A DNA stretch of 49,867 bases from contig DASSCU010000060.1 of the NCBI GenBank assembly GCA_035697485.1, forward strand, positions 1 to 49,867, read 5' to 3'. Under the pieces are notes generated by a model. It was not told the DNA's origin and searched no databases. It saw only the letters and a program-made list of their open reading frames with translations. Position 1 is the first letter of the stretch; each line of letters starts with the position of its first letter. The position numbers were made by a program, and so were the translations under genes. Source of the DNA: Actinomycetota bacterium (lineage in GTDB: Bacteria; Actinomycetota; UBA4738; HRBIN12). Of this stretch, positions 1 through 49,867 are shown piece by piece.

Positions 1-1
1 A

Positions 2-1267
2 GAAGGAGCGGTCGCGGTCATCACCGCGCTCGTGCTGGTCGCGCTGATGGCCGGCGTCGCGCTGACGGTCGACGTCGGCGGCCTGCTGCTGCGACGCCGT
101 GCGATGGTCAACGGCGCCGACGCCGCCGCGCTCGCCGCCGCCCAATCGTGCGCGGACGCGACCTTGGGCAGTCCTGAGGCGATGGCCGACGAGTACGCGG
201 CGAAGAACGTCCCGATCACCGACGGGGGACTCACCGGCGGGATCGTCAACGGCGTCGACCCCGAGAGCGGCCAGCAGTGGACGCTCAACTGCGGCGTCGA
301 CATCACCGGGCACGTATCGGTGCGCTACGAGAGCGACCAGTCGCTGTTCTTCGCGCCGGTGCTGGGCTTCGATCACACGTCGGAGGTGACCTCGCGTGCC
401 ACCGCCTCGTGGGGCGCGGCCGGTGCGGCCGGTCCGATCCCGCTGGTGATCTATCAGGGCTTCTTCCAGGGGAACCGGTGCGACGTGCCGAACGTGTCCG
501 AGAACACCGTCTGCTACATCTGGGAAGACAACGACCTCTCCGGCGGCGGCAACTTCGGCTTTCTCGACGTCGGTGAGGGCTGGGACGTCGGCAAGGCCGA
601 TCAGTGCAACAACGTCGGCGGCGCCGACCAACTCGGTGGCTGGATCAGTGGCGCTGACCCCGCGGAGATCGTCGAACTCAACTATCCGAACGCCACGTGG
701 GTCTGCACCCGCGAGAGCAACGGGGGGAACAACGTCGCCTGGCAGGCGCTCGAGGACCAGATCGGCGAGGTCCGCGACTTCCCGATCGTGGGCGTGTCTC
801 CGGGCGACGGCGAGCCTGCCCAGGTCGGGACGCCACAGCCCAAGTACAACGTGATCGGGTTCGCTCACTTCGAGATCATGGGCGTGAACATGCCGAGCAA
901 GAACACGCTCAGCTGCACGATCCCGCCCACCGCGACGCTCCCGTTCGACCTGATGGCCGCCTGCGCCCCGTCGGGCGGGACCTACATCGAGGGCAGCGCG
1001 AGCGGCGATCGAGGGGCGAGGCTCACCGTCGACGCGAACGGCGTGATCACCGCGTGGAGCCGGCAGCCGAGCGTCGTGACGTTCGAGACGACCGACTCGG
1101 CCGACTGCGGCGGCAACCCCGCCCCGAACTCGAGCGCGCACTGCCTCGTCCTGAGATGGAAGGGCTACGAGTACGGCGGAGGCAACCCCGGCGGGGGCGC
1201 CAACTTCGGCTTGCTCGCGGCGCAGCTCTGTGACCTCGCGTACGGGAGCTGCCTGGACCAGGAGTAG
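2..1267 (+). CDS. TadG-like Flp pilus assembly protein (5' partial)
   Basis: The frame is open from the window edge and begins EGAVAVITALVLVALMAGVAL, the conserved start of the TadG-like N-terminal helix that anchors these proteins in the membrane; the true start lies off the window and a GTG at 32 is internal. The helix is followed by RRRAMVNGADAAALAAAQSCA, the typical Ala-rich amphipathic stretch of TadE/TadG pseudopilin-like proteins. The remaining ~360 residues are an extracellular, Cys-containing, Gly/Asn-rich domain of unknown fold. Such proteins are normally encoded with tad/Flp pilus or secretion genes, which would lie upstream. The gene ends at a TAG followed by a strong hairpin. TadG-like membership is well supported; the exact role is not visible. 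Confidence 0.75.
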   Translation, partial: EGAVAVITALVLVALMAGVALTVDVGGLLLRRRAMVNGADAAALAAAQSCADATLGSPEAMADEYAAKNVPITDGGLTGGIVNGVDPESGQQWTLNCGVDITGHVSVRYESDQSLFFAPVLGFDHTSEVTSRATASWGAAGAAGPIPLVIYQGFFQGNRCDVPNVSENTVCYIWEDNDLSGGGNFGFLDVGEGWDVGKADQCNNVGGADQLGGWISGADPAEIVELNYPNATWVCTRESNGGNNVAWQALEDQIGEVRDFPIVGVSPGDGEPAQVGTPQPKYNVIGFAHFEIMGVNMPSKNTLSCTIPPTATLPFDLMAACAPSGGTYIEGSASGDRGARLTVDANGVITAWSRQPSVVTFETTDSADCGGNPAPNSSAHCLVLRWKGYEYGGGNPGGGANFGLLAAQLCDLAYGSCLDQE

Positions 1268-1299
1268 AGGAACGACGTCCGCTCCCCCCGGACGACGTC

Positions 1300-1327
1300 G
1301 GGGCCGGGTCCGTCAGGACCCGGCCCC
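1300..1327. terminator. Bidirectional hairpin terminator between convergent genes
   Basis: A perfect 12-bp inverted repeat (GGGGCCGGGTCC / GGACCCGGCCCC) with a 4-base loop gtca lies between the stop codons of the convergent TadG-like gene and ino1. There is no clear T tract, which is common for actinobacterial terminators. Confidence 0.75.
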
Positions 1328-1350
1328 GTCCATGTTCGGAGGCTCGCGCC

Positions 1351-2472
1351 TCAGGCGCGTGGCGAGTCGAAGAACGCGGTCCAGTCGGCGTTGGCGCCCT
1401 CGCCGGTTCCCACGATGAACTGCTCGACCATCTCCCTGGCCATCTCGTCGGTGAATTGCACCGGGGGCGACTTCATGAAGTAGGCGCTCGGGCCGATGAT
1501 CGGGCCACCGATGCCGCGGTCCTTCGCGATCTTCGCACAGCGCACCGCGTCGATGATCACGCCGGCCGAGTTCGGCGAGTCCCACACCTCGAGCTTCATC
1601 TCGATCGTGAGGGGAACGTCGCCGAAGTTGCGGCCTTCCAGGCGGATCATCGCCCACTTGCGGTCCTCGAGCCACGGCACGTGGTCGCTCGGGCCGATGT
1701 GGATGTCGTCCTTGTCGAGCGGCTCCTCGAGCTGGCTCTGCACCGACTGGGTCTTCGAGATCTTCTTCGAGACCAGGCGTTCGCGTTCCAGCATGTTCTT
1801 GAAGTCCATGTTGCCGCCGAAGTTGAGCTGATAGGTACGGTCGAGCTCGACGCCTCGGTCCTCGAAGAGCTTCGCGAGCACCCGGTGCGTGATCGTCGCG
1901 CCGACCTGGCTCTTGATGTCGTCTCCGACGATCGGCACGCCGGCGTCGGCGAACTTCTTCGCCCAGACCGGGTCGCTCGCGATGAATACGGGCAGGGCGT
2001 TGACGAAGCCCACGCCCGCGTCGATCGCGCACTGCGCGTAGAAGCGGTCGGCGTCCTCGGAGCCCACGGGCAGGTAGCTCACGAGCACGTCGGCCCGCGT
2101 GTCGCGCAGCGTCTGCACGACGTCGGCCTCGGGCACTTCGGACTCCGTGACGATCTCGCGGTAGTAGGTGCCGAGTCCATCGAGCGTGCGGCCGCGCGAG
2201 ACGCTCACGCCGAGGGGTGGCACCTCGCTGAACCTGATCGTGTTGTTCGGCTCGGTGAAGATCGCCTCGGCAACGTCCTTGCCGACCTTGTTCGCGTCGA
2301 CGTCGAAGGCGGCGACCACCTCGACGTCTCGGACGTGGTACCCGCCGAGCTCGACGTGCATCAGGCCCGGCACGCCGTCCGCGGGGTCGGCGTCCTCGTA
2401 GTACGTCAGGCCCTGCACGAGCGACGACGCGCAGTTGCCCACGCCGACGATCGCGATACGGACGGTGCTCAT
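1351..2472 (-). CDS. ino1: Inositol-3-phosphate synthase
   Basis: Predicted cytosolic NAD-dependent myo-inositol-1-phosphate synthase, which converts glucose 6-phosphate to inositol 3-phosphate, the entry to phosphatidylinositol and mycothiol in Actinobacteria. The 373-residue length matches the short actinobacterial form. The N-terminus [20 protein letters not shown] has the Rossmann GxGN(C)ASS loop at residues 10-17. The catalytic-domain blocks [29 protein letters not shown] and [13 protein letters not shown] are conserved. The ATG overlaps the stop of the upstream PadR gene by four bases (ATGA), so the two are co-transcribed and probably translationally coupled. A padR gene beside ino1 is also the arrangement in mycobacteria, as I recall it. 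Confidence 0.96.
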
Positions 2473-3074
2473 GAGGTGTGCTCCTTCCTGCTGAGGACCG
2501 CCGTGCGGCGGGTCCTCGCGCCCCCTCGTTCGGTGTCGTTTCCAAGGCGTCGTTCGGCCTTGTCACGTTCGTTACGGATCAGGTCGTCGATCCACTCGAT
2601 GTCGGATCGGGTTGCGGCCCGCCCGTGTTCCATGACGGCGAGCCGGTAGTCGTCGGCCTCGTCGCGGCCGGCGTCGATCGCAGCATCGAACGACGCGTGC
2701 CGCTCGGTGAGCGCCGCCCGGCGCCGCTCCAGCAGCCGGATGCGCGTCTCGGGCGGCAGGTAGCGGAAGAACGCCAGCCGCACGCGGAAGCGGGCGTCCT
2801 CGCTCGAGGTGTCGCCGGCCGTCTCCTGCAGCAGCTCGAGGAACGTCCGCTCACCCCCGGCGGTGATGCCGTAGACGGTCTTGCGGCGGCCGCCGGTGGG
2901 CTCGCCGGTGATCGGCGCCACGAGGCCGTCGCGCTCCATGCGACGCAGGGTCGGGTAGAGCGAGCCGTAGGAGACCCGCCAGAAACCGCCCAGGGACTCA
3001 CCGAGCTCTCGGGAGAGCTGATAACCGTGCATGGGCTGCTGCTTCAGCAGGCCCAGGATCGCGAGTTCCAACAT
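2469..3074 (-). CDS. PadR-family transcriptional regulator of ino1
   Basis: A 201-residue PadR regulator. The N-terminal winged helix [20 protein letters not shown], then [18 protein letters not shown] (recognition helix and wing) and the [15 protein letters not shown] beta-wing are typical; the C-terminal half is the helical dimerisation region of the longer PadR class. It overlaps ino1 by four bases and is the first gene of the operon. The region upstream of its start carries a palindromic ATATATCGA element that is a likely autoregulatory operator. By context it should control inositol synthesis; the ligand is not visible. Confidence 0.92.
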
Positions 3075-3112
3075 CCGGACAGGGACCCTCCGTTCGATGG
3101 ATGCCTCAGGCC

Positions 3113-3146
3113 GATATATCGACCATACATATCGGTTCGATATATG
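3113..3146. promoter_or_regulatory. Probable PadR operator with three half-sites
   Basis: Inverted repeat GATATATCGA (3113-3122) and TCGATATATG (3137-3146), nine of ten positions matching, with arm centres 24 bp apart. A further CATATCGG half-site lies in the spacer. It sits about 40-70 bases before the padR start, is very AT-rich for this genome, and contains -10-like TATAT sequences in both directions. Confidence 0.65.
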
Positions 3147-3218
3147 TACCGCGTGAACGCCACGCCGTCAAGTCGCGGGGTCCCGGGCTGACGCGCTCGA
3201 GCCAGATCGGGGGCGGTC

Positions 3219-4503
3219 GTGGACCGTCGTGAGTTCCTCCGGCGGTCGGTCGCCGGACTCGCGTTTCCCGGGGTGTCCGCGATCCTGGCCTCGTGCGACC
3301 CGGCGCCGCCCGACGGGAACGTCGACGCGGCGCAGCGAACGTCCACGGCGGACGCCCGATCGTTGGCCCCCACTCCACCGATGGGATGGAACAGCTGGAA
3401 CGTGTACGGCCCCGGCATCCATGAGGGCAGGATCCTCGCGACGGCCGACGCCATGGTCGACAGCGGGATGCGCGATGCCGGCTGGGAGTACGTGTTGCTC
3501 GACGACGGCTGGCAGCGGGTGCGCGGACCGCGCTTCCTCCACGACCTCGAGCACGACCCCGACAAGTTCCCCCGAGGGATCGGGTTCCTCGCCGACTCCG
3601 TGCACGAGCACGGCCTGAAGCTGGGCATCTACTCCGGCCCCGGGGTCGAGACGTGTGCCGGGTATACGGGTAGCGGCGGCCACGAGCGGGAGGACGCGGA
3701 GCTGTCGCCTCGTGGGGCGTCGACCACCTGAAGTACGACTCGTGCTGCTGGCCGGGAAAGGGAGCGGCAGATGTCGTCGACCTGCACCGCACGATGGCCA
3801 ACGCGCTCCGGGCCACGGGTCGCGACATCGTCCTGCACGTGTGCCATTGCGGCTGGGACGACGTATGGACCTGGGCTCGGGAAGTCGGCGGACAGCACTG
3901 GCGGATCGGGCAGGACATCACCGACGACTTCGATCTGCCCGGGCATCGGGGGGGCTACTACTTCGACGTGCACGACATGATCGACCGCGGGGTAGGACTC
4001 GAGGAGTACTCGGGCCCGGGGGGTGGAACGACTACGACATGCTCGTCGTGAACCTCAGGGGGGAAGGAGCGCTCGTCGGGGACGGCGCCACCCGAGAGGA
4101 GTACCGTACGCACTTCTCGATGTGGTCGATCCTCGCGTCACCGCTGATCATCGGGAGCGACCTGACCGATATGGACGACGACACGGTCGAGACGCTGACG
4201 AACGTCGAGGTGATCGAGCTGAACCAGGATCCGCTCGGGATCCAGGCCGCCCGCATCCGTAAGGACGGTGACATCGAGGTGTTCGCCAAGCCCTTGGAGA
4301 ACGGCGACCAGGGGGTCGCGCTGCTGAACCGCGGTCTCGCCGAGGCGGAGATCGGTGTCGAGTTGCAGGATCTCGGGGTCGACTGGAGCGCTGCCACCGT
4401 CCGCGACCTCTGGGGCACATCGCGACCTCGGGTCGTCGGTGAGCGGATCGCGACGCACGTCGGGCCTCACGAGTCGACGATGCTGCGCCTCTCACCCCAA
4501 TGA
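3219..4503 (+). pseudogene. GH27 alpha-galactosidase-like Tat lipoprotein, two frameshifts
   Basis: The GTG start gives MDRREFLRRSVAGLAFPG, a twin-arginine signal, followed by a lipobox ILASC near residue 26, so the product would be an exported lipoprotein. The family start PTPPMGWNSWN and VLLDDGWQ, LGIYSGPGVETCAGY are in the first frame. After about 3703 the homology continues one frame over (ASWGVDHLKYDSC with the nucleophile Asp, then WRIGQDITDDF). It shifts again at about 4020 (GGWNDYDMLVV to the end). Each shift equals one missing base: T in ctgTcgcc near 3704, and one G in a G6 run at 4018-4023. Restoring both gives 429 codons, a normal GH27 length. It is either a decaying gene or two consensus errors. 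Confidence 0.82.
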
Positions 4504-4580
4504 TCCCGGCCCGGTTGTCGATTCGCCGCTCGATCCGAGGGAAGATGCTCCGACGAGCCGAACCCGGAAGGCGCCCGCCG

Positions 4581-4787
4581 ATGCTGCAGACGATCCGTGT
4601 CCCTGACGACGTGCGCGACCAGCTCAGGCTGCTCGCCGCGATCACGGAGGTCGACGAGGAGGAACACCTGCGACGCGCGATGCGTGGCTACCTCGAGACC
4701 TCCGGACGGGAAGCCGAGGTCCGGGCCTTCACCGACCGTGCGCGCGAACGCTATCGCCGCGTGCTCGACCGGTTGGGGGAGTTGTAG
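4581..4787 (+). CDS. Small antitoxin-like protein paired with a Doc-like gene
   Basis: A 68-residue protein starting MLQTIRVPDDVRDQLRLLAA. A short beta strand followed by two helices resembles ribbon-helix-helix antitoxins, and the charged C-terminus (RAFTDRARERYRRVLDRLGEL) is typical of a toxin-binding tail. I start at the ATG at 4581 with a GGAAGG about ten bases upstream; the longer frame from 4500 adds an Arg-rich leader that does not look coding. The Doc-like gene follows after 20 bases, the usual antitoxin-first order. The family is inferred from size and context. Confidence 0.6.
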   Translation: MLQTIRVPDDVRDQLRLLAAITEVDEEEHLRRAMRGYLETSGREAEVRAFTDRARERYRRVLDRLGEL

Positions 4788-4807
4788 ACCCTCTCCGCTC
4801 GCTCGCC

Positions 4808-5188
4808 GTGGACGACGTGCTGACGATCGCGCAAGCCGAACTCGGCCAAGGCGTGTCCGTCGACACCGAGAGGGTGGTGGAGGCGCTGGCCGAGCCCCTG
4901 CGCCGCGAAGACGGGCGTGAGCTGTACCCCGGGGTCGTGCCGAAGGCCGCCGCGCTCCTGCTCGCGATACTTCGCCTTCGACCGTTCGGACCGGGCAACG
5001 CCCGGGTCGCGTTGCTCGGAACGGTCGTGTTCCTGCACCGGAACGGGCTCGACCTGCAGGCCCACGACGACGAGTTGGTCGCGCTCGTGGCGGTCGCGGC
5101 GACCGGGGAGCTCACGGCGCTGCAGACGGCCGCCGCCTTCGAGCGATTCGTGATTCGACTCTCCCCGGCGCCCGAAGACGACGCCTGA
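4808..5188 (+). CDS. Doc/Fic-like toxin with degenerate Fic motif
   Basis: A 126-residue protein that follows the Doc pattern throughout: ELYPGVVPKAAALLLAILRL, then the Fic-motif position, then VVFLHRNGLDLQAHDDELVALVAVAATGEL. Doc enzymes phosphorylate EF-Tu with the motif HxFx(D/E)GN(K/G)R. Here the motif reads RPFGPGNAR: the catalytic His is Arg and the acidic residue is Pro, while F, GN and R remain. The reading frame is intact, so this is substitution, not a frameshift. The protein is probably inactive as a kinase or works differently. It starts with GTG and lies 20 bases after the antitoxin-like gene. Confidence 0.72.
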   Translation: MDDVLTIAQAELGQGVSVDTERVVEALAEPLRREDGRELYPGVVPKAAALLLAILRLRPFGPGNARVALLGTVVFLHRNGLDLQAHDDELVALVAVAATGELTALQTAAAFERFVIRLSPAPEDDA

Positions 5189-5198
5189 GGTCCCGGCG

Positions 5199-5861
5199 TC
5201 AGGTCCCGGGGCGCCGGTACTCGGCGACGTAGGCCGGGATCGAGGTCCGTTCGTCGAGCAACGGGTCGGGGATCGGCTCGCCCACCACCGTGCGCAGGGG
5301 CAGGATGCCGGCCCACACGTCGAGGGCGAGGTCCTCGTCGGGCTCTTCGGGGAACCCCTCGCTGACCTTCGCACTGCACTCGTCGAGCGCGACCTTCACG
5401 AACGTCGTCTGTTTCAGCTCGACGTCGGTGGGGGGGCGTGCGTCGGCGCTGCGACCCGGGGCGACGTGATCGGTGATCACGTCGAAGACATCGGCGAGCT
5501 CGTTGCGGTCGGTGACCTCCTCGGCGCGGCCGTACACGACCACGGTGCGGTAGTTCATCGAGTGCTCGAACATCGAGCGCGCGAACCGGATGCCCTCGAC
5601 GATCGTCACGGCGATCGCCACGGGCAGGCCCCGCTTGATCGCGCGGAGCGTGCTCGAGGCAGCCGAGCCGTGTACGTAGAGCGTGTCGCCGACGCGCGCG
5701 TGGATCGTGGGGATGATGCGCGGGTCGCCGTCGTCCCCGACCCAGGCGAGGTGACAGTAGAGGGCCTCGTCGAGGATCGCGTGCACGCGCTCGCGCTCGT
5801 ACACGCCGAGCTCCGGGAGGCGGCGCACGCGCGTGCGCGGCGTCGGTGCCTGGCTACTCAT
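5199..5861 (-). CDS. Pyridoxamine 5'-phosphate oxidase-family (NimA-like) flavin-binding protein
   Basis: A 220-residue protein of the split-barrel FMN-binding superfamily. Diagnostic blocks are HAILDEALYCHLAWVGDDG, PTIHARVGDTLYVHGS and HSMNYRTVVVYGRAEEV, as in the PNPOx-like/5-nitroimidazole-resistance group. The C-terminal block DLALDVWAGILPLRTVVGEP is shared with the upstream paralog. The ATG at 5861 overlaps the stop of that paralog by four bases, so the two form an operon. These proteins bind FMN, F420 or haem and reduce or sequester small molecules; the substrate cannot be read here. Confidence 0.85.
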   Translation of the reverse strand: MSSQAPTPRTRVRRLPELGVYERERVHAILDEALYCHLAWVGDDGDPRIIPTIHARVGDTLYVHGSAASSTLRAIKRGLPVAIAVTIVEGIRFARSMFEHSMNYRTVVVYGRAEEVTDRNELADVFDVITDHVAPGRSADARPPTDVELKQTTFVKVALDECSAKVSEGFPEEPDEDLALDVWAGILPLRTVVGEPIPDPLLDERTSIPAYVAEYRRPGT

Positions 5862-6523
5862 GGCCGTGGGAGCTCCTCTCCGGACGAGGGGATGTAGGTG
5901 GGGACGTCGATCGATGCTCGGAGGTCGGGCGACGGGGTCGGTGGCCCGATGACCGTGCGCAGCGGAAGCGTGCCGGCCCACACGTCGAACGCGAGGTCCT
6001 CGTCGTCGTCCTTCGGCGGGCCGGTGCGCACCTTCGCGCTCGCCTCGTCGATCGGCATCGCGAGGATCAGGGTCTCGCGCCAGTCGTCGTCGTCGGGCTC
6101 GGCCGCGTCGAGCTCGCGCCCGGGCAGCACGTGCCCGGTGATCGCCCGCGCGGCAGCGTGCAGCTCGTTGCGTCCGGTCACCTCTCGCCCACGTCCGAAG
6201 AGGACGACGCTGCGGTAGTTCATCGAGTGCGCCGGGGACGTGCGAGCGAGCACGAGCTCGTCGACCACCGTGGCCACGACGCAGACCTCTGCGCCGGCGG
6301 CGACCGCCTTCCATGCCCGGGCGCCGCGCGAGCCGTGCAGATAGAGCGTGTCGCCGATGCGCGCCTGGATCGTTGGGAGTGCCCTCGGCCCGCCCTCCTC
6401 GTCGACCCAGGAGACCGTGCACAGCAGGGCCTCGTCGAGCACCGCGTGGATCGTCGTCGGGTCGTGGTCACCGCGCTCCGGATGCCGGTGGATGCGGGTG
6501 CGATCGCTCGGGGCCTGGGTCAT
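5858..6523 (-). CDS. Pyridoxamine 5'-phosphate oxidase-family protein, tandem paralog
   Basis: A 221-residue paralog of its downstream neighbour. It carries HAVLDEALLCTVSWVDEEG, PTIQARIGDTLYLHGSRG, HSMNYRSVVLFGRGREV and DLAFDVWAGTLPLRTVIGPP. The start MTQAPSDRTRIHRHPERG is chosen because a TAGCAT -10-like box lies eight bases upstream with no Shine-Dalgarno, the pattern of a leaderless transcript. Tandem copies with shared C-terminal blocks point to gene duplication followed by divergence, perhaps giving a heterodimer, since this fold works as a dimer. Function is otherwise as for the neighbour. Confidence 0.85.
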   Translation of the reverse strand: MTQAPSDRTRIHRHPERGDHDPTTIHAVLDEALLCTVSWVDEEGGPRALPTIQARIGDTLYLHGSRGARAWKAVAAGAEVCVVATVVDELVLARTSPAHSMNYRSVVLFGRGREVTGRNELHAAARAITGHVLPGRELDAAEPDDDDWRETLILAMPIDEASAKVRTGPPKDDDEDLAFDVWAGTLPLRTVIGPPTPSPDLRASIDVPTYIPSSGEELPRP

Positions 6524-6531
6524 GGCCCAGG

Positions 6532-6537
6532 ATGCTA
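6532..6537 (-). promoter_or_regulatory. -10-like TAGCAT box, leaderless promoter candidate
   Basis: TAGCAT on the minus strand with 8 bases to the ATG at 6523 and no ribosome binding site between them. Confidence 0.55.
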
Positions 6538-7386
6538 CCGGGACACCTCGAGGCGCATCCTCCTCGCGGCCCGGTCGAGCGCGCCGAGCAGCGGGCGGCC
6601 CAGCACGAGCACGAGCACGGCGTTGCCCACGGCCCGGAACGTGTCCCATGCGAACGAGCTCGCGGCGTAGAACGTCAGGTAGTGGCGCAGGTTCGTGGCC
6701 ACGTCGGCGGTCGGGTCCCAATCGAGCGCGGTGCCGGTGGTGAGGAACGGCCACGACCACAGGTTCATGATCACGCCGAACAGGTACCCGGCGACCGCCC
6801 CGTACGCGGCGAGCCACCCGATGCGCACCGGCCACGTCGTCTTCGGGAGCAGCCCGGCGCCCATGCCGACCCACCCCACGGCCACCATCTGGAACGGCAG
6901 CCACGGACCGAGCCCGCCGAGGAAGAGCCCGCTCGCGAACGTGCCGACCGCCCCGAGCAGGAAGCCGAAGCCCGGACCGAACGCGTTCCCGGCGACGAGC
7001 ACGACGATGAACATCGCGCTGAAGCCGGCGACGAACCCGGGCAGACGCAGCGCGACCATCGCGGCCCCGAGCACGCCCAGCAGGGCGATCGTCTTCGGAC
7101 CGAGGCCGCCACGCCCGAGCTCCACGAAGAGCACAGCGCCGAGGCAGATCACGAGCACCGCCAGGATCACGGGGCCGTCGTTCGCGTGGTTCTCGTTCAC
7201 GCCAGGGGTGACCGGCAGCACGAACGGCCAGAGGAACGCAAGCAACCCGACGAGGTTGACGACGATCAGGGTGGCCAGGCGCAGCCGGCTCCCGCCGGTG
7301 AGCGCTCGAGCGCGCGCGGAGAGCCCCGGTGCCGCCGCCGGGCTCGCCGGTCGTCGCGTGGTGAGGCGCTCTTCCCGGGTGATCAT
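6535..7386 (-). CDS. ECF transporter S component, predicted cobalamin-specific
   Basis: A 283-residue integral membrane protein with about six hydrophobic helices after a charged N-terminus (MITREERLTTRRPASP). The stretch GLGPWLPFQMVAVGWVGMGA is typical of ECF S components of the CbrT-like group. S components bind the vitamin and topple in the membrane when engaged by the T component and ATPases. The start overlaps the fused ATPase gene by four bases (7383-7386). It is the last gene of an operon led by a cobalamin riboswitch, so B12 or a precursor is the predicted substrate. Specificity is inferred from the riboswitch, not from binding residues. Confidence 0.85.
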   Translation of the reverse strand: MITREERLTTRRPASPAAAPGLSARARALTGGSRLRLATLIVVNLVGLLAFLWPFVLPVTPGVNENHANDGPVILAVLVICLGAVLFVELGRGGLGPKTIALLGVLGAAMVALRLPGFVAGFSAMFIVVLVAGNAFGPGFGFLLGAVGTFASGLFLGGLGPWLPFQMVAVGWVGMGAGLLPKTTWPVRIGWLAAYGAVAGYLFGVIMNLWSWPFLTTGTALDWDPTADVATNLRHYLTFYAASSFAWDTFRAVGNAVLVLVLGRPLLGALDRAARRMRLEVSR

Positions 7387-8969
7387 GCGAGTGCCCCCGC
7401 GACCTGCTCCGGGGTGAGCCACCCTGCGCCGAAGGCGCGTGTCATCTGCGGCGCGAACACCGTCGAGTCGCCGAGCACGAGGCCGGGGTCGCCGTCGGCG
7501 ATCACCTCGCCCCCGGCGAGGATCACGACGCGGGTGGCGACCGCGGCGGCGAGCTCCACGTCGTGGGTAGCCACCATCGCGACGCCGCCACCTGCGGCGT
7601 GCGAACGCAGGAACCCGGCCAGCCGTTCCTTCGACGAGGGGTCCAGTCCTCGAGTCGGCTCGTCGAGCAGCAGCACGGGCGCCTCCGCCGCCGCGATCGC
7701 GGCGGTCGCGACGAGCAGGCGCTGCCCGGCCGAGACGTCGCGGGGGTGCATGGCGGCGAGATCCGCGATGCCGAGCGCGTGGAGCACCGGCACCGGGTCG
7801 TCGAAAAGCTCGCGGGCCTTGCGGGTGGCCCGTACCTCGTCGCCGACGGTCTCGGCGAAGAGCACGACCTCCGGTTCCTGCGGGCACAGGGCGACGTCGA
7901 CGCCGGGTCTGGGCGGGCGGCCGTCGACCTCGATCGAACCGCGGGAGGGTTCGTGGACGCCGACGATCGACCGAAGCAGGGTCGTCTTGCCCGCCCCGTT
8001 GCGACCCATGACGGCGACGACCTCCCCGCGACCCACCTCGAGGTCGATGCCGCGCAGCGCGATCGACCCGCCGTGGTGGGCGTCGAGACCGGCGACCCGC
8101 ACGAGGGCCTCTCCCGGGGTCGCCGGCGAGGGTGTCCCTTGGATCGCCGTCGCCGGAAGCTGGAAGCGGGCGAGCGGGCCGCCGAGCCGTCGCGCCTCGC
8201 GCACCGTCAGGGGCACCGGATCCCAGCCAACGAGCCGGCCCAGCCGGGCCACGGGCGGCCCCATCGCGAGCCGGCGGATCACGTCGGCCGGTTCGCCCTG
8301 CACGACCGCCCCCACTTCGAAGCCGAGCGCGAGGTCGACGAATCCGGCGACCCGTTCCAGTCGGTGCTCGGCGAGCAGCACCGTCATCCCTTGGTCGTGC
8401 ACGAGCCGCTGCAGGGCGGCGACCACGTGCTCGGCGCCCTGCGGGTCGAGCTGGGACGTCGGCTCGTCGAGCACGAGGATGCGGGGTCCGGCAGCGAGCG
8501 CCGCCGCGATCGCGACCCGCTGCTGCTCGCCGCCCGAGAGGGACCGCACGCTGCGTCGCCGCAACGGCTCGATGTCGAGCAGGTCGAGCATCTCCTCGAC
8601 CCGCCGGCGCATGTGCACCGGGTCGACCCCGAGGTTCTCCATGCCGTAGGCGAGCTCGTCCTCCACGCGGTCGAGCACGAACGACGCCGCAGCGTCCTGG
8701 GGCACGTAGGCGACGGCGTCGGCGAGGGCGCGCGGGGCGTGCTCGAGCGTGTCGCGCCCGTCGACGACCACACGCCCGGAGAACCGGCCACCGGTAAAAT
8801 GGGGTACCAGGCCGTTCGCTGCCCGCAGGAACGTCGACTTGCCGGCGCCCGTGGCCCCGACCGCGAGCGCGAACGTTCCCTCGTCGAGCGAGACGGAGGC
8901 GTCGTGCAGCGCGGGCCGGTCGGCGTCGGGGTAGGAGAAGAAGACGGCCTCGAAGCGCAGCGCGCTCAT
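7383..8969 (-). CDS. ECF transporter ATPase, two fused ATP-binding domains
   Basis: A 528-residue protein with two ABC ATPase domains in one chain, replacing separate EcfA and EcfA' subunits. Domain 1 has Walker A GATGAGKS at residues 38-45, signature LSGGEQQR and Walker B ILVLDEPTSQLDP followed by the switch His in LLAEH. Domain 2 has Walker A GRNGAGKT near residue 315, a divergent signature SAGQRLL and Walker B VLLLDEPTRGLDP with THD switch. The domain-2 signature lacks the second Gly-Gly, so the two sites may differ in activity. It overlaps the EcfT gene (8966-8969) and the S-component gene (7383-7386) by four bases each. Confidence 0.95.
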   Translation of the reverse strand: MSALRFEAVFFSYPDADRPALHDASVSLDEGTFALAVGATGAGKSTFLRAANGLVPHFTGGRFSGRVVVDGRDTLEHAPRALADAVAYVPQDAAASFVLDRVEDELAYGMENLGVDPVHMRRRVEEMLDLLDIEPLRRRSVRSLSGGEQQRVAIAAALAAGPRILVLDEPTSQLDPQGAEHVVAALQRLVHDQGMTVLLAEHRLERVAGFVDLALGFEVGAVVQGEPADVIRRLAMGPPVARLGRLVGWDPVPLTVREARRLGGPLARFQLPATAIQGTPSPATPGEALVRVAGLDAHHGGSIALRGIDLEVGRGEVVAVMGRNGAGKTTLLRSIVGVHEPSRGSIEVDGRPPRPGVDVALCPQEPEVVLFAETVGDEVRATRKARELFDDPVPVLHALGIADLAAMHPRDVSAGQRLLVATAAIAAAEAPVLLLDEPTRGLDPSSKERLAGFLRSHAAGGGVAMVATHDVELAAAVATRVVILAGGEVIADGDPGLVLGDSTVFAPQMTRAFGAGWLTPEQVAGALA

Positions 8970-9766
8970 CGGGCCGTCCCTCCATCGTCGGGCGACGGCC
9001 GGGGCAGGAACGCGGGCACGACCAGGAGCCCGATCGTCGTGATCAGGCGCGGGTCGACCTCAGGCCAGGTGAGCGGGAACGTCGACGGGTGCAGCTCGGG
9101 CGAGCCGGTGAACGCAGCAACGAGGAACACGCCGGCCGCGATCGGCGACGTGGCGACGACGACGATCGCGCCGATGGTCCAGCGATCGGGCCGGTAGCGG
9201 GAGCGGCGGCCGCGCCCGTGCCCCCGGGAGTCCATGCTCTCCGCGAGCGTCACGGCTTCCTCCATGCCGGTCTCGAGCACGGGCACCGCGAGCGTGTGCA
9301 GCGCCCGCCAGGCCGAGGGGTGCATACCGCGCAGGCGCTGCGCCTCCCGCACGCGCCCGACCATCGAGATCGTGCGGGGCGCGATCGACAGCGCGAGCGC
9401 CGCGGCGAGAGCCGGCTCGTGGAAGCGCCGAGGCGCGAGCCGCACGACGCCGAACGGATCGGTGACGGCGTTGAAGGTGCCGAACACGATCAGCAGCGTG
9501 GCGAGCCGAGCACCCTCGAGCGCGGCGAACGCCACGCTGCCGGCGTCGACCGTGCCGAGGAAGACGAGCGCGGTGCGCACGGCCATCGTCGCGAGCCCCG
9601 CGATCGCGAAGACGCGGAACGATCGCTCGGTCGGGCCGGGCACCAGCTGCGCCGCGTAGACGAACCACGACACCGCGACGACGAGGCCGAGGTAGAAGGG
9701 GTCGGTCGTGGTGAACGCGACGAGTCCCGCGCAGGTCGCCCAGACGATCCACGCGGCCGGGTGCAC
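8966..9766 (-). CDS. ECF transporter transmembrane T component
   Basis: A 266-residue membrane protein of the CbiQ/EcfT family. N-terminal helices (VWATCAGLVAFTTTDPFYLG and LVVAVSWFVYAAQLVP) are followed by the two cytoplasmic coupling motifs, seen as REAQRLRG and AESMDSRGHG; these engage the grooves of the two ATPase domains. A final pair of hydrophobic helices follows. Translation starts at GTG (MHPAAW), one base after the stop of the upstream secreted-protein gene, and overlaps the fused ATPase gene by four bases. It therefore belongs to the same riboswitch-led operon. Confidence 0.92.
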   Translation of the reverse strand: MHPAAWIVWATCAGLVAFTTTDPFYLGLVVAVSWFVYAAQLVPGPTERSFRVFAIAGLATMAVRTALVFLGTVDAGSVAFAALEGARLATLLIVFGTFNAVTDPFGVVRLAPRRFHEPALAAALALSIAPRTISMVGRVREAQRLRGMHPSAWRALHTLAVPVLETGMEEAVTLAESMDSRGHGRGRRSRYRPDRWTIGAIVVVATSPIAAGVFLVAAFTGSPELHPSTFPLTWPEVDPRLITTIGLLVVPAFLPRPSPDDGGTAR

Positions 9767-9767
9767 G

Positions 9768-10748
9768 CTAGCGCCCCCGAGCGTCCCGTCGGCGCACGGT
9801 GAACCACGCTGCGAAGCCGAGGCAGCCGATCAGCGCGAGCGCGACCAGGGCGCTGAGGGGCGGGCCTCCGCCGTCCGGGCTCGAGTCGGAGGCGAGGGTC
9901 GCGACGTCGGCGGCCGGGGTCGTCGGCGCCGCGACCGGAGAGGACGTCTCGGCATCGGTCCGCTCCTGGGCGTCACCGCCGCCGCCGTCACCGTTCCCTG
10001 ACCCGCCGCCACCCTGGGCCGATCCTCCGGCACCCGACCCCGCCACCGCGCCGTCTCCGTCGCTCGGGTCGTCAGTGGCGCCACCGCCCCCGGAACCCGG
10101 GCCGCCACCACCGCCACCGCTTTCACCGCCCCAGCCGCCGCTGGAGCCTCCGTCCCCCCCGCCGGATCCCCCGCCAGATCCCCCGCCGGATCCTCCGTCC
10201 CCCCCGCCGGATCCGCCCCCGCCACCGTCGTCACCCGGCGGGGGCTCGGTCGCGGCGTCGCAGACGTCGTCGATGGAGAGCGCCGGGGGGGCGGGGTGCG
10301 TGGCGCCCGAGTCCCCGGAGCCCCAGCTCCAACCTTCGACGTCGCCGTCGCCGATCGAGGCGCTCGCGGCTCCCGATCCGGCCCACGCCCATCCACCACC
10401 GCCACTCCCGTGCCAGTAGCCCCAGAAGTCCGGGTAGTCGGCGAAGCAGTCGCCGCCGGTCGGGCCGATGCCGGCGAGCTGGCAAACGGCCTGCCCGCCG
10501 AAGCCGAGCCGGTACTGCAGCCCGTGTTGCGCCGACGCGAGCTGGATCAGCCGCAGGCCGCTCACGGACTGGGCGTCGAGTGCCACGCAGTAGCTGAGCG
10601 TCTGCCCGCCGGTGCTGACCACGAGGGCCGCGTGGGGCGTGTCGGCTCCCTCGGCCGCGCACGCTACGGTGGACCCGGCCGCGGCGGGCACGAGCGCCGG
10701 CACCAGCAGGACGACGCCGACCGTGACCGATCGCAGGGTGCGGAGCAT
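9768..10748 (-). CDS. Secreted, membrane-anchored beta-domain protein, transcobalamin C-terminal-like
   Basis: 326 residues. A signal peptide (residues 1-31) precedes a Cys-containing domain of about 130 residues with SVSGLRLIQLASAQHGLQYR, then DYPDFWGYWHG (104-114) and GDVEGW (135-140). The order of a GxxLxxL strand, an aromatic YW/FWxYW element and a following acidic turn resembles the C-terminal beta domain (DUF4430-like) of intrinsic factor and transcobalamin, as I remember those sequences. A long Gly/Ser repeat linker (about 175-270) leads to one transmembrane helix (about 297-318) and an RRRDARGR tail. The domain is thus held outside the membrane on a flexible tether. It lies between the toroid gene (6-base gap) and EcfT (1-base gap). 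The homology call is my inference. Confidence 0.6.
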   Translation of the reverse strand: MLRTLRSVTVGVVLLVPALVPAAAGSTVACAAEGADTPHAALVVSTGGQTLSYCVALDAQSVSGLRLIQLASAQHGLQYRLGFGGQAVCQLAGIGPTGGDCFADYPDFWGYWHGSGGGGWAWAGSGAASASIGDGDVEGWSWGSGDSGATHPAPPALSIDDVCDAATEPPPGDDGGGGGSGGGDGGSGGGSGGGSGGGDGGSSGGWGGESGGGGGGPGSGGGGATDDPSDGDGAVAGSGAGGSAQGGGGSGNGDGGGGDAQERTDAETSSPVAAPTTPAADVATLASDSSPDGGGPPLSALVALALIGCLGFAAWFTVRRRDARGR

Positions 10749-10754
10749 CTGCGC

Positions 10755-11747
10755 TCAGCAACCTCTCGACGGACCCGCGCCCGCGCCCGGACCGAGGATC
10801 GGGAAGGCCCTGCGCAGCACGCCGGGGATCGCGCCGATCGTTGCGCCAACGTCGGGCGGGCCGGGCACGTCACCGGTGTAGTTGAAGGACCACGCGCCGC
10901 AGTCGAGGTCCTGGAGCGCTCGCAGCGCCGCCAGACCTCCCGACGGGATCGCGCGATCGGCGGCCTCGTAGGCCTGGATCACGAGCGCGGTGGAGTTCGC
11001 ATCGGTGCCGAAGCCGGACGTGTACCCCCACCCGCCGTGCGTCGCGTCGCGCGAGTCCGCGAAGAACGGGAACGGGCTCACCCCATAGCCGTTGCGCCCC
11101 ACGTGCTCGAGCGCCATCACGACGTAGGCGGTCGTGTTCGTGTCGGCCGTGAAGAAGTCGTCCACGGAACCGTCGAAGCAGTCGTCGTCGTCGATGCTCG
11201 AGTCGTAGGGCGCGTCGTAGGCCCAGCCACCCGACGGGCACTGGGCGTCGAGCAGCCATCCGGTCACGGCCTTGCTCGGACGGAGTCCCGCGGCCTCGAG
11301 GGCGAGCACGGCCAGAGCGTGGTCGAACACCGCCGATCTCCCGATGTGACCGTCGTCGCGGATGCGCGAGCGGAGCCGCCCCACGAGGTTCTCCCCGCCG
11401 AACGACCGGGGGTCGCGTCCCGCGGCGACCACGGCCTGTGTGACCTTGGCCACGAGGCCGATGCCGTCGATGTTGCCCCGGCGCACCTGCGTCCGCAGGT
11501 AGGCGAGGGCATCCGCCATGGCTCCCGCTCGAGCCTGCGCGGCCACGAACGACACCACGGCGTCGGCGCTCGAGCCGATCGGCGAGAACGCCGGGATCGA
11601 GCCGTTGGGCTTCTGCATCGAGGCCACGAACGCCGCGCCGGCGCGGGCTCGTCGCTGGTCGGTGATCGTTCCAGCGCTCGCGGGGAGCGCGAGTAGCACG
11701 ATGGCGGTGGTGACCGCCGCGACGATCCGTCGTCGCATCGGGTCCAT
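10755..11747 (-). CDS. Secreted alpha/alpha-toroid protein, intrinsic factor/prenyltransferase-repeat fold
   Basis: 330 residues, with a signal peptide ending near ALPASAG (residue 26). The rest is built of paired helices with the repeat marks of the squalene-cyclase/prenyltransferase toroid: DHALAVLAL (142-150), CPSGGWAYD (170-178), DTNTTAYVVMAL (202-213), GGWGYTSG (238-245), DANSTALVIQA (249-259) and CGAWSF (283-288). The segment IRDDGHIGRSAVFDHALAVL recalls the cobalamin-binding toroid of intrinsic factor. It has no second domain; the beta-like domain is the next gene. The ATG at 11747 follows AAGGAGTCGCCCAG. It is the first gene behind the B12 riboswitch and is the predicted extracellular B12-binding partner of the ECF importer. 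Fold sure, ligand inferred. Confidence 0.7.
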   Translation of the reverse strand: MDPMRRRIVAAVTTAIVLLALPASAGTITDQRRARAGAAFVASMQKPNGSIPAFSPIGSSADAVVSFVAAQARAGAMADALAYLRTQVRRGNIDGIGLVAKVTQAVVAAGRDPRSFGGENLVGRLRSRIRDDGHIGRSAVFDHALAVLALEAAGLRPSKAVTGWLLDAQCPSGGWAYDAPYDSSIDDDDCFDGSVDDFFTADTNTTAYVVMALEHVGRNGYGVSPFPFFADSRDATHGGWGYTSGFGTDANSTALVIQAYEAADRAIPSGGLAALRALQDLDCGAWSFNYTGDVPGPPDVGATIGAIPGVLRRAFPILGPGAGAGPSRGC

Positions 11748-11864
11748 CTGGGCGACTCCTTCCCGGGCGTCCTCGCGCCCTGTCGGAACGCTCGGAACCC
11801 GAGGAAGGGGGGAGGCGCGGGGCCGGTGGGGCGCCCGGCGGCCGACCTCCCCGAACCTCGAGGG
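11748..11864 (-). promoter_or_regulatory. Riboswitch expression platform and leader
   Basis: On the transcript, GGGGAGG downstream of the aptamer can pair with CCTCCCC about 40 bases later around a GGCCG/CGGCC inner stem. A second hairpin GGGCG-cgagga-CGCCC ends three bases before GAAGGAG, the ribosome binding site of the toroid gene. Either attenuation or translational control is possible. Confidence 0.5.
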
Positions 11865-12030
11865 AGCGTTCAGCCTCGCGTCACGCAGGGCGGCCTGGCT
11901 CGTCCGCTCAGGGACCCTTCGGCCTTCGAGCGGACCTACAGTTGCGGGACAGCGCCGGAATCTGACCGGCTTCGCCTGTGTGTCGCGGTACTTGACCGCA
12001 CGCTAGCAGAGGTGTGCGCGGGTCTGCTAC
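11865..12030 (-). ncRNA. Cobalamin riboswitch aptamer
   Basis: On the minus strand the aptamer core reads GAAGCCGGTCAGATTCCGG, then CGCTGTCCCGCAACTGTAGG, matching the conserved GAAxxxGGTxxxAxTCC and GCTGxCCCGCAACTGT blocks. After a variable hairpin comes GAGCCAGGCCGCCCTGC, the B12-box position. A TAGCAGA/TCTGCTA stem (12004-12029) lies at the 5' side. It precedes the toroid-ECF operon, so B12 is expected to turn the operon off. Confidence 0.9.
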
Positions 12031-12071
12031 CGATGCACGGGTTCGGGAGCGATCCCGATCACAGCTTCGGG

Positions 12072-12932
12072 TCAGCCGAGCCTGGGGGGTTCGTCTCCGC
12101 CGGATTCCCCCTGCAGGAACCGCTCGATCTCCGACGCCAACTCGTCGCCCGAGGGCACGTGCTCGTCGCCCGCGATCGACTCCAGGCGCTCGAGGTACTC
12201 GCGGGCCTCCTCGTCACCCCCGACGGCGGCGTCGAGCCGCTGCCGTTGGGCGAGCGCCTCATCGGGCAGCTCGCCGAGGGGCAGCTCGACTCCGATGTGA
12301 CGGCCGAGCTGCTCGAGCAGGGCGATCGCGCCCGCGGCGAACGAGCCGCCGACGTAGTGGGGCACCTGCGCGTAGAAGCCGACCGTGGGGATGCCCGCGC
12401 TCGCCACGGCCATCTCGACGACCGAGAGCGCTGCCGCCGGCACCCGCAGCAGGCCCTGTGGGCCCTGTTCCACGTCGTCGTGCAGCAAACCCTCGCTCGA
12501 GGCTGTGCCGAAGACGTGCACCGGCCGGGTGTGGGGCACGGCGGCCGGGACGGCGCCCATGCTCACCCACTGCACGACGCCGAGGCGGAGGGCCGTCTCC
12601 ATCACCTGCTCCCCCAGCTCGCGCCAGCGGAAGTCCGGCTCGGGGCCGTGCAGGACGAGCAGGTCGCGGCCGCCCTCGGGCCGTCTCGCGATCGAGAGCT
12701 GCGGCCAGTCGAGGCTCGAGAGGGTGCCGTCGACCACATCGAGCACCGGCCGGCGCGAGCGGTAGTCGAACAGGGCGTCGGCGTCGGCCGTCGCGATCGT
12801 GTCCGTGCCGTCGGCCAGTCGCTCCGCCGCACCGGATGCCGCCCCGCCCGCGTCGATCCAGCCGTCGAACGCCCCGATCAGCACGGGAGCGCTGAGCGTG
12901 GGCACGTCGTCACGCAGCCGGAAAACGGTCAT
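12072..12932 (-). CDS. PAC2 family protein (proteasome assembly chaperone-like)
   Basis: 286 residues. The start MTVFRLRDDVPTLSAPVLIG, then FDGWIDAGGAASGAAERL, YRSRRPVLDVVDG and WVSMGAVPAAVPHTRPV match the bacterial PAC2 family, distant relatives of eukaryotic proteasome assembly chaperone 2 with a phosphorylase-like fold; their role in bacteria is not established. The ATG at 12932 is chosen over an in-frame TTG at 12941 because a TATCCT -10 box lies eight bases upstream, as in a leaderless mRNA. The C-terminus (GESGGDEPPRLG) is acidic and probably disordered. The gene ends before the riboswitch of the next operon on the same strand. Confidence 0.85.
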   Translation of the reverse strand: MTVFRLRDDVPTLSAPVLIGAFDGWIDAGGAASGAAERLADGTDTIATADADALFDYRSRRPVLDVVDGTLSSLDWPQLSIARRPEGGRDLLVLHGPEPDFRWRELGEQVMETALRLGVVQWVSMGAVPAAVPHTRPVHVFGTASSEGLLHDDVEQGPQGLLRVPAAALSVVEMAVASAGIPTVGFYAQVPHYVGGSFAAGAIALLEQLGRHIGVELPLGELPDEALAQRQRLDAAVGGDEEAREYLERLESIAGDEHVPSGDELASEIERFLQGESGGDEPPRLG

Positions 12933-12940
12933 CGCGAACA

Positions 12941-12946
12941 AGGATA
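12941..12946 (-). promoter_or_regulatory. -10-like TATCCT box, leaderless promoter candidate
   Basis: TATCCT on the minus strand with 8 bases to the ATG of the PAC2 gene. Confidence 0.5.
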
Positions 12947-12995
12947 GACCGCACCGCGTGCGGACTGGTTCCCGTGTGCTCGCCGAAGCAGGAAG

Positions 12996-13286
12996 CTAGC
13001 CGGCCTTGCGCAGGTGCTCGATCTCGCGCTGGATCTGCTGCTCGCTCGGCTCGCCGAGCCGGTACGTGTCCCACGCGTGGAACCCGATGCCGATGCCCCA
13101 GCCCAGCAGCAGGAAGATCGGCCAGAAGAAGCCGGCGCCCGTGACCGCCCAGATGCCTACGAGCATCGCGTTCACCAGGACGTAGGCCAGCAGGTGCGCG
13201 TGGAACTCCTGCTTCTTCTCGATGCGCTCGAGCGCGCGTTCACGCAGGGACTGATCGGGCGCGTCGGGGAGACGCTCGTCCTTCAT
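12996..13286 (-). CDS. 2TM-domain membrane protein
   Basis: 96 residues: a charged helix (RERALERIEKKQEFHAHLLA), two membrane helices (LAYVLVNAMLVGIWAVTGAG and FFWPIFLLLGWGIGIGFHAW) and an amphipathic tail (SEQQIQREIEHLRKAG). This is the layout of the 2TM domain family, sometimes found fused to sensor kinases; its function is unknown. The ATG at 13286 has GGAGGTG eight bases upstream; a longer start at 13307 is possible but would place that site inside the gene. It lies alone between the PAC2 and tautomerase genes. Confidence 0.75.
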   Translation of the reverse strand: MKDERLPDAPDQSLRERALERIEKKQEFHAHLLAYVLVNAMLVGIWAVTGAGFFWPIFLLLGWGIGIGFHAWDTYRLGEPSEQQIQREIEHLRKAG

Positions 13287-13383
13287 CGCCTTCACCTCCA
13301 CCGCCATCCTCTTCGTCGCGCCGGGGTCGCGCCCATGCGCATCGGCCCGCCGTGCCAGGGTCCGTCGTCCCGATCTCGTCCGG

Positions 13384-13741
13384 CTACCCCCAGAACATGC
13401 GGTCGGGGTCGGCCGCCTCGAACAGCACGACGACGTTGCCCTCGCCGAGCCCGAACGCGCGCACCACCGCGGCGCCGACGGTCTCCAGCAAGGCTGGGGC
13501 CTCGTCGGGCGGCCGGTTCGCGAAGACCCGCACGATCGCTGGGTGGGTCTCGGCGGGCTGAGCCACGGGCGCATCGGTCCCTTCCGCATAGTGACCCGGG
13601 GCGATCGGGCGGTGGATCGCCCAGGCCCCCCCTGGGGTCCTCGCCCAGGAACGCGGCCACCTCGGTGGTCACCGCGCCGAGCGCGGCGGACACGTCGCGG
13701 TCCTCGCCGGGAGGCAGGGCCGCGATCTCGATGATCGGCAC
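13384..13741 (-). pseudogene. 4-oxalocrotonate tautomerase-like gene, one-base frameshift
   Basis: The GTG start gives MPIIEIAALPPGEDRDVSAA, with the catalytic Pro as residue 2 ready for exposure. The frame is lost after GEDPRG at a run of seven G (plus-strand C run at about 13626-13632). With one G removed it continues AWAIHRPIAPGHYAEG and runs through HPAIVRVFANRPPDEAPALL to DPDRMFWG, giving a 118-residue tautomerase. The start lies one base after the CMD stop, with GGGGAGG upstream, so the two are coupled. A homopolymer error is as likely as a true mutation. Confidence 0.72.
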
Positions 13742-13742
13742 C

Positions 13743-14105
13743 TCACGCCTCCCCGTCGCCCACGATCGTCTTCAACGTCGCCATCGCGTTCATCGCCGGC
13801 GGGAACCCCGCGATCGTCGCGGTCTGCAGGATCACCTCGCGGAGCTCGTCGGGCGAGAGCCCGGCCTTCAACGACGCCCGCAGGTGCTGCGGGATCTGCG
13901 ACGATCGCCCGAGGGCGACCAGCGCCGCAACCGCGGCCAACTCCCGGTCGCGTGTCGACAGACCCGGCCTCGTGTACACGTCGCCGTAGACCGTCTCGAC
14001 GATGATCCGCCCGAGGTCGCCGAGGCCCTCCACCGCGCCGAGCGCCTTCTCGTCGTGCACCTCGAGGAACCGCTCCCGGCCCCGCTCGTACCGGTCCTGA
14101 TCCAT
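13743..14105 (-). CDS. Carboxymuconolactone decarboxylase (CMD) family protein
   Basis: 120 residues, the length of gamma-carboxymuconolactone decarboxylases. YERGRERFLEVHDEKALGAV is followed by DLGRIIVETVYGDVYTRPGL, STRDRELAAVAALVALGR and LSPDELREVILQTATIAGFP, the ordered blocks of the family. The AhpD-type CxxC redox pair is absent, so a decarboxylase/lyase or unknown role fits better than peroxidase. The start MDQDRYERG follows a G-rich GGGGGGGAC site. It is the first gene of a two-gene unit with a tautomerase, which would fit ring-cleavage product metabolism, though no other such genes are nearby. Confidence 0.85.
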   Translation of the reverse strand: MDQDRYERGRERFLEVHDEKALGAVEGLGDLGRIIVETVYGDVYTRPGLSTRDRELAAVAALVALGRSSQIPQHLRASLKAGLSPDELREVILQTATIAGFPPAMNAMATLKTIVGDGEA

Positions 14106-14164
14106 GTCCCCCCCAGCATCGTCCGTCGGACGACCACCGTATCGCCCGAACGTCCGGGACCGGC

Positions 14165-14170
14165 TAGGGT
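14165..14170 (+). promoter_or_regulatory. -10-like TAGGGT box, leaderless promoter candidate
   Basis: TAGGGT with 8 bases to the ATG at 14179. Confidence 0.55.
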
Positions 14171-14178
14171 GGCGACCC

Positions 14179-14778
14179 ATGGCCGCCCGACCCTCCGCGC
14201 GTGGGTTCGACGACGCCTACATCGGCGTGCCTCCCTGGGACATCGGACGTCCACAGGGGGAGGTGCTCGCGCTCGTGGGCGCGGGCGAGTTCCGGTCGCC
14301 GGTGCTCGACGTGGGATGCGGCACGGGCGAGAACGCGCTCGCCCTCGCCGCCGCCGGCCTCGAGGTGCTCGGCATCGACGCATCCCCGCGCGCGATCGGG
14401 AAGGCGATGGACAAGGCGCGCGAGCGCGACCTCGCGTCTGCGGGCTTCCTCGTCGCCGACGTGTTCGGGGTCGGCGGACTCGGGCGCAGGTTCGCCTCGG
14501 TGCTCGACTGCGGGTTGTTCCACGTGCTCGACGACCACGAACGGCCCGTGTACGCGGCGAGCTTGCACGAGGCCCTCGAGCCCGGGGGCGTGCTGCATCT
14601 GCTGTGCTTCAGCGATGGCGAGCCGTCGGGGTGGGGACCCCGCAGGGTGGGGGACCGGGAGCTGCGCGAGACGTTCGCGGTGGGCTGGCGGGTCCACGAG
14701 ATCGTGGCCACCGCCTTCGAGACGAATCTGGAGACGGGCGACGTGCGGGCGTGGCGCGCCACCGTCGAGAGGGGATGA
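14179..14778 (+). CDS. Class I SAM-dependent methyltransferase
   Basis: 199 residues. YIGVPPWDIGRPQGEV is the opening typical of small-molecule methyltransferases of the thiopurine-like/UbiE-like group. Motif I VLDVGCGTGENALALA binds SAM, EVLGIDASPRAI is the acidic loop, and LDCGLFHVLDDHER and LEPGGVLHLLCFSDGE are motifs IV-V. The ATG at 14179 lies 8 bases after a TAGGGT box. The stop overlaps the start of the ABC ATPase gene (ATGA at 14775-14778), so the three genes form one operon. Substrate unknown; the link to an exporter suggests handling of a xenobiotic or natural product. Confidence 0.9.
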   Translation: MAARPSARGFDDAYIGVPPWDIGRPQGEVLALVGAGEFRSPVLDVGCGTGENALALAAAGLEVLGIDASPRAIGKAMDKARERDLASAGFLVADVFGVGGLGRRFASVLDCGLFHVLDDHERPVYAASLHEALEPGGVLHLLCFSDGEPSGWGPRRVGDRELRETFAVGWRVHEIVATAFETNLETGDVRAWRATVERG

Positions 14779-15737
14779 GCGCGACCGACGCGTCGCCCGA
14801 AGCCGCGATCGAGGTCGCCGGGCTCACGAAGCGGTTCGGCGACGTCACCGCCGTCGACGGGCTGTCGTTCACCGTCCCACGCGGACGGGTGACCGGGTTC
14901 CTCGGGCCCAACGGCGCCGGCAAGACCACCACGATGCGCGTCGTGCTGGGGCTCGCCGAACCGACCGACGGAGAGGCCACGATCCTGGGCAAGCCTTACG
15001 CCGCCCTCGACCGCCCGCTCGTGCACGTGGGCGCGATGCTCGAGAGCACGGGCTTTCACCCCGGGCGCACCGGTGGCGACCACCTGCGCATCGCGGCCAG
15101 GGCCGGGCGCATCGGCACGGAGCGGATCGACGCCGTGCTCGACCAGGTGGCCATGCGCGAGTACGCCGACCGCCGCGTGGGCGGCTACTCGAGCGGCATG
15201 CGGCAGCGGCTGGGTCTCGCGACCGCGCTCCTCGGCGACCCGGTGGTGCTCGTGCTGGACGAACCCGGCAACGGGCTCGATCCCGCCGGCGTCGCGTGGC
15301 TTCGCGGCTTCCTGCGCGCGTTCGCCGACGCGGGTCGTACCGTCTTCGTCTCGAGTCACCTGCTCGCCGAGATGGCACAGACCGTCGACCGGCTCGTGGT
15401 GATCGACCGCGGGCGGCTCGTGCGTGAGGGGCCCGTCGACGCGATCACGTCGTCGGTGGCCCGCGACGTGATCGTGCGATCGCCCGACGCGAAGAGGCTC
15501 GGCCGCTCTCTGGAAGCCGCGGGGGCGACGATCGCGGCGGGCGAGGACACCGCCGCGATCTCGGTGTCGGGCCTGCCGATCGAGCGGGTCGGCGAGATCG
15601 CGGCGACCGAGGGCGCGGTGCTGCACGAGCTGCGGAGCCATGAGGCGTCGCTCGAGGAAGCGTTCCTGCATCTCACCGGCGGCGAGGGCGACGATGGACC
15701 GCCTTCGATCCCGCCGCCGCCGGAGGTCACACCGTGA
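14775..15737 (+). CDS. ABC exporter ATP-binding protein (DrrA/CcmA type)
   Basis: 320 residues. Walker A GPNGAGKTT, the Q-loop replaced by GAMLES as is common in this group, signature YSSGMRQRLGLA, Walker B VVLVLDEPGNGLDPAG and the switch SSHLLAEM are all present. The C-terminal ~90 residues form the extra domain seen in bacitracin/antibiotic exporter ATPases, ending in a Pro-rich tail. The start overlaps the methyltransferase and the end overlaps the permease gene by four bases. It is closely similar to the ATPase at 30930-31889, indicating an old duplication. Confidence 0.93.
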   Translation: MSATDASPEAAIEVAGLTKRFGDVTAVDGLSFTVPRGRVTGFLGPNGAGKTTTMRVVLGLAEPTDGEATILGKPYAALDRPLVHVGAMLESTGFHPGRTGGDHLRIAARAGRIGTERIDAVLDQVAMREYADRRVGGYSSGMRQRLGLATALLGDPVVLVLDEPGNGLDPAGVAWLRGFLRAFADAGRTVFVSSHLLAEMAQTVDRLVVIDRGRLVREGPVDAITSSVARDVIVRSPDAKRLGRSLEAAGATIAAGEDTAAISVSGLPIERVGEIAATEGAVLHELRSHEASLEEAFLHLTGGEGDDGPPSIPPPPEVTP

Positions 15738-16498
15738 ACGCCGTGGGCCGCCTCGTCGGCGTCGAGGTCGCGAAGGTGCGCACCACCCGCCTGTGGATCG
15801 GACTGCTGCTCGGCGCGGTCGGCCTCGCCGCCCTCGGCGCGATCGCGACGCTCGCGATCGCGGGCACGCCGGACGGGCTGGAGGCCGGGCTGACGCCGAT
15901 CGAGACCATCGAGGACGTGCGCGACTTCGTCGCCACGGGGTCGATCGCCGGGGTGTTCGCGCTGGTGCTCGGGGCGACCGCGATGACGACCGAGCATCGT
16001 CATCGCACCCTGTCCGGCACGTTCCTCGCGACCCCGACGCGATGGCCGGTCGTCGTGTCGAAGGTGATCGCGTACGCCATCGCGGGCTTCGCGTTCGGGG
16101 TGGTCGGCGGCCTGATCCCGCTCGTCGCCGTCGCTGTCGAGTTCGCGGCCGGCGGCGAGATGGTGCCGTTCGGGACCTCCGTCGCCGTGGCGGTCCTCGC
16201 GGTGGGTGCCGGCGCCGCGTTCTCCGGAGCGATGGGCGCGGCAGCGGGGGCGGCGCTACGCAGCCAGCTCATCGCGATCCTCGGGGTGCTCGGCTGGACC
16301 TTGGTGGTGGAGTCGCTCGTCGGGGCGATCCTGCCCGCGACGGTCAAGTGGTTCCCGTTCTCCGGGCTCACGAACTCACTCACGCAGAGCGAGGTCGATC
16401 TCCTCCCTCCGGCCGCGGCCGGCCTGATGATGGCCCTCTACCTCGCGATCGCGCTCGCCGTGGGGCTTGCGGTCACGATGGTCCGGGACGTGGAGTGA
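15734..16498 (+). CDS. ABC exporter permease
   Basis: 254 residues with a GTG start overlapping the ATPase stop. The N-terminus RLVGVEVAKVRTTRLWIGLL (cytoplasmic elbow then helix 1), the central TTEHRHRTLSGTFLATPTRW with its coupling helix, and about six hydrophobic helices are typical of ABC-2 type permeases that partner DrrA-like ATPases. Substrate cannot be read. The permease at 31886-32626 has the same layout, including a matching basic loop (RHGAIVPTLLATPRRRRVV), which supports duplication of the whole two-gene unit. Confidence 0.88.
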   Translation: MNAVGRLVGVEVAKVRTTRLWIGLLLGAVGLAALGAIATLAIAGTPDGLEAGLTPIETIEDVRDFVATGSIAGVFALVLGATAMTTEHRHRTLSGTFLATPTRWPVVVSKVIAYAIAGFAFGVVGGLIPLVAVAVEFAAGGEMVPFGTSVAVAVLAVGAGAAFSGAMGAAAGAALRSQLIAILGVLGWTLVVESLVGAILPATVKWFPFSGLTNSLTQSEVDLLPPAAAGLMMALYLAIALAVGLAVTMVRDVE

Positions 16499-16540
16499 CG
16501 TCGCGGCACATGCCCGCCGAGGCGACGACCCGCTCGCCGC

Positions 16541-16909
16541 TCACGCGGTCAGCGTGTCGGCCCAGCCGGTCACGAGCAGCGCGTAGAGCAGAGCGGCGTT
16601 GATCCCGAGGTCGAACAGCAGCCAGGGGTTGAAGTAGAGCAGGGCGACGACGAGGCCGATCGCCGAGGCGGTGACGGCGAGGGGCACCCAGACCGCCGCG
16701 CCGAACAACAGCATGATGCCCGCTGCGACGAAGACGGCCGCGGCGCTCGTGGCCAGCGCCACGCTCACACGGTGCGGCGCCGCACCCGACCCGAGCAGCC
16801 ACGAGTGGTCGGCCTGGAACGGCGCGTCGATCTTCGCCGGCGCCAACCACACCGCGAGATGCACCAACCCGTGGATGATCAGGAAGGCGGCGAATACGTA
16901 CTCCCACAT
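16541..16909 (-). CDS. Small four-helix membrane protein, unrecognised
   Basis: 122 residues, almost entirely hydrophobic, with about four membrane helices (YVFAAFLIIHGLVHLAVWL, VALATSAAAVFVAAGIMLLF, VPLAVTASAIGLVVALLYF, LFDLGINAALLYALLVTGW). The His in HGLVHLAVW and the Asp in the last helix are the only polar residues inside helices. AAGGAGGCGTGAG stands just before the ATG, a strong ribosome binding site. It is convergent with the ABC permease, 42 bases away. I do not recognise the family. Confidence 0.7.
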   Translation of the reverse strand: MWEYVFAAFLIIHGLVHLAVWLAPAKIDAPFQADHSWLLGSGAAPHRVSVALATSAAAVFVAAGIMLLFGAAVWVPLAVTASAIGLVVALLYFNPWLLFDLGINAALLYALLVTGWADTLTA

Positions 16910-16983
16910 CTCACGCCTCCTTACACGCGGAAGGTCCTTTATTCCGAGCCTCGCTCGCCCGAAGGGGCGCGACGACGACCGAG

Positions 16984-17004
16984 CGGCCCCACTTCTCGGG
17001 GCCG
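16984..17004 (-). terminator. Hairpin after the GNAT gene
   Basis: Perfect 7-bp stem CGGCCCC / GGGGCCG with a 7-base loop, just downstream of the minus-strand GNAT stop at 17027. There is no T tract. Confidence 0.5.
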
Positions 17005-17026
17005 GGTGTCCGTCGCTTCGGGAACG

Positions 17027-17839
17027 TCAACGCGCCGCGACGGAGGCCGCACACGCGGTGCCGACTCGTCGGAATCCGACCCTCGTGTACACCCGGGCCA
17101 CATCGTCGTCGTCGGCCGACAGGAACACGGTGCCGACTCCCCGCTCGAGGGCGTCGGCGACCAGCGCGCAGGTCACGGCGGCCCCGAGGCCGCGCCGTCG
17201 GAACGTCGGGAGGGTCGCGACCCCCACGATCTCGCTCGCACCGTCGAGCGGTTGGTGCCATCCCACGGCGGCGACGACGCCCGTCACCCGTGCCGCCGCA
17301 GCGACGGTGAGGCCGGCGAGCATCCGGCCCCGCTGGAACGCGATCGTGTCCGGGTTCTGCGCGGCGGCCGCGGCGGCCGCATCGGCAGGGCCCAGCGAGC
17401 CGGTGGCGGTGCCGGGCGCGGCGAAGGCCACCTCGGCGACGGCGCTGAGCGCGGCGAGGTCGTCGTCGGCGTCGACGATCCCCACCTCGACGCCGTCGGG
17501 CACGTGTTGGGTTCGGGCGTGGTCGTCCAGCACCATCAACGGGTGGTCGACGATCCGCATGCTCTCGGCCGCGACGGCAGCCCCCACGTCGGGTGCGAGC
17601 TCGCCGATCCACTCGAAGGCCTCGGGCTGCGACAACGCGCGCTGACGGCCTCGCACGGCGCGGACCGCCTCGGCCGTGAACCCCGTCGCGCCGGGTGAGG
17701 GTCTGGCGTAGTAGCGCCATCCGTGGCCCTCGTTCAGGAACAGCGTGAACGGGCCGATCGCCTCGGCGCGGGCGCCGGTCCTGGGCGCCGCATCGAGGTA
17801 GGCGTCGATCCGCCTCAGCAGGTCGAGGTCCGCGGGCAT
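17027..17839 (-). CDS. GNAT family N-acetyltransferase
   Basis: 270 residues. The C-terminal third is a GNAT core: EIVGVATLPTFRRRGLGAAV contains the acetyl-CoA pyrophosphate-binding motif RRRGLG, followed by TVFLSADDDDVARVYTRVGF (motif B, Tyr before RVGF). The N-terminal ~170 residues are a degenerate second GNAT-like half, as in many actinobacterial two-domain acetyltransferases. The start MPADLDLLRRIDAYLD is ten bases after a TAGGCT box with no ribosome binding site. Substrate unknown. Confidence 0.85.
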   Translation of the reverse strand: MPADLDLLRRIDAYLDAAPRTGARAEAIGPFTLFLNEGHGWRYYARPSPGATGFTAEAVRAVRGRQRALSQPEAFEWIGELAPDVGAAVAAESMRIVDHPLMVLDDHARTQHVPDGVEVGIVDADDDLAALSAVAEVAFAAPGTATGSLGPADAAAAAAAQNPDTIAFQRGRMLAGLTVAAAARVTGVVAAVGWHQPLDGASEIVGVATLPTFRRRGLGAAVTCALVADALERGVGTVFLSADDDDVARVYTRVGFRRVGTACAASVAAR

Positions 17840-17849
17840 CTCGGCGCGC

Positions 17850-17855
17850 AGCCTA
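17850..17855 (-). promoter_or_regulatory. -10-like TAGGCT box
   Basis: TAGGCT on the minus strand with 10 bases to the ATG at 17839. Confidence 0.4.
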
Positions 17856-18102
17856 TCCCGGACCGCGCCGAACGCGAACCATGTTCGGGCGAGGTCGGAT
17901 CACGTTCGTCTCGTGAGGGAGGAGGAAGCGGCGCCATGGCCTCATCCGTACGCCCTAGGCCGAAGGTCTCGATCCGCCTCGTCCGTACGGAAGGGGACTG
18001 TTCCTTTGCCCCGCACCCCGTGTAGCGTACGCCTGGAACGGTACGCGCTCCCGCGGCCGCATCGCGTCGAGCGTCGCGCCGACGGCGAAGGAGAGGCCCC
18101 TG

Positions 18103-19758
18103 ATGACCCGATACCTGTGCGCGCACCCCGGCCACGAGCGGAAAGGGCGGGCCCGTGCGGTCGATGTGACCGCGCAGGTTCGTCTCGAGCGCGAGTTCTT
18201 GCCCCGAGAGTCCGCCTACCTCGCGTCGACCGACGACGTGATCGCCAGGGTTGCGGCGCTGCGCACCGGTGACCCGGTCGACCGCCTCGCGCAGGTTCGC
18301 CGCGTGCTGACGGGCACCACGGCCCCGATCGACGCGCCGGTCGTGCTCGCCGCGAGCGCGACCAACCGCGTTCCCGGGTTGTACGAGCTCGACGAGCTGC
18401 GGCGCAGCGACCCCGCGATCGAGCGTCTGATCGATCGGCGGTTCCAGGCCACGCCCGGCGCCGACGACGTCGTGGTGCTGAGCGACGCGGAGCCCACGCC
18501 GACGACAGGAGTGGCATCACCGACGACGGAGACGCTGACCGCCACGCAGCTCGAGCAGGTGCAGCGGGCGCGAGTGCTGCCACAAGGGCTGTTCCCGGTG
18601 ATGGAGCTCTCGGCGCGCATCGCCGACGCGCAGCCCACCGACGAGGCGATCGTCGAGGCGATCAAGGCCACCCCGACGGCGGGGGCGCCGCTCGACGAGC
18701 GGACCGGTCCGTGGCGCGTGGTGATCGAGTGCCCGAGTCCGGTCGGAGCCCCGCCCGTGAACCATCGCGTGATCTTCACCGGCACCGGCGACCACGAGCC
18801 CGCCGAGGTGCTCGGCACCCCCGCGGTCGGGTGGGACGTCGCGATCGAGGACGCCGCGAGCGTCGACCTCGCTCCTCCCACGCCGAGCCGGCGAGCGGAA
18901 CGGCGCCTGAAGGCGGTGCTGATCGCCGAGCTCGTCGTCGCCGCGCTCGTGGCGGGGTTCGCCTGGGCCTCGGGCGCGCTCGCGCACGCGGTGCGGGAGA
19001 CGCCCGGATGGCTCGGCTTCGCGGCGACGATCGGAGTCGCGGCCGTCGCGATCGGCCTGATCGGCCTGCTCGGCCGCAGCGACGCCGATGGCAACGCGAA
19101 CGACACGTTCGTGCTGCGTCGCCACTACGCCAGCCGCACCCAGATGCTCGCCACCTCGACGATGCTCTCGGCGGGCATCTTCGCTCTTGCGCTGGCGTCG
19201 GCGATCGTGCCGCCGGTTCTCGACGCGGAGCCGCCCGTGCCCGCTCCGGCCATCACGTTCGCGGCCGGCAACCGGGTGGTCACCGCGACGGTGCAGGTCG
19301 ACGGGCGCGATCTCGCGACCGACGACATCGTGACCGTGGAGATGCGCCAGTACTCGGCCGAGGAAGCCGAGGGCGTCCTGATCGGACGGGTCACCGCGAC
19401 CGGCGACTCCGCCGGCCGTGTGCTGGTGAGCGAGGCGATGGCGCTGGACCGTGAGGCGCGCTACATGAGCGTGCTCGTCACGATCGGCGACCGGTCGGCC
19501 GAGACGTGTACGCCTGCGGGCGCGAGCGGTACCGGGTGCACGGTCGTGTCGGTGCCCCCCTTGGGAGCGGGCATCATCCGGTTCGTGCCCACCGAGTCCC
19601 TCGATGCGCTACTCGAGGAGACCGTCCCGACGGCGAGCCCGACCTTGTCGCCGTCGATCGCTCCCACCGCGGCTCCGTCGCTCACGCCGAGCGCGGTCAC
19701 GCCGAGCGCGGTCACGTCGATCTCCCCCCAAGCCTCGGTCTCGGTGTCGCCGGCCTAG
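18103..19758 (+). CDS. Unrecognised 551-residue protein with three membrane helices
   Basis: No family recognised. The N-terminal ~265 residues are soluble and acidic, rich in short helices (DVIARVAALRTGDPVDRLAQ; QLEQVQRARVLPQGLFPVME). Three membrane helices follow at about 269-295, 303-324 and 349-371. Next comes a ~130-residue beta-rich part (TFAAGNRVVTATVQVDGRDL) with two Cys, and a Ser/Thr/Pro-rich tail made of near-repeats TASPTLSPS and SLTPSAVTPSAV. A GAAGGAGAGG site precedes the ATG. With three helices the N-terminal part and the tail lie on opposite sides, so a cytoplasmic sensor with an outer beta domain is possible. Confidence 0.7.
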   Translation: MTRYLCAHPGHERKGRARAVDVTAQVRLEREFLPRESAYLASTDDVIARVAALRTGDPVDRLAQVRRVLTGTTAPIDAPVVLAASATNRVPGLYELDELRRSDPAIERLIDRRFQATPGADDVVVLSDAEPTPTTGVASPTTETLTATQLEQVQRARVLPQGLFPVMELSARIADAQPTDEAIVEAIKATPTAGAPLDERTGPWRVVIECPSPVGAPPVNHRVIFTGTGDHEPAEVLGTPAVGWDVAIEDAASVDLAPPTPSRRAERRLKAVLIAELVVAALVAGFAWASGALAHAVRETPGWLGFAATIGVAAVAIGLIGLLGRSDADGNANDTFVLRRHYASRTQMLATSTMLSAGIFALALASAIVPPVLDAEPPVPAPAITFAAGNRVVTATVQVDGRDLATDDIVTVEMRQYSAEEAEGVLIGRVTATGDSAGRVLVSEAMALDREARYMSVLVTIGDRSAETCTPAGASGTGCTVVSVPPLGAGIIRFVPTESLDALLEETVPTASPTLSPSIAPTAAPSLTPSAVTPSAVTSISPQASVSVSPA

Positions 19759-19908
19759 CGGTCGACCGCGTCGCGCGCGTGGCTCTGTGGTCGGTCGCGT
19801 CCCTCGGCTGGGGGATGCGGCCGCACTACCGTCGTTCGGACCATCGGCCGAGTACATCTCAGCCTTGTTCCCGATGTGGGGGCCCTCGACGGCTGACAGT
19901 GTCGGGGG

Positions 19909-20916
19909 ATGCAGCGGGAGCGGGAGGAGGCGGTCGTCGACGTCGCCCGCGGCGTCGTCTCGATCCCCGACATCGCCACCGCCGGCGAGGTCGTCGACCG
20001 CATCCCCGAGGGCATCGACTGGCGGTTCGAGCCGGACTGGGACGGTCTACGGGTCACCGCTCGGCTCGGACCCGGCGCCGCCCGTCTCGTCTCCGACCGT
20101 CGCCGGGCGTTCGACCGGTACTTCCCCGAGGTCGTGCGTTCGCTGGCGACCCTCGAGGCAGGCGCGGCCATCGTGCGGGGGTCCTTGGTGGTGGTCGGTC
20201 CCGACGGTCTCGACTTCGCGTCGGTGCGCCGCCGGCTGCTCCCGTCGCCGTCCGTGGTGGCGAGCCTCGCCGAGTCGACGCCGGCGACCCTGGTCCTCAC
20301 GGACGTCATGACGCGAAGCTCGACGGATCTCAGGGCCCTGCCGCTGGCCGATCGTCGCCGAGCGCTCGAGGGCCTCGCGGGTGAGCTCGGCCTCCCGCTC
20401 GCACCGACGAACCTGCGGCGCATCGCGCCGGGAGCACCGTTCGTCGTGACGCCGCAGACCCTCGACCGCGCGACCGCGCGCGCGTGGCTCGACGACCGAG
20501 ACGCGACGGGCCGCGACGGTCTGATCGCACGCCACGCCGATGGGATGCGATGGCTGCGGGTGCGGCGCGTCCGGACGGCGGCTTGCGTGGCGACCGGGTA
20601 CCGGCACGCCGGCTCCGGCGTGGGCTCGATCCGCCTGGGGATGTACGACGGGGGACGACTGGTCGACGTGGGACGCACCGTCGCGTTCTCCCGTGCGCCC
20701 GTGCGCCGAGCTGCGGCCAGCGCCCTCGCCCGGGTCTCGCCGGGCGGCGCCGTCATCTCGGTGGGCGCGGACTGGGTCGAGGTGCTGCCCGCGCTAGCCT
20801 GTGAGGTGCGGTACGAGCGATTGCGGGGCAACCGGTTCCGCCACGCCGTCACGTTCGTCCGGTGGCTGCCCGATCGCGACCCGTCCACCTGCACGATCGA
20901 CCAGCTGCGGCACTAG
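19909..20916 (+). CDS. ATP-dependent DNA ligase-like protein lacking the catalytic lysine
   Basis: 335 residues laid out as an adenylation domain plus OB fold of the LigC/LigD type. The motif I region reads WRFEPDWDGLRVTA, but the Lys of ExKxDG, which forms the ligase-AMP bond, is Asp43 here. Motif III, normally DGE, reads RGSLVVVGPDG. Motif IV is GRDGLIARHADG and motif V RWLRVRRVRTAACV. The OB-fold end ADWVEVLPALACEVRYERLR and RHAVTFVRWLPDRDPSTC is intact. The frame is uninterrupted and codon use is normal, so the gene is maintained but cannot act as a normal ligase. No polymerase or Ku gene is adjacent. It may bind nicked DNA without sealing it. Confidence 0.8.
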   Translation: MQREREEAVVDVARGVVSIPDIATAGEVVDRIPEGIDWRFEPDWDGLRVTARLGPGAARLVSDRRRAFDRYFPEVVRSLATLEAGAAIVRGSLVVVGPDGLDFASVRRRLLPSPSVVASLAESTPATLVLTDVMTRSSTDLRALPLADRRRALEGLAGELGLPLAPTNLRRIAPGAPFVVTPQTLDRATARAWLDDRDATGRDGLIARHADGMRWLRVRRVRTAACVATGYRHAGSGVGSIRLGMYDGGRLVDVGRTVAFSRAPVRRAAASALARVSPGGAVISVGADWVEVLPALACEVRYERLRGNRFRHAVTFVRWLPDRDPSTCTIDQLRH

Positions 20917-20932
20917 TCCAGCGCAGACTAGT
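20912..20932. repeat. Small inverted repeat ACTAGTC/GACTAGT
   Basis: Perfect 7-bp arms with a 7-base loop across the ligase-like stop codon. It could be a weak terminator or a protein-binding site. Confidence 0.3.
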
Positions 20933-20965
20933 CACGAAGATGTAACGATCAACCGTATCGGCACC

Positions 20966-21886
20966 GTGGCCACGGGGGGCGACGGCGACGGTATGCCGCA
21001 CCTCACCTCACAGGGATCGGTCGTGCTCACGACCGATGGCCGTCACCTGCTCGCGACCAACGCCGCGAGCGACGACCTGAGCGTGTTCGCCGTGGCCGAC
21101 GACGGCGCGGTTGAACTGCGCGACCGGGTGCACGCGGGCACCGCGCCGAAGAGCGTCGCCGAGCGCGACGGGCTCGTCGTCGTGTTGGGGACGGGGAAGC
21201 CCGGCATCTCGTCGTTCCGTCTGCACGAGGGCGGTCTCGCGCCGGTGCCGGGGGGCGATCAGGCACTCGCGGCGAGCGACGCCGATCCCGCGCAGGTCTC
21301 GTTCGGCCCCGATGGCTCGCTGATCGTGATCAGCGAGCGTGGCATCGATTCGATCGTGACCTACGAGGTCAAGGCCGACGGCACGTTCGGCACGCCCCGC
21401 ACGATCGCGTCGCAGGGACCGAGGCCGTACGGGTTCGCCTTCACGTCTGGCGGGAACCTCGTCGTGACCGAGGCCTTCCGGGCGGAGCGCGGTGCGGCCG
21501 CCGCCTCGTCCTACGCGCTCGTCGACGGTTCGCTCGCGCCGCGGAGCGGCTCGGTGGGCAACGGCCGCAGCGAGATCTGTTGGGCGGTCGTCACGCCCGA
21601 TGACCGGTTCGCCTTCACCACGAACTTCGCCGACGGCGCGGTCTCGCGGTACGCGATCGCGGGCGACGGCTCGCTCTCGTTGGAAGACGCCACTGCGGGG
21701 ATCGCGGTCGACGGCATGACCGGGCTGCGAGACGAGGGCCTCACGCGCGACGGTCGCTTCCTGTACGCGATCGACGCCGACGGCGCCCGCGTCTACGGCT
21801 GGGCCGTGGGTGAGGAAGGCGCGCTCGAGCCGATCGGGTCGTGGGACGGCGTGCCGGCCACGGTCGCCGGGCTCGCGGCGAGCTGA
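20966..21886 (+). CDS. Lactonase-like beta-propeller protein, short N-terminus
   Basis: About 306 residues of seven-bladed propeller repeats of the 6-phosphogluconolactonase-like (lactonase, YncE-like) class. Examples are VVLTTDGRHLLATNAASDDL, VSFGPDGSLIVISERGIDSI, RPYGFAFTSGGNLVVTEAFR and AVVTPDDRFAFTTNFADGAV. The usual opening (a MTN...VxxF strand and often a signal peptide) is missing: upstream sequence in this frame runs into the ligase-like gene, only about 50 bases before. A GTG at 20966 or ATG at 20993 must serve as start, and neither has a good ribosome binding site. The N-terminus may have been lost by deletion. Substrate unknown. Confidence 0.7.
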   Translation: MATGGDGDGMPHLTSQGSVVLTTDGRHLLATNAASDDLSVFAVADDGAVELRDRVHAGTAPKSVAERDGLVVVLGTGKPGISSFRLHEGGLAPVPGGDQALAASDADPAQVSFGPDGSLIVISERGIDSIVTYEVKADGTFGTPRTIASQGPRPYGFAFTSGGNLVVTEAFRAERGAAAASSYALVDGSLAPRSGSVGNGRSEICWAVVTPDDRFAFTTNFADGAVSRYAIAGDGSLSLEDATAGIAVDGMTGLRDEGLTRDGRFLYAIDADGARVYGWAVGEEGALEPIGSWDGVPATVAGLAAS

Positions 21887-22138
21887 TCGGTAGGGGACGA
21901 ACACGCGACTCGACCCGATCTACACCGCCCAGTGGGCCGCGAACCCCTTCGGCACGTCTGCCTGCGCCAGATCGATCACCTGTCCCCGACGTCCTGCATC
22001 GCGTCCACTTCCCGTGTGCCCCAGCATGCATCGCGCCGATCCGGCTCCTGAGGTCTCGCTGACCGGTCCGACCGGGACGAAGGTCCCGGACCCACCCGAG
22101 GCCATCGTCGGAGGTGAGCGGGGCGAGGTCACCCTACG
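21887..22138. other. 252-bp intergenic region
   Basis: It holds a 7-bp hairpin CCGGGAC-gaag-GTCCCGG at 22072-22089, possibly ending the propeller transcript, and GAGGT before the next start. I see no convincing gene. Confidence 0.4.
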
Positions 22139-22630
22139 ATGGATCCCATGACTCGTCGGCTGCCTCGCTGGATCCGCTGGGGGTTCGTGGGGCTGCTCGG
22201 TGTCTTCGTCGCGATCCAGTTCGTGCCGTACGGGCGGGACCACACGAACCCTCCGGTCACTCAGGCGGCGGCGTTCGCCCCGGGGCCGAGCCTCGAGCTC
22301 GCCCGGGGTGCCTGTTTCGACTGCCACAGCAACGAGACCGTGTGGCCCTGGTACACGAACATCGCCCCGGGGTCGTGGCTCGTGCAGCGCGACGTCGACG
22401 AGGGGCGCGCCACCTTGAACTTCTCGGAGTGGGATCGCCCCCAGCCCGAGGTGGACGAGCTGCTCGACGTCGTGGCCGACGGTGACATGCCGCCAGTGAG
22501 CTACACGTTGATCCATCCATCCGCCCGCCTGACCGATGCGCAGCGCGCGACCCTGCTCACCGCGATGGAGCAGATGCTGCGGGACTCACCGCCGATCCAA
22601 GGCGAGGGCGAGCCCGAGGACGAGCGGTAG
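22139..22630 (+). CDS. Haem-binding domain protein (CxxCH), membrane-anchored
   Basis: 163 residues. An N-terminal membrane helix (WGFVGLLGVFVAIQFVPYG) ends in the family mark QFVPYGRDHTNPPV. The haem-binding motif CFDCHSNETVWPWYTNIAPG (CxxCH followed by W-Y-x-x-APxSW) is the signature of the haem-binding domain found in bacterial c-type-like proteins. Then come FSEWDRPQPE and PPVSYTLIHPSARLTDAQ, which provide the distal part (the M in GDMPPVSY is the usual axial ligand). It is probably exposed outside the membrane. An ATG nine bases further in is an alternative start. The acidic tail is disordered. Confidence 0.85.
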   Translation: MDPMTRRLPRWIRWGFVGLLGVFVAIQFVPYGRDHTNPPVTQAAAFAPGPSLELARGACFDCHSNETVWPWYTNIAPGSWLVQRDVDEGRATLNFSEWDRPQPEVDELLDVVADGDMPPVSYTLIHPSARLTDAQRATLLTAMEQMLRDSPPIQGEGEPEDER

Positions 22631-22718
22631 ATCTCCTGCCGACCGCGGGGAACCGGCCCGATCGCGTTCCGAGAGGCGGCTCAGGTCGGGTCCGTGTCGC
22701 GACGATGCCTTTCACATC

Positions 22719-24755
22719 GTGACGCACGACGGTCCGGCACCGGTCGATCTCAGCCTGGACGCGGGACGCCTGCTCGAGGCGTTCCCCGAGGCCTCGTTCG
22801 TGCTGGCCGACGGTCGCATCGAGTGGGTGAACGAGCGCTTCGTGCAGCTGCTCGGTCACGATCCCACCGGCGCCGGCGTGGAGGAGACGATCCCCGACTG
22901 GCGGGACGGTCTCGACGCCGAGGTCCCGTTCGAGGCGGCGTTGCGGTGCCCGAGCGGCGGCTCGCTCCCGGTCGAGCTCCGGTCGCGATCGCTGGGTGGC
23001 GGGCGAGCGATCGTCTCGGTCCGCGACGCCCGTGAGCTGATCGCCGGGCGAGAGGCGCAGGCGGCGCTCGCCGAAGCCGAGTTCCGGTACCGCAGTCTGG
23101 TCGAGCAGATCCCTGCGGTGGTCTACGCGGACAACGGCAGCGTCACGGAGTACGTGAACCCGCAGATCGAGGAGATCCTGGGCGTCACACCCGAGGCGTA
23201 CCGGGCCGACCCCGACATGTGGCTGCGCATGGTGCACCCCGACGACCGTCCACGGGTCGAGATGCAGAGCGAGGCGTTCATCGCCGGCGTGGGCGGCGAC
23301 CTCGACGACTACCGTATGGTGCGCCCCGACGGTCGGGTCGTCTGGATCCGCGACCGCGCCTACGCGCACCGTGATGCAGACGGCAGGGCGACGTTCGAGC
23401 ACGGGATCCTGTTCGATGTGACCGAGCTCAAGGAGGCCGAGGCACGCATCGCGCACCTCGCCTACCACGACGGATTGACCGCGCTCGCGAACCGGCAGCT
23501 GTTCGAGGAGACGCTCGTCCTCGCCGTGGAACGCGCCAAGCGCGACGACACCGCCGTCGCCGTCGTCTTCTTGGACCTGGACAACTTCAAGCTCGTGAAC
23601 GACTCCCTCGGCCACCACGCGGGGGACCTGTTGCTGTCCGAGCTCGCCGACCGCCTTCGCACGTGCACGAGGGAGACCGATCTCGTGGCGCGCCAGGGCG
23701 GAGACGAGTTCCTGGTACTGCTCGCCGACCTCGACCCCTCAGAAGCCGAGGTCGCCGCGAAGCGGGTGGCCGATCGCGTCGTCGAGGTGCTGATGCAGCC
23801 GTTCGGGCTGCAGGGCACCGAGTTCCACGCTCGAGGATCGATCGGCATCAGCCTCTACCCCCGAGATGCCCTCGACGCAGAGACGCTGTTGAAGAACGCC
23901 GATATCGCGATGTACCGGGCCAAGCGGATCGAACCCGGCGGCCACGTGTTCTTCGCGAGCGAAGGTGACGACGCGATGGTGCGCCTGTCCTTCGAGCAGC
24001 GGCTGCGCCAGGCCGTCGAGGACCAGGACTGGGTGCTGCACTATCAGCCCGTGGTCGATCTCGCCGACCGGCGCGTCATCGGCGCCGAGGCCCTGATCCG
24101 CTGGAAGGACTCCCACGGCATCGTGCCGCCAGGTGAGTTCATCCCGGTCGCCGAGGAGCTCGGACTGATCGAGGCGATCGGCGATTGGGTGCTCGACCAG
24201 GTCGCGCAGCAGCAGCGCGACTGGCGCGACGGCGGCCTCGAGCTCGAGGTCTCGTTCAACCTGTCGCCGCGACAACTGTGGACCCCGCGACTCGCGGAGC
24301 GCCTGCTCACCAGGCTGCGCGACGCGGGCGTCGACCCCTCGACGGTACAGGCCGAGATCACCGAGTCGACCGCGATGGCCGACCCCGATCGGACCCAGCG
24401 CACCCTGCGCGACCTGCACTCGTGGGGGCTGCGTCTCGCGCTCGACGACTTCGGCACCGGCTACTCGTCGCTCTCGCGCCTCAAGCACATGCCGGTCGAC
24501 GTGTTGAAGATCGACCGTGAGTTCATCCGCCACGTCGACCGCGACGTGCGTCTCGCGGGCATGGTGCGGGCGATGATCCAGGTCGCGCAATCGCTCGACA
24601 TGGTGCCTCTCGCCGAGGGTGTCGAGACCGAGGGCGAGTACATCTTCCTGCGCTCGAACGGATGCCGGCTGGCGCAGGGGTTCTGGTTCGCGCACCCGAT
24701 GCCGGCCGACCAACTCGAAGCGATGGCCTCCACGACGTTACCGCTCGGGGTCTGA
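22719..24755 (+). CDS. PAS-PAS-GGDEF-EAL cyclic-di-GMP enzyme
   Basis: 678 residues, apparently cytosolic. A degenerate PAS domain (FVLADGRIEWVNERFVQLLG) is followed by a second PAS/PAC (FRYRSLVEQIPAVVYADNGS to DGRATFEHGILFDVTELKEA). The GGDEF domain has an intact active site GGDEF near residue 328, with LDLDNFKLVNDSLGHHAGD. The EAL domain has EALIRW near 456, FNLSPRQL, EITES, DDFGTGYSSLSRLKHMPVD and EGVET, so all metal and catalytic residues are present. Both synthesis and breakdown of c-di-GMP are therefore possible, tuned by the PAS sensors. I chose the GTG at 22719 because upstream sequence in this frame does not look coding. Confidence 0.93.
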   Translation: MTHDGPAPVDLSLDAGRLLEAFPEASFVLADGRIEWVNERFVQLLGHDPTGAGVEETIPDWRDGLDAEVPFEAALRCPSGGSLPVELRSRSLGGGRAIVSVRDARELIAGREAQAALAEAEFRYRSLVEQIPAVVYADNGSVTEYVNPQIEEILGVTPEAYRADPDMWLRMVHPDDRPRVEMQSEAFIAGVGGDLDDYRMVRPDGRVVWIRDRAYAHRDADGRATFEHGILFDVTELKEAEARIAHLAYHDGLTALANRQLFEETLVLAVERAKRDDTAVAVVFLDLDNFKLVNDSLGHHAGDLLLSELADRLRTCTRETDLVARQGGDEFLVLLADLDPSEAEVAAKRVADRVVEVLMQPFGLQGTEFHARGSIGISLYPRDALDAETLLKNADIAMYRAKRIEPGGHVFFASEGDDAMVRLSFEQRLRQAVEDQDWVLHYQPVVDLADRRVIGAEALIRWKDSHGIVPPGEFIPVAEELGLIEAIGDWVLDQVAQQQRDWRDGGLELEVSFNLSPRQLWTPRLAERLLTRLRDAGVDPSTVQAEITESTAMADPDRTQRTLRDLHSWGLRLALDDFGTGYSSLSRLKHMPVDVLKIDREFIRHVDRDVRLAGMVRAMIQVAQSLDMVPLAEGVETEGEYIFLRSNGCRLAQGFWFAHPMPADQLEAMASTTLPLGV

Positions 24756-24775
24756 CCCGGTCTCGGCCCGCCCGG

Positions 24776-25291
24776 CTACCAGTGTTCGCGGTGCACGACG
24801 TCGTCGAACGCCCGCCGGTTCGGCGACGCGATCGGCGAAAGTGAACGATCGGCCGGCCGCCCGAGGGCGATCAGCCACATGCACTCGCGGTCGTCCGGCA
24901 GGGCGAGCACCTCGCGGGCGAGCGGCTGATCCTCGACGGCCGCGTGGCAGCTGCCGATGCCGAGGTCCGCCGCCGCCAGCATGATGCTCATGCTCGCCTG
25001 CCCCAGGTCGAACTGGATCGTCTCGCGGTCGTCGGGGTCGGTCGTCGCGGGCGCGATGAGGGCGATCGTCGCTGCGGAACCCGCCACGTGCTCGGCGTAA
25101 CGCCAGACCCGCGAGAGTCGTACCAGGTCGTCCGGGCCGGTCACGGCGACGAAGTCCCATGCCTGCTGGTTCATCGACGACGGTGAGCGCCGAGCCGCGT
25201 CGAGGATGCGATCGAGGTCGTCGGGCTCGATGGGGTCGCCCGTGAACGCACGGACGTTCCGCCGCGAGCGGATCGCGTCCCAGGTCTCCAT
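24776..25291 (-). CDS. Nitroreductase family protein
   Basis: 171 residues. METWDAIRSRRNVRAFTGDP has the S/T-R-R-S/N-x-R FMN-phosphate-binding start, RRSPSSMNQQAWDFVAVTGP the second FMN contact, and LAAADLGIGSCHAA the third. These are the marks of FMN-dependent NAD(P)H nitroreductases. It is at the short end of the family, lacking extra C-terminal helices. The start lies four bases after the stop of the EEP-family gene on the same strand, so the two are likely co-transcribed, although the functions are not obviously linked. Substrate unknown. Confidence 0.9.
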   Translation of the reverse strand: METWDAIRSRRNVRAFTGDPIEPDDLDRILDAARRSPSSMNQQAWDFVAVTGPDDLVRLSRVWRYAEHVAGSAATIALIAPATTDPDDRETIQFDLGQASMSIMLAAADLGIGSCHAAVEDQPLAREVLALPDDRECMWLIALGRPADRSLSPIASPNRRAFDDVVHREHW

Positions 25292-25295
25292 CTGG

Positions 25296-26846
25296 CTAGG
25301 GTGCCACGATGCGGAAGACCTCGCTCGTCGCCACGCACACGTAGTCGTCGTCGACGCAGAGCGAGACCGCGTAGCGGCCCGGCCGCAGCGGCCATACACC
25401 CTCGGACCCCCGCGTGAAGCGAGCCGTCCCGTTCACCTCGCCGTCGATGTACCGCCACTGGCGGAGCGGACAGTCGCTCGCGTCGAAACAGTTGCGGGTG
25501 AGGGCGAGCCAGTCATAGCGGTTGCCGGGACCGCCGGTCCACTCGACACGGATCGGATCGCCCTGCTCGTAGCGACGGTCCGTCGTGGCCACGGTCGCCC
25601 GCGCGTTCCGTTCGAGGAGCGAGACCTCCGAGGTGGCCACGATGCCACCGTCGAGTAAGGCGACGATATAGTCGCCGGGATCGAGCCCGTCGGTGTCGAG
25701 CGATGCGATGCCGTCGTCGGCCGCGTCGTCGATCGCCACGTCGGTGACGACGGGGTCGGTCTCGGGGTCGTCACCGCGCGGCCAGAGGCCGATCGTCCGG
25801 CCCGGCGACGCGGGGTGGTGGAACGCCGCCCGCACGGCGTGCCCGAGCCACGTGCGCTCGTCGAGCGGGGCGGCGAACGGGTCGGGCTCCACGAGCGTCA
25901 CGTCGACCGTCGAGACGACCGCCCGGTGGTCGGTCGGCCAGGGGCGGCTCCGGATATCGGTGAACGGGCCGCCTTCCCCGACGACCTGGCTGCGCACGAT
26001 GTCGATAGGCCCGGCGGAGTACACGTAGTCGATGCGGTCCCAGGTATCCCAGCGGCCGCAGGCCGGGAAGAACCGCACGCAGTATGTGAAGCCGGGGTCG
26101 GCGACGGGGTCGGGGTGCATCGCCCGGTATGTATCGGTGAAGCCGGCGTCCTCCATCGCGACGGTGACGGGCCACTCCACGACGTAGCGCTCTCCCGGCG
26201 GATCGAGGGTGGGCGGCTGCCATCCGAGTCCGTCGACGGCTTCCTGGGTCCAGTCCAGATGCGATGGGGTGTTGAGGTCGCCGACGAAGAACGTCGGCAC
26301 GCCCTCGGCGATCGGGCCCGCCACCGCGTCGAGGTGCGGCTGCGTCCAGTCGAGCTTGCCCTGCTCGCGGGCGAGCACCTCGGCCTCGTCCTCGCCCTGG
26401 AGCATCGCGTACATGCCACTCGGCCACCACGGTGTGTGGGTCTGGGCGATCGCCGCGACCGCACCGTCGCCGAACAGCAGGTAGGCCCACGCCCCTTCGG
26501 GGATGCGGCCGCCCGGCGACCCGGCGACCCTGCTGCCGTCGGGGTGCACGATCGGGAAGCGGCTCACCAGGTGCATGCGCGGCGACGCGTACCAGCCGAG
26601 CAGCCGGGCGATCTTCCTGGTCTTGCCGAACGCCTCCTGCAGCCCGACCACGTCGGCGTCGGCACGCTCGATCGCCTTCACGACCGCATCGATCGTGGAG
26701 TAGTACGCCCCGTACTGGATGTTGAACGACATGACCCTGATGCGGATCGGCACCGAAGCGCCGGCGGCGGCGGGCATGGTGGTCGTGAGCGGAGTGAGCG
26801 CTGCGGCGCACACGATGACGGCGGTGACGATCGCTGAGCGCTTCAT
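25296..26846 (-). CDS. Secreted endonuclease/exonuclease/phosphatase-family hydrolase
   Basis: 516 residues. A signal peptide (KRSAIVTAVIVCAAALTPLT, cut near AAAGA) precedes an EEP catalytic domain: MSFNIQYG (Asn), VVGLQEAF (metal Glu), FFVGDLNTPSHLDW (Asp/Asn pair) and WPTDHRAVVSTVDV (catalytic Asp-His). Metal-dependent phosphodiesterase activity, on phospholipid or DNA, is likely. About 200 C-terminal residues form two beta-sandwich-like modules (DGLDPGDYIVALLDGG; RPGRYAVSLCVDDDYVCVAT) with paired Cys, perhaps for binding. A TAGCGT box stands six bases before the ATG. It is exported, so it may scavenge phosphate or degrade extracellular DNA. Confidence 0.88.
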   Translation of the reverse strand: MKRSAIVTAVIVCAAALTPLTTTMPAAAGASVPIRIRVMSFNIQYGAYYSTIDAVVKAIERADADVVGLQEAFGKTRKIARLLGWYASPRMHLVSRFPIVHPDGSRVAGSPGGRIPEGAWAYLLFGDGAVAAIAQTHTPWWPSGMYAMLQGEDEAEVLAREQGKLDWTQPHLDAVAGPIAEGVPTFFVGDLNTPSHLDWTQEAVDGLGWQPPTLDPPGERYVVEWPVTVAMEDAGFTDTYRAMHPDPVADPGFTYCVRFFPACGRWDTWDRIDYVYSAGPIDIVRSQVVGEGGPFTDIRSRPWPTDHRAVVSTVDVTLVEPDPFAAPLDERTWLGHAVRAAFHHPASPGRTIGLWPRGDDPETDPVVTDVAIDDAADDGIASLDTDGLDPGDYIVALLDGGIVATSEVSLLERNARATVATTDRRYEQGDPIRVEWTGGPGNRYDWLALTRNCFDASDCPLRQWRYIDGEVNGTARFTRGSEGVWPLRPGRYAVSLCVDDDYVCVATSEVFRIVAP

Positions 26847-26852
26847 GCGGCG

Positions 26853-26858
26853 ACGCTA
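26853..26858 (-). promoter_or_regulatory. -10-like TAGCGT box, leaderless promoter candidate
   Basis: TAGCGT on the minus strand with 6 bases to the ATG at 26846. Confidence 0.5.
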
Positions 26859-26975
26859 GTGAAGTCACTGCGCCGCATGCAACCCACGGTCACCGACCCG
26901 TGGTCACGCCGGCGGCGACGCTTGTTCCGCCGGATCGCCCGAGGCTACCCTGCGCAGGTTCCTGCGAGGGGTGCC

Positions 26976-27293
26976 ATGGGTGTGATCGACAGAGTGCGGT
27001 TCGCGATCCAGCGATCACGAGGGACGACCGGACGATGCGCGCACGCCGAGATGATCACGGACGTCGAGCCTTCCGGCGATTCGTGCGAGGCCTGCCTCCG
27101 GCTCGGGGACGCGTGGGTGCATCTCCGTGCCTGCATGACGTGCGGCCTCGTGGGCTGCTGCGACTCGTCGAAGAACAAGCACGCCGGCACGCACGCCTCG
27201 TCGGCCGCTCATCCGATCGCGCGGTCGATCGAGCCCGGTGAGGACTGGCTGTGGTGTTACGTGGACCAATCGATGGTGGAGGCGCCGGGGTGA
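26976..27293 (+). CDS. UBP-type zinc-finger protein
   Basis: 105 residues. The motif CAH...CEACLRLGDAWVHLRACMTCGLVGCCDSSKNKHAGTHA...HP is the ZnF-UBP fold, here with the zinc-binding Cys and His in place, named after ubiquitin-specific proteases but widespread in Actinobacteria without ubiquitin. The basic N-terminus MGVIDRVRFAIQRSRG precedes the finger. I choose the ATG at 26976 (GCGAGGGG upstream); an earlier start at 26859 adds an Arg-rich stretch. The stop overlaps the start of the flavoprotein gene (GTGA at 27290-27293), so the two are made together and probably act together. Confidence 0.88.
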   Translation: MGVIDRVRFAIQRSRGTTGRCAHAEMITDVEPSGDSCEACLRLGDAWVHLRACMTCGLVGCCDSSKNKHAGTHASSAAHPIARSIEPGEDWLWCYVDQSMVEAPG

Positions 27294-28954
27294 GCGACGA
27301 GCGGCCCAGACCGGTGATCGTCGCCTTCGAGGAGGATGCGGCGGCGCGTGAACAGGTGGAGCTCGAGCTGCGGAAGCGGTACGGGTCCGACTACGAGGTG
27401 ATCGTCGGCTCGATCGACGAGGCGGGGTCAACGCTGCGGCGTCTCGTCGGCTCGGAGGTCGTGCTGGTGATCGCGGGGGCGCCGGATCATGCACGCGCCC
27501 TCGATGTCCTCGCCGAGTCTCGGGCGCGGTTCCAGCTCGCGAAGCGTTGCCTCACGTTGAACTGGGGAGACCGCTCCGCGACGGACGTGCTGCTCCGGGG
27601 CGCCGCGATGGGCGACATCGACTACTGGGCGGCACGACCCTGGAGCGCGCGGGACGAGTCGTTCCACCGCGCGATCTCGGAGTTCCTCGCCGATTGGAGC
27701 AGGGCGAATCGGCCGCCCTACGAGGTCGTCCGATTGATCGGCACCCACTGGGACCCCGCGACCTCGGCGATGCGTGATCTGCTGACCCGCAACAGCATCC
27801 CGTTCGGCTCCTACGAGGCCGGCTCAGCGGATGCGGATGCGATCCTGGCGGGCTCGGGCCTCGACGACGCGCGGTTGCCGGTCGTGGTGCTGCATGACGG
27901 TCGGGCGCTGGTGCAGCCGACGGGGGCGGAGGTAGGGGCAGCCTTCGGCCTCGCGACGAGCGCGCCGCGGGGCCTGTTCGACGTCACGATCGTCGGGGCC
28001 GGCCCGGCCGGTCTCGCCGCCGCCGTCTATGCGGCGTCGGAGGGGCTGCGGGTCGCGGTGGTCGAACGCCAAGCGATCGGGGGCCAGGCCGGAACGAGCT
28101 CGCTGATCCGCAACTACCTGGGCTTCCCGCGGGGGGTCAGCGGGGCAGAGCTCGCCCAACGCGCATACGAGCAGGCCTGGCTCTTCGGCGCAGAGTTCGT
28201 CTACGGACTCGACGCGGTCGACCTGGTGATCGACGGGGACCGGAGGGCCGTCGTGCTGGCCGATGGCAGCAAGATCGAGACCCGCACCGTCATCATCGCG
28301 AGCGGGGTCTCCTATCGCATGCTCGACGATCCAGAGCTGATGCGGTTTCAGGGGGCAGGCGTCTACTACGGCGCCGCGACGTCCGAGGCTCCGGGACTCG
28401 CCGGTGACGACGTCGCCGTCGTCGGGGGCGGGAACTCAGCCGGACAGGCGGCGCTCTATCTCGCGTCGCATGTGCGCCGGGTGACGGTCCTCGTCCGTGG
28501 CTCGTCGCTCGCAGAGAGCATGTCGGAGTACCTGATCCAGGAGCTGGACCGGACGTCGAACATCGAGATCCGATACGGAACGGAAGTGATCGGCGGGCGC
28601 GGAGATCGCCGTCTCGAGGGGCTCGTGGTTCGCGACGCCGTGTCCGGCGAGCTCAGCACGATGCCGCTGGCAGCCGTCTTCGTCCTGATCGGAGCGGAAC
28701 CGCGCACCAGCTGGCTTCCCGGCGCCGTGCTCCGGGACCGATGGGGATCGATCCTCACCGGTGCGGATGCCGGCCCGCGCGCGGGGCGCGCCGGTCTCGA
28801 GACCAGCGTGCCGGGTGTGTTCGCGGTCGGCGATGTGCGGCACGGGGCGGTCAAGCGGGTCGCGTCGGCCGTCGGGGAAGGGTCGGTGGCCGTGGGATCC
28901 GTGCATCAGTACCTCGCGTCGGGCGACGTGGTCGGGCATCGTCCCGCAGGATGA
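27290..28954 (+). CDS. Fused pseudo-receiver / glutaredoxin-like / thioredoxin reductase-like flavoprotein
   Basis: 554 residues in three parts. Residues 1-150 look like a response-regulator receiver (PVIVAFEEDAAAREQVELEL), but the phospho-acceptor Asp position reads LVIAGAPD and only the KP-like end YWAARPWSA remains. Residues 155-230 resemble a glutaredoxin (YEVVRLIGTHWDPATSAMRD) without CxxC. Residues 233-554 are a thioredoxin-reductase core with FAD motif VGAGPAG (about 236), NAD(P) motif VGGGNSAGQA (about 378) and VFAVGDVRHGAVKRVASAVG. The redox CxxC reads AATSEA. It should move electrons from NAD(P)H through FAD to an unknown partner, likely the co-encoded zinc finger or a ferredoxin-like protein. 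Confidence 0.82.
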   Translation: MSDERPRPVIVAFEEDAAAREQVELELRKRYGSDYEVIVGSIDEAGSTLRRLVGSEVVLVIAGAPDHARALDVLAESRARFQLAKRCLTLNWGDRSATDVLLRGAAMGDIDYWAARPWSARDESFHRAISEFLADWSRANRPPYEVVRLIGTHWDPATSAMRDLLTRNSIPFGSYEAGSADADAILAGSGLDDARLPVVVLHDGRALVQPTGAEVGAAFGLATSAPRGLFDVTIVGAGPAGLAAAVYAASEGLRVAVVERQAIGGQAGTSSLIRNYLGFPRGVSGAELAQRAYEQAWLFGAEFVYGLDAVDLVIDGDRRAVVLADGSKIETRTVIIASGVSYRMLDDPELMRFQGAGVYYGAATSEAPGLAGDDVAVVGGGNSAGQAALYLASHVRRVTVLVRGSSLAESMSEYLIQELDRTSNIEIRYGTEVIGGRGDRRLEGLVVRDAVSGELSTMPLAAVFVLIGAEPRTSWLPGAVLRDRWGSILTGADAGPRAGRAGLETSVPGVFAVGDVRHGAVKRVASAVGEGSVAVGSVHQYLASGDVVGHRPAG

Positions 28955-28977
28955 CGCCGGGAGCGGTCGGCGCGGGC

Positions 28978-28983
28978 TACCGT
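28978..28983 (+). promoter_or_regulatory. -10-like TACCGT box, leaderless promoter candidate
   Basis: TACCGT with 6 bases to the GTG at 28990; it decides the kinase start. Confidence 0.45.
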
Positions 28984-28989
28984 CGACAC

Positions 28990-30147
28990 GTGGACGGACC
29001 GACGTTCTGGGAGCGCCTGCGGCGGGTCGACCCGCTGATCTGGGACTCGCTGCTCGCCGCGGCGATCGCGATCGGCTCGGTGATCGGCGCGGTGATCGGC
29101 GAGCACGCCTCCACCGACCCGGCGCGCGGGCCCGTGGGTCCCGAGGCGTACGTGTTGCTGGTGGGGGGTTCTGCGGCCCTGGCGGTCCGGCGCCGGTGGC
29201 CGATCGCCGTGCTCGTCGTGGTGTCCGGGGCGTCGATCGCGCTCGCATCCGTGAATGGGGCGTTCGACCTGGTATTCCCGGTCGTGCTCGCCACCTACAC
29301 GGCCGCGGCGCACGTCGACCGCGAGCGATTCATCAGGGTGTCGCTGCCGATCTCGGTCGTCGGCACCGTGTCCGCACTCGTCGTCGCCTACCCCGGCACC
29401 AATTGGGTCGAGGTCCTGATCAGCGCGACGTTCGCGGCCGGCCTGCCGATGCTCTTCGGACGGATCGGTTTCAATCGTCGCCGGCGCATCGCTGTGGACC
29501 GCGAGCGGGCGGCGCACGACGCGGTCGTCGAGGAACGGGCGCGGATCGCCCGGGAGCTGCACGACGTGGTGGCCCACGCGATGAGCGTGATGGTGGTGCA
29601 GGCGGGAGCAGCCCGCCGCGTGCTCGACGACGATCCGGGCGCGGCGAAGGCCGCGATCGGCCGGATCGAGTCCACCGGGCGCGACGGCCTCGCCGAGATG
29701 CGCCGACTGATCGGCATCCTGAAGTCCGACGGGGCCGATGCCGATCGGGCGCCGCAGCCAGGGCTCGGGCAACTCGACGCCCTGCTCGAGACCGTCCGTG
29801 GCGCCGGCGTGCCGGTGGAGGCCGCGACCGAGGGCGCGCCGCGACAGCTCCCGTCCGGGCTCGACCTGGTCGCGTACCGCATCGTGCAAGAGGCGCTCAC
29901 GAACGTGATGAAGCACGCCGGACCGGCGAGCGCGAGGGTGCTGCTCCGATGGGGTGATGCGGCGCTCGACCTCGAGGTGGCCGACGACGGCCGAGGCCCG
30001 TTCGTCTCGACGGAGAGCGGGCTGGGCCTGCTCGGCATGCGGGAGCGCGTGGCGTTGTACGGCGGCTCGCTCGACACTGGACCCCGTCCCGGCGGCGGGT
30101 TCGCGGTGCGTGCGCACCTGCCGTACGAGGAGGGGTCTGACGCATGA
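28990..30147 (+). CDS. Membrane sensor histidine kinase (NarL-system type)
   Basis: About 385 residues. Five or so membrane helices (LIWDSLLAAAIAIGSVIGAV to VLISATFAAGLPMLFGRIGF) are followed by the HisKA_3 dimerisation helix with the phospho-His in ERARIARELHDVVAHAMSVM. The HATPase domain has DLVAYRIVQEALTNVMKHAG (N box), DDGRGP (G1) and GLLGMRERVALYGG (G2). The GTG at 28990 is chosen because a TACCGT box stands six bases before it. An ATG at 28951 overlapping the upstream stop (ATGA) is the alternative and would make it part of the redox operon. The regulator gene starts in its last codons (30144). The signal is unknown, probably a membrane-active compound. Confidence 0.9.
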   Translation: MDGPTFWERLRRVDPLIWDSLLAAAIAIGSVIGAVIGEHASTDPARGPVGPEAYVLLVGGSAALAVRRRWPIAVLVVVSGASIALASVNGAFDLVFPVVLATYTAAAHVDRERFIRVSLPISVVGTVSALVVAYPGTNWVEVLISATFAAGLPMLFGRIGFNRRRRIAVDRERAAHDAVVEERARIARELHDVVAHAMSVMVVQAGAARRVLDDDPGAAKAAIGRIESTGRDGLAEMRRLIGILKSDGADADRAPQPGLGQLDALLETVRGAGVPVEAATEGAPRQLPSGLDLVAYRIVQEALTNVMKHAGPASARVLLRWGDAALDLEVADDGRGPFVSTESGLGLLGMRERVALYGGSLDTGPRPGGGFAVRAHLPYEEGSDA

Positions 30148-30812
30148 GCGACCCGTCCACGATCCGCGTGATGATCGCCGACGATCAGGCGCTGATGCGC
30201 GGAGGATTCCGCATGATCCTCGAGGCCGAACCCGATCTGAAGGTGGTGGGCGAGGCGATCGACGGCGCCGACGCCGTTCGCGGCTTCGAGCGTTGGCGTC
30301 CCGACGTGATCGTGATGGATGTGCGTATGCCCTCGATGGACGGCATCGAGGCCACGAGCCGCATCACCGCGCTCGACGATGCCGCCAAGGTGCTGATGCT
30401 CACGACGTTCGACCTCGACGCGTACGTGTACGACGCCCTCCGAGCGGGGGCGAGTGGCTTCCTGCTGAAGGACCGCCCGCCCGAGGAACTCGTGCATGCC
30501 GTCCGCGTGGTGGCGGCGGGCGACGCCCTGCTCGCGCCGACGGTGACCCGCCGCTTGATCGAGGAGTTCGCTCATCGTCCGGCCGCCCCCGTCGCGCCTC
30601 AGGGCCTCGGCGAGCTGACCGATCGCGAGCGCGAGGTGCTGGTGTTGATGGGACGCGGGTTGTCGAACGCGGAGATCGCCGCAGAGCTCTTCGTCGCCGA
30701 GACCACCGTGAAGACCCACGTGGGCCGCGTGCTGCACAAGCTGCGCCTGCGGGACCGCGCCCAGGCGGTGGTCGTCGCGTACGAGTCCGGTCTCGTGCAG
30801 CCCGGCGCCTGA
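30144..30812 (+). CDS. NarL/LuxR-family response regulator
   Basis: 222 residues. The receiver domain has MIADDQ, phospho-acceptor Asp59 in DVIVMDVRMPSMDG, Thr in LTTFD and Lys in FLLKDRPPEE. The C-terminal helix-turn-helix is LTDREREVLVLMGRGLSNAE and IAAELFVAETTVKTHVGRVL. It overlaps the kinase by four bases and lies 117 bases before an ABC exporter operon, the usual arrangement for a cell-envelope stress or antibiotic-sensing two-component system that switches on its own pump. Two short palindromes upstream of the pump genes are candidate targets. Confidence 0.95.
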   Translation: MSDPSTIRVMIADDQALMRGGFRMILEAEPDLKVVGEAIDGADAVRGFERWRPDVIVMDVRMPSMDGIEATSRITALDDAAKVLMLTTFDLDAYVYDALRAGASGFLLKDRPPEELVHAVRVVAAGDALLAPTVTRRLIEEFAHRPAAPVAPQGLGELTDREREVLVLMGRGLSNAEIAAELFVAETTVKTHVGRVLHKLRLRDRAQAVVVAYESGLVQPGA

Positions 30813-30838
30813 GCCAACGTCATCCCAGGGGAGGACCC

Positions 30839-30852
30839 CAGGTCGGTACCTG
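30839..30852. promoter_or_regulatory. Inverted repeat CAGGT-N4-ACCTG, candidate regulator site
   Basis: Perfect 5-bp arms about 85 bases before the ABC ATPase start, between regulator and pump genes. Confidence 0.35.
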
Positions 30853-30897
30853 CGGCCGACGCCGCCGGGGCGTGCCTTTCCTAGCGTTGACCTCGTC

Positions 30898-30910
30898 GGG
30901 AACGGTTCCC
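30898..30910. promoter_or_regulatory. Inverted repeat GGGAAC-G-GTTCCC
   Basis: Perfect 6-bp arms, about 20 bases before the ABC ATPase start and downstream of a TAGCGT -10-like box. It could be an operator or a small leader hairpin. Confidence 0.35.
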
Positions 30911-30929
30911 GCACGAAGGAGGGAACGCG

Positions 30930-31889
30930 ATGTTCACCACCACCACCACCACCACCCAGTCCGGCCGGGCGGGCGCGACCGATGCGACCGAGCCGATCGC
31001 ATCGCCCGCGATCGTGGCACGTGGCCTCACGAAGCGGTTCGGCGCCGTGACCGCGGTCGAGGACCTCAGCTTCGAGGTCCAGCCGGGGCATGTGACGGGC
31101 TTCCTGGGACCGAACGGCGCCGGCAAGAGCACGACGATGCGCATGTTGCTCGGGCTCGTGCACCCCACGGCGGGAACGGTGACCGTGCTGGGTCTGCCGT
31201 ACGCGAGCCTCGACCGGCCCGCGACGGCGGTCGGCGCGGTGCTCGAGGTCCAGAGCTTCCATCCGCTGCGGACCGGCAGGAACCACCTGCGGGTGCTCGC
31301 GGCCGCCTCGGGCGTGCCCGACACGCGCGTCGACGACGTGCTCGAGATCGTCGATCTCACCGCCGCCGCCGGTCGCAAGGCGGGCGGCTATTCACTCGGC
31401 ATGCGGCAGCGCCTCGCCCTCGCCGCCGCCCTGCTCGGCGACCCGCGGGTGCTCGTGCTCGACGAACCCGCGAACGGTCTCGATCCGCAGGGCATCAGGT
31501 GGCTCCGTGAGTTCCTCAGGTGGTTCGCGGGCCGCGGCAACGCGGTGTTCGTCTCGAGCCACCTGCTGTCGGAGATGGCGCAGATGGCCGACGAGGTGAT
31601 CGTGATCGACCACGGCCGGCTCGTCCGGCAGGGCTCGATCGCCGAGCTCACCGGCGGTCGGTCGTCGCTGCGGGTCGCCTCGCCCGACCACGAAGCGCTC
31701 GGCCGCGCGCTGATCGCCGCCGGTCTCGAACCGCGCACCGAAGACGGGGGATACCTCGTCGCCGACGCGCCCGCCGATCTCGTCGGCGAGATCGCGTTGC
31801 AGGCGGGGGTGGCGCTCAGCGAGCTCGCCACCCATGAGAGCACCCTCGAGGACGCGTTCCTCGAGCTGACGGAAGGAGCGAAACGATGA
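30930..31889 (+). CDS. ABC exporter ATP-binding protein
   Basis: 319 residues. The ATG follows GAAGGAGGGAACGCG and is followed by a run of seven Thr codons. Walker A GPNGAGKST, signature YSLGMRQRLALA, Walker B VLVLDEPANGLDPQG and switch SSHLLSEM are intact, then comes the C-terminal extra domain. It is strongly alike in sequence to the ATPase at 14775-15737 (VTGFLGPNGAGK, LPYASLDRP versus KPYAALDRP). It overlaps the permease gene by four bases. Control by the adjacent NarL-type system is inferred from position. Confidence 0.94.
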   Translation: MFTTTTTTTQSGRAGATDATEPIASPAIVARGLTKRFGAVTAVEDLSFEVQPGHVTGFLGPNGAGKSTTMRMLLGLVHPTAGTVTVLGLPYASLDRPATAVGAVLEVQSFHPLRTGRNHLRVLAAASGVPDTRVDDVLEIVDLTAAAGRKAGGYSLGMRQRLALAAALLGDPRVLVLDEPANGLDPQGIRWLREFLRWFAGRGNAVFVSSHLLSEMAQMADEVIVIDHGRLVRQGSIAELTGGRSSLRVASPDHEALGRALIAAGLEPRTEDGGYLVADAPADLVGEIALQAGVALSELATHESTLEDAFLELTEGAKR

Positions 31890-32626
31890 GGGACCAGATC
31901 AGGGCCGAGGTGCGGAAGCTGCGTACGACCAGAACCGTATGGGGCCTGTTCGCAGGCGCGATGATCCTCGCCGGTATCGCCGCGTGGGCGATGGTGTCGA
32001 CCGGCGCGTTCGGGAGTTCGGTGGCGCTGACGACGCTGCCCGGCTTCGCGGAGATGATGGCGATCGTTCCGGTGTTCGTCGTGGTACTCGGTATCCGTTC
32101 CTACACGGACGAGGCGCGACACGGCGCGATCGTGCCGACGCTGCTCGCGACCCCTCGCCGTCGGCGTGTCGTCGCCGCGAAGGCCGTGGTGCTCGCGGCG
32201 GCGGCGGCGCTGTTCGCGGTGGTCGCCACGGTCGTGGTCGGGGGCGTCTCCCTGGCCCTGCTCGCGGCCGACGGAGTCGCGGTGTCGGTGAGCGTGGCGG
32301 CGCTGGCGATCTTGCTCGGCAAGGCCGTCGCGCTCTGCGCGCTCTGGGCCGTGATCGGGCTGGGTCTCGGGCTGTTCGTCCAGCACCAGGTCGCGGCCAT
32401 CGTGGGCGCGATCCTGTGGATGCTGGTCGGGGAGAGCATCGTCGAGATGCTCGCGCCGGGGGTCTCGAAGTTCCTGCCTGCGCACGCGAGCACGTCGGTG
32501 CTCGGGATCCTTCCGGCCGACATGTCGGTGGTCGCGCCGGCGGTGGGAGCGGCGCTGCTCGGCGGATGGGCGTTGCTCTCGCTCGGGACGGGGACCCACG
32601 CGCTCGCCCGACGCGACATCGCCTGA
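31886..32626 (+). CDS. ABC exporter permease
   Basis: 246 residues. RDQIRAEVRKLRTTRTVWGL is the cytoplasmic elbow, RHGAIVPTLLATPRRRRVVA the coupling loop, and about six hydrophobic helices follow. It pairs with the preceding ATPase and resembles the permease at 15734-16498, including the L-A-T-P motif of the loop. The gene ends 35 bases before the convergent HAD gene, with a strong hairpin between them. The exported compound is unknown. Confidence 0.9.
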   Translation: MRDQIRAEVRKLRTTRTVWGLFAGAMILAGIAAWAMVSTGAFGSSVALTTLPGFAEMMAIVPVFVVVLGIRSYTDEARHGAIVPTLLATPRRRRVVAAKAVVLAAAAALFAVVATVVVGGVSLALLAADGVAVSVSVAALAILLGKAVALCALWAVIGLGLGLFVQHQVAAIVGAILWMLVGESIVEMLAPGVSKFLPAHASTSVLGILPADMSVVAPAVGAALLGGWALLSLGTGTHALARRDIA

Positions 32627-32647
32627 CCGCGACGAGATCGCGCACTC

Positions 32648-32678
32648 CGCTCGCCCGGCGCTACGCGCCGGGCGAGCG
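32648..32678. terminator. Bidirectional hairpin terminator
   Basis: Perfect 14-bp inverted repeat (CGCTCGCCCGGCGC and its complement) with a 3-base loop tac, between the convergent ABC permease and HAD genes. It includes the HAD stop codon. Confidence 0.75.
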
Positions 32679-33338
32679 CACGCCCACCTCGTCGAGGTGA
32701 GCGAGCAGGTCTGCCGGGTCCTGGTACACGCGGTAGGCGCCCGCCCGTGCCAGCTCGTCCTCGCCGTAGCCCCCGGACAGCAATCCGACCCCCAGCGCGC
32801 GTGCCCGCCGAGCCGCCAACAGGTCCCACACGCTGTCGCCCACGACGACGGAGTCCTCGATATCGGCGCCGAGCTGCTCGGCTGCGGCAAGGAAGAGGTC
32901 GGGGTCGGGCTTGGCGTGTGCCACTTGATCGCGCGTGACGACGGGCACGCCCTCGGGTACGAGCAGCATCTCGATCATCGGCGCGGCGCTCTCGATGTAC
33001 CCGCTCGTCGCGATCGACCACGGCACGTCGAGCTCCGTCAGCCGGGCGAGCAGTTCCACGGCGCCCGGCAGCGGCCGCACCTGGTCGAGGTGTTGCGCGA
33101 AGGCCTCCGCGTGGTACCGGCGCAGACGATCGGCGTCCTCGGCCGTGACCGGGCGCCCGATCTCGCGCAGCATCGCGTTCGCGAGTAGCCCGCCGCTCAT
33201 GCCGATCCGGCGATGGATCCGCCAGACCGACAGGCGGATGCCGTCGCGGGCGAGCGCTCCCTGCCACGCGAGCACGTGGTGATAGACGCTGTCCATCAGC
33301 GTGCCGTCGAGATCGAACAGGAACGCCGGTCCGGCCAC
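32661..33338 (-). CDS. HAD-family phosphatase
   Basis: 225 residues. Motif I FLFDLDGTLMDS has the nucleophile Asp, motif II is WSIATSGY (Ser/Thr), motif III KPDPDLFL (Lys) and motif IV VVVGDSVWDLLAARRARALG (Asp). A helical cap lies after motif I, as in phosphoglycolate phosphatase/beta-phosphoglucomutase-like HADs. I start at the GTG at 33338 (MAGPAFLFDLDG): a TAGTGT box lies seven bases upstream and the longer open frame before it does not look coding. Substrate unknown; a sugar phosphate or phosphoglycolate is likely for this subfamily. Confidence 0.9.
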   Translation of the reverse strand: MAGPAFLFDLDGTLMDSVYHHVLAWQGALARDGIRLSVWRIHRRIGMSGGLLANAMLREIGRPVTAEDADRLRRYHAEAFAQHLDQVRPLPGAVELLARLTELDVPWSIATSGYIESAAPMIEMLLVPEGVPVVTRDQVAHAKPDPDLFLAAAEQLGADIEDSVVVGDSVWDLLAARRARALGVGLLSGGYGEDELARAGAYRVYQDPADLLAHLDEVGVRSPGA

Positions 33339-33345
33339 TGGCCCG

Positions 33346-33351
33346 ACACTA
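33346..33351 (-). promoter_or_regulatory. -10-like TAGTGT box, leaderless promoter candidate
   Basis: TAGTGT on the minus strand with 7 bases to the GTG at 33338. Confidence 0.5.
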
Positions 33352-33480
33352 GCGGGAAGCCGATGCTCGTGGCGTCGTGTCGAACTGCCGATCGGGTTGC
33401 GCGGTTGCGTCACCGGTGCGACCCTGGGGTTCCGGTCGGCCGGGGGGAAGCCCGCCCTCCCATCGAGGGAAGGAGCCGCG

Positions 33481-33879
33481 ATGCAGGAGCACCCCAACGT
33501 CACGCTCGTGCGTGACATGTTCGCCGCGATGGAGCGCGGCGACATGCAGTGGATCGACGATCACACGTCCGACGACATCGTGTGGCACACCGGTGGCAAC
33601 AGCAAGGCCGCGGGCGTGACCCGCGGGAAGGAGGCCGTGCGGGCATCGATGGCGGCCATGGCCGACCCCGGCGCCATGAAGGCCGACGTGCACGACGTGA
33701 TCGGCAACGACGACCACACCGTCGTGCTCGGCACCGCCGTCGTCACCGCCCCGAGCGGGGCGAGCGCCGAGTACAACTACGTCAACGTCTTCCACATCGC
33801 CGACGGCAAGTTCACCGAGGTGTGGGGGCTCGCGGAGAACGACGCGATCACCGACCCGATCTGGGACGAATTCGCCTAG
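33481..33879 (+). CDS. SnoaL/NTF2-like protein
   Basis: 132 residues. The start MQEHPNVTLVRDMFAAMERG, then DDIVWHTGGNSKAAGVTRGK and YNYVNVFHIADGKFTEVWGL are the pattern of the SnoaL-like branch of the NTF2 cone fold. Such proteins act as small isomerases, hydrolases or carriers; the substrate is not predictable. A GGAAGGAG site stands about 7 bases before the ATG. It stands alone, divergent from the HAD gene. Confidence 0.85.
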   Translation: MQEHPNVTLVRDMFAAMERGDMQWIDDHTSDDIVWHTGGNSKAAGVTRGKEAVRASMAAMADPGAMKADVHDVIGNDDHTVVLGTAVVTAPSGASAEYNYVNVFHIADGKFTEVWGLAENDAITDPIWDEFA

Positions 33880-34009
33880 GGGCACGTCATCTCCACCCGA
33901 CGGACCCGGCCCTCTCGCGCACCCGCACGGGTCCGAGCTGGCCGCGTGCCACGTCGGCACGGCGCCCTTGGAGAGCGACCGCGCTGCCGACCCGATACGG
34001 TCCTCCGGC

Positions 34010-34031
34010 TTCAGGCGACGTTCAGCTGAAC
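34010..34031 (+). promoter_or_regulatory. TTCAG direct repeat, predicted OmpR-type regulator site
   Basis: TTCAG at 34010 and 34021, 11 bp apart (one helical turn), upstream of the response regulator gene. The second copy also forms the palindrome GTTCAGCTGAAC (34020-34031). The same spacing recurs before the PepSY gene. Confidence 0.6.
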
Positions 34032-34067
34032 GAGAGAAGATGACGGCACGCGAAGGAGCGAGCCGTC

Positions 34068-34745
34068 ATGCGAGTGCTTGTGGTGGAGGACGAAACGACG
34101 CTGGCAGAAGGCCTGCGCCGAGGTCTCGAAGCCGAAGGGTTCGCTGCCGACGTCGCCTACGACGGGGTCGATGGCCTGCACATGGCGCGCGAGCGTCCCT
34201 ACGACGCCATCGTGCTCGACATCATGCTCCCCGGCATGAACGGCTATCGCGTGTGCGCTGCCCTGCGCGAGGCCGGGGTGTGGACCCCCATCCTGATGCT
34301 GACCGCGAAGGACGGTGAGTACGACGAGGCCGAAGCCCTCGATACCGGTGCCGACGACTATGTCACGAAGCCCTTCTCCTACGTGGCTCTCGTCGCACGC
34401 CTGCGAGCGCTGATCCGCCGGGGCTCGGCGGAACGCCCCTCCGTGCTCGAGGCCGGTGATCTGCGCTTCGATCCGGGCGCCCGACGGGCGTGGCGCGGTG
34501 AGACCGAGGTGCGCCTGACCGCGCGGGAGGCGTCGCTGCTCGAGTTCCTGCTGCGGCACGCGGGCGAGGTCGTGTCGAAGTCCGAGATCCTCGAGCATGT
34601 CTGGGACGATCGGTTCGAGGGAGATCTCAACATCGTTGAGGTCTACATGCGCCACCTGCGGAACAAGCTCGACCGGCCGTTCGGTCGCGCCTCGATCGAG
34701 ACGCTCCGTGGCGCGGGGTATCGACTCGTCGCGGACGGCGGCTGA
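34068..34745 (+). CDS. OmpR/PhoB-family response regulator
   Basis: 225 residues. The receiver domain has VVEDE, phospho-acceptor Asp51 (AIVLDIMLPGMNGY), Thr in LMLTAKD and Lys in YVTKPFSY. The winged-helix domain has LRFDPGARRAWRGETEVRLT, LTAREASLLEFLLRHAGEVV and MRHLRNKLDRPFGRASIETL-like recognition and wing segments, ending RGAGYRLV. The kinase gene follows after one base and a PepSY gene after that, a common actinobacterial set. TTCAG direct repeats upstream suggest autoregulation. Confidence 0.95.
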   Translation: MRVLVVEDETTLAEGLRRGLEAEGFAADVAYDGVDGLHMARERPYDAIVLDIMLPGMNGYRVCAALREAGVWTPILMLTAKDGEYDEAEALDTGADDYVTKPFSYVALVARLRALIRRGSAERPSVLEAGDLRFDPGARRAWRGETEVRLTAREASLLEFLLRHAGEVVSKSEILEHVWDDRFEGDLNIVEVYMRHLRNKLDRPFGRASIETLRGAGYRLVADGG

Positions 34746-34746
34746 C

Positions 34747-36096
34747 ATGACGCGAGGCGGGGTCGGTCGGTTGCGATCCGTGCGCGTGCGCACCACGTTC
34801 GGAGCGTGCCTCGTCGTGGGGTGCGCCCTCGTCCTCGCGTCGGTGGCGCTGGTGGTGTTCCTGGGCCGATCGCTCACGGCCGGGGTGCGCGACGCCGCAG
34901 ACGCGCGCGCCGAGGTCGTCGCGACCGCGATCGGTGCGGGGGCCGAGCCTGGTCTCGTCGTCGGCGGGTCCGACGAGGAGTTCGTGCAGGTGCTCGGGGC
35001 CGACGGAGCGGTCGAGGCGGCCAGCGCGAACGTGATGGGCGAGCCGGCCCTCGCCTCGCTCGGTCCGGGGGGAGAGGCAACCATCGATGTCGAGTTCGAG
35101 GACGGGCCGTTCCTGGTCGTAGCGACCGGAGTCCCGGGGGCCGTCCCGCCACGCGTCGTGCTCGTCGGTCGGAGTCTCGAGGACGTCGTCGAAGCGACCG
35201 ACGCCGAGGTGCCCCTGCTCGTGAGCGGCGTTCCGTTGCTGGTGCTCGTCGTCGGAGTCGTCACGTGGAGGATCACCGGAGGGGCGCTGCGACCCGTGGA
35301 GGCGATCCGCGCCGAGGTCGAGACGCTCTCGGCGGGTGCCCTCGATCGACGGGTGCCAGAGCCGGACACCGGGGACGAGATCGCGCGGTTGGCCACCACG
35401 ATGAACCGGATGCTCGCCCGCCTCGAATCGTCGCATCTGCGTCAACGCCGGTTCGTCTCCGACGCCGCGCACGAGCTGCGGTCACCGGTCGCATCGATCC
35501 GTCAGCACAGCGAGGTGGCGATCGCCCACCCGCAGGCCACGTCCGTCGGAGACCTCGCCGAGGTCGTGCACCGGGAGAACCTCCGGGTCGAGCATCTCGT
35601 CAACGACCTGCTCCTGCTCGCCCGCGTCGACGAAGGCAGGCGAGGCGGAACGGACCAGGTCGATCTCGACGACGTCGTGCTCGCGGAAGTCGAGCGTCTT
35701 CGCCGATCCACACCGCTGAGGGTGGACACCAGCAGGGTCTCTGCGGCGAGGGTGCTCGGCGACGCGGGCGAGCTCGAGAGGGTCGTTCGCAACCTCGCCG
35801 AGAACGCGGCGAACCACGCCCGGGGCGTGGTGGCACTGTCGGTGGCTGAGGTCGGCGGCCGGGCGGTCGTGACGATCGACGATGACGGTCCTGGCATCGA
35901 ACCGAGCGAGCGCGAACACGTCTTCGACCGGTTCGTGAGGCTCGACGATGCCCGTTCGCGCGATAGGGGCGGGTCCGGGTTGGGGCTCGCGATCGTGCGT
36001 GCGGTCGTCGACGCCCACGGCGGCGAGGTGTCGATCGGAGATGGCCCGCTCGGCGGCGCCCGCGTCGAGGTGTCGCTGCCGATCGGCGGCTCCTGA
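34747..36096 (+). CDS. Sensor histidine kinase (OmpR-system type)
   Basis: 449 residues. Two membrane helices (CLVVGCALVLASVALVVFLG and VPLLVSGVPLLVLVVGVVTW) flank a ~130-residue outer sensor domain. A HAMP domain (RITGGALRPVEAIRAEVETL) follows, then HisKA with FVSDAAHELRSPVASIRQHS (phospho-His) and HATPase with NLAENAANHA, DDDGPGI and GGSGLGLAIVRAVVDAHGG. It starts at the ATG one base after the regulator stop. The signal may be envelope stress or a peptide; the outer domain is not recognised. Confidence 0.94.
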   Translation: MTRGGVGRLRSVRVRTTFGACLVVGCALVLASVALVVFLGRSLTAGVRDAADARAEVVATAIGAGAEPGLVVGGSDEEFVQVLGADGAVEAASANVMGEPALASLGPGGEATIDVEFEDGPFLVVATGVPGAVPPRVVLVGRSLEDVVEATDAEVPLLVSGVPLLVLVVGVVTWRITGGALRPVEAIRAEVETLSAGALDRRVPEPDTGDEIARLATTMNRMLARLESSHLRQRRFVSDAAHELRSPVASIRQHSEVAIAHPQATSVGDLAEVVHRENLRVEHLVNDLLLLARVDEGRRGGTDQVDLDDVVLAEVERLRRSTPLRVDTSRVSAARVLGDAGELERVVRNLAENAANHARGVVALSVAEVGGRAVVTIDDDGPGIEPSEREHVFDRFVRLDDARSRDRGGSGLGLAIVRAVVDAHGGEVSIGDGPLGGARVEVSLPIGGS

Positions 36097-36107
36097 CCGA
36101 CGCGCCA

Positions 36108-36123
36108 TTCAGCCTGCGGTCAG
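36108..36123 (+). promoter_or_regulatory. TTCAG-N6-GTCAG direct repeat before the PepSY gene
   Basis: TTCAG (36108) and GTCAG (36119), 11 bp apart, as in the site before the regulator gene. It lies 53 bases before the PepSY start. Confidence 0.55.
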
Positions 36124-36175
36124 GAGCCGGCGGGCATCATGCTCCGCGATACCCCCCGAACGAGGAGGAACGTGG

Positions 36176-36520
36176 ATGCGCACGAGAACCAAGGTCCTGG
36201 CCACGGCCGCCGCCGCGCTCGTGATCGCGGGAGCTGCTGCGACCGTCAGCGTCGCGACCAGCAGCGACGACCAGCCGCTCGAAGGCGGCGATCTCGAGCG
36301 CGCCACGGCGGCGGCACTCGCGCACACCGGTGAAGGGACCGTCGTCGACAGCGAGGTCGGCGACGACGGAGCCGTCTACGAGGCCGAGGTTCGTCTTGAC
36401 GACGGGAGCGTGGTCGAGGTGCAACTCGATGAGGACTTCAACGTCATCGGGAGCACGGCCGACGACGACTCGGGTGAGGGCTCGGGCGACGACGACTCGG
36501 GTTCCGGCGAGGAGTCCTGA
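36176..36520 (+). CDS. Secreted PepSY-domain protein
   Basis: 114 residues. A signal peptide (KVLATAAAALVIAGAAATVS) precedes one PepSY-like domain: LERATAAALAHTGEGTVVDS, then YEAEVRLDDGSVVEVQLDED and FNVIGS. The tail is a low-complexity Asp/Gly/Ser run. CGAGGAGGAAC precedes the ATG. PepSY proteins are often the main target of the neighbouring OmpR-type system and may inhibit proteases or bind metals outside the cell. The TTCAG repeat upstream fits such control. Confidence 0.82.
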   Translation: MRTRTKVLATAAAALVIAGAAATVSVATSSDDQPLEGGDLERATAAALAHTGEGTVVDSEVGDDGAVYEAEVRLDDGSVVEVQLDEDFNVIGSTADDDSGEGSGDDDSGSGEES

Positions 36521-36716
36521 CCGAACGGAAGACAACCCCTGGAAAGGCCCATCGCCGACCGATGATGGTTGGCCATGCGAGGTGACCGGGTCGAGGTGAC
36601 GGTAGACGTCGGTGACGGCCGGACGTTCGAGGCACCCCTGTCCGTTCGGCTCGCTTCATGGCCTCGCGGGTCGTGGCCCTGGTCGAGCACCCCGCGGAAC
36701 GGCCCGGACCGGGCTC
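36521..36716. other. 196-bp intergenic region
   Basis: Convergent gap. An ATG at 36575 opens a short frame (MRGDRVEVTVDVGDGRTFEA) that looks coding for about 28 residues and then loses character. It may be a gene remnant, but is too short to call. Confidence 0.25.
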
Positions 36717-37820
36717 TCACCCGAATCGGACGTCGATGTGGGCCGCCTCGGGGAACCACCAGGCCACCAGAGCCCGTGCCTCGTCCGTCAGATCGGTCCG
36801 ATCCTTGCGTGGCACCCGCGCCCACGGGGCGATCGTCATGTGGGCCCCGTCCCCTGAGCGCTCGATCGTCCACGTGCCGGCGCCCCGGCCGTCGAGCAGG
36901 AAGGTGCGCACGCTGCGCATGCCCGCTTCGGCCATGAGCCGACGTCGATCGTCGTCGCTCACGATCCGCGTCCTGTCCGCGTGGCCGAGCAGCACGTTGT
37001 CGTACTCGGGGAGGAATCTCGGCGGCGCCGGCGTGTCCGCATCGGGGCGCGGCGCGTGGGGAAGGTCGAAGAGCTCCCGGCCGGCCTCGTTCCGATCGAC
37101 CCGGAGCTGCGGGCGGAGCCGCTCGAACACCTCCTTCAGCCGGGTGAGGCCGGACCAGGACTGCATGTCCATCACCGTGGCGGGCCCGAACGCGCCCAGG
37201 TACCTGCGGACCAGATCGTCGATCGGCGGACGCCCGTCGAGAGGTGCTTCGAGCCACGCTTCCAGGGGTGCCCAGGTGGCCCGGCCGGACTTGCCCCACA
37301 CCCCGCGAGGCGGAACCTGGACGAGGGGCACGAGGTACTGCACCGCGTAGCCCATCGCGTCGGTGTCGGCGTCAGGCCAGCGTTCCGTGAACCCGGCCAC
37401 GAGCTCGGCTCTGGTGTGGGGACCATCGTCGAGCATCGCCCGACCGAACGCGATCACCTCGTCGAGGTCGACGTCCCGCAGCCGCCGGCCGAACGGACTA
37501 CCGGTGCTGAGGGTCCGCTCGAGCACCGGAGCCAGGAGCGGCCGCAGCGTGAGCGCGTCGCGGGCGGTCACGAGGTGGATCGTCGCTCGCATCAGCGCCG
37601 CACGCACGACGAGGCGGTCCTCGAGCATGCCCGCGAGCCGCTGCGGATCGAACCCGTCGAGCCGAGACCACAGCCCGACGTAGGGGTCGGGGGGCGACTG
37701 CGCTTGGTGGCCGACCAGGTGCTCGACGACGTCCCCGACGGGCATGACTGCTCGCTCCAGCAGCAGCTGGCGCGCGAGCAGGGCGCGGTTCAGTGCCCCC
37801 TGGCCGACCGTCGCGGTCAC
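36717..37820 (-). CDS. Winged-helix DNA-binding protein (HTH_42/AlkX-YcaQ-like)
   Basis: 367 residues. LNRALLARQLLLERAVMP, VVEHLVGHQAQSPPDPYVGLW and MRATIHLVTARDALTLRPLL are the N-terminal blocks of the family that contains AlkX/YcaQ-type DNA glycosylases. Further on, GVWGKSGRATWAPLEAWL, RYLGAFGPATVMDMQSWSGL and FLPEYDNVLLGHADRTRIVS complete the three winged-helix domains. The QxQ motif of active glycosylases is here HQAQSPPDP (Q-A-Q), so base-excision activity is plausible. The GTG at 37820 is chosen because AGGAG lies seven bases upstream. Confidence 0.85.
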   Translation of the reverse strand: MTATVGQGALNRALLARQLLLERAVMPVGDVVEHLVGHQAQSPPDPYVGLWSRLDGFDPQRLAGMLEDRLVVRAALMRATIHLVTARDALTLRPLLAPVLERTLSTGSPFGRRLRDVDLDEVIAFGRAMLDDGPHTRAELVAGFTERWPDADTDAMGYAVQYLVPLVQVPPRGVWGKSGRATWAPLEAWLEAPLDGRPPIDDLVRRYLGAFGPATVMDMQSWSGLTRLKEVFERLRPQLRVDRNEAGRELFDLPHAPRPDADTPAPPRFLPEYDNVLLGHADRTRIVSDDDRRRLMAEAGMRSVRTFLLDGRGAGTWTIERSGDGAHMTIAPWARVPRKDRTDLTDEARALVAWWFPEAAHIDVRFG

Positions 37821-38046
37821 GCGGGCTCCTCGACGACATCGGCGAGCGCCGGCTCGGAGCGAGTGGGGACCGCGCACATCGGCAGCAGGTCGGCGCGGTG
37901 TGCGGTGCGTGCTTCACTCGATCTCGGGAACACGTGAACTCCGATCGTGCCCGGGCATGGATACCACGACTCCGCGCTCATGCATGCTTCTCCGCGTCGG
38001 AGGTTGACGGAACAACCAGCCGCGTGCTGGGGTTCCACGCAGCACG

Positions 38047-39105
38047 ATGGAGATCGGTCTCTACACCTTCGCCGAGCTGTACCCCGACCCGGTGTCCGGG
38101 GCGACGATCAGCCCCGCGTTGCGCATGAAGCACCTCATGGAAGAGGTCGAGCTCGCCGACCAGCTCGGCCTCGACGTCTTCGGCATCGGCGAGCACCATC
38201 GCCCCGACCTGATCGTCTCCTCGCCCGCGGTCGTGCTGGCGGCGGCGGCCGTCCGCACCGAGCGCATCCGGCTGACGAGCGCCGTCACGGTCGTGAGCTC
38301 CGACGACCCCGTGCGCGTCTTCCAGGACTTCGCCACCGTCGACCTGCTCTCGGGCGGGCGTGCCGAGATCATGGCCGGGCGCGGCTCCTTCACCGAGTCG
38401 TTCCCGCTCTTCGGCTTCGATCTCGGGGACTACGACGAGCTCTTCGACGAGAAGCTGAGGATGCTGATCGCGCTCCGAGAAGGCGAGCGCATCAGCTGGC
38501 GCGGGAAGCACCGCCCGCCGCTCGATGGCAGCGTCGGCGTGTATCCGCGCCCTGTGCAGGTCCCGCTGCCGATCTGGGTCGCGGTCGGGGGTGCGCCGGA
38601 GTCGGCGTTCCGCGCCGGCACGCTTGGCTTGCCGATGGCCCTCGCGATCATCGGCGGGCGGCCCGAGCGGTTCGCCCCGTTCGCGGAGCTGTTCCGTGAC
38701 GCGGCACATCAAGCAGGGCACGATCCGATCCCGGCCCTGAGCATCAACGCGCACGGCTACGTCGCGGACACGTCGCAGCAGGCGATCGACGAGTCGTTCC
38801 CCCACGTGGCGCAGATGATGAACACGATCGGACGTGAGCGCGGGTGGCGACCCCTCACGCGCGAGCAGTACGAGGGCGAGGCGACGCTCCACGGCGCCAA
38901 CTTCGTGGGCTCGCCGCAACAGGTGGTCGAGAAGATCTTGTTCCAGTACGAGATCTTCGAGCACGACCGGTTCCTGGTGCAGTTCAGCATGGGGACGCTG
39001 CCGCACGACCGGCTGATGCGCTCGATCGAGCTGTTCGGCACCGAGGTCGCGCCCGCCGTGCGCGCGGAGCTCGCCCGGCGGAAGGTCTCCGCTTCGACGA
39101 GCTGA
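38047..39105 (+). CDS. LLM-class flavin-dependent oxidoreductase
   Basis: 352 residues with the bacterial luciferase-like TIM barrel. [15 protein letters not shown], then [60 protein letters not shown] and [20 protein letters not shown] are the ordered blocks. Such enzymes use FMN or F420; the electron donor and substrate cannot be told from this sequence. An ATG start with no clear ribosome binding site; the 226-bp region upstream separates it from the divergent winged-helix gene. Confidence 0.9.
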
Positions 39106-39146
39106 CCGACGGGACCCCGGACCGACGCCGGCCGGCGACCCCCGCC

Positions 39147-40517
39147 CTAGGCCGCCGGCGGGATGTTCTGGTTGTGCCGGAACAGGTTCGTGGGGTCGTA
39201 GCGCGCCTTGATCGAGCGGAGGCGATCCCATGTCGCCCCGGGGTAGGCCTGGCGCACGCGCTCCGGGCCCTCGTCGACCAGGAAGTTGACGTACGCGCGG
39301 AGGTCGTCGCCGGCCAGGGCGGACGCGAACCCCCGGACCCACGCCTGATGCACGGCCTCGTCCTCCGCCTGCTCGTACAGCGCCGCCGTGTTGACCATGA
39401 TCGCCCGATCGCGGTGGGCGTACGCGGTCGAGTCGTTCGCCACCGCCGACACGGCGCCGCCCAGCACGCGGATCTGCGCCACACGCATCATCGCGGTCGA
39501 CGCCTCGAGGTGCTCGACGATCGTCCCTGCCTCGGCGAGGCCGAGGGAGTCGACGAAGAGCGACCGGACGACGCCGATCGGGTGGTAGCCCTCCTCTTCG
39601 GGCATGTACATCTCGGGATAGCTCATCGGGCGCACCATGTCGGCGATCGGAGGCGCGATCGAGCGGAACGGCGCGATCGCCCGTTCCCCGGCCTCGAGGT
39701 CGCCGACGCAGGTGAGCATCGCGAAGATCACGAGTGAGCCGTGGAACTCCTCGGGTAGGAACGGCATCGGTGGTGCCGGCATCACGTTCGCGATCGTCGT
39801 CAGCTCGTCGGGCGCGGCCTGCGCTTCGGCGACGAACGCCGTGATCGTCTCGGGTGTGGCGGGCAGGAAGAGGAGTCCGCCCATGAGCGTGCCGACGTCG
39901 TGCAGCCGGAGGAGCAGGCGGGTCACGACGCCGAAGTTGCCGCCGCCGCCGCGGATCGCCCAGAAGAGGTCGGGGTGCTGCTCGTCGTCGACGTGCCGCA
40001 CCTCGCCGTCGGCGGTGACCACCTCGGCGGCGATCAGCGAATCGATCGTGAGGCCGTACGGACGGGCGAGGAACCCGACGCCGCCGCCGAGCGTGATGCC
40101 GCCGATGCCGACCGAGCCGGAATCGCCGAACGCCGTCGCGAGTCCGTGCTCGGCCGCCGCCAACGTGTACTCGCCCGCGGTCAGACCTGCGTGCGCCCAC
40201 GCGACGCGCTCGCCGGCGTCGATCTCCAGCGAGCGCAGGTCGGCCAGGTCGATCGTGAGCGCGTCGTCGATCACGCTGTGGCCGGCGCCGCTGTGTCCGC
40301 CGCCCCGAACGCTGAGCGGCGTCTCGGTCTCGCGAGCGAACGTCACTGCCCGCGCGACGTCGGCTGCGTCGGCCACACGGGCGACGGCCGCCGGCCGCCG
40401 GTCCATGCCGCCGTAGAACAGCTCGCGGGCGTGGTCGTAGCCGTCGTCGCCGGGCATGATCAGCCCGCCGCGGAGTGCGTCGCCGAGCGCTCGGAATCGT
40501 GTGGTGGTCGTCGTCAT
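39147..40517 (-). CDS. FAD-binding oxidoreductase, berberine-bridge type
   Basis: 456 residues. The PCMH-type FAD domain has SVRGGGHSGAGHSVIDDALT, GGITLGGGVGFLARPYGLTI and DLFWAIRGGGGNFGVVTRLL; the His in GGGHSGAGH is the usual covalent FAD attachment site. The C-terminal berberine-bridge part ends YDPTNLFRHNQNIPP, the family signature. The N-terminus is MTTTTTRFR. The start lies three bases after the stop of the AHSA1 gene, so it is the third gene of an arsR-AHSA1-oxidase unit. Likely oxidises an alcohol or sugar; substrate unknown. Confidence 0.92.
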   Translation of the reverse strand: MTTTTTRFRALGDALRGGLIMPGDDGYDHARELFYGGMDRRPAAVARVADAADVARAVTFARETETPLSVRGGGHSGAGHSVIDDALTIDLADLRSLEIDAGERVAWAHAGLTAGEYTLAAAEHGLATAFGDSGSVGIGGITLGGGVGFLARPYGLTIDSLIAAEVVTADGEVRHVDDEQHPDLFWAIRGGGGNFGVVTRLLLRLHDVGTLMGGLLFLPATPETITAFVAEAQAAPDELTTIANVMPAPPMPFLPEEFHGSLVIFAMLTCVGDLEAGERAIAPFRSIAPPIADMVRPMSYPEMYMPEEEGYHPIGVVRSLFVDSLGLAEAGTIVEHLEASTAMMRVAQIRVLGGAVSAVANDSTAYAHRDRAIMVNTAALYEQAEDEAVHQAWVRGFASALAGDDLRAYVNFLVDEGPERVRQAYPGATWDRLRSIKARYDPTNLFRHNQNIPPAA

Positions 40518-40519
40518 CG

Positions 40520-41020
40520 TCAGGCTCCGTCGTGTCGTGATTTCAGCAGGTCCTGCTGACGCTCGAAGAAGAGCAGCCACCCGGCGAGCGCCCGCGCGTA
40601 CTGGGCGGCGGGCATGTTCCCGCCGAGCTGGGTGAACGTCATCTGCGTGCGCCCGCCACCCAGATCCTCGAGGTCGACCGTGAGCTCGTCGAACACCTGA
40701 TCCGGGACGGGTTCCTGGTCGGTCAGCGTGAGCACGAGGTGCGAGGGCTCGTCGACCTCGCGGTAGTGGCCCCAGAACACGAGTTCGGCGCCGGTGCCGA
40801 CGAGCATGACGACGCGCCAAGCGCCGCCGGGCCGCACGTCCAGCGTCGCCGCGTCCGCGGGAACGTTCGAGCCGTGCTCACCGAACCACTGCGCGAACGC
40901 CTCCGGCTCGGTCCATGCCCTGAAGACCTCCTCCCGCGAAGCGTCGAAGATGCGGACGATCGTGAGTCCCTGATCGTCGCTCTCGGCGGTCAGCACGTTC
41001 TCCGGATGTTCGTCGCTCAC
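40520..41020 (-). CDS. AHSA1/SRPBCC-family protein
   Basis: 166 residues. LTIVRIFDASREEVFRAWTE, EAFAQWFGEHGSNVP and DVRPGGAWRVVM are the marks of the AHSA1 branch of the SRPBCC hydrophobic-ligand fold. GTG start at 41020, overlapping the ArsR stop by four bases (GTGA), with GGAAGGGAG upstream inside arsR. ArsR-AHSA1 pairs are common in Actinobacteria, and the second protein may bind the signal molecule or a substrate. Confidence 0.9.
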   Translation of the reverse strand: MSDEHPENVLTAESDDQGLTIVRIFDASREEVFRAWTEPEAFAQWFGEHGSNVPADAATLDVRPGGAWRVVMLVGTGAELVFWGHYREVDEPSHLVLTLTDQEPVPDQVFDELTVDLEDLGGGRTQMTFTQLGGNMPAAQYARALAGWLLFFERQQDLLKSRHDGA

Positions 41021-41355
41021 GTCGGTGCTCCCTTCCGTTGCTCGGCGAGGTAGGCGTCGAGCCGATCCAGCCGGCGCTCCCACTGCTGTCGGCAGCGCTC
41101 GATCCACGCGCTCGCGTCTTCCATGTACCCAGGATCGACCCGGCACTCACGGATGCGTCCGCGTTTCTCGGTCGACACGAGATGGGCCTCCTCGAGGATG
41201 CGGACGTGCTTCATCACGCCGGGCAGCGAGATGCCGTAGGGCCGCGCCAATTCGGTGATCGAGGCCGGCCCGGTCGTCAGTCGCTCGAGGATGTCGCGGC
41301 GCGTCGGATCCGACAGGGCGGAGAACGTTCGGTCGAGCACCTGAGACTGAACCAT
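41017..41355 (-). CDS. ArsR-family transcriptional regulator
   Basis: 112 residues. FSALSDPTRRDILERLTTGP, ITELARPYGISLPGVMKHVR and EEAHLVSTEKRGRIRECRVD form the ArsR winged helix. The metal-binding CxC motif of ArsR/SmtB is missing, so it belongs to the non-metal branch usually linked to AHSA1 genes. A perfect palindrome ACCATAC-N6-GTATGGT covers the start codon, a natural site for autorepression. It is the first gene of the regulator-AHSA1-oxidase unit. Confidence 0.92.
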   Translation of the reverse strand: MVQSQVLDRTFSALSDPTRRDILERLTTGPASITELARPYGISLPGVMKHVRILEEAHLVSTEKRGRIRECRVDPGYMEDASAWIERCRQQWERRLDRLDAYLAEQRKGAPT

Positions 41356-41370
41356 ACGGTTAAGTATGGT
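41351..41370. promoter_or_regulatory. ArsR operator, ACCATAC-N6-GTATGGT
   Basis: Perfect 7-bp inverted repeat overlapping the arsR start codon (41353-41355) and a TACTTA -10-like box. It would block both RNA polymerase and ribosome access. Confidence 0.7.
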
Positions 41371-41398
41371 CGGGATCGAAGCGTACGTCAACGCGCGC

Positions 41399-41848
41399 TC
41401 AGCGCGCACGGCCCTCGCGCAGCGTCCCCATCGACTTGTCGATGCGACGCTGCCGTGTTTCGGCGGACTTTGCCCCATCGATCGACAGCACGTGCCAGCG
41501 CTGCTGGCTGTACGAGAGCCCCTCGAAGAACCGCTTCGCGTCGGGATCGGCGGCGAGCGCCTCCGCGAAGTCGGTGGGGACCTCGACCGTCCGTGGCTCG
41601 GTGTCGAGCTCGACGTCGACATCGACCTCGTCGCCCGCCGCGACGCCAGCGGCTTCGCGGTTCTCCCCGCTGAGGGGAAGCATGAAGACGTCACCGTAGG
41701 CCGCCACCGTGCTCCGGTACGTGTGGCCGCCGACGGTGACGCGGACCCGGGGGCGTTTGCCCTTCCCGAGCCGGCCGACGACGCCGGCCGGAACGGGGAT
41801 GCCCGTGGCGGTCTTCCCTTCGAGTCGGATCGTCGCTCGGAACCTCAT
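41399..41848 (-). CDS. DUF1905/YdeI-like protein
   Basis: 149 residues. MRFRATIRLEGKTATGIPVP and KRPRVRVTVGGHTYRSTVAA form the DUF1905 beta-barrel part. DFAEALAADPDAKRFFEGLS and YSQQRWHVLSIDGAKSAETR form the C-terminal YdeI/bacteriocin-protection-like helical part. This fusion is common in Actinobacteria and its activity is not known. It lies upstream of arsR on the same strand, 43 bases from its start, with the palindrome between them. Confidence 0.85.
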   Translation of the reverse strand: MRFRATIRLEGKTATGIPVPAGVVGRLGKGKRPRVRVTVGGHTYRSTVAAYGDVFMLPLSGENREAAGVAAGDEVDVDVELDTEPRTVEVPTDFAEALAADPDAKRFFEGLSYSQQRWHVLSIDGAKSAETRQRRIDKSMGTLREGRAR

Positions 41849-41960
41849 CGGACGAGCCTCCTGACGGTGACGGGTGCGTTCCCGGCATCATCGAGCATGC
41901 GGCGCCGGCTCGGCATCGGTCCCGGCATGCATCGATCACACGCGTGAGACGATTCGGGCC

Positions 41961-43202
41961 GTGAGCGAGCGGCATCCGCGCATCCACTCCGTCTCGGAAG
42001 AGGCCAGGGTCACGCCGATCGAGCTGTTCTTCGACCTGGTCTTCGTCTTCTCCCTCACGCAGGTCACCGCGCTGATGGCCGACGACCTGTCGGTACGGGG
42101 GGTCGTGCGCGGGATGCTCGTGCTCGGGCTGCTCTGGTGGTGCTGGGTGGGCTACGCCTGGCTCGGCAACGTGGTCCAGGCCGACGAGGGTCTCGGGCGG
42201 GTGACGATGTTCGGAGCGATGGCGGCGATGTTCGTCATGGCCCTGACCGTGCCCGAATCGTTCGACGATCTGCCCGGGGGACTCACCGGCCCGGTCGTGT
42301 TCGCCTTCGCCTACCTCGCTGTCCGGCTGCTGCACCTCGCGATCTTCTGGCTCGCCGCGGGGGAGAACCAGGACTACGAGCTCCGCGGACAACTCCTCCG
42401 CTTCGCCCCCTCGGTGCTGGGGAGCACGGCGCTCCTGCTCGTCGCCTCGCAGCTCGACGGCCGAGCACAGACGCTCACGTGGGTGGCGGTGCTGGTCGTC
42501 GACTTCGGCGGCACGATCCTCGCCGGCGCCTCGGGGTGGCGCCTGAACTCGGCCGGCCACTTCGCCGAACGGCACGGGCTGATCGTGATCGTCGCCCTGG
42601 GCGAATCGATCGTCGCGATCGGGGTGGGGGTCGCGAAGCTGCCGATCTCGTGGCCGATCATCGTCGCCTCGGTGCTGGGACTCACGGTCGCCGGGTGTCT
42701 GTGGTGGGCCTACTTCGACGTGGTCTCGATCGTGGCCGAGCGCGCACTGCGGCGGGCGCAGGGCGAGGAACGAGCCCGCCTCGCGCGCGACGCATACAGC
42801 TACCTGCACCTGCCGATGATCGCCGGCATCATCCTCGGGTCGCTGGGGCTGAAGAAGGTCCTGGAGTACGTGGCCGACACGAGCCACCACGAGCTCTCCG
42901 ACCCGCTGGCCACGTTGCCGCTCGGGGCGTTGTACGGAGGCACCGCGGTCTACCTGCTCGCGCACGTCGCGTTCCGGTTCCGCATCTGGCATCACGTCTC
43001 ATGGCAACGTGTGACGGCGGCCGCGGTGGTGCTCGGGTCGATCCCATTCGCCGCGGTGATGCCGGCGCTCGGCGCCCTGGGCCTGCTCACGGTCGTGCTG
43101 GCCGGGCTGATCGCGTACGAAGCGATCACGCGTTCGGAATTCCGCGAGCGGGTCCGCCACGAGGACGACGCGACCGGATCCCCTCCCACGCCCCAGCGTT
43201 AG
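41961..43202 (+). CDS. Low-temperature-requirement A (LtrA)-like membrane protein
   Basis: 413 residues, GTG start, about ten to twelve membrane helices. The signature EEARVTPIELFFDLVFVFSL stands at the N-terminus, and FAERHGLIVIVALGESIVAI is the second conserved LtrA block. LtrA was found through cold-growth mutants of Listeria; its biochemical role is unknown and transport is presumed. Charged His/Arg residues sit between helices (RIWHHVSWQRV). It ends nine bases from the convergent VOC gene with no clear terminator. Confidence 0.9.
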   Translation: MSERHPRIHSVSEEARVTPIELFFDLVFVFSLTQVTALMADDLSVRGVVRGMLVLGLLWWCWVGYAWLGNVVQADEGLGRVTMFGAMAAMFVMALTVPESFDDLPGGLTGPVVFAFAYLAVRLLHLAIFWLAAGENQDYELRGQLLRFAPSVLGSTALLLVASQLDGRAQTLTWVAVLVVDFGGTILAGASGWRLNSAGHFAERHGLIVIVALGESIVAIGVGVAKLPISWPIIVASVLGLTVAGCLWWAYFDVVSIVAERALRRAQGEERARLARDAYSYLHLPMIAGIILGSLGLKKVLEYVADTSHHELSDPLATLPLGALYGGTAVYLLAHVAFRFRIWHHVSWQRVTAAAVVLGSIPFAAVMPALGALGLLTVVLAGLIAYEAITRSEFRERVRHEDDATGSPPTPQR

Positions 43203-43211
43203 CCCCCGGTC

Positions 43212-43634
43212 TCAGCCGGACGGGAGCCTGATCCCTCCGTCGTCGTCGAGCGGGAAGCCTGGGTTGTAGGCAACCTCCCATGGATGACCGTCGGGGTCGA
43301 CGAACACCCCCGAGTAGCCGCCCCAGAACGTCTCACCCGGCTCTCGCCCGATGCGGGCGCCGACGGCTCTGGCCCGGTCGATCACGTCCTCGACCTGTTC
43401 GGGGGAGCGCACGTTGTGGGCGAGGGTCACCCCGCCCCATCCGTTCGTGTCGTCGACGGCACTGTCGGCGGCGAGCTTCGCGCGGTCCCAGAGTGCGACG
43501 ATCAAGCCCCCGGCCTGGAAGAACGCAGTGTCCTCGACGTCGAGGCCGACCCGCCACCCGAGCCGCTCGTAGAAGTCCTTCGACGTCCCGACGTCGGCGA
43601 CGCCGAGCGTGACGAGGCTCACCCGCTGCTCCAT
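43212..43634 (-). CDS. VOC-family protein
   Basis: 140 residues of the glyoxalase/bleomycin-resistance/dioxygenase fold. VSLVTLGVADVGTSKDFYER, LGWRVGLDVEDTAFFQ, and GYSGVFVDPDGHPWEVAYNP, which ends with the usual metal-binding Glu. The first-position metal His is not seen, so metal dependence is uncertain. The start codon shares one base with the stop of the upstream GNAT gene (TGATG-like junction at 43632-43636). Confidence 0.88.
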   Translation of the reverse strand: MEQRVSLVTLGVADVGTSKDFYERLGWRVGLDVEDTAFFQAGGLIVALWDRAKLAADSAVDDTNGWGGVTLAHNVRSPEQVEDVIDRARAVGARIGREPGETFWGGYSGVFVDPDGHPWEVAYNPGFPLDDDGGIRLPSG

Positions 43635-44134
43635 CAGGGGGTCGTCTCCTCGTGAAGCCGCCAGTGGTTCACGTGCAGCGGGCGATCGTCGAACGCGAGG
43701 ACGTCCATGGTGCCGACGAGCTCGAAGCCGAGCGAGCGGCAGATGCCGTTCGAGGGCGCGTTCGTGACCCCCGGGTACGCGTTGATGTCGCCCCACCGGT
43801 CGTCGGCACGAGCACGCTCGATCAACGCGGCCGTGGCGGCCTTGCCGATGCCCCGTCCCTGGAACTCGGGCAAGACCATCCAGCCGATCTCCGTCTCGTC
43901 CTCACCGTGGTCGTCGTGTCGCCACAACACGACCGAGCCCATGGGCTCGGCCTGGTCGGATTCGACGATCGAGATCCAGTACTCGCCGCGCTCGACCGCC
44001 TCGACGTCGCGGCGGAGCTTGTCGGGCACGCCCTCGCGAGGCAGCGGCCCCCCGAGCTCGGCCATCATCGCGGGGTCGCAGCGCATGCGGACGTAGAGGT
44101 CGAGGTCGTCGAGCGTGACGTCTCGCAGTTGCAT
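43634..44134 (-). CDS. GNAT family N-acetyltransferase
   Basis: 166 residues, RimJ/RimL-like. TEIGWMVLPEFQGRGIGKAA carries the acetyl-CoA motif QGRGIG, INAYPGVTNAPSNGICRSLG is motif B, and FELVGTMDVLAF closes the fold. The N-terminus MQLRDVTLDDLDLYVRMRCD is normal for the family. It overlaps the VOC gene start. Target amine unknown. Confidence 0.9.
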   Translation of the reverse strand: MQLRDVTLDDLDLYVRMRCDPAMMAELGGPLPREGVPDKLRRDVEAVERGEYWISIVESDQAEPMGSVVLWRHDDHGEDETEIGWMVLPEFQGRGIGKAATAALIERARADDRWGDINAYPGVTNAPSNGICRSLGFELVGTMDVLAFDDRPLHVNHWRLHEETTP

Positions 44135-44189
44135 GTCACGACCCTACCGATGACCGCCGACCTTGCGCCAGAACGTGGTCGCCGAACAC

Positions 44190-44630
44190 CTACCGATCGG
44201 TCCAGTGCCAGGTGAACATCACGCCGGCCGGCTCGGGCGTGCCGAGGGCCTTCCGATACGTCGCGAGGGCCGCCTCGTTGTCGTGCTCGGTCAGCACGAA
44301 CATCTCGCCGCACCCGCGCGTCTCGCAGAGCGCTATCAAGCCCTGCATCAGCGCGGTCGCGATCCCCCGACGTCGGAAGTCCTCGTCGACCCCGAGCTCG
44401 TAGACGAACATCTCCGATCTGGCCTTGTCAGGGTGCGTCAGCTCGACACCCGAGACGAATCCGACGGGATGCCCGCCGATGCGAGCCACGAGGAGAACGT
44501 GGCGCCGGTCGTCGAGGAAGGCCCGCGTCGCGCCGTCGTCGACCGGGTGATCGAATAGGTGAGCCGCTTCCTTCACCGACGCGACGGAGTCTGCGACCTC
44601 AAGCTCGATCTCGTCGCTGTCGCTCGGCAT
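44190..44630 (-). CDS. GNAT acetyltransferase resembling aminoglycoside AAC(3)-I
   Basis: 146 residues. RSEMFVYELGVDEDFRRRGI and ATALMQGLIALCETRGCGEM match the pattern of the AAC(3)-I group (RSEIYIYDLAV...RRQGIATAL in the known enzymes, from memory). EMFVLTEHDNEAALATYRKA and PAGVMFTWHW complete the fold. Known members acetylate the 3-amino group of gentamicin-like drugs; chromosomal relatives often have other substrates. The start MPSDSDEIELEV stands seven bases after a TACCCT box. Confidence 0.78.
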   Translation of the reverse strand: MPSDSDEIELEVADSVASVKEAAHLFDHPVDDGATRAFLDDRRHVLLVARIGGHPVGFVSGVELTHPDKARSEMFVYELGVDEDFRRRGIATALMQGLIALCETRGCGEMFVLTEHDNEAALATYRKALGTPEPAGVMFTWHWTDR

Positions 44631-44637
44631 GTGGGAC

Positions 44638-44643
44638 AGGGTA
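44638..44643 (-). promoter_or_regulatory. -10-like TACCCT box, leaderless promoter candidate
   Basis: TACCCT on the minus strand with 7 bases to the ATG at 44630. Confidence 0.5.
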
Positions 44644-44683
44644 GGCCAGGCAGAGCGAGGACTTCGCCGTCGCCGCGGAGTCG

Positions 44684-44689
44684 TAGGGT
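44684..44689 (+). promoter_or_regulatory. -10-like TAGGGT box, leaderless promoter candidate
   Basis: TAGGGT with 7 bases to the ATG at 44697; divergent from the box at 44638. Confidence 0.55.
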
Positions 44690-44696
44690 GGTGCGC

Positions 44697-45671
44697 ATGG
44701 TTCGCGCGCCCGAAGATCTGGATCTGCGGCTCGAGGAGCATCGGCGGGAGCTCACCGCCTACGCCTACCGCATGCTGGGGTCGGCGTTCGAGGCCGAAGA
44801 CGCCGTGCAGGAGACGATGCTGCGCGCGTGGCGCGGCTACGAGCGGTTCGAAGGTCGCGCGGCGCTCCGTTCGTGGCTCTACCGCATCACCACGAACATC
44901 TGTCTCGACATGCTGAGCGGCAAGGAACGCCGCGCTCGCCCGATGGACCTGGGGCCCGCGAAGGCGGCCGAAGCCTCGAACCTGGGCGACCCCCTGCCCG
45001 AGGCGACGTGGATCCTGCCGGTGCCCGACGATCGCGTCCTGCCGACCGACGGGGACCCAGCCGCGGTGGCCGAGGCGCGCGAGACGATCCGCATCGCCTT
45101 CATCGCCGCGCTGCAGCATCTGCCCCCGAAGCAACGCGCGGTGCTCGTGCTGCGTGACGTCTTCCGCTGGAAGGCCTCCGAGGTCGCGGAGCTGCTCGAC
45201 ACGTCGGTCGCTTCGGTCAACAGCGCCCTGCAGCGCGCCCACGCGACGCTCGGGGCGGCCGGGATCTCCGACGCCGCGCCGTTGCGACCCCTGGACGACG
45301 AACAGCGCTCGCTGCTCGAGCGATATGTCGACGCGTTCGAGCGCTACGACATGGACTCGCTCACGTCACTGCTCCGTGACGACGCGACGTGGTCGATGCC
45401 GCCGTACGCGCTCTGGCTGCAGACCCACGACGACATCGCTGCCTGGTGCCTCGGCCCGGGCATCGGCTGCCGCGGTTCCCGGCTGATCCCGCTCGAGGTC
45501 AATGGATCGCCCGGGTATGCGCAGTACAAACCGGCTCCACGCGGTGGGCACGAGCCGTGGGCGCTCCAGGTGCTCGAGGTCTCAGGCGATCGCATCGCCG
45601 GCATCAGCTTCTTCCTCGACACGGCGCACCTCTTCCCGCTCTTCGGACTGCCCGACCGGCTCGACGCTTGA
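44697..45671 (+). CDS. Sigma-70 family RNA polymerase sigma factor (SigG/SigX5-type, SnoaL-fused)
   Basis: 324 residues. Region 2 is LTAYAYRMLGSAFEAEDAVQ then ETMLRAWRGYERFEGRAALR and WLYRITTNICLDMLSGKERR. Region 4 is LQHLPPKQRAVLVLRDVFRW with the helix-turn-helix ASEVAELLDTSVASVNSALQ. The last ~120 residues (LLERYVDAFERYDMDSLTSL, LLRDDATWSMPPYALWLQTH) form a SnoaL-like domain that in this group replaces a separate anti-sigma factor in controlling activity. Start at the ATG at 44697, seven bases after a TAGGGT box. The 3' end overlaps the antisense STAS gene by 90 bases. Confidence 0.93.
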   Translation: MVRAPEDLDLRLEEHRRELTAYAYRMLGSAFEAEDAVQETMLRAWRGYERFEGRAALRSWLYRITTNICLDMLSGKERRARPMDLGPAKAAEASNLGDPLPEATWILPVPDDRVLPTDGDPAAVAEARETIRIAFIAALQHLPPKQRAVLVLRDVFRWKASEVAELLDTSVASVNSALQRAHATLGAAGISDAAPLRPLDDEQRSLLERYVDAFERYDMDSLTSLLRDDATWSMPPYALWLQTHDDIAAWCLGPGIGCRGSRLIPLEVNGSPGYAQYKPAPRGGHEPWALQVLEVSGDRIAGISFFLDTAHLFPLFGLPDRLDA

Positions 45672-45953
45672 CCCCACGGCCGAGGGGATCGCACCGCGGA
45701 GGCCGGTGAGCGAGAGCAGAGCCATGAGCTCGGCGCTCGCCTCGAGCAAGACGATCCGGCGTCCGAGCCGCGATGCGGTCAGCTGCATCCGAGCCAGCGT
45801 CTCGATCGCGACGCCGTCGGGGTGCACGAGTGCGCCGACGTCGCACACCACCTGCTCCGAGTCGGCCCCGTCGAGCAGCGCCCGGACGCGGTCGCACTGC
45901 GACACGATCGCGGCCCGCCCGAGCGCGCCGTCGAAGTCGAGGATGAGCGCCAT
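45582..45953 (-). CDS. STAS-domain protein, antisense overlap with the sigma gene
   Basis: About 123 residues. MALILDFDGALGRAAIVSQC, VVCDVGALVHPDGVAIETLA and RLGRRIVLLEASAELMALLS follow the STAS pattern (beta strand, then the loop that holds the phospho-Ser in anti-anti-sigma factors, here CDVGALVHPDG with no Ser). The C-terminal ~35 residues, within the overlap, are very acidic (QSEEREEVRRVEEEADAGDA). An alternative start at about 45990 adds MSSRHRCRLPRW. The overlap region is likely shaped by the sigma gene. Role in sigma control is inferred from position. Confidence 0.68.
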   Translation of the reverse strand: MALILDFDGALGRAAIVSQCDRVRALLDGADSEQVVCDVGALVHPDGVAIETLARMQLTASRLGRRIVLLEASAELMALLSLTGLRGAIPSAVGSSVEPVGQSEEREEVRRVEEEADAGDAIA

Positions 45954-46049
45954 CCACCTGGGCAGACGACATCGGTGGCGGGAACTCATCGCGGCCGGGT
46001 TGCGGCAGGGGCGGTGAAGCCCGAGGCTGTGCACCTCGGGAGGGGTGCG

Positions 46050-47075
46050 GTGAGGGACGAGGATCGAGCGACAGCCGACCTGTACCGGATGGCCGACCTC
46101 GTGACGCCGATGGCGATCCGGGTCGCGGCAACGCTGCGGATCGCCGATCACATCGCGGCGGGGGTGCGCACCTCCGTCGAGCTGGCGCGGGATGCGCGTG
46201 TCGACGCCGACGCCCTCGAACGGCTGATGCGTCACCTCGCGTCGATGGGTGTGCTCGAGCGGCACGGCGCGCGCGGGTACTCCCTGGCGACCACGGGCGA
46301 GGCGCTCCGCGACGACCACCCCTCGGGAGCCCGCCCAGCGTTGGACATCGAGGCTGCGGTGGGCCGTGCAGAGCTCGCCTTCGCCGATCTGCTGCACTCG
46401 GTGCGCACCGGCGAGCCCGCCTTCCCCGTGCGTTTCGGGCGATCGTTCTGGGACGACGTGTCGGCCGACCCCGAGCGGGCCGCCTCGTACGCCTCGCAGA
46501 TGGGATCCGACGTGGGGACCTGGGCGCCGTCGATCGTCGGGGCCTACGACTGGGGCGCGCTCGGCAACGTCGTCGACGTCGGAGGCGGCGACGGCACGCT
46601 GCTGATCTCGCTGCTCCGGGCCTTCCCTGGCCTGCGAGGCACGGTCGTCGATCTGCCGAAGCCGGCGGTGGCGGCGGGGTCGGCGTTGGCGGCTGCAGGC
46701 CACGCCGATCGCAGCGAGGCCGTCGCGGGGAGCTTCTTCGACCCGCTCCCCGCGGGCGCCGGTGGCTACATGCTGTGCGCGATCCTGCACGACTGGAACG
46801 ACGAGGCCGCTCGCCTGATCCTCGGCCGGTGCGCCGAGGCCGCGGGTCCCGACGGTTCGGTCTTCGTGATCGAGAAGGTCGGGCCCGACGGCGAGTCCGT
46901 GCGCACGGCGATGGATCTGCGCGTGCTCGTGTACTTCGGCGGGCGTGAGCGTGGCGTCGGCGAGGTCTCGGCCCTCGCGGCCGATGTCGGTCTCCGCGTC
47001 GCCGACGTGCATCCCGCCGGCGATCTCTCGATCGTCGAGCTCAGCGCGGCAGGAAGTCTCGCACCGCCGCGTTGA
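46050..47075 (+). CDS. O-methyltransferase, family 2 type
   Basis: 341 residues. An N-terminal dimerisation winged helix (ADLVTPMAIRVAATLRIADH, VDADALERLMRHLASMGVLE) precedes the SAM-binding domain: GNVVDVGGGDGTLLISLLRA (motif I), GTVVDLPKPAVAAG and MLCAILHDWNDEAARLILGR (catalytic His in LHDW). This is the architecture of O-methyltransferases of polyketide and hydroxy-aromatic compounds. The GTG at 46050 is preceded by GGGAGGGG; an earlier GTG at 46014 lacks such a site. Its 3' end overlaps the convergent hydrolase gene by 35 bases. Confidence 0.9.
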   Translation: MRDEDRATADLYRMADLVTPMAIRVAATLRIADHIAAGVRTSVELARDARVDADALERLMRHLASMGVLERHGARGYSLATTGEALRDDHPSGARPALDIEAAVGRAELAFADLLHSVRTGEPAFPVRFGRSFWDDVSADPERAASYASQMGSDVGTWAPSIVGAYDWGALGNVVDVGGGDGTLLISLLRAFPGLRGTVVDLPKPAVAAGSALAAAGHADRSEAVAGSFFDPLPAGAGGYMLCAILHDWNDEAARLILGRCAEAAGPDGSVFVIEKVGPDGESVRTAMDLRVLVYFGGRERGVGEVSALAADVGLRVADVHPAGDLSIVELSAAGSLAPPR

Positions 47076-47847
47076 AGCGCTCGGGCGCCTCGATGTTGCT
47101 CTGGTGGCCGACCTCGGGCAGCACCACGAGCGTCGAACCCGGGATCGTCGCGTGCATCTCCTCGGCGACCTGCAGCGACGAGCGCACGTCTTCCTCGCCG
47201 TAGAGCAGCAGGGTCGGGACCGAGATCGTCGGCATGACGTCGCGCAGATCGGCCTCGGCCATCGCGCGAAGCATCGCGGCGGTCCCGTCTGGTTCGAAGT
47301 CCGAGAAGGTCGCCACGAACCCTTCGATCATCTCGGCCGGCGCCCGCTCGGTGAACAGCGTGGGCAGCCAACTCCGGATGATGCGCTCGGGATCCTCCGA
47401 CCGGAGGTCCCGCATCGCGCTCTCGAGGCGCTCGGCGACCACCGAGGGTGGCAGTGACCCCGCCCATCCTGCGTAGGCCCCAGTCAGCAGGAGCGTCCGG
47501 GGCACTCCGGGGTGACTGCCGTACAACTCGAGGGCCAAGGTCGAGCCCCACGACAGGCCGAGTATGTGGGGCCGCTCGAGCCCGAGCGCCGAGATGAAGC
47601 CCGCGAGCACATCGGCATAGTCGGGCATGCGGAACGACTCGGGCGGAACGGTCGACCCTCCGCATCCGGGCGTGTCCCACGCGACGACCGTGAACGAGTC
47701 ACTGAGACCGTCGATCTGCGCCCGCCACTCACGGTGATCGGAGAGGCCTCCGTGCAGCATCACGAGCGGTGGCCCGCTCCCGGCTCGCTCATATGAGATC
47801 GAGAGATCGCCGACCTGGACCCGGAGCACTCCGGTGTCATCAGCCAT
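47041..47847 (-). CDS. Alpha/beta hydrolase
   Basis: 268 residues. LVMLHGGLSDHREWRAQIDG supplies the oxyanion HGG motif, ILGLSWGSTLALELYGSHPG holds the nucleophile Ser in GLSWGS, LLLYGEEDVRSS the Asp and LPEVGHQSNIEAPERFNAAV the His. The triad is complete. The cap region lies between strands 6 and 7. The start MADDTGVLRV follows the VOC gene remnant. Substrate unknown: ester, epoxide or lactone are all possible for this family. Confidence 0.92.
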   Translation of the reverse strand: MADDTGVLRVQVGDLSISYERAGSGPPLVMLHGGLSDHREWRAQIDGLSDSFTVVAWDTPGCGGSTVPPESFRMPDYADVLAGFISALGLERPHILGLSWGSTLALELYGSHPGVPRTLLLTGAYAGWAGSLPPSVVAERLESAMRDLRSEDPERIIRSWLPTLFTERAPAEMIEGFVATFSDFEPDGTAAMLRAMAEADLRDVMPTISVPTLLLYGEEDVRSSLQVAEEMHATIPGSTLVVLPEVGHQSNIEAPERFNAAVRDFLPR

Positions 47848-47894
47848 CGGTTCGAGCCTGATGCTCGCCGCGGCTCGTCGCAGGTTCCTCGCGC

Positions 47895-48001
47895 GCTGCG
47901 TCGATGTCCGAGGTCGACGACGAATGCGCAGCGCTCGTAGAAGCCTTGGCACGGTCGACGTCGGTCACCGGCACCGGCAGCAGTTCGAGCTTCAGATCCA
48001 T
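47895..48001 (-). pseudogene. Remnant of a VOC-family (glyoxalase) gene
   Basis: The ATG at 48001 gives MDLKLELLPVPVTDVDRAK, the standard start of a VOC protein. One base over, the expected continuation FYERCAFVVDLGHRR appears, and after it homology ends. So the gene has a one-base frameshift near 47944 and has lost about its last 80 codons; the alpha/beta hydrolase gene follows immediately. Confidence 0.65.
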
Positions 48002-48034
48002 GGCCGGTTGGTCCCCCTCGGTCCGGCGACGCCG

Positions 48035-48511
48035 TCAGGCCGCGTCGGCCGCGTCCTCCAACGACTTGATCTCGATCTTGCTCATCTGCAGCATCGCCTG
48101 CATGGCCCGCTGTGCCCGCTCGCGGTCGGGGTCGTCGAGCAACTCGTACAGCCGGGTGGGAACGATCTGCCAGCTGAGACCGAAGCGGTCCTTCAGCCAC
48201 CCGCACTGGCTGGGCTCGCCACCCCCCTCGATGAGCGCGTCCCAGAGCCGGTCGACCTCGGCCTGATCCTCGCACGACACGGCGAACGACACCGCCTCGG
48301 TGAACGGGAACTGGGGGCCGCCGTTGAGCGCGGTGAACTCCTGGCCGGCCAGGCGGAAGCTGACCGTCATCACCTCGCCGGTCGGCCCTGGCGCACCCTC
48401 GGGGTATCGCGAGACGCCGGTGATCTCGGCGTCGGCGAAGAGCGAGACGTAGAGGTTCGCCGCCTCCTCGGCCTGACCGTCGAACCATAGGAACGGGGTG
48501 ATCTTCTGCAT
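48035..48511 (-). CDS. VOC-family protein (PhnB/3-demethylubiquinone methyltransferase-like)
   Basis: 158 residues. MQKITPFLWFDGQAEEAANL, YVSLFADAEITGVSRYPEGA, ALNGGPQFPFTEAVSFAVSC and DRLWDALIEGGGEPSQCGWL, then DRFGLSWQIVPTRLYELL are the ordered blocks of this VOC branch. It carries no SAM-binding domain despite the historic family name. It lies just downstream of the AHSA1-ArsR pair and probably shares their transcript. Confidence 0.92.
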   Translation of the reverse strand: MQKITPFLWFDGQAEEAANLYVSLFADAEITGVSRYPEGAPGPTGEVMTVSFRLAGQEFTALNGGPQFPFTEAVSFAVSCEDQAEVDRLWDALIEGGGEPSQCGWLKDRFGLSWQIVPTRLYELLDDPDRERAQRAMQAMLQMSKIEIKSLEDAADAA

Positions 48512-48544
48512 CCGGATGTCCTCCTCGTGCTTTCGTTGTCGGGC

Positions 48545-49021
48545 TCAGGCGATCGGCTTCGCCAGCAACTCGTCGAGCCGCTCGAACCCCTCGTTCAGCC
48601 CGGTCTCCATGCCCGACTGCAGCATGCCGTCGCGGTCCTCGACCGACTGGAACACCGAGTTGATGTGGACGATCGTCGAACCGTCGACCTCCTCGAACCG
48701 GGCGGTGTCCAGCTGCACGTGGCCGGGGTAGCCCTCGAACTCGAACGTCTGGACGATGCCCTGCGGCGAGGGCTCGCCGTGGAAGACGCCGTGGAACCCG
48801 TACTCGGTGCCGTCCTCGTCGATGTGGATGTACCGCCACGAGCCGCCGTCGCGCGCGTCGTATCGGTCGATCTTCATCGTGAGCCGGCGCGGCCCGAGCC
48901 ACTGCACGAGCAGGTCCGGATCGGTGAAAGCCCGGTAGACGAGCTCGGGCGGCGCGTCGACCTCCCTGGTAGCGATGATCTGCGGGACCCCCGGTTCCGC
49001 GGTGACCTTCATCTTGGTCAT
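48545..49021 (-). CDS. AHSA1/SRPBCC-family protein
   Basis: 158 residues. QIIATREVDAPPELVYRAFT, DLLVQWLGPRRLTMKIDRYD, ARDGGSWRYIHIDEDGTEYG and EVDGSTIVHINSVFQSVEDR match the AHSA1 family. The ATG overlaps the ArsR stop by four bases. Together with the arsR and the downstream VOC gene it forms the second regulator-AHSA1 module of the window. Confidence 0.93.
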   Translation of the reverse strand: MTKMKVTAEPGVPQIIATREVDAPPELVYRAFTDPDLLVQWLGPRRLTMKIDRYDARDGGSWRYIHIDEDGTEYGFHGVFHGEPSPQGIVQTFEFEGYPGHVQLDTARFEEVDGSTIVHINSVFQSVEDRDGMLQSGMETGLNEGFERLDELLAKPIA

Positions 49022-49392
49022 GACGTACCCCTTCCTGTCGTGTCGCCCCGGCCTGGGCGATCCGTCTGCTGACGCTGCAGGGCAGCGAGCAGCGCGTCGA
49101 GACGCTCGTAGCTCTCGTCCCAGAACTCGCGGTAGCCCGAGAGCCACTCGGTGGCCTCGCGAAGCGGCTCGGCCTCGAGATGGCTGAGCCGAGCCGTGGC
49201 CCTGCGGGTGCGGGAGATCAGTCCCGCGTCCTCGAGCACCTTGAGGTGTCGCGAGATCGCCGGCTGCGACACGGTGAATGGCGCCGCGATCTCGGCGACC
49301 GACGCTTCCCCCTGCGTGAGCCGCTCGAGGATCTCGCGTCGCGTGGGGTCCGCGAGGGCTCCGAACACCGCATCCAACTGATCCACCGCCAT
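49018..49392 (-). CDS. ArsR-family transcriptional regulator
   Basis: 124 residues. VFGALADPTRREILERLTQG, VAEIAAPFTVSQPAISRHLK and VLEDAGLISRTRRATARLSH form the winged helix; no metal-binding Cys pair. An AAGAGGG site stands eight bases before the ATG and a TCTATAAC/GTTATAGA inverted repeat brackets the promoter. It leads an operon with AHSA1 and VOC genes. Confidence 0.94.
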   Translation of the reverse strand: MAVDQLDAVFGALADPTRREILERLTQGEASVAEIAAPFTVSQPAISRHLKVLEDAGLISRTRRATARLSHLEAEPLREATEWLSGYREFWDESYERLDALLAALQRQQTDRPGRGDTTGRGTS

Positions 49393-49429
49393 CTATAACA
49401 CCCTCTTTCTAGAACAAGACGGTTATAGA
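49392..49429. promoter_or_regulatory. ArsR operator, TCTATAAC-N22-GTTATAGA
   Basis: Perfect 8-bp inverted repeat directly upstream of arsR. A TATAAC -10-like element lies in the distal arm on the coding strand. Arms 30 bp apart suit two dimers or a looped complex. Confidence 0.65.
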
Positions 49430-49454
49430 GCCTGGGGAGCGCTCCTGTCAAGCC

Positions 49455-49820
49455 CTAGGAAGGCGCCTCGAGCTCGGCGATGCGGGCAGCGACCAACGTT
49501 CGTACAAGCGTCTCGGGCAGCAGGGCGTCGGGCCGGAAGCGGATCGACCCCTTGCCGAGTTGGTAGCCCCGGAGCTCCTCGAGGTGTGCGTCCATGACGC
49601 CGGTGCTCATCAGGTAGAAGGCGCAATGCGCCTTGCCGGCGCCGTAGCTCACGAGCGGACGGCCGTGAAGCTTGAACGCGGGTACGCCGTAGCTGATCGC
49701 CTCGGTCGCAGCCGGTGCGGCCTTCGCGATCGTCCTTCGCAGGTGCTCGAGTGCGACCCGTTGATCCTCGGGGAGGTTCGCGAGGTACACGTCGATCGCC
49801 CGGTCGTCATCGTCGCTCAT
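49455..49820 (-). CDS. DUF1801/YdhG-like protein
   Basis: 121 residues. AIDVYLANLPEDQRVALEHL, RRTIAKAAPAATEAISYGVP and AFKLHGRPLVSYGAGKAHCA, then KGSIRFRPDALLPETLVRTL are the blocks of the DUF1801 family, related to the iron-chaperone frataxin-like fold in Bacillus. The ATG at 49820 has GAGGAG six bases upstream; an ATG at 49826 is too close to it. Function unproven. Confidence 0.88.
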   Translation of the reverse strand: MSDDDDRAIDVYLANLPEDQRVALEHLRRTIAKAAPAATEAISYGVPAFKLHGRPLVSYGAGKAHCAFYLMSTGVMDAHLEELRGYQLGKGSIRFRPDALLPETLVRTLVAARIAELEAPS

Positions 49821-49867
49821 GAGCATCTCCTCGAGTGGCAGCGGTGCGGGTCACTCTGTGATCGGCT
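49821..49867. other. Window end, no gene visible
   Basis: Leader of the DUF1801 gene; no other feature seen. Confidence 0.4.

Follow-up and report, generated by a model that had tools for sequence, protein, structure and literature searches.

A LigC-type DNA ligase paralogue without catalytic residues, maintained in two species of a genus of Actinomycetota

Background

Within the window analysed here (the whole stretch of actinomycetotal DNA, 49,867 nucleotides), one open reading frame codes for a protein which resembles DNA ligases and carries aspartate in place of the lysine that accepts AMP. The question raised by this locus is whether such a protein can still be an enzyme and, if not, what it may be retained for. 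Pseudoenzymes are familiar among kinases and proteases; a search of the open-access literature retrieved no description of a conserved DNA ligase devoid of catalysis, and novelty is hence provisional. Next to offering a natural test of ligase clamp function minus the chemistry, the gene, here referred to as pseudo-ligase, represents an annotation warning, since it clears the Pfam ligase cut-off and is therefore likely to be labelled a DNA ligase by automatic pipelines.

Results

Gene, family and domains

The ORF of the pseudo-ligase (Table 1) is uninterrupted and codes for 335 amino acids; as the preliminary description had stated, the frame is open, with zero stops in either of the two species carrying the gene. 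The product matches PF01068 (DNA_ligase_A_M) over residues 36–212 with 36.5 bits (cut-off 26.2), and PF04679 (DNA_ligase_A_C) only marginally over residues 235–322 (26.1 bits, cut-off 27.5). The top NCBIfam match is the LigC-type ligase model PRK08224 (NF006078; 211.9 bits, E 1.2e-62), the score of which far exceeds that of every LigD model and falls short of the equivalog cut-off of 296 bits that delimits the functional family. Homology to LigC is evident from similarity spanning the nucleotidyltransferase and OB domains and from a position inside the LigC clade of the tree (see below). Archaeal ligases and the mycobacterial LigD ligase domain are the relatives of solved structure identified by sequence. 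The OB-fold end, previously described as well kept, proved so in part: the motif-VI-like residues E299, R309, R311, H312, R318 and W319 are retained, but in the alignment a loop of about 10–30 residues is shortened and the conserved SRW is missing.

Table 1 Features of the pseudo-ligase locus (positions in the window)
Feature	Position	Strand	Remarks
Conserved upstream block, 41 bp	19839..19879	+	29 bp before the pseudo-ligase ATG in both species; candidate promoter/operator
Pseudo-ligase gene, LigC-type paralogue without catalytic residues	19909..20916	+	ATG start, 335 aa plus stop
Nucleotidyltransferase (adenylation-type) domain	19987..20604	+	~residues 27–232; PF01068 and model strands/helices
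Motif I, EPDWDGLR (context WRFEPDWDGLR)	20029..20052	+	AMP-accepting Lys replaced by D43 at 20035–20037
Motif Ia, Arg replaced by D63	20095..20097	+	Column analysis
Motif III, DGE replaced by R90-G91-S92	20176..20184	+	Orthologue QGS; alignment and column analysis
Motif IIIa, adenine-stacking Phe replaced by T131	20299..20301	+	Column analysis
Motif IV, Lys replaced by R208	20530..20532	+	Conserved YxxGxR segment right behind it shortened
Motif V, KxK replaced by R217-V-R219	20557..20565	+	K217R, K219R; alignment and column analysis
OB-fold domain	20605..20913	+	~residues 233–335; PF04679 just under cut-off, alignment

Loss of catalytic residues

A structural account of the ligase motifs (PMC6698739) assigns to them the adenylated residue, an acid holding the ribose, an aromatic residue stacking on the adenine, and lysines contacting the adenine or the phosphates. 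Among 23 intact LigC proteins, 72 alignment columns are conserved at ≥95 %; the pseudo-ligase matches 47 of these and departs at 25, compared to 0–6 departures for each intact LigC in a leave-one-out control. Changes are concentrated at near-invariant columns contacting AMP (7 of 10 changed vs 18 of 62 other conserved columns; Fisher p 0.027), the ten being chosen from the above account by alignment, without a structure from the LigC family.

Motif I, which reads EPKWDG in intact relatives, retains E41, D45, G46 and R48. Both motif changes reported in the preliminary description, i.e. Lys to Asp within a clear motif I context and loss of the motif III acid, were recovered in the alignment, VRGSLVV standing in motif III where xDGEIV is expected (D90R, E92S). 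Losses beyond that description affect motifs Ia (D63), IIIa (T131), IV (R208, followed by a gap of 6–7 residues) and V (R217/R219). Residue D203 at motif IV is acidic and represents no loss, since many intact LigC proteins carry DG(V/I)xAK there. Overall, the motif I lysine (D43 in both species), the motif III acid and the lysines of motifs IV and V, all expected of a functional LigC, are missing.

The pseudo-ligase contains no lysine at all, so that no other lysine could accept AMP in place of the one lost from motif I; the orthologue has a single one at position 213 (GKRW), outside motif I, and the intact LigC encoded in the same genome as the pseudo-ligase has ten. Absence of lysine alone is unremarkable, since two further predicted proteins of the window, a GNAT (17030–17839) and a nitroreductase (24779–25399), likewise have none. 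Proteins of the region are strongly lysine-poor, and the scarcity of lysine in the pseudo-ligase is in part a habit of the genome.

Orthologue and purifying selection

The sole orthologue found belongs to a second species of the genus (JAOUEA010000019.1, titled Actinomycetota bacterium); it is full-length, 78 % identical and syntenic, with identical gene order in both species. The evidence thus stems from two genomes, that of the orthologue being metagenome-assembled by title and that of the window inferred to be so from its fragmented, incomplete assembly. Both proteins share the replacements D43, D63, S92, T131, R208, R217 and R219, and the orthologue accordingly also lacks the motif I lysine. 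Between the two genes, substitutions at codon positions 1, 2 and 3 number 51, 43 and 154, respectively, and dN/dS (Nei-Gojobori) is 0.158; the pair of intact LigC genes yields 0.149, LigD 0.205 and three neighbouring genes 0.18–0.24. The sense frame is identified as the coding frame by this substitution pattern and by its freedom from stops in both species, all remaining frames being interrupted by stops in one species or both. The low dN/dS, the stop-free frame and the third-position bias together argue for a maintained gene. Identity between the species peaks at residues 27–78, 166–277 and 297–334 and is lowest at residues 1–26 and 111–165.

Pseudoenzyme status is well supported by these comparisons: a ligase homologue lacks the required catalytic residues, and its gene is maintained by selection (dN/dS, synteny). 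The earlier proposal that selection holds the ligase fold without ligation gains support accordingly; the gene is not decaying, and relatives with intact lysine are paralogues on a separate branch.

Paralogues and origin

Both genomes also encode an intact LigC-type ligase and LigD. The pseudo-ligase is 39–42 % identical to its intact LigC paralogue in the same genome across ~306–323 residues. In the genome of the window, two Ku genes accompany LigD and LigC; no Ku was found in the second species, the genome of which is only 81 % complete. The Ku genes are diverged (G000:C63:50740-51282 and G000:C24:21933-22604), one lying near LigD, and several relatives likewise have two. Among LigD-type ligases, two from one sister genus (L049 and L053, in G003 and G013) carry DAE rather than DGE in motif III and have an intact catalytic lysine.

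The two pseudo-ligases form a pair (support 100/100) in a 42-protein tree, placed within the LigC part and not with LigD; the intact LigC proteins of both genomes form a separate pair (100/100). The stem of the pseudo-ligases, 1.84 changes per column long, adjoins the intact LigC of the family with moderate support (94/81); the tips measure 0.09 and 0.22. The tree program flags the composition of the pseudo-ligase as unusual, for which reason its exact neighbour is uncertain. A long stem with short tips is as expected if duplication was followed by a rapid loss of the AMP pocket and then by constraint. A LigC-type ligase gene would have been duplicated before the two species of the genus split; one duplicate would have remained a ligase, and the other would quickly have lost the residues holding ATP and carrying AMP, turned strongly basic and thereafter come under purifying selection.

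Distribution and genomic surroundings

No further copy was found in 27 genomes of the class beyond the two carriers, in GTDB r220 genome contigs, where the same-genus record alone matched, or in IMG/VR. A search of 396 genomes of the phylum with the pattern EP-[codon not starting with A]-WDG-x-R, which is blind to replacements encoded by codons starting with A, returned the two known genes and three chance matches to non-ligases. Two unannotated plasmid matches (Embleya, Streptomyces) were rejected; they read EAKWDGFR with the lysine intact. In three genomes of sister genera, the lactonase locus contains neither a ligase nor a remnant of one.

Upstream of the pseudo-ligase, a gap of 150 bp of otherwise diverged intergenic DNA includes the conserved 41-bp block, which has CATCGG...CCGATG arms, occurs once per genome at ≤3 mismatches and may serve as promoter or operator. 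A simple sigma-70 scan detected no site, and an Rfam search returned nothing credible. The upstream neighbour (18103–19755) codes for a predicted, apparently membrane-associated protein of 551 amino acids without Pfam match, found solely in this genus and in a single further genome from the family (43 % identity, one in-frame stop). The downstream neighbour is a Lactonase-type beta-propeller gene. Given such neighbours, the operon context provides no functional clue.

Predicted structure and charge

The AlphaFold model, built from nine sequences (mean pLDDT 79, pTM 0.69; residues 1–25 and a short loop poor), contains both the nucleotidyltransferase and the OB domain and retains the ligase fold. 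Every one of the 50 PDB matches listed is a DNA ligase or ligase complex. Superposition yields TM-scores (query-normalised) of up to 0.71 with human LIG1 on nicked DNA (rmsd 4.3–5.9) vs TM 0.43–0.46 with free LigD ligase domains, and the model thus adopts a closed arrangement. For a model built without DNA, this arrangement is no more than suggestive of a protein which closes on DNA. Net charge is +12 for the pseudo-ligase (pI 10.9) and +11 for the orthologue (pI 10.8), vs –9 (pI 5.4) and –11 (pI 5.2) for the intact LigC proteins of the two genomes; the Lys to Arg changes in motif V preserve positive charge.

Discussion

Proposed role

The pseudo-ligase is probably a neofunctionalised, non-catalytic DNA-binding protein, which plausibly acts on nicks, gaps or ends but does not seal them. 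DNA binding is plausible in view of the basic charge (pI ~10.9), the conserved fold and the charge-keeping changes in motif V; the nick-binding or regulatory role suggested in the preliminary description would rest on the same features. The nucleotidyltransferase and OB domains would clamp duplex DNA, the most likely ligand, via the ligase surface, which is retained and has become more basic; neither self-adenylation nor AMP transfer nor sealing would take place. Nicks, gaps or ends could thereby be protected or passed on to intact LigC, LigD or Ku; preference for nicks and partnership with these proteins are speculative. Mycobacterial LigC and Prim-PolC act together in base excision repair (PMC5663958), so that a non-sealing paralogue could, speculatively, shield repair intermediates or delay their sealing. 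A bacterial nick sensor or protector derived from a dead ligase, which recognizes ligatable nicks or ends independently of ATP and times sealing by LigC or LigD, is a tentative and rather doubtful extension of this role. The motif Ia arginine, which contacts DNA and ribose, is lost, and nick recognition is therefore possibly altered. The basic shift could instead suit RNA or another polyanion, and the genes flanking the pseudo-ligase are non-repair genes, which counts against the proposed role.

Alternative explanations

Regulation of partners as scaffold or decoy is a frequent fate of pseudoenzymes, and the pseudo-ligase might accordingly bind and regulate LigC, LigD or Ku rather than DNA. 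Potential partners are at hand, since both species encode intact LigC and LigD, and Ku is encoded in the genome of the window; the gene is, however, not linked genetically to any of them, and the strong basic shift favours nucleic acid more, which renders a protein target unlikely. Residual catalysis, be it by unusual nucleotide binding, by an acceptor other than lysine or by performing only the final, non-adenylating step on pre-adenylated DNA, would be compatible with the four motif I residues and the acidic D203 that remain, and so-called pseudoenzymes are sometimes active, as is described for USP53 (PMC12037411). Against this improbable reading stand the excess of changes at AMP-contacting positions, the missing motif III acid and IIIa aromatic, the complete lack of lysine, and the conversion to arginine of the motif V lysines, which are required for steps 2 and 3.

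The numerous catalytic residues lost and the long stem branch would also be expected of a recently inactivated duplicate heading for loss. A pseudogene of this kind is very improbable, however, at a dS of ~0.9 with the frame open in both species, a dN/dS of 0.16, conserved synteny and upstream block, and seven identical replacements in both species. High GC content (GC3 ~0.89) and the presence of long spurious antisense ORFs bring to mind a chance ORF or an assembly or sequencing artefact; this has hardly any likelihood, being contradicted by the independent orthologue in another species, the family E-values and the third-position substitution bias. A non-catalytic DNA-binding protein remains the preferred reading.

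Comparison with known ligases

LigC-type ligases, exemplified by mycobacterial LigC (PMC5663958), represent the best family for the pseudo-ligase and share with it the core of nucleotidyltransferase and OB domains without extra domains. The pseudo-ligase differs from them by the loss of key residues in motifs I, Ia, III, IIIa, IV and V, by the shortened OB loop, by being basic rather than acidic, and by a score below the equivalog level. Fold and domain order are likewise common to the ligase domain of LigD (1vs0, 6nhx; TIGR02779); in contrast to LigD, however, the pseudo-ligase possesses neither polymerase nor phosphoesterase domain, lacks the catalytic residues, is only ~25–29 % identical and groups with LigC in the tree. 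The model resembles the closed form of ATP-dependent ligases bound to DNA, human LIG1 for example (TM 0.6–0.71), whereas the pseudo-ligase is only ~15 % identical to LIG1, has no DNA-binding N-terminal domain and is incapable of lysine adenylation.
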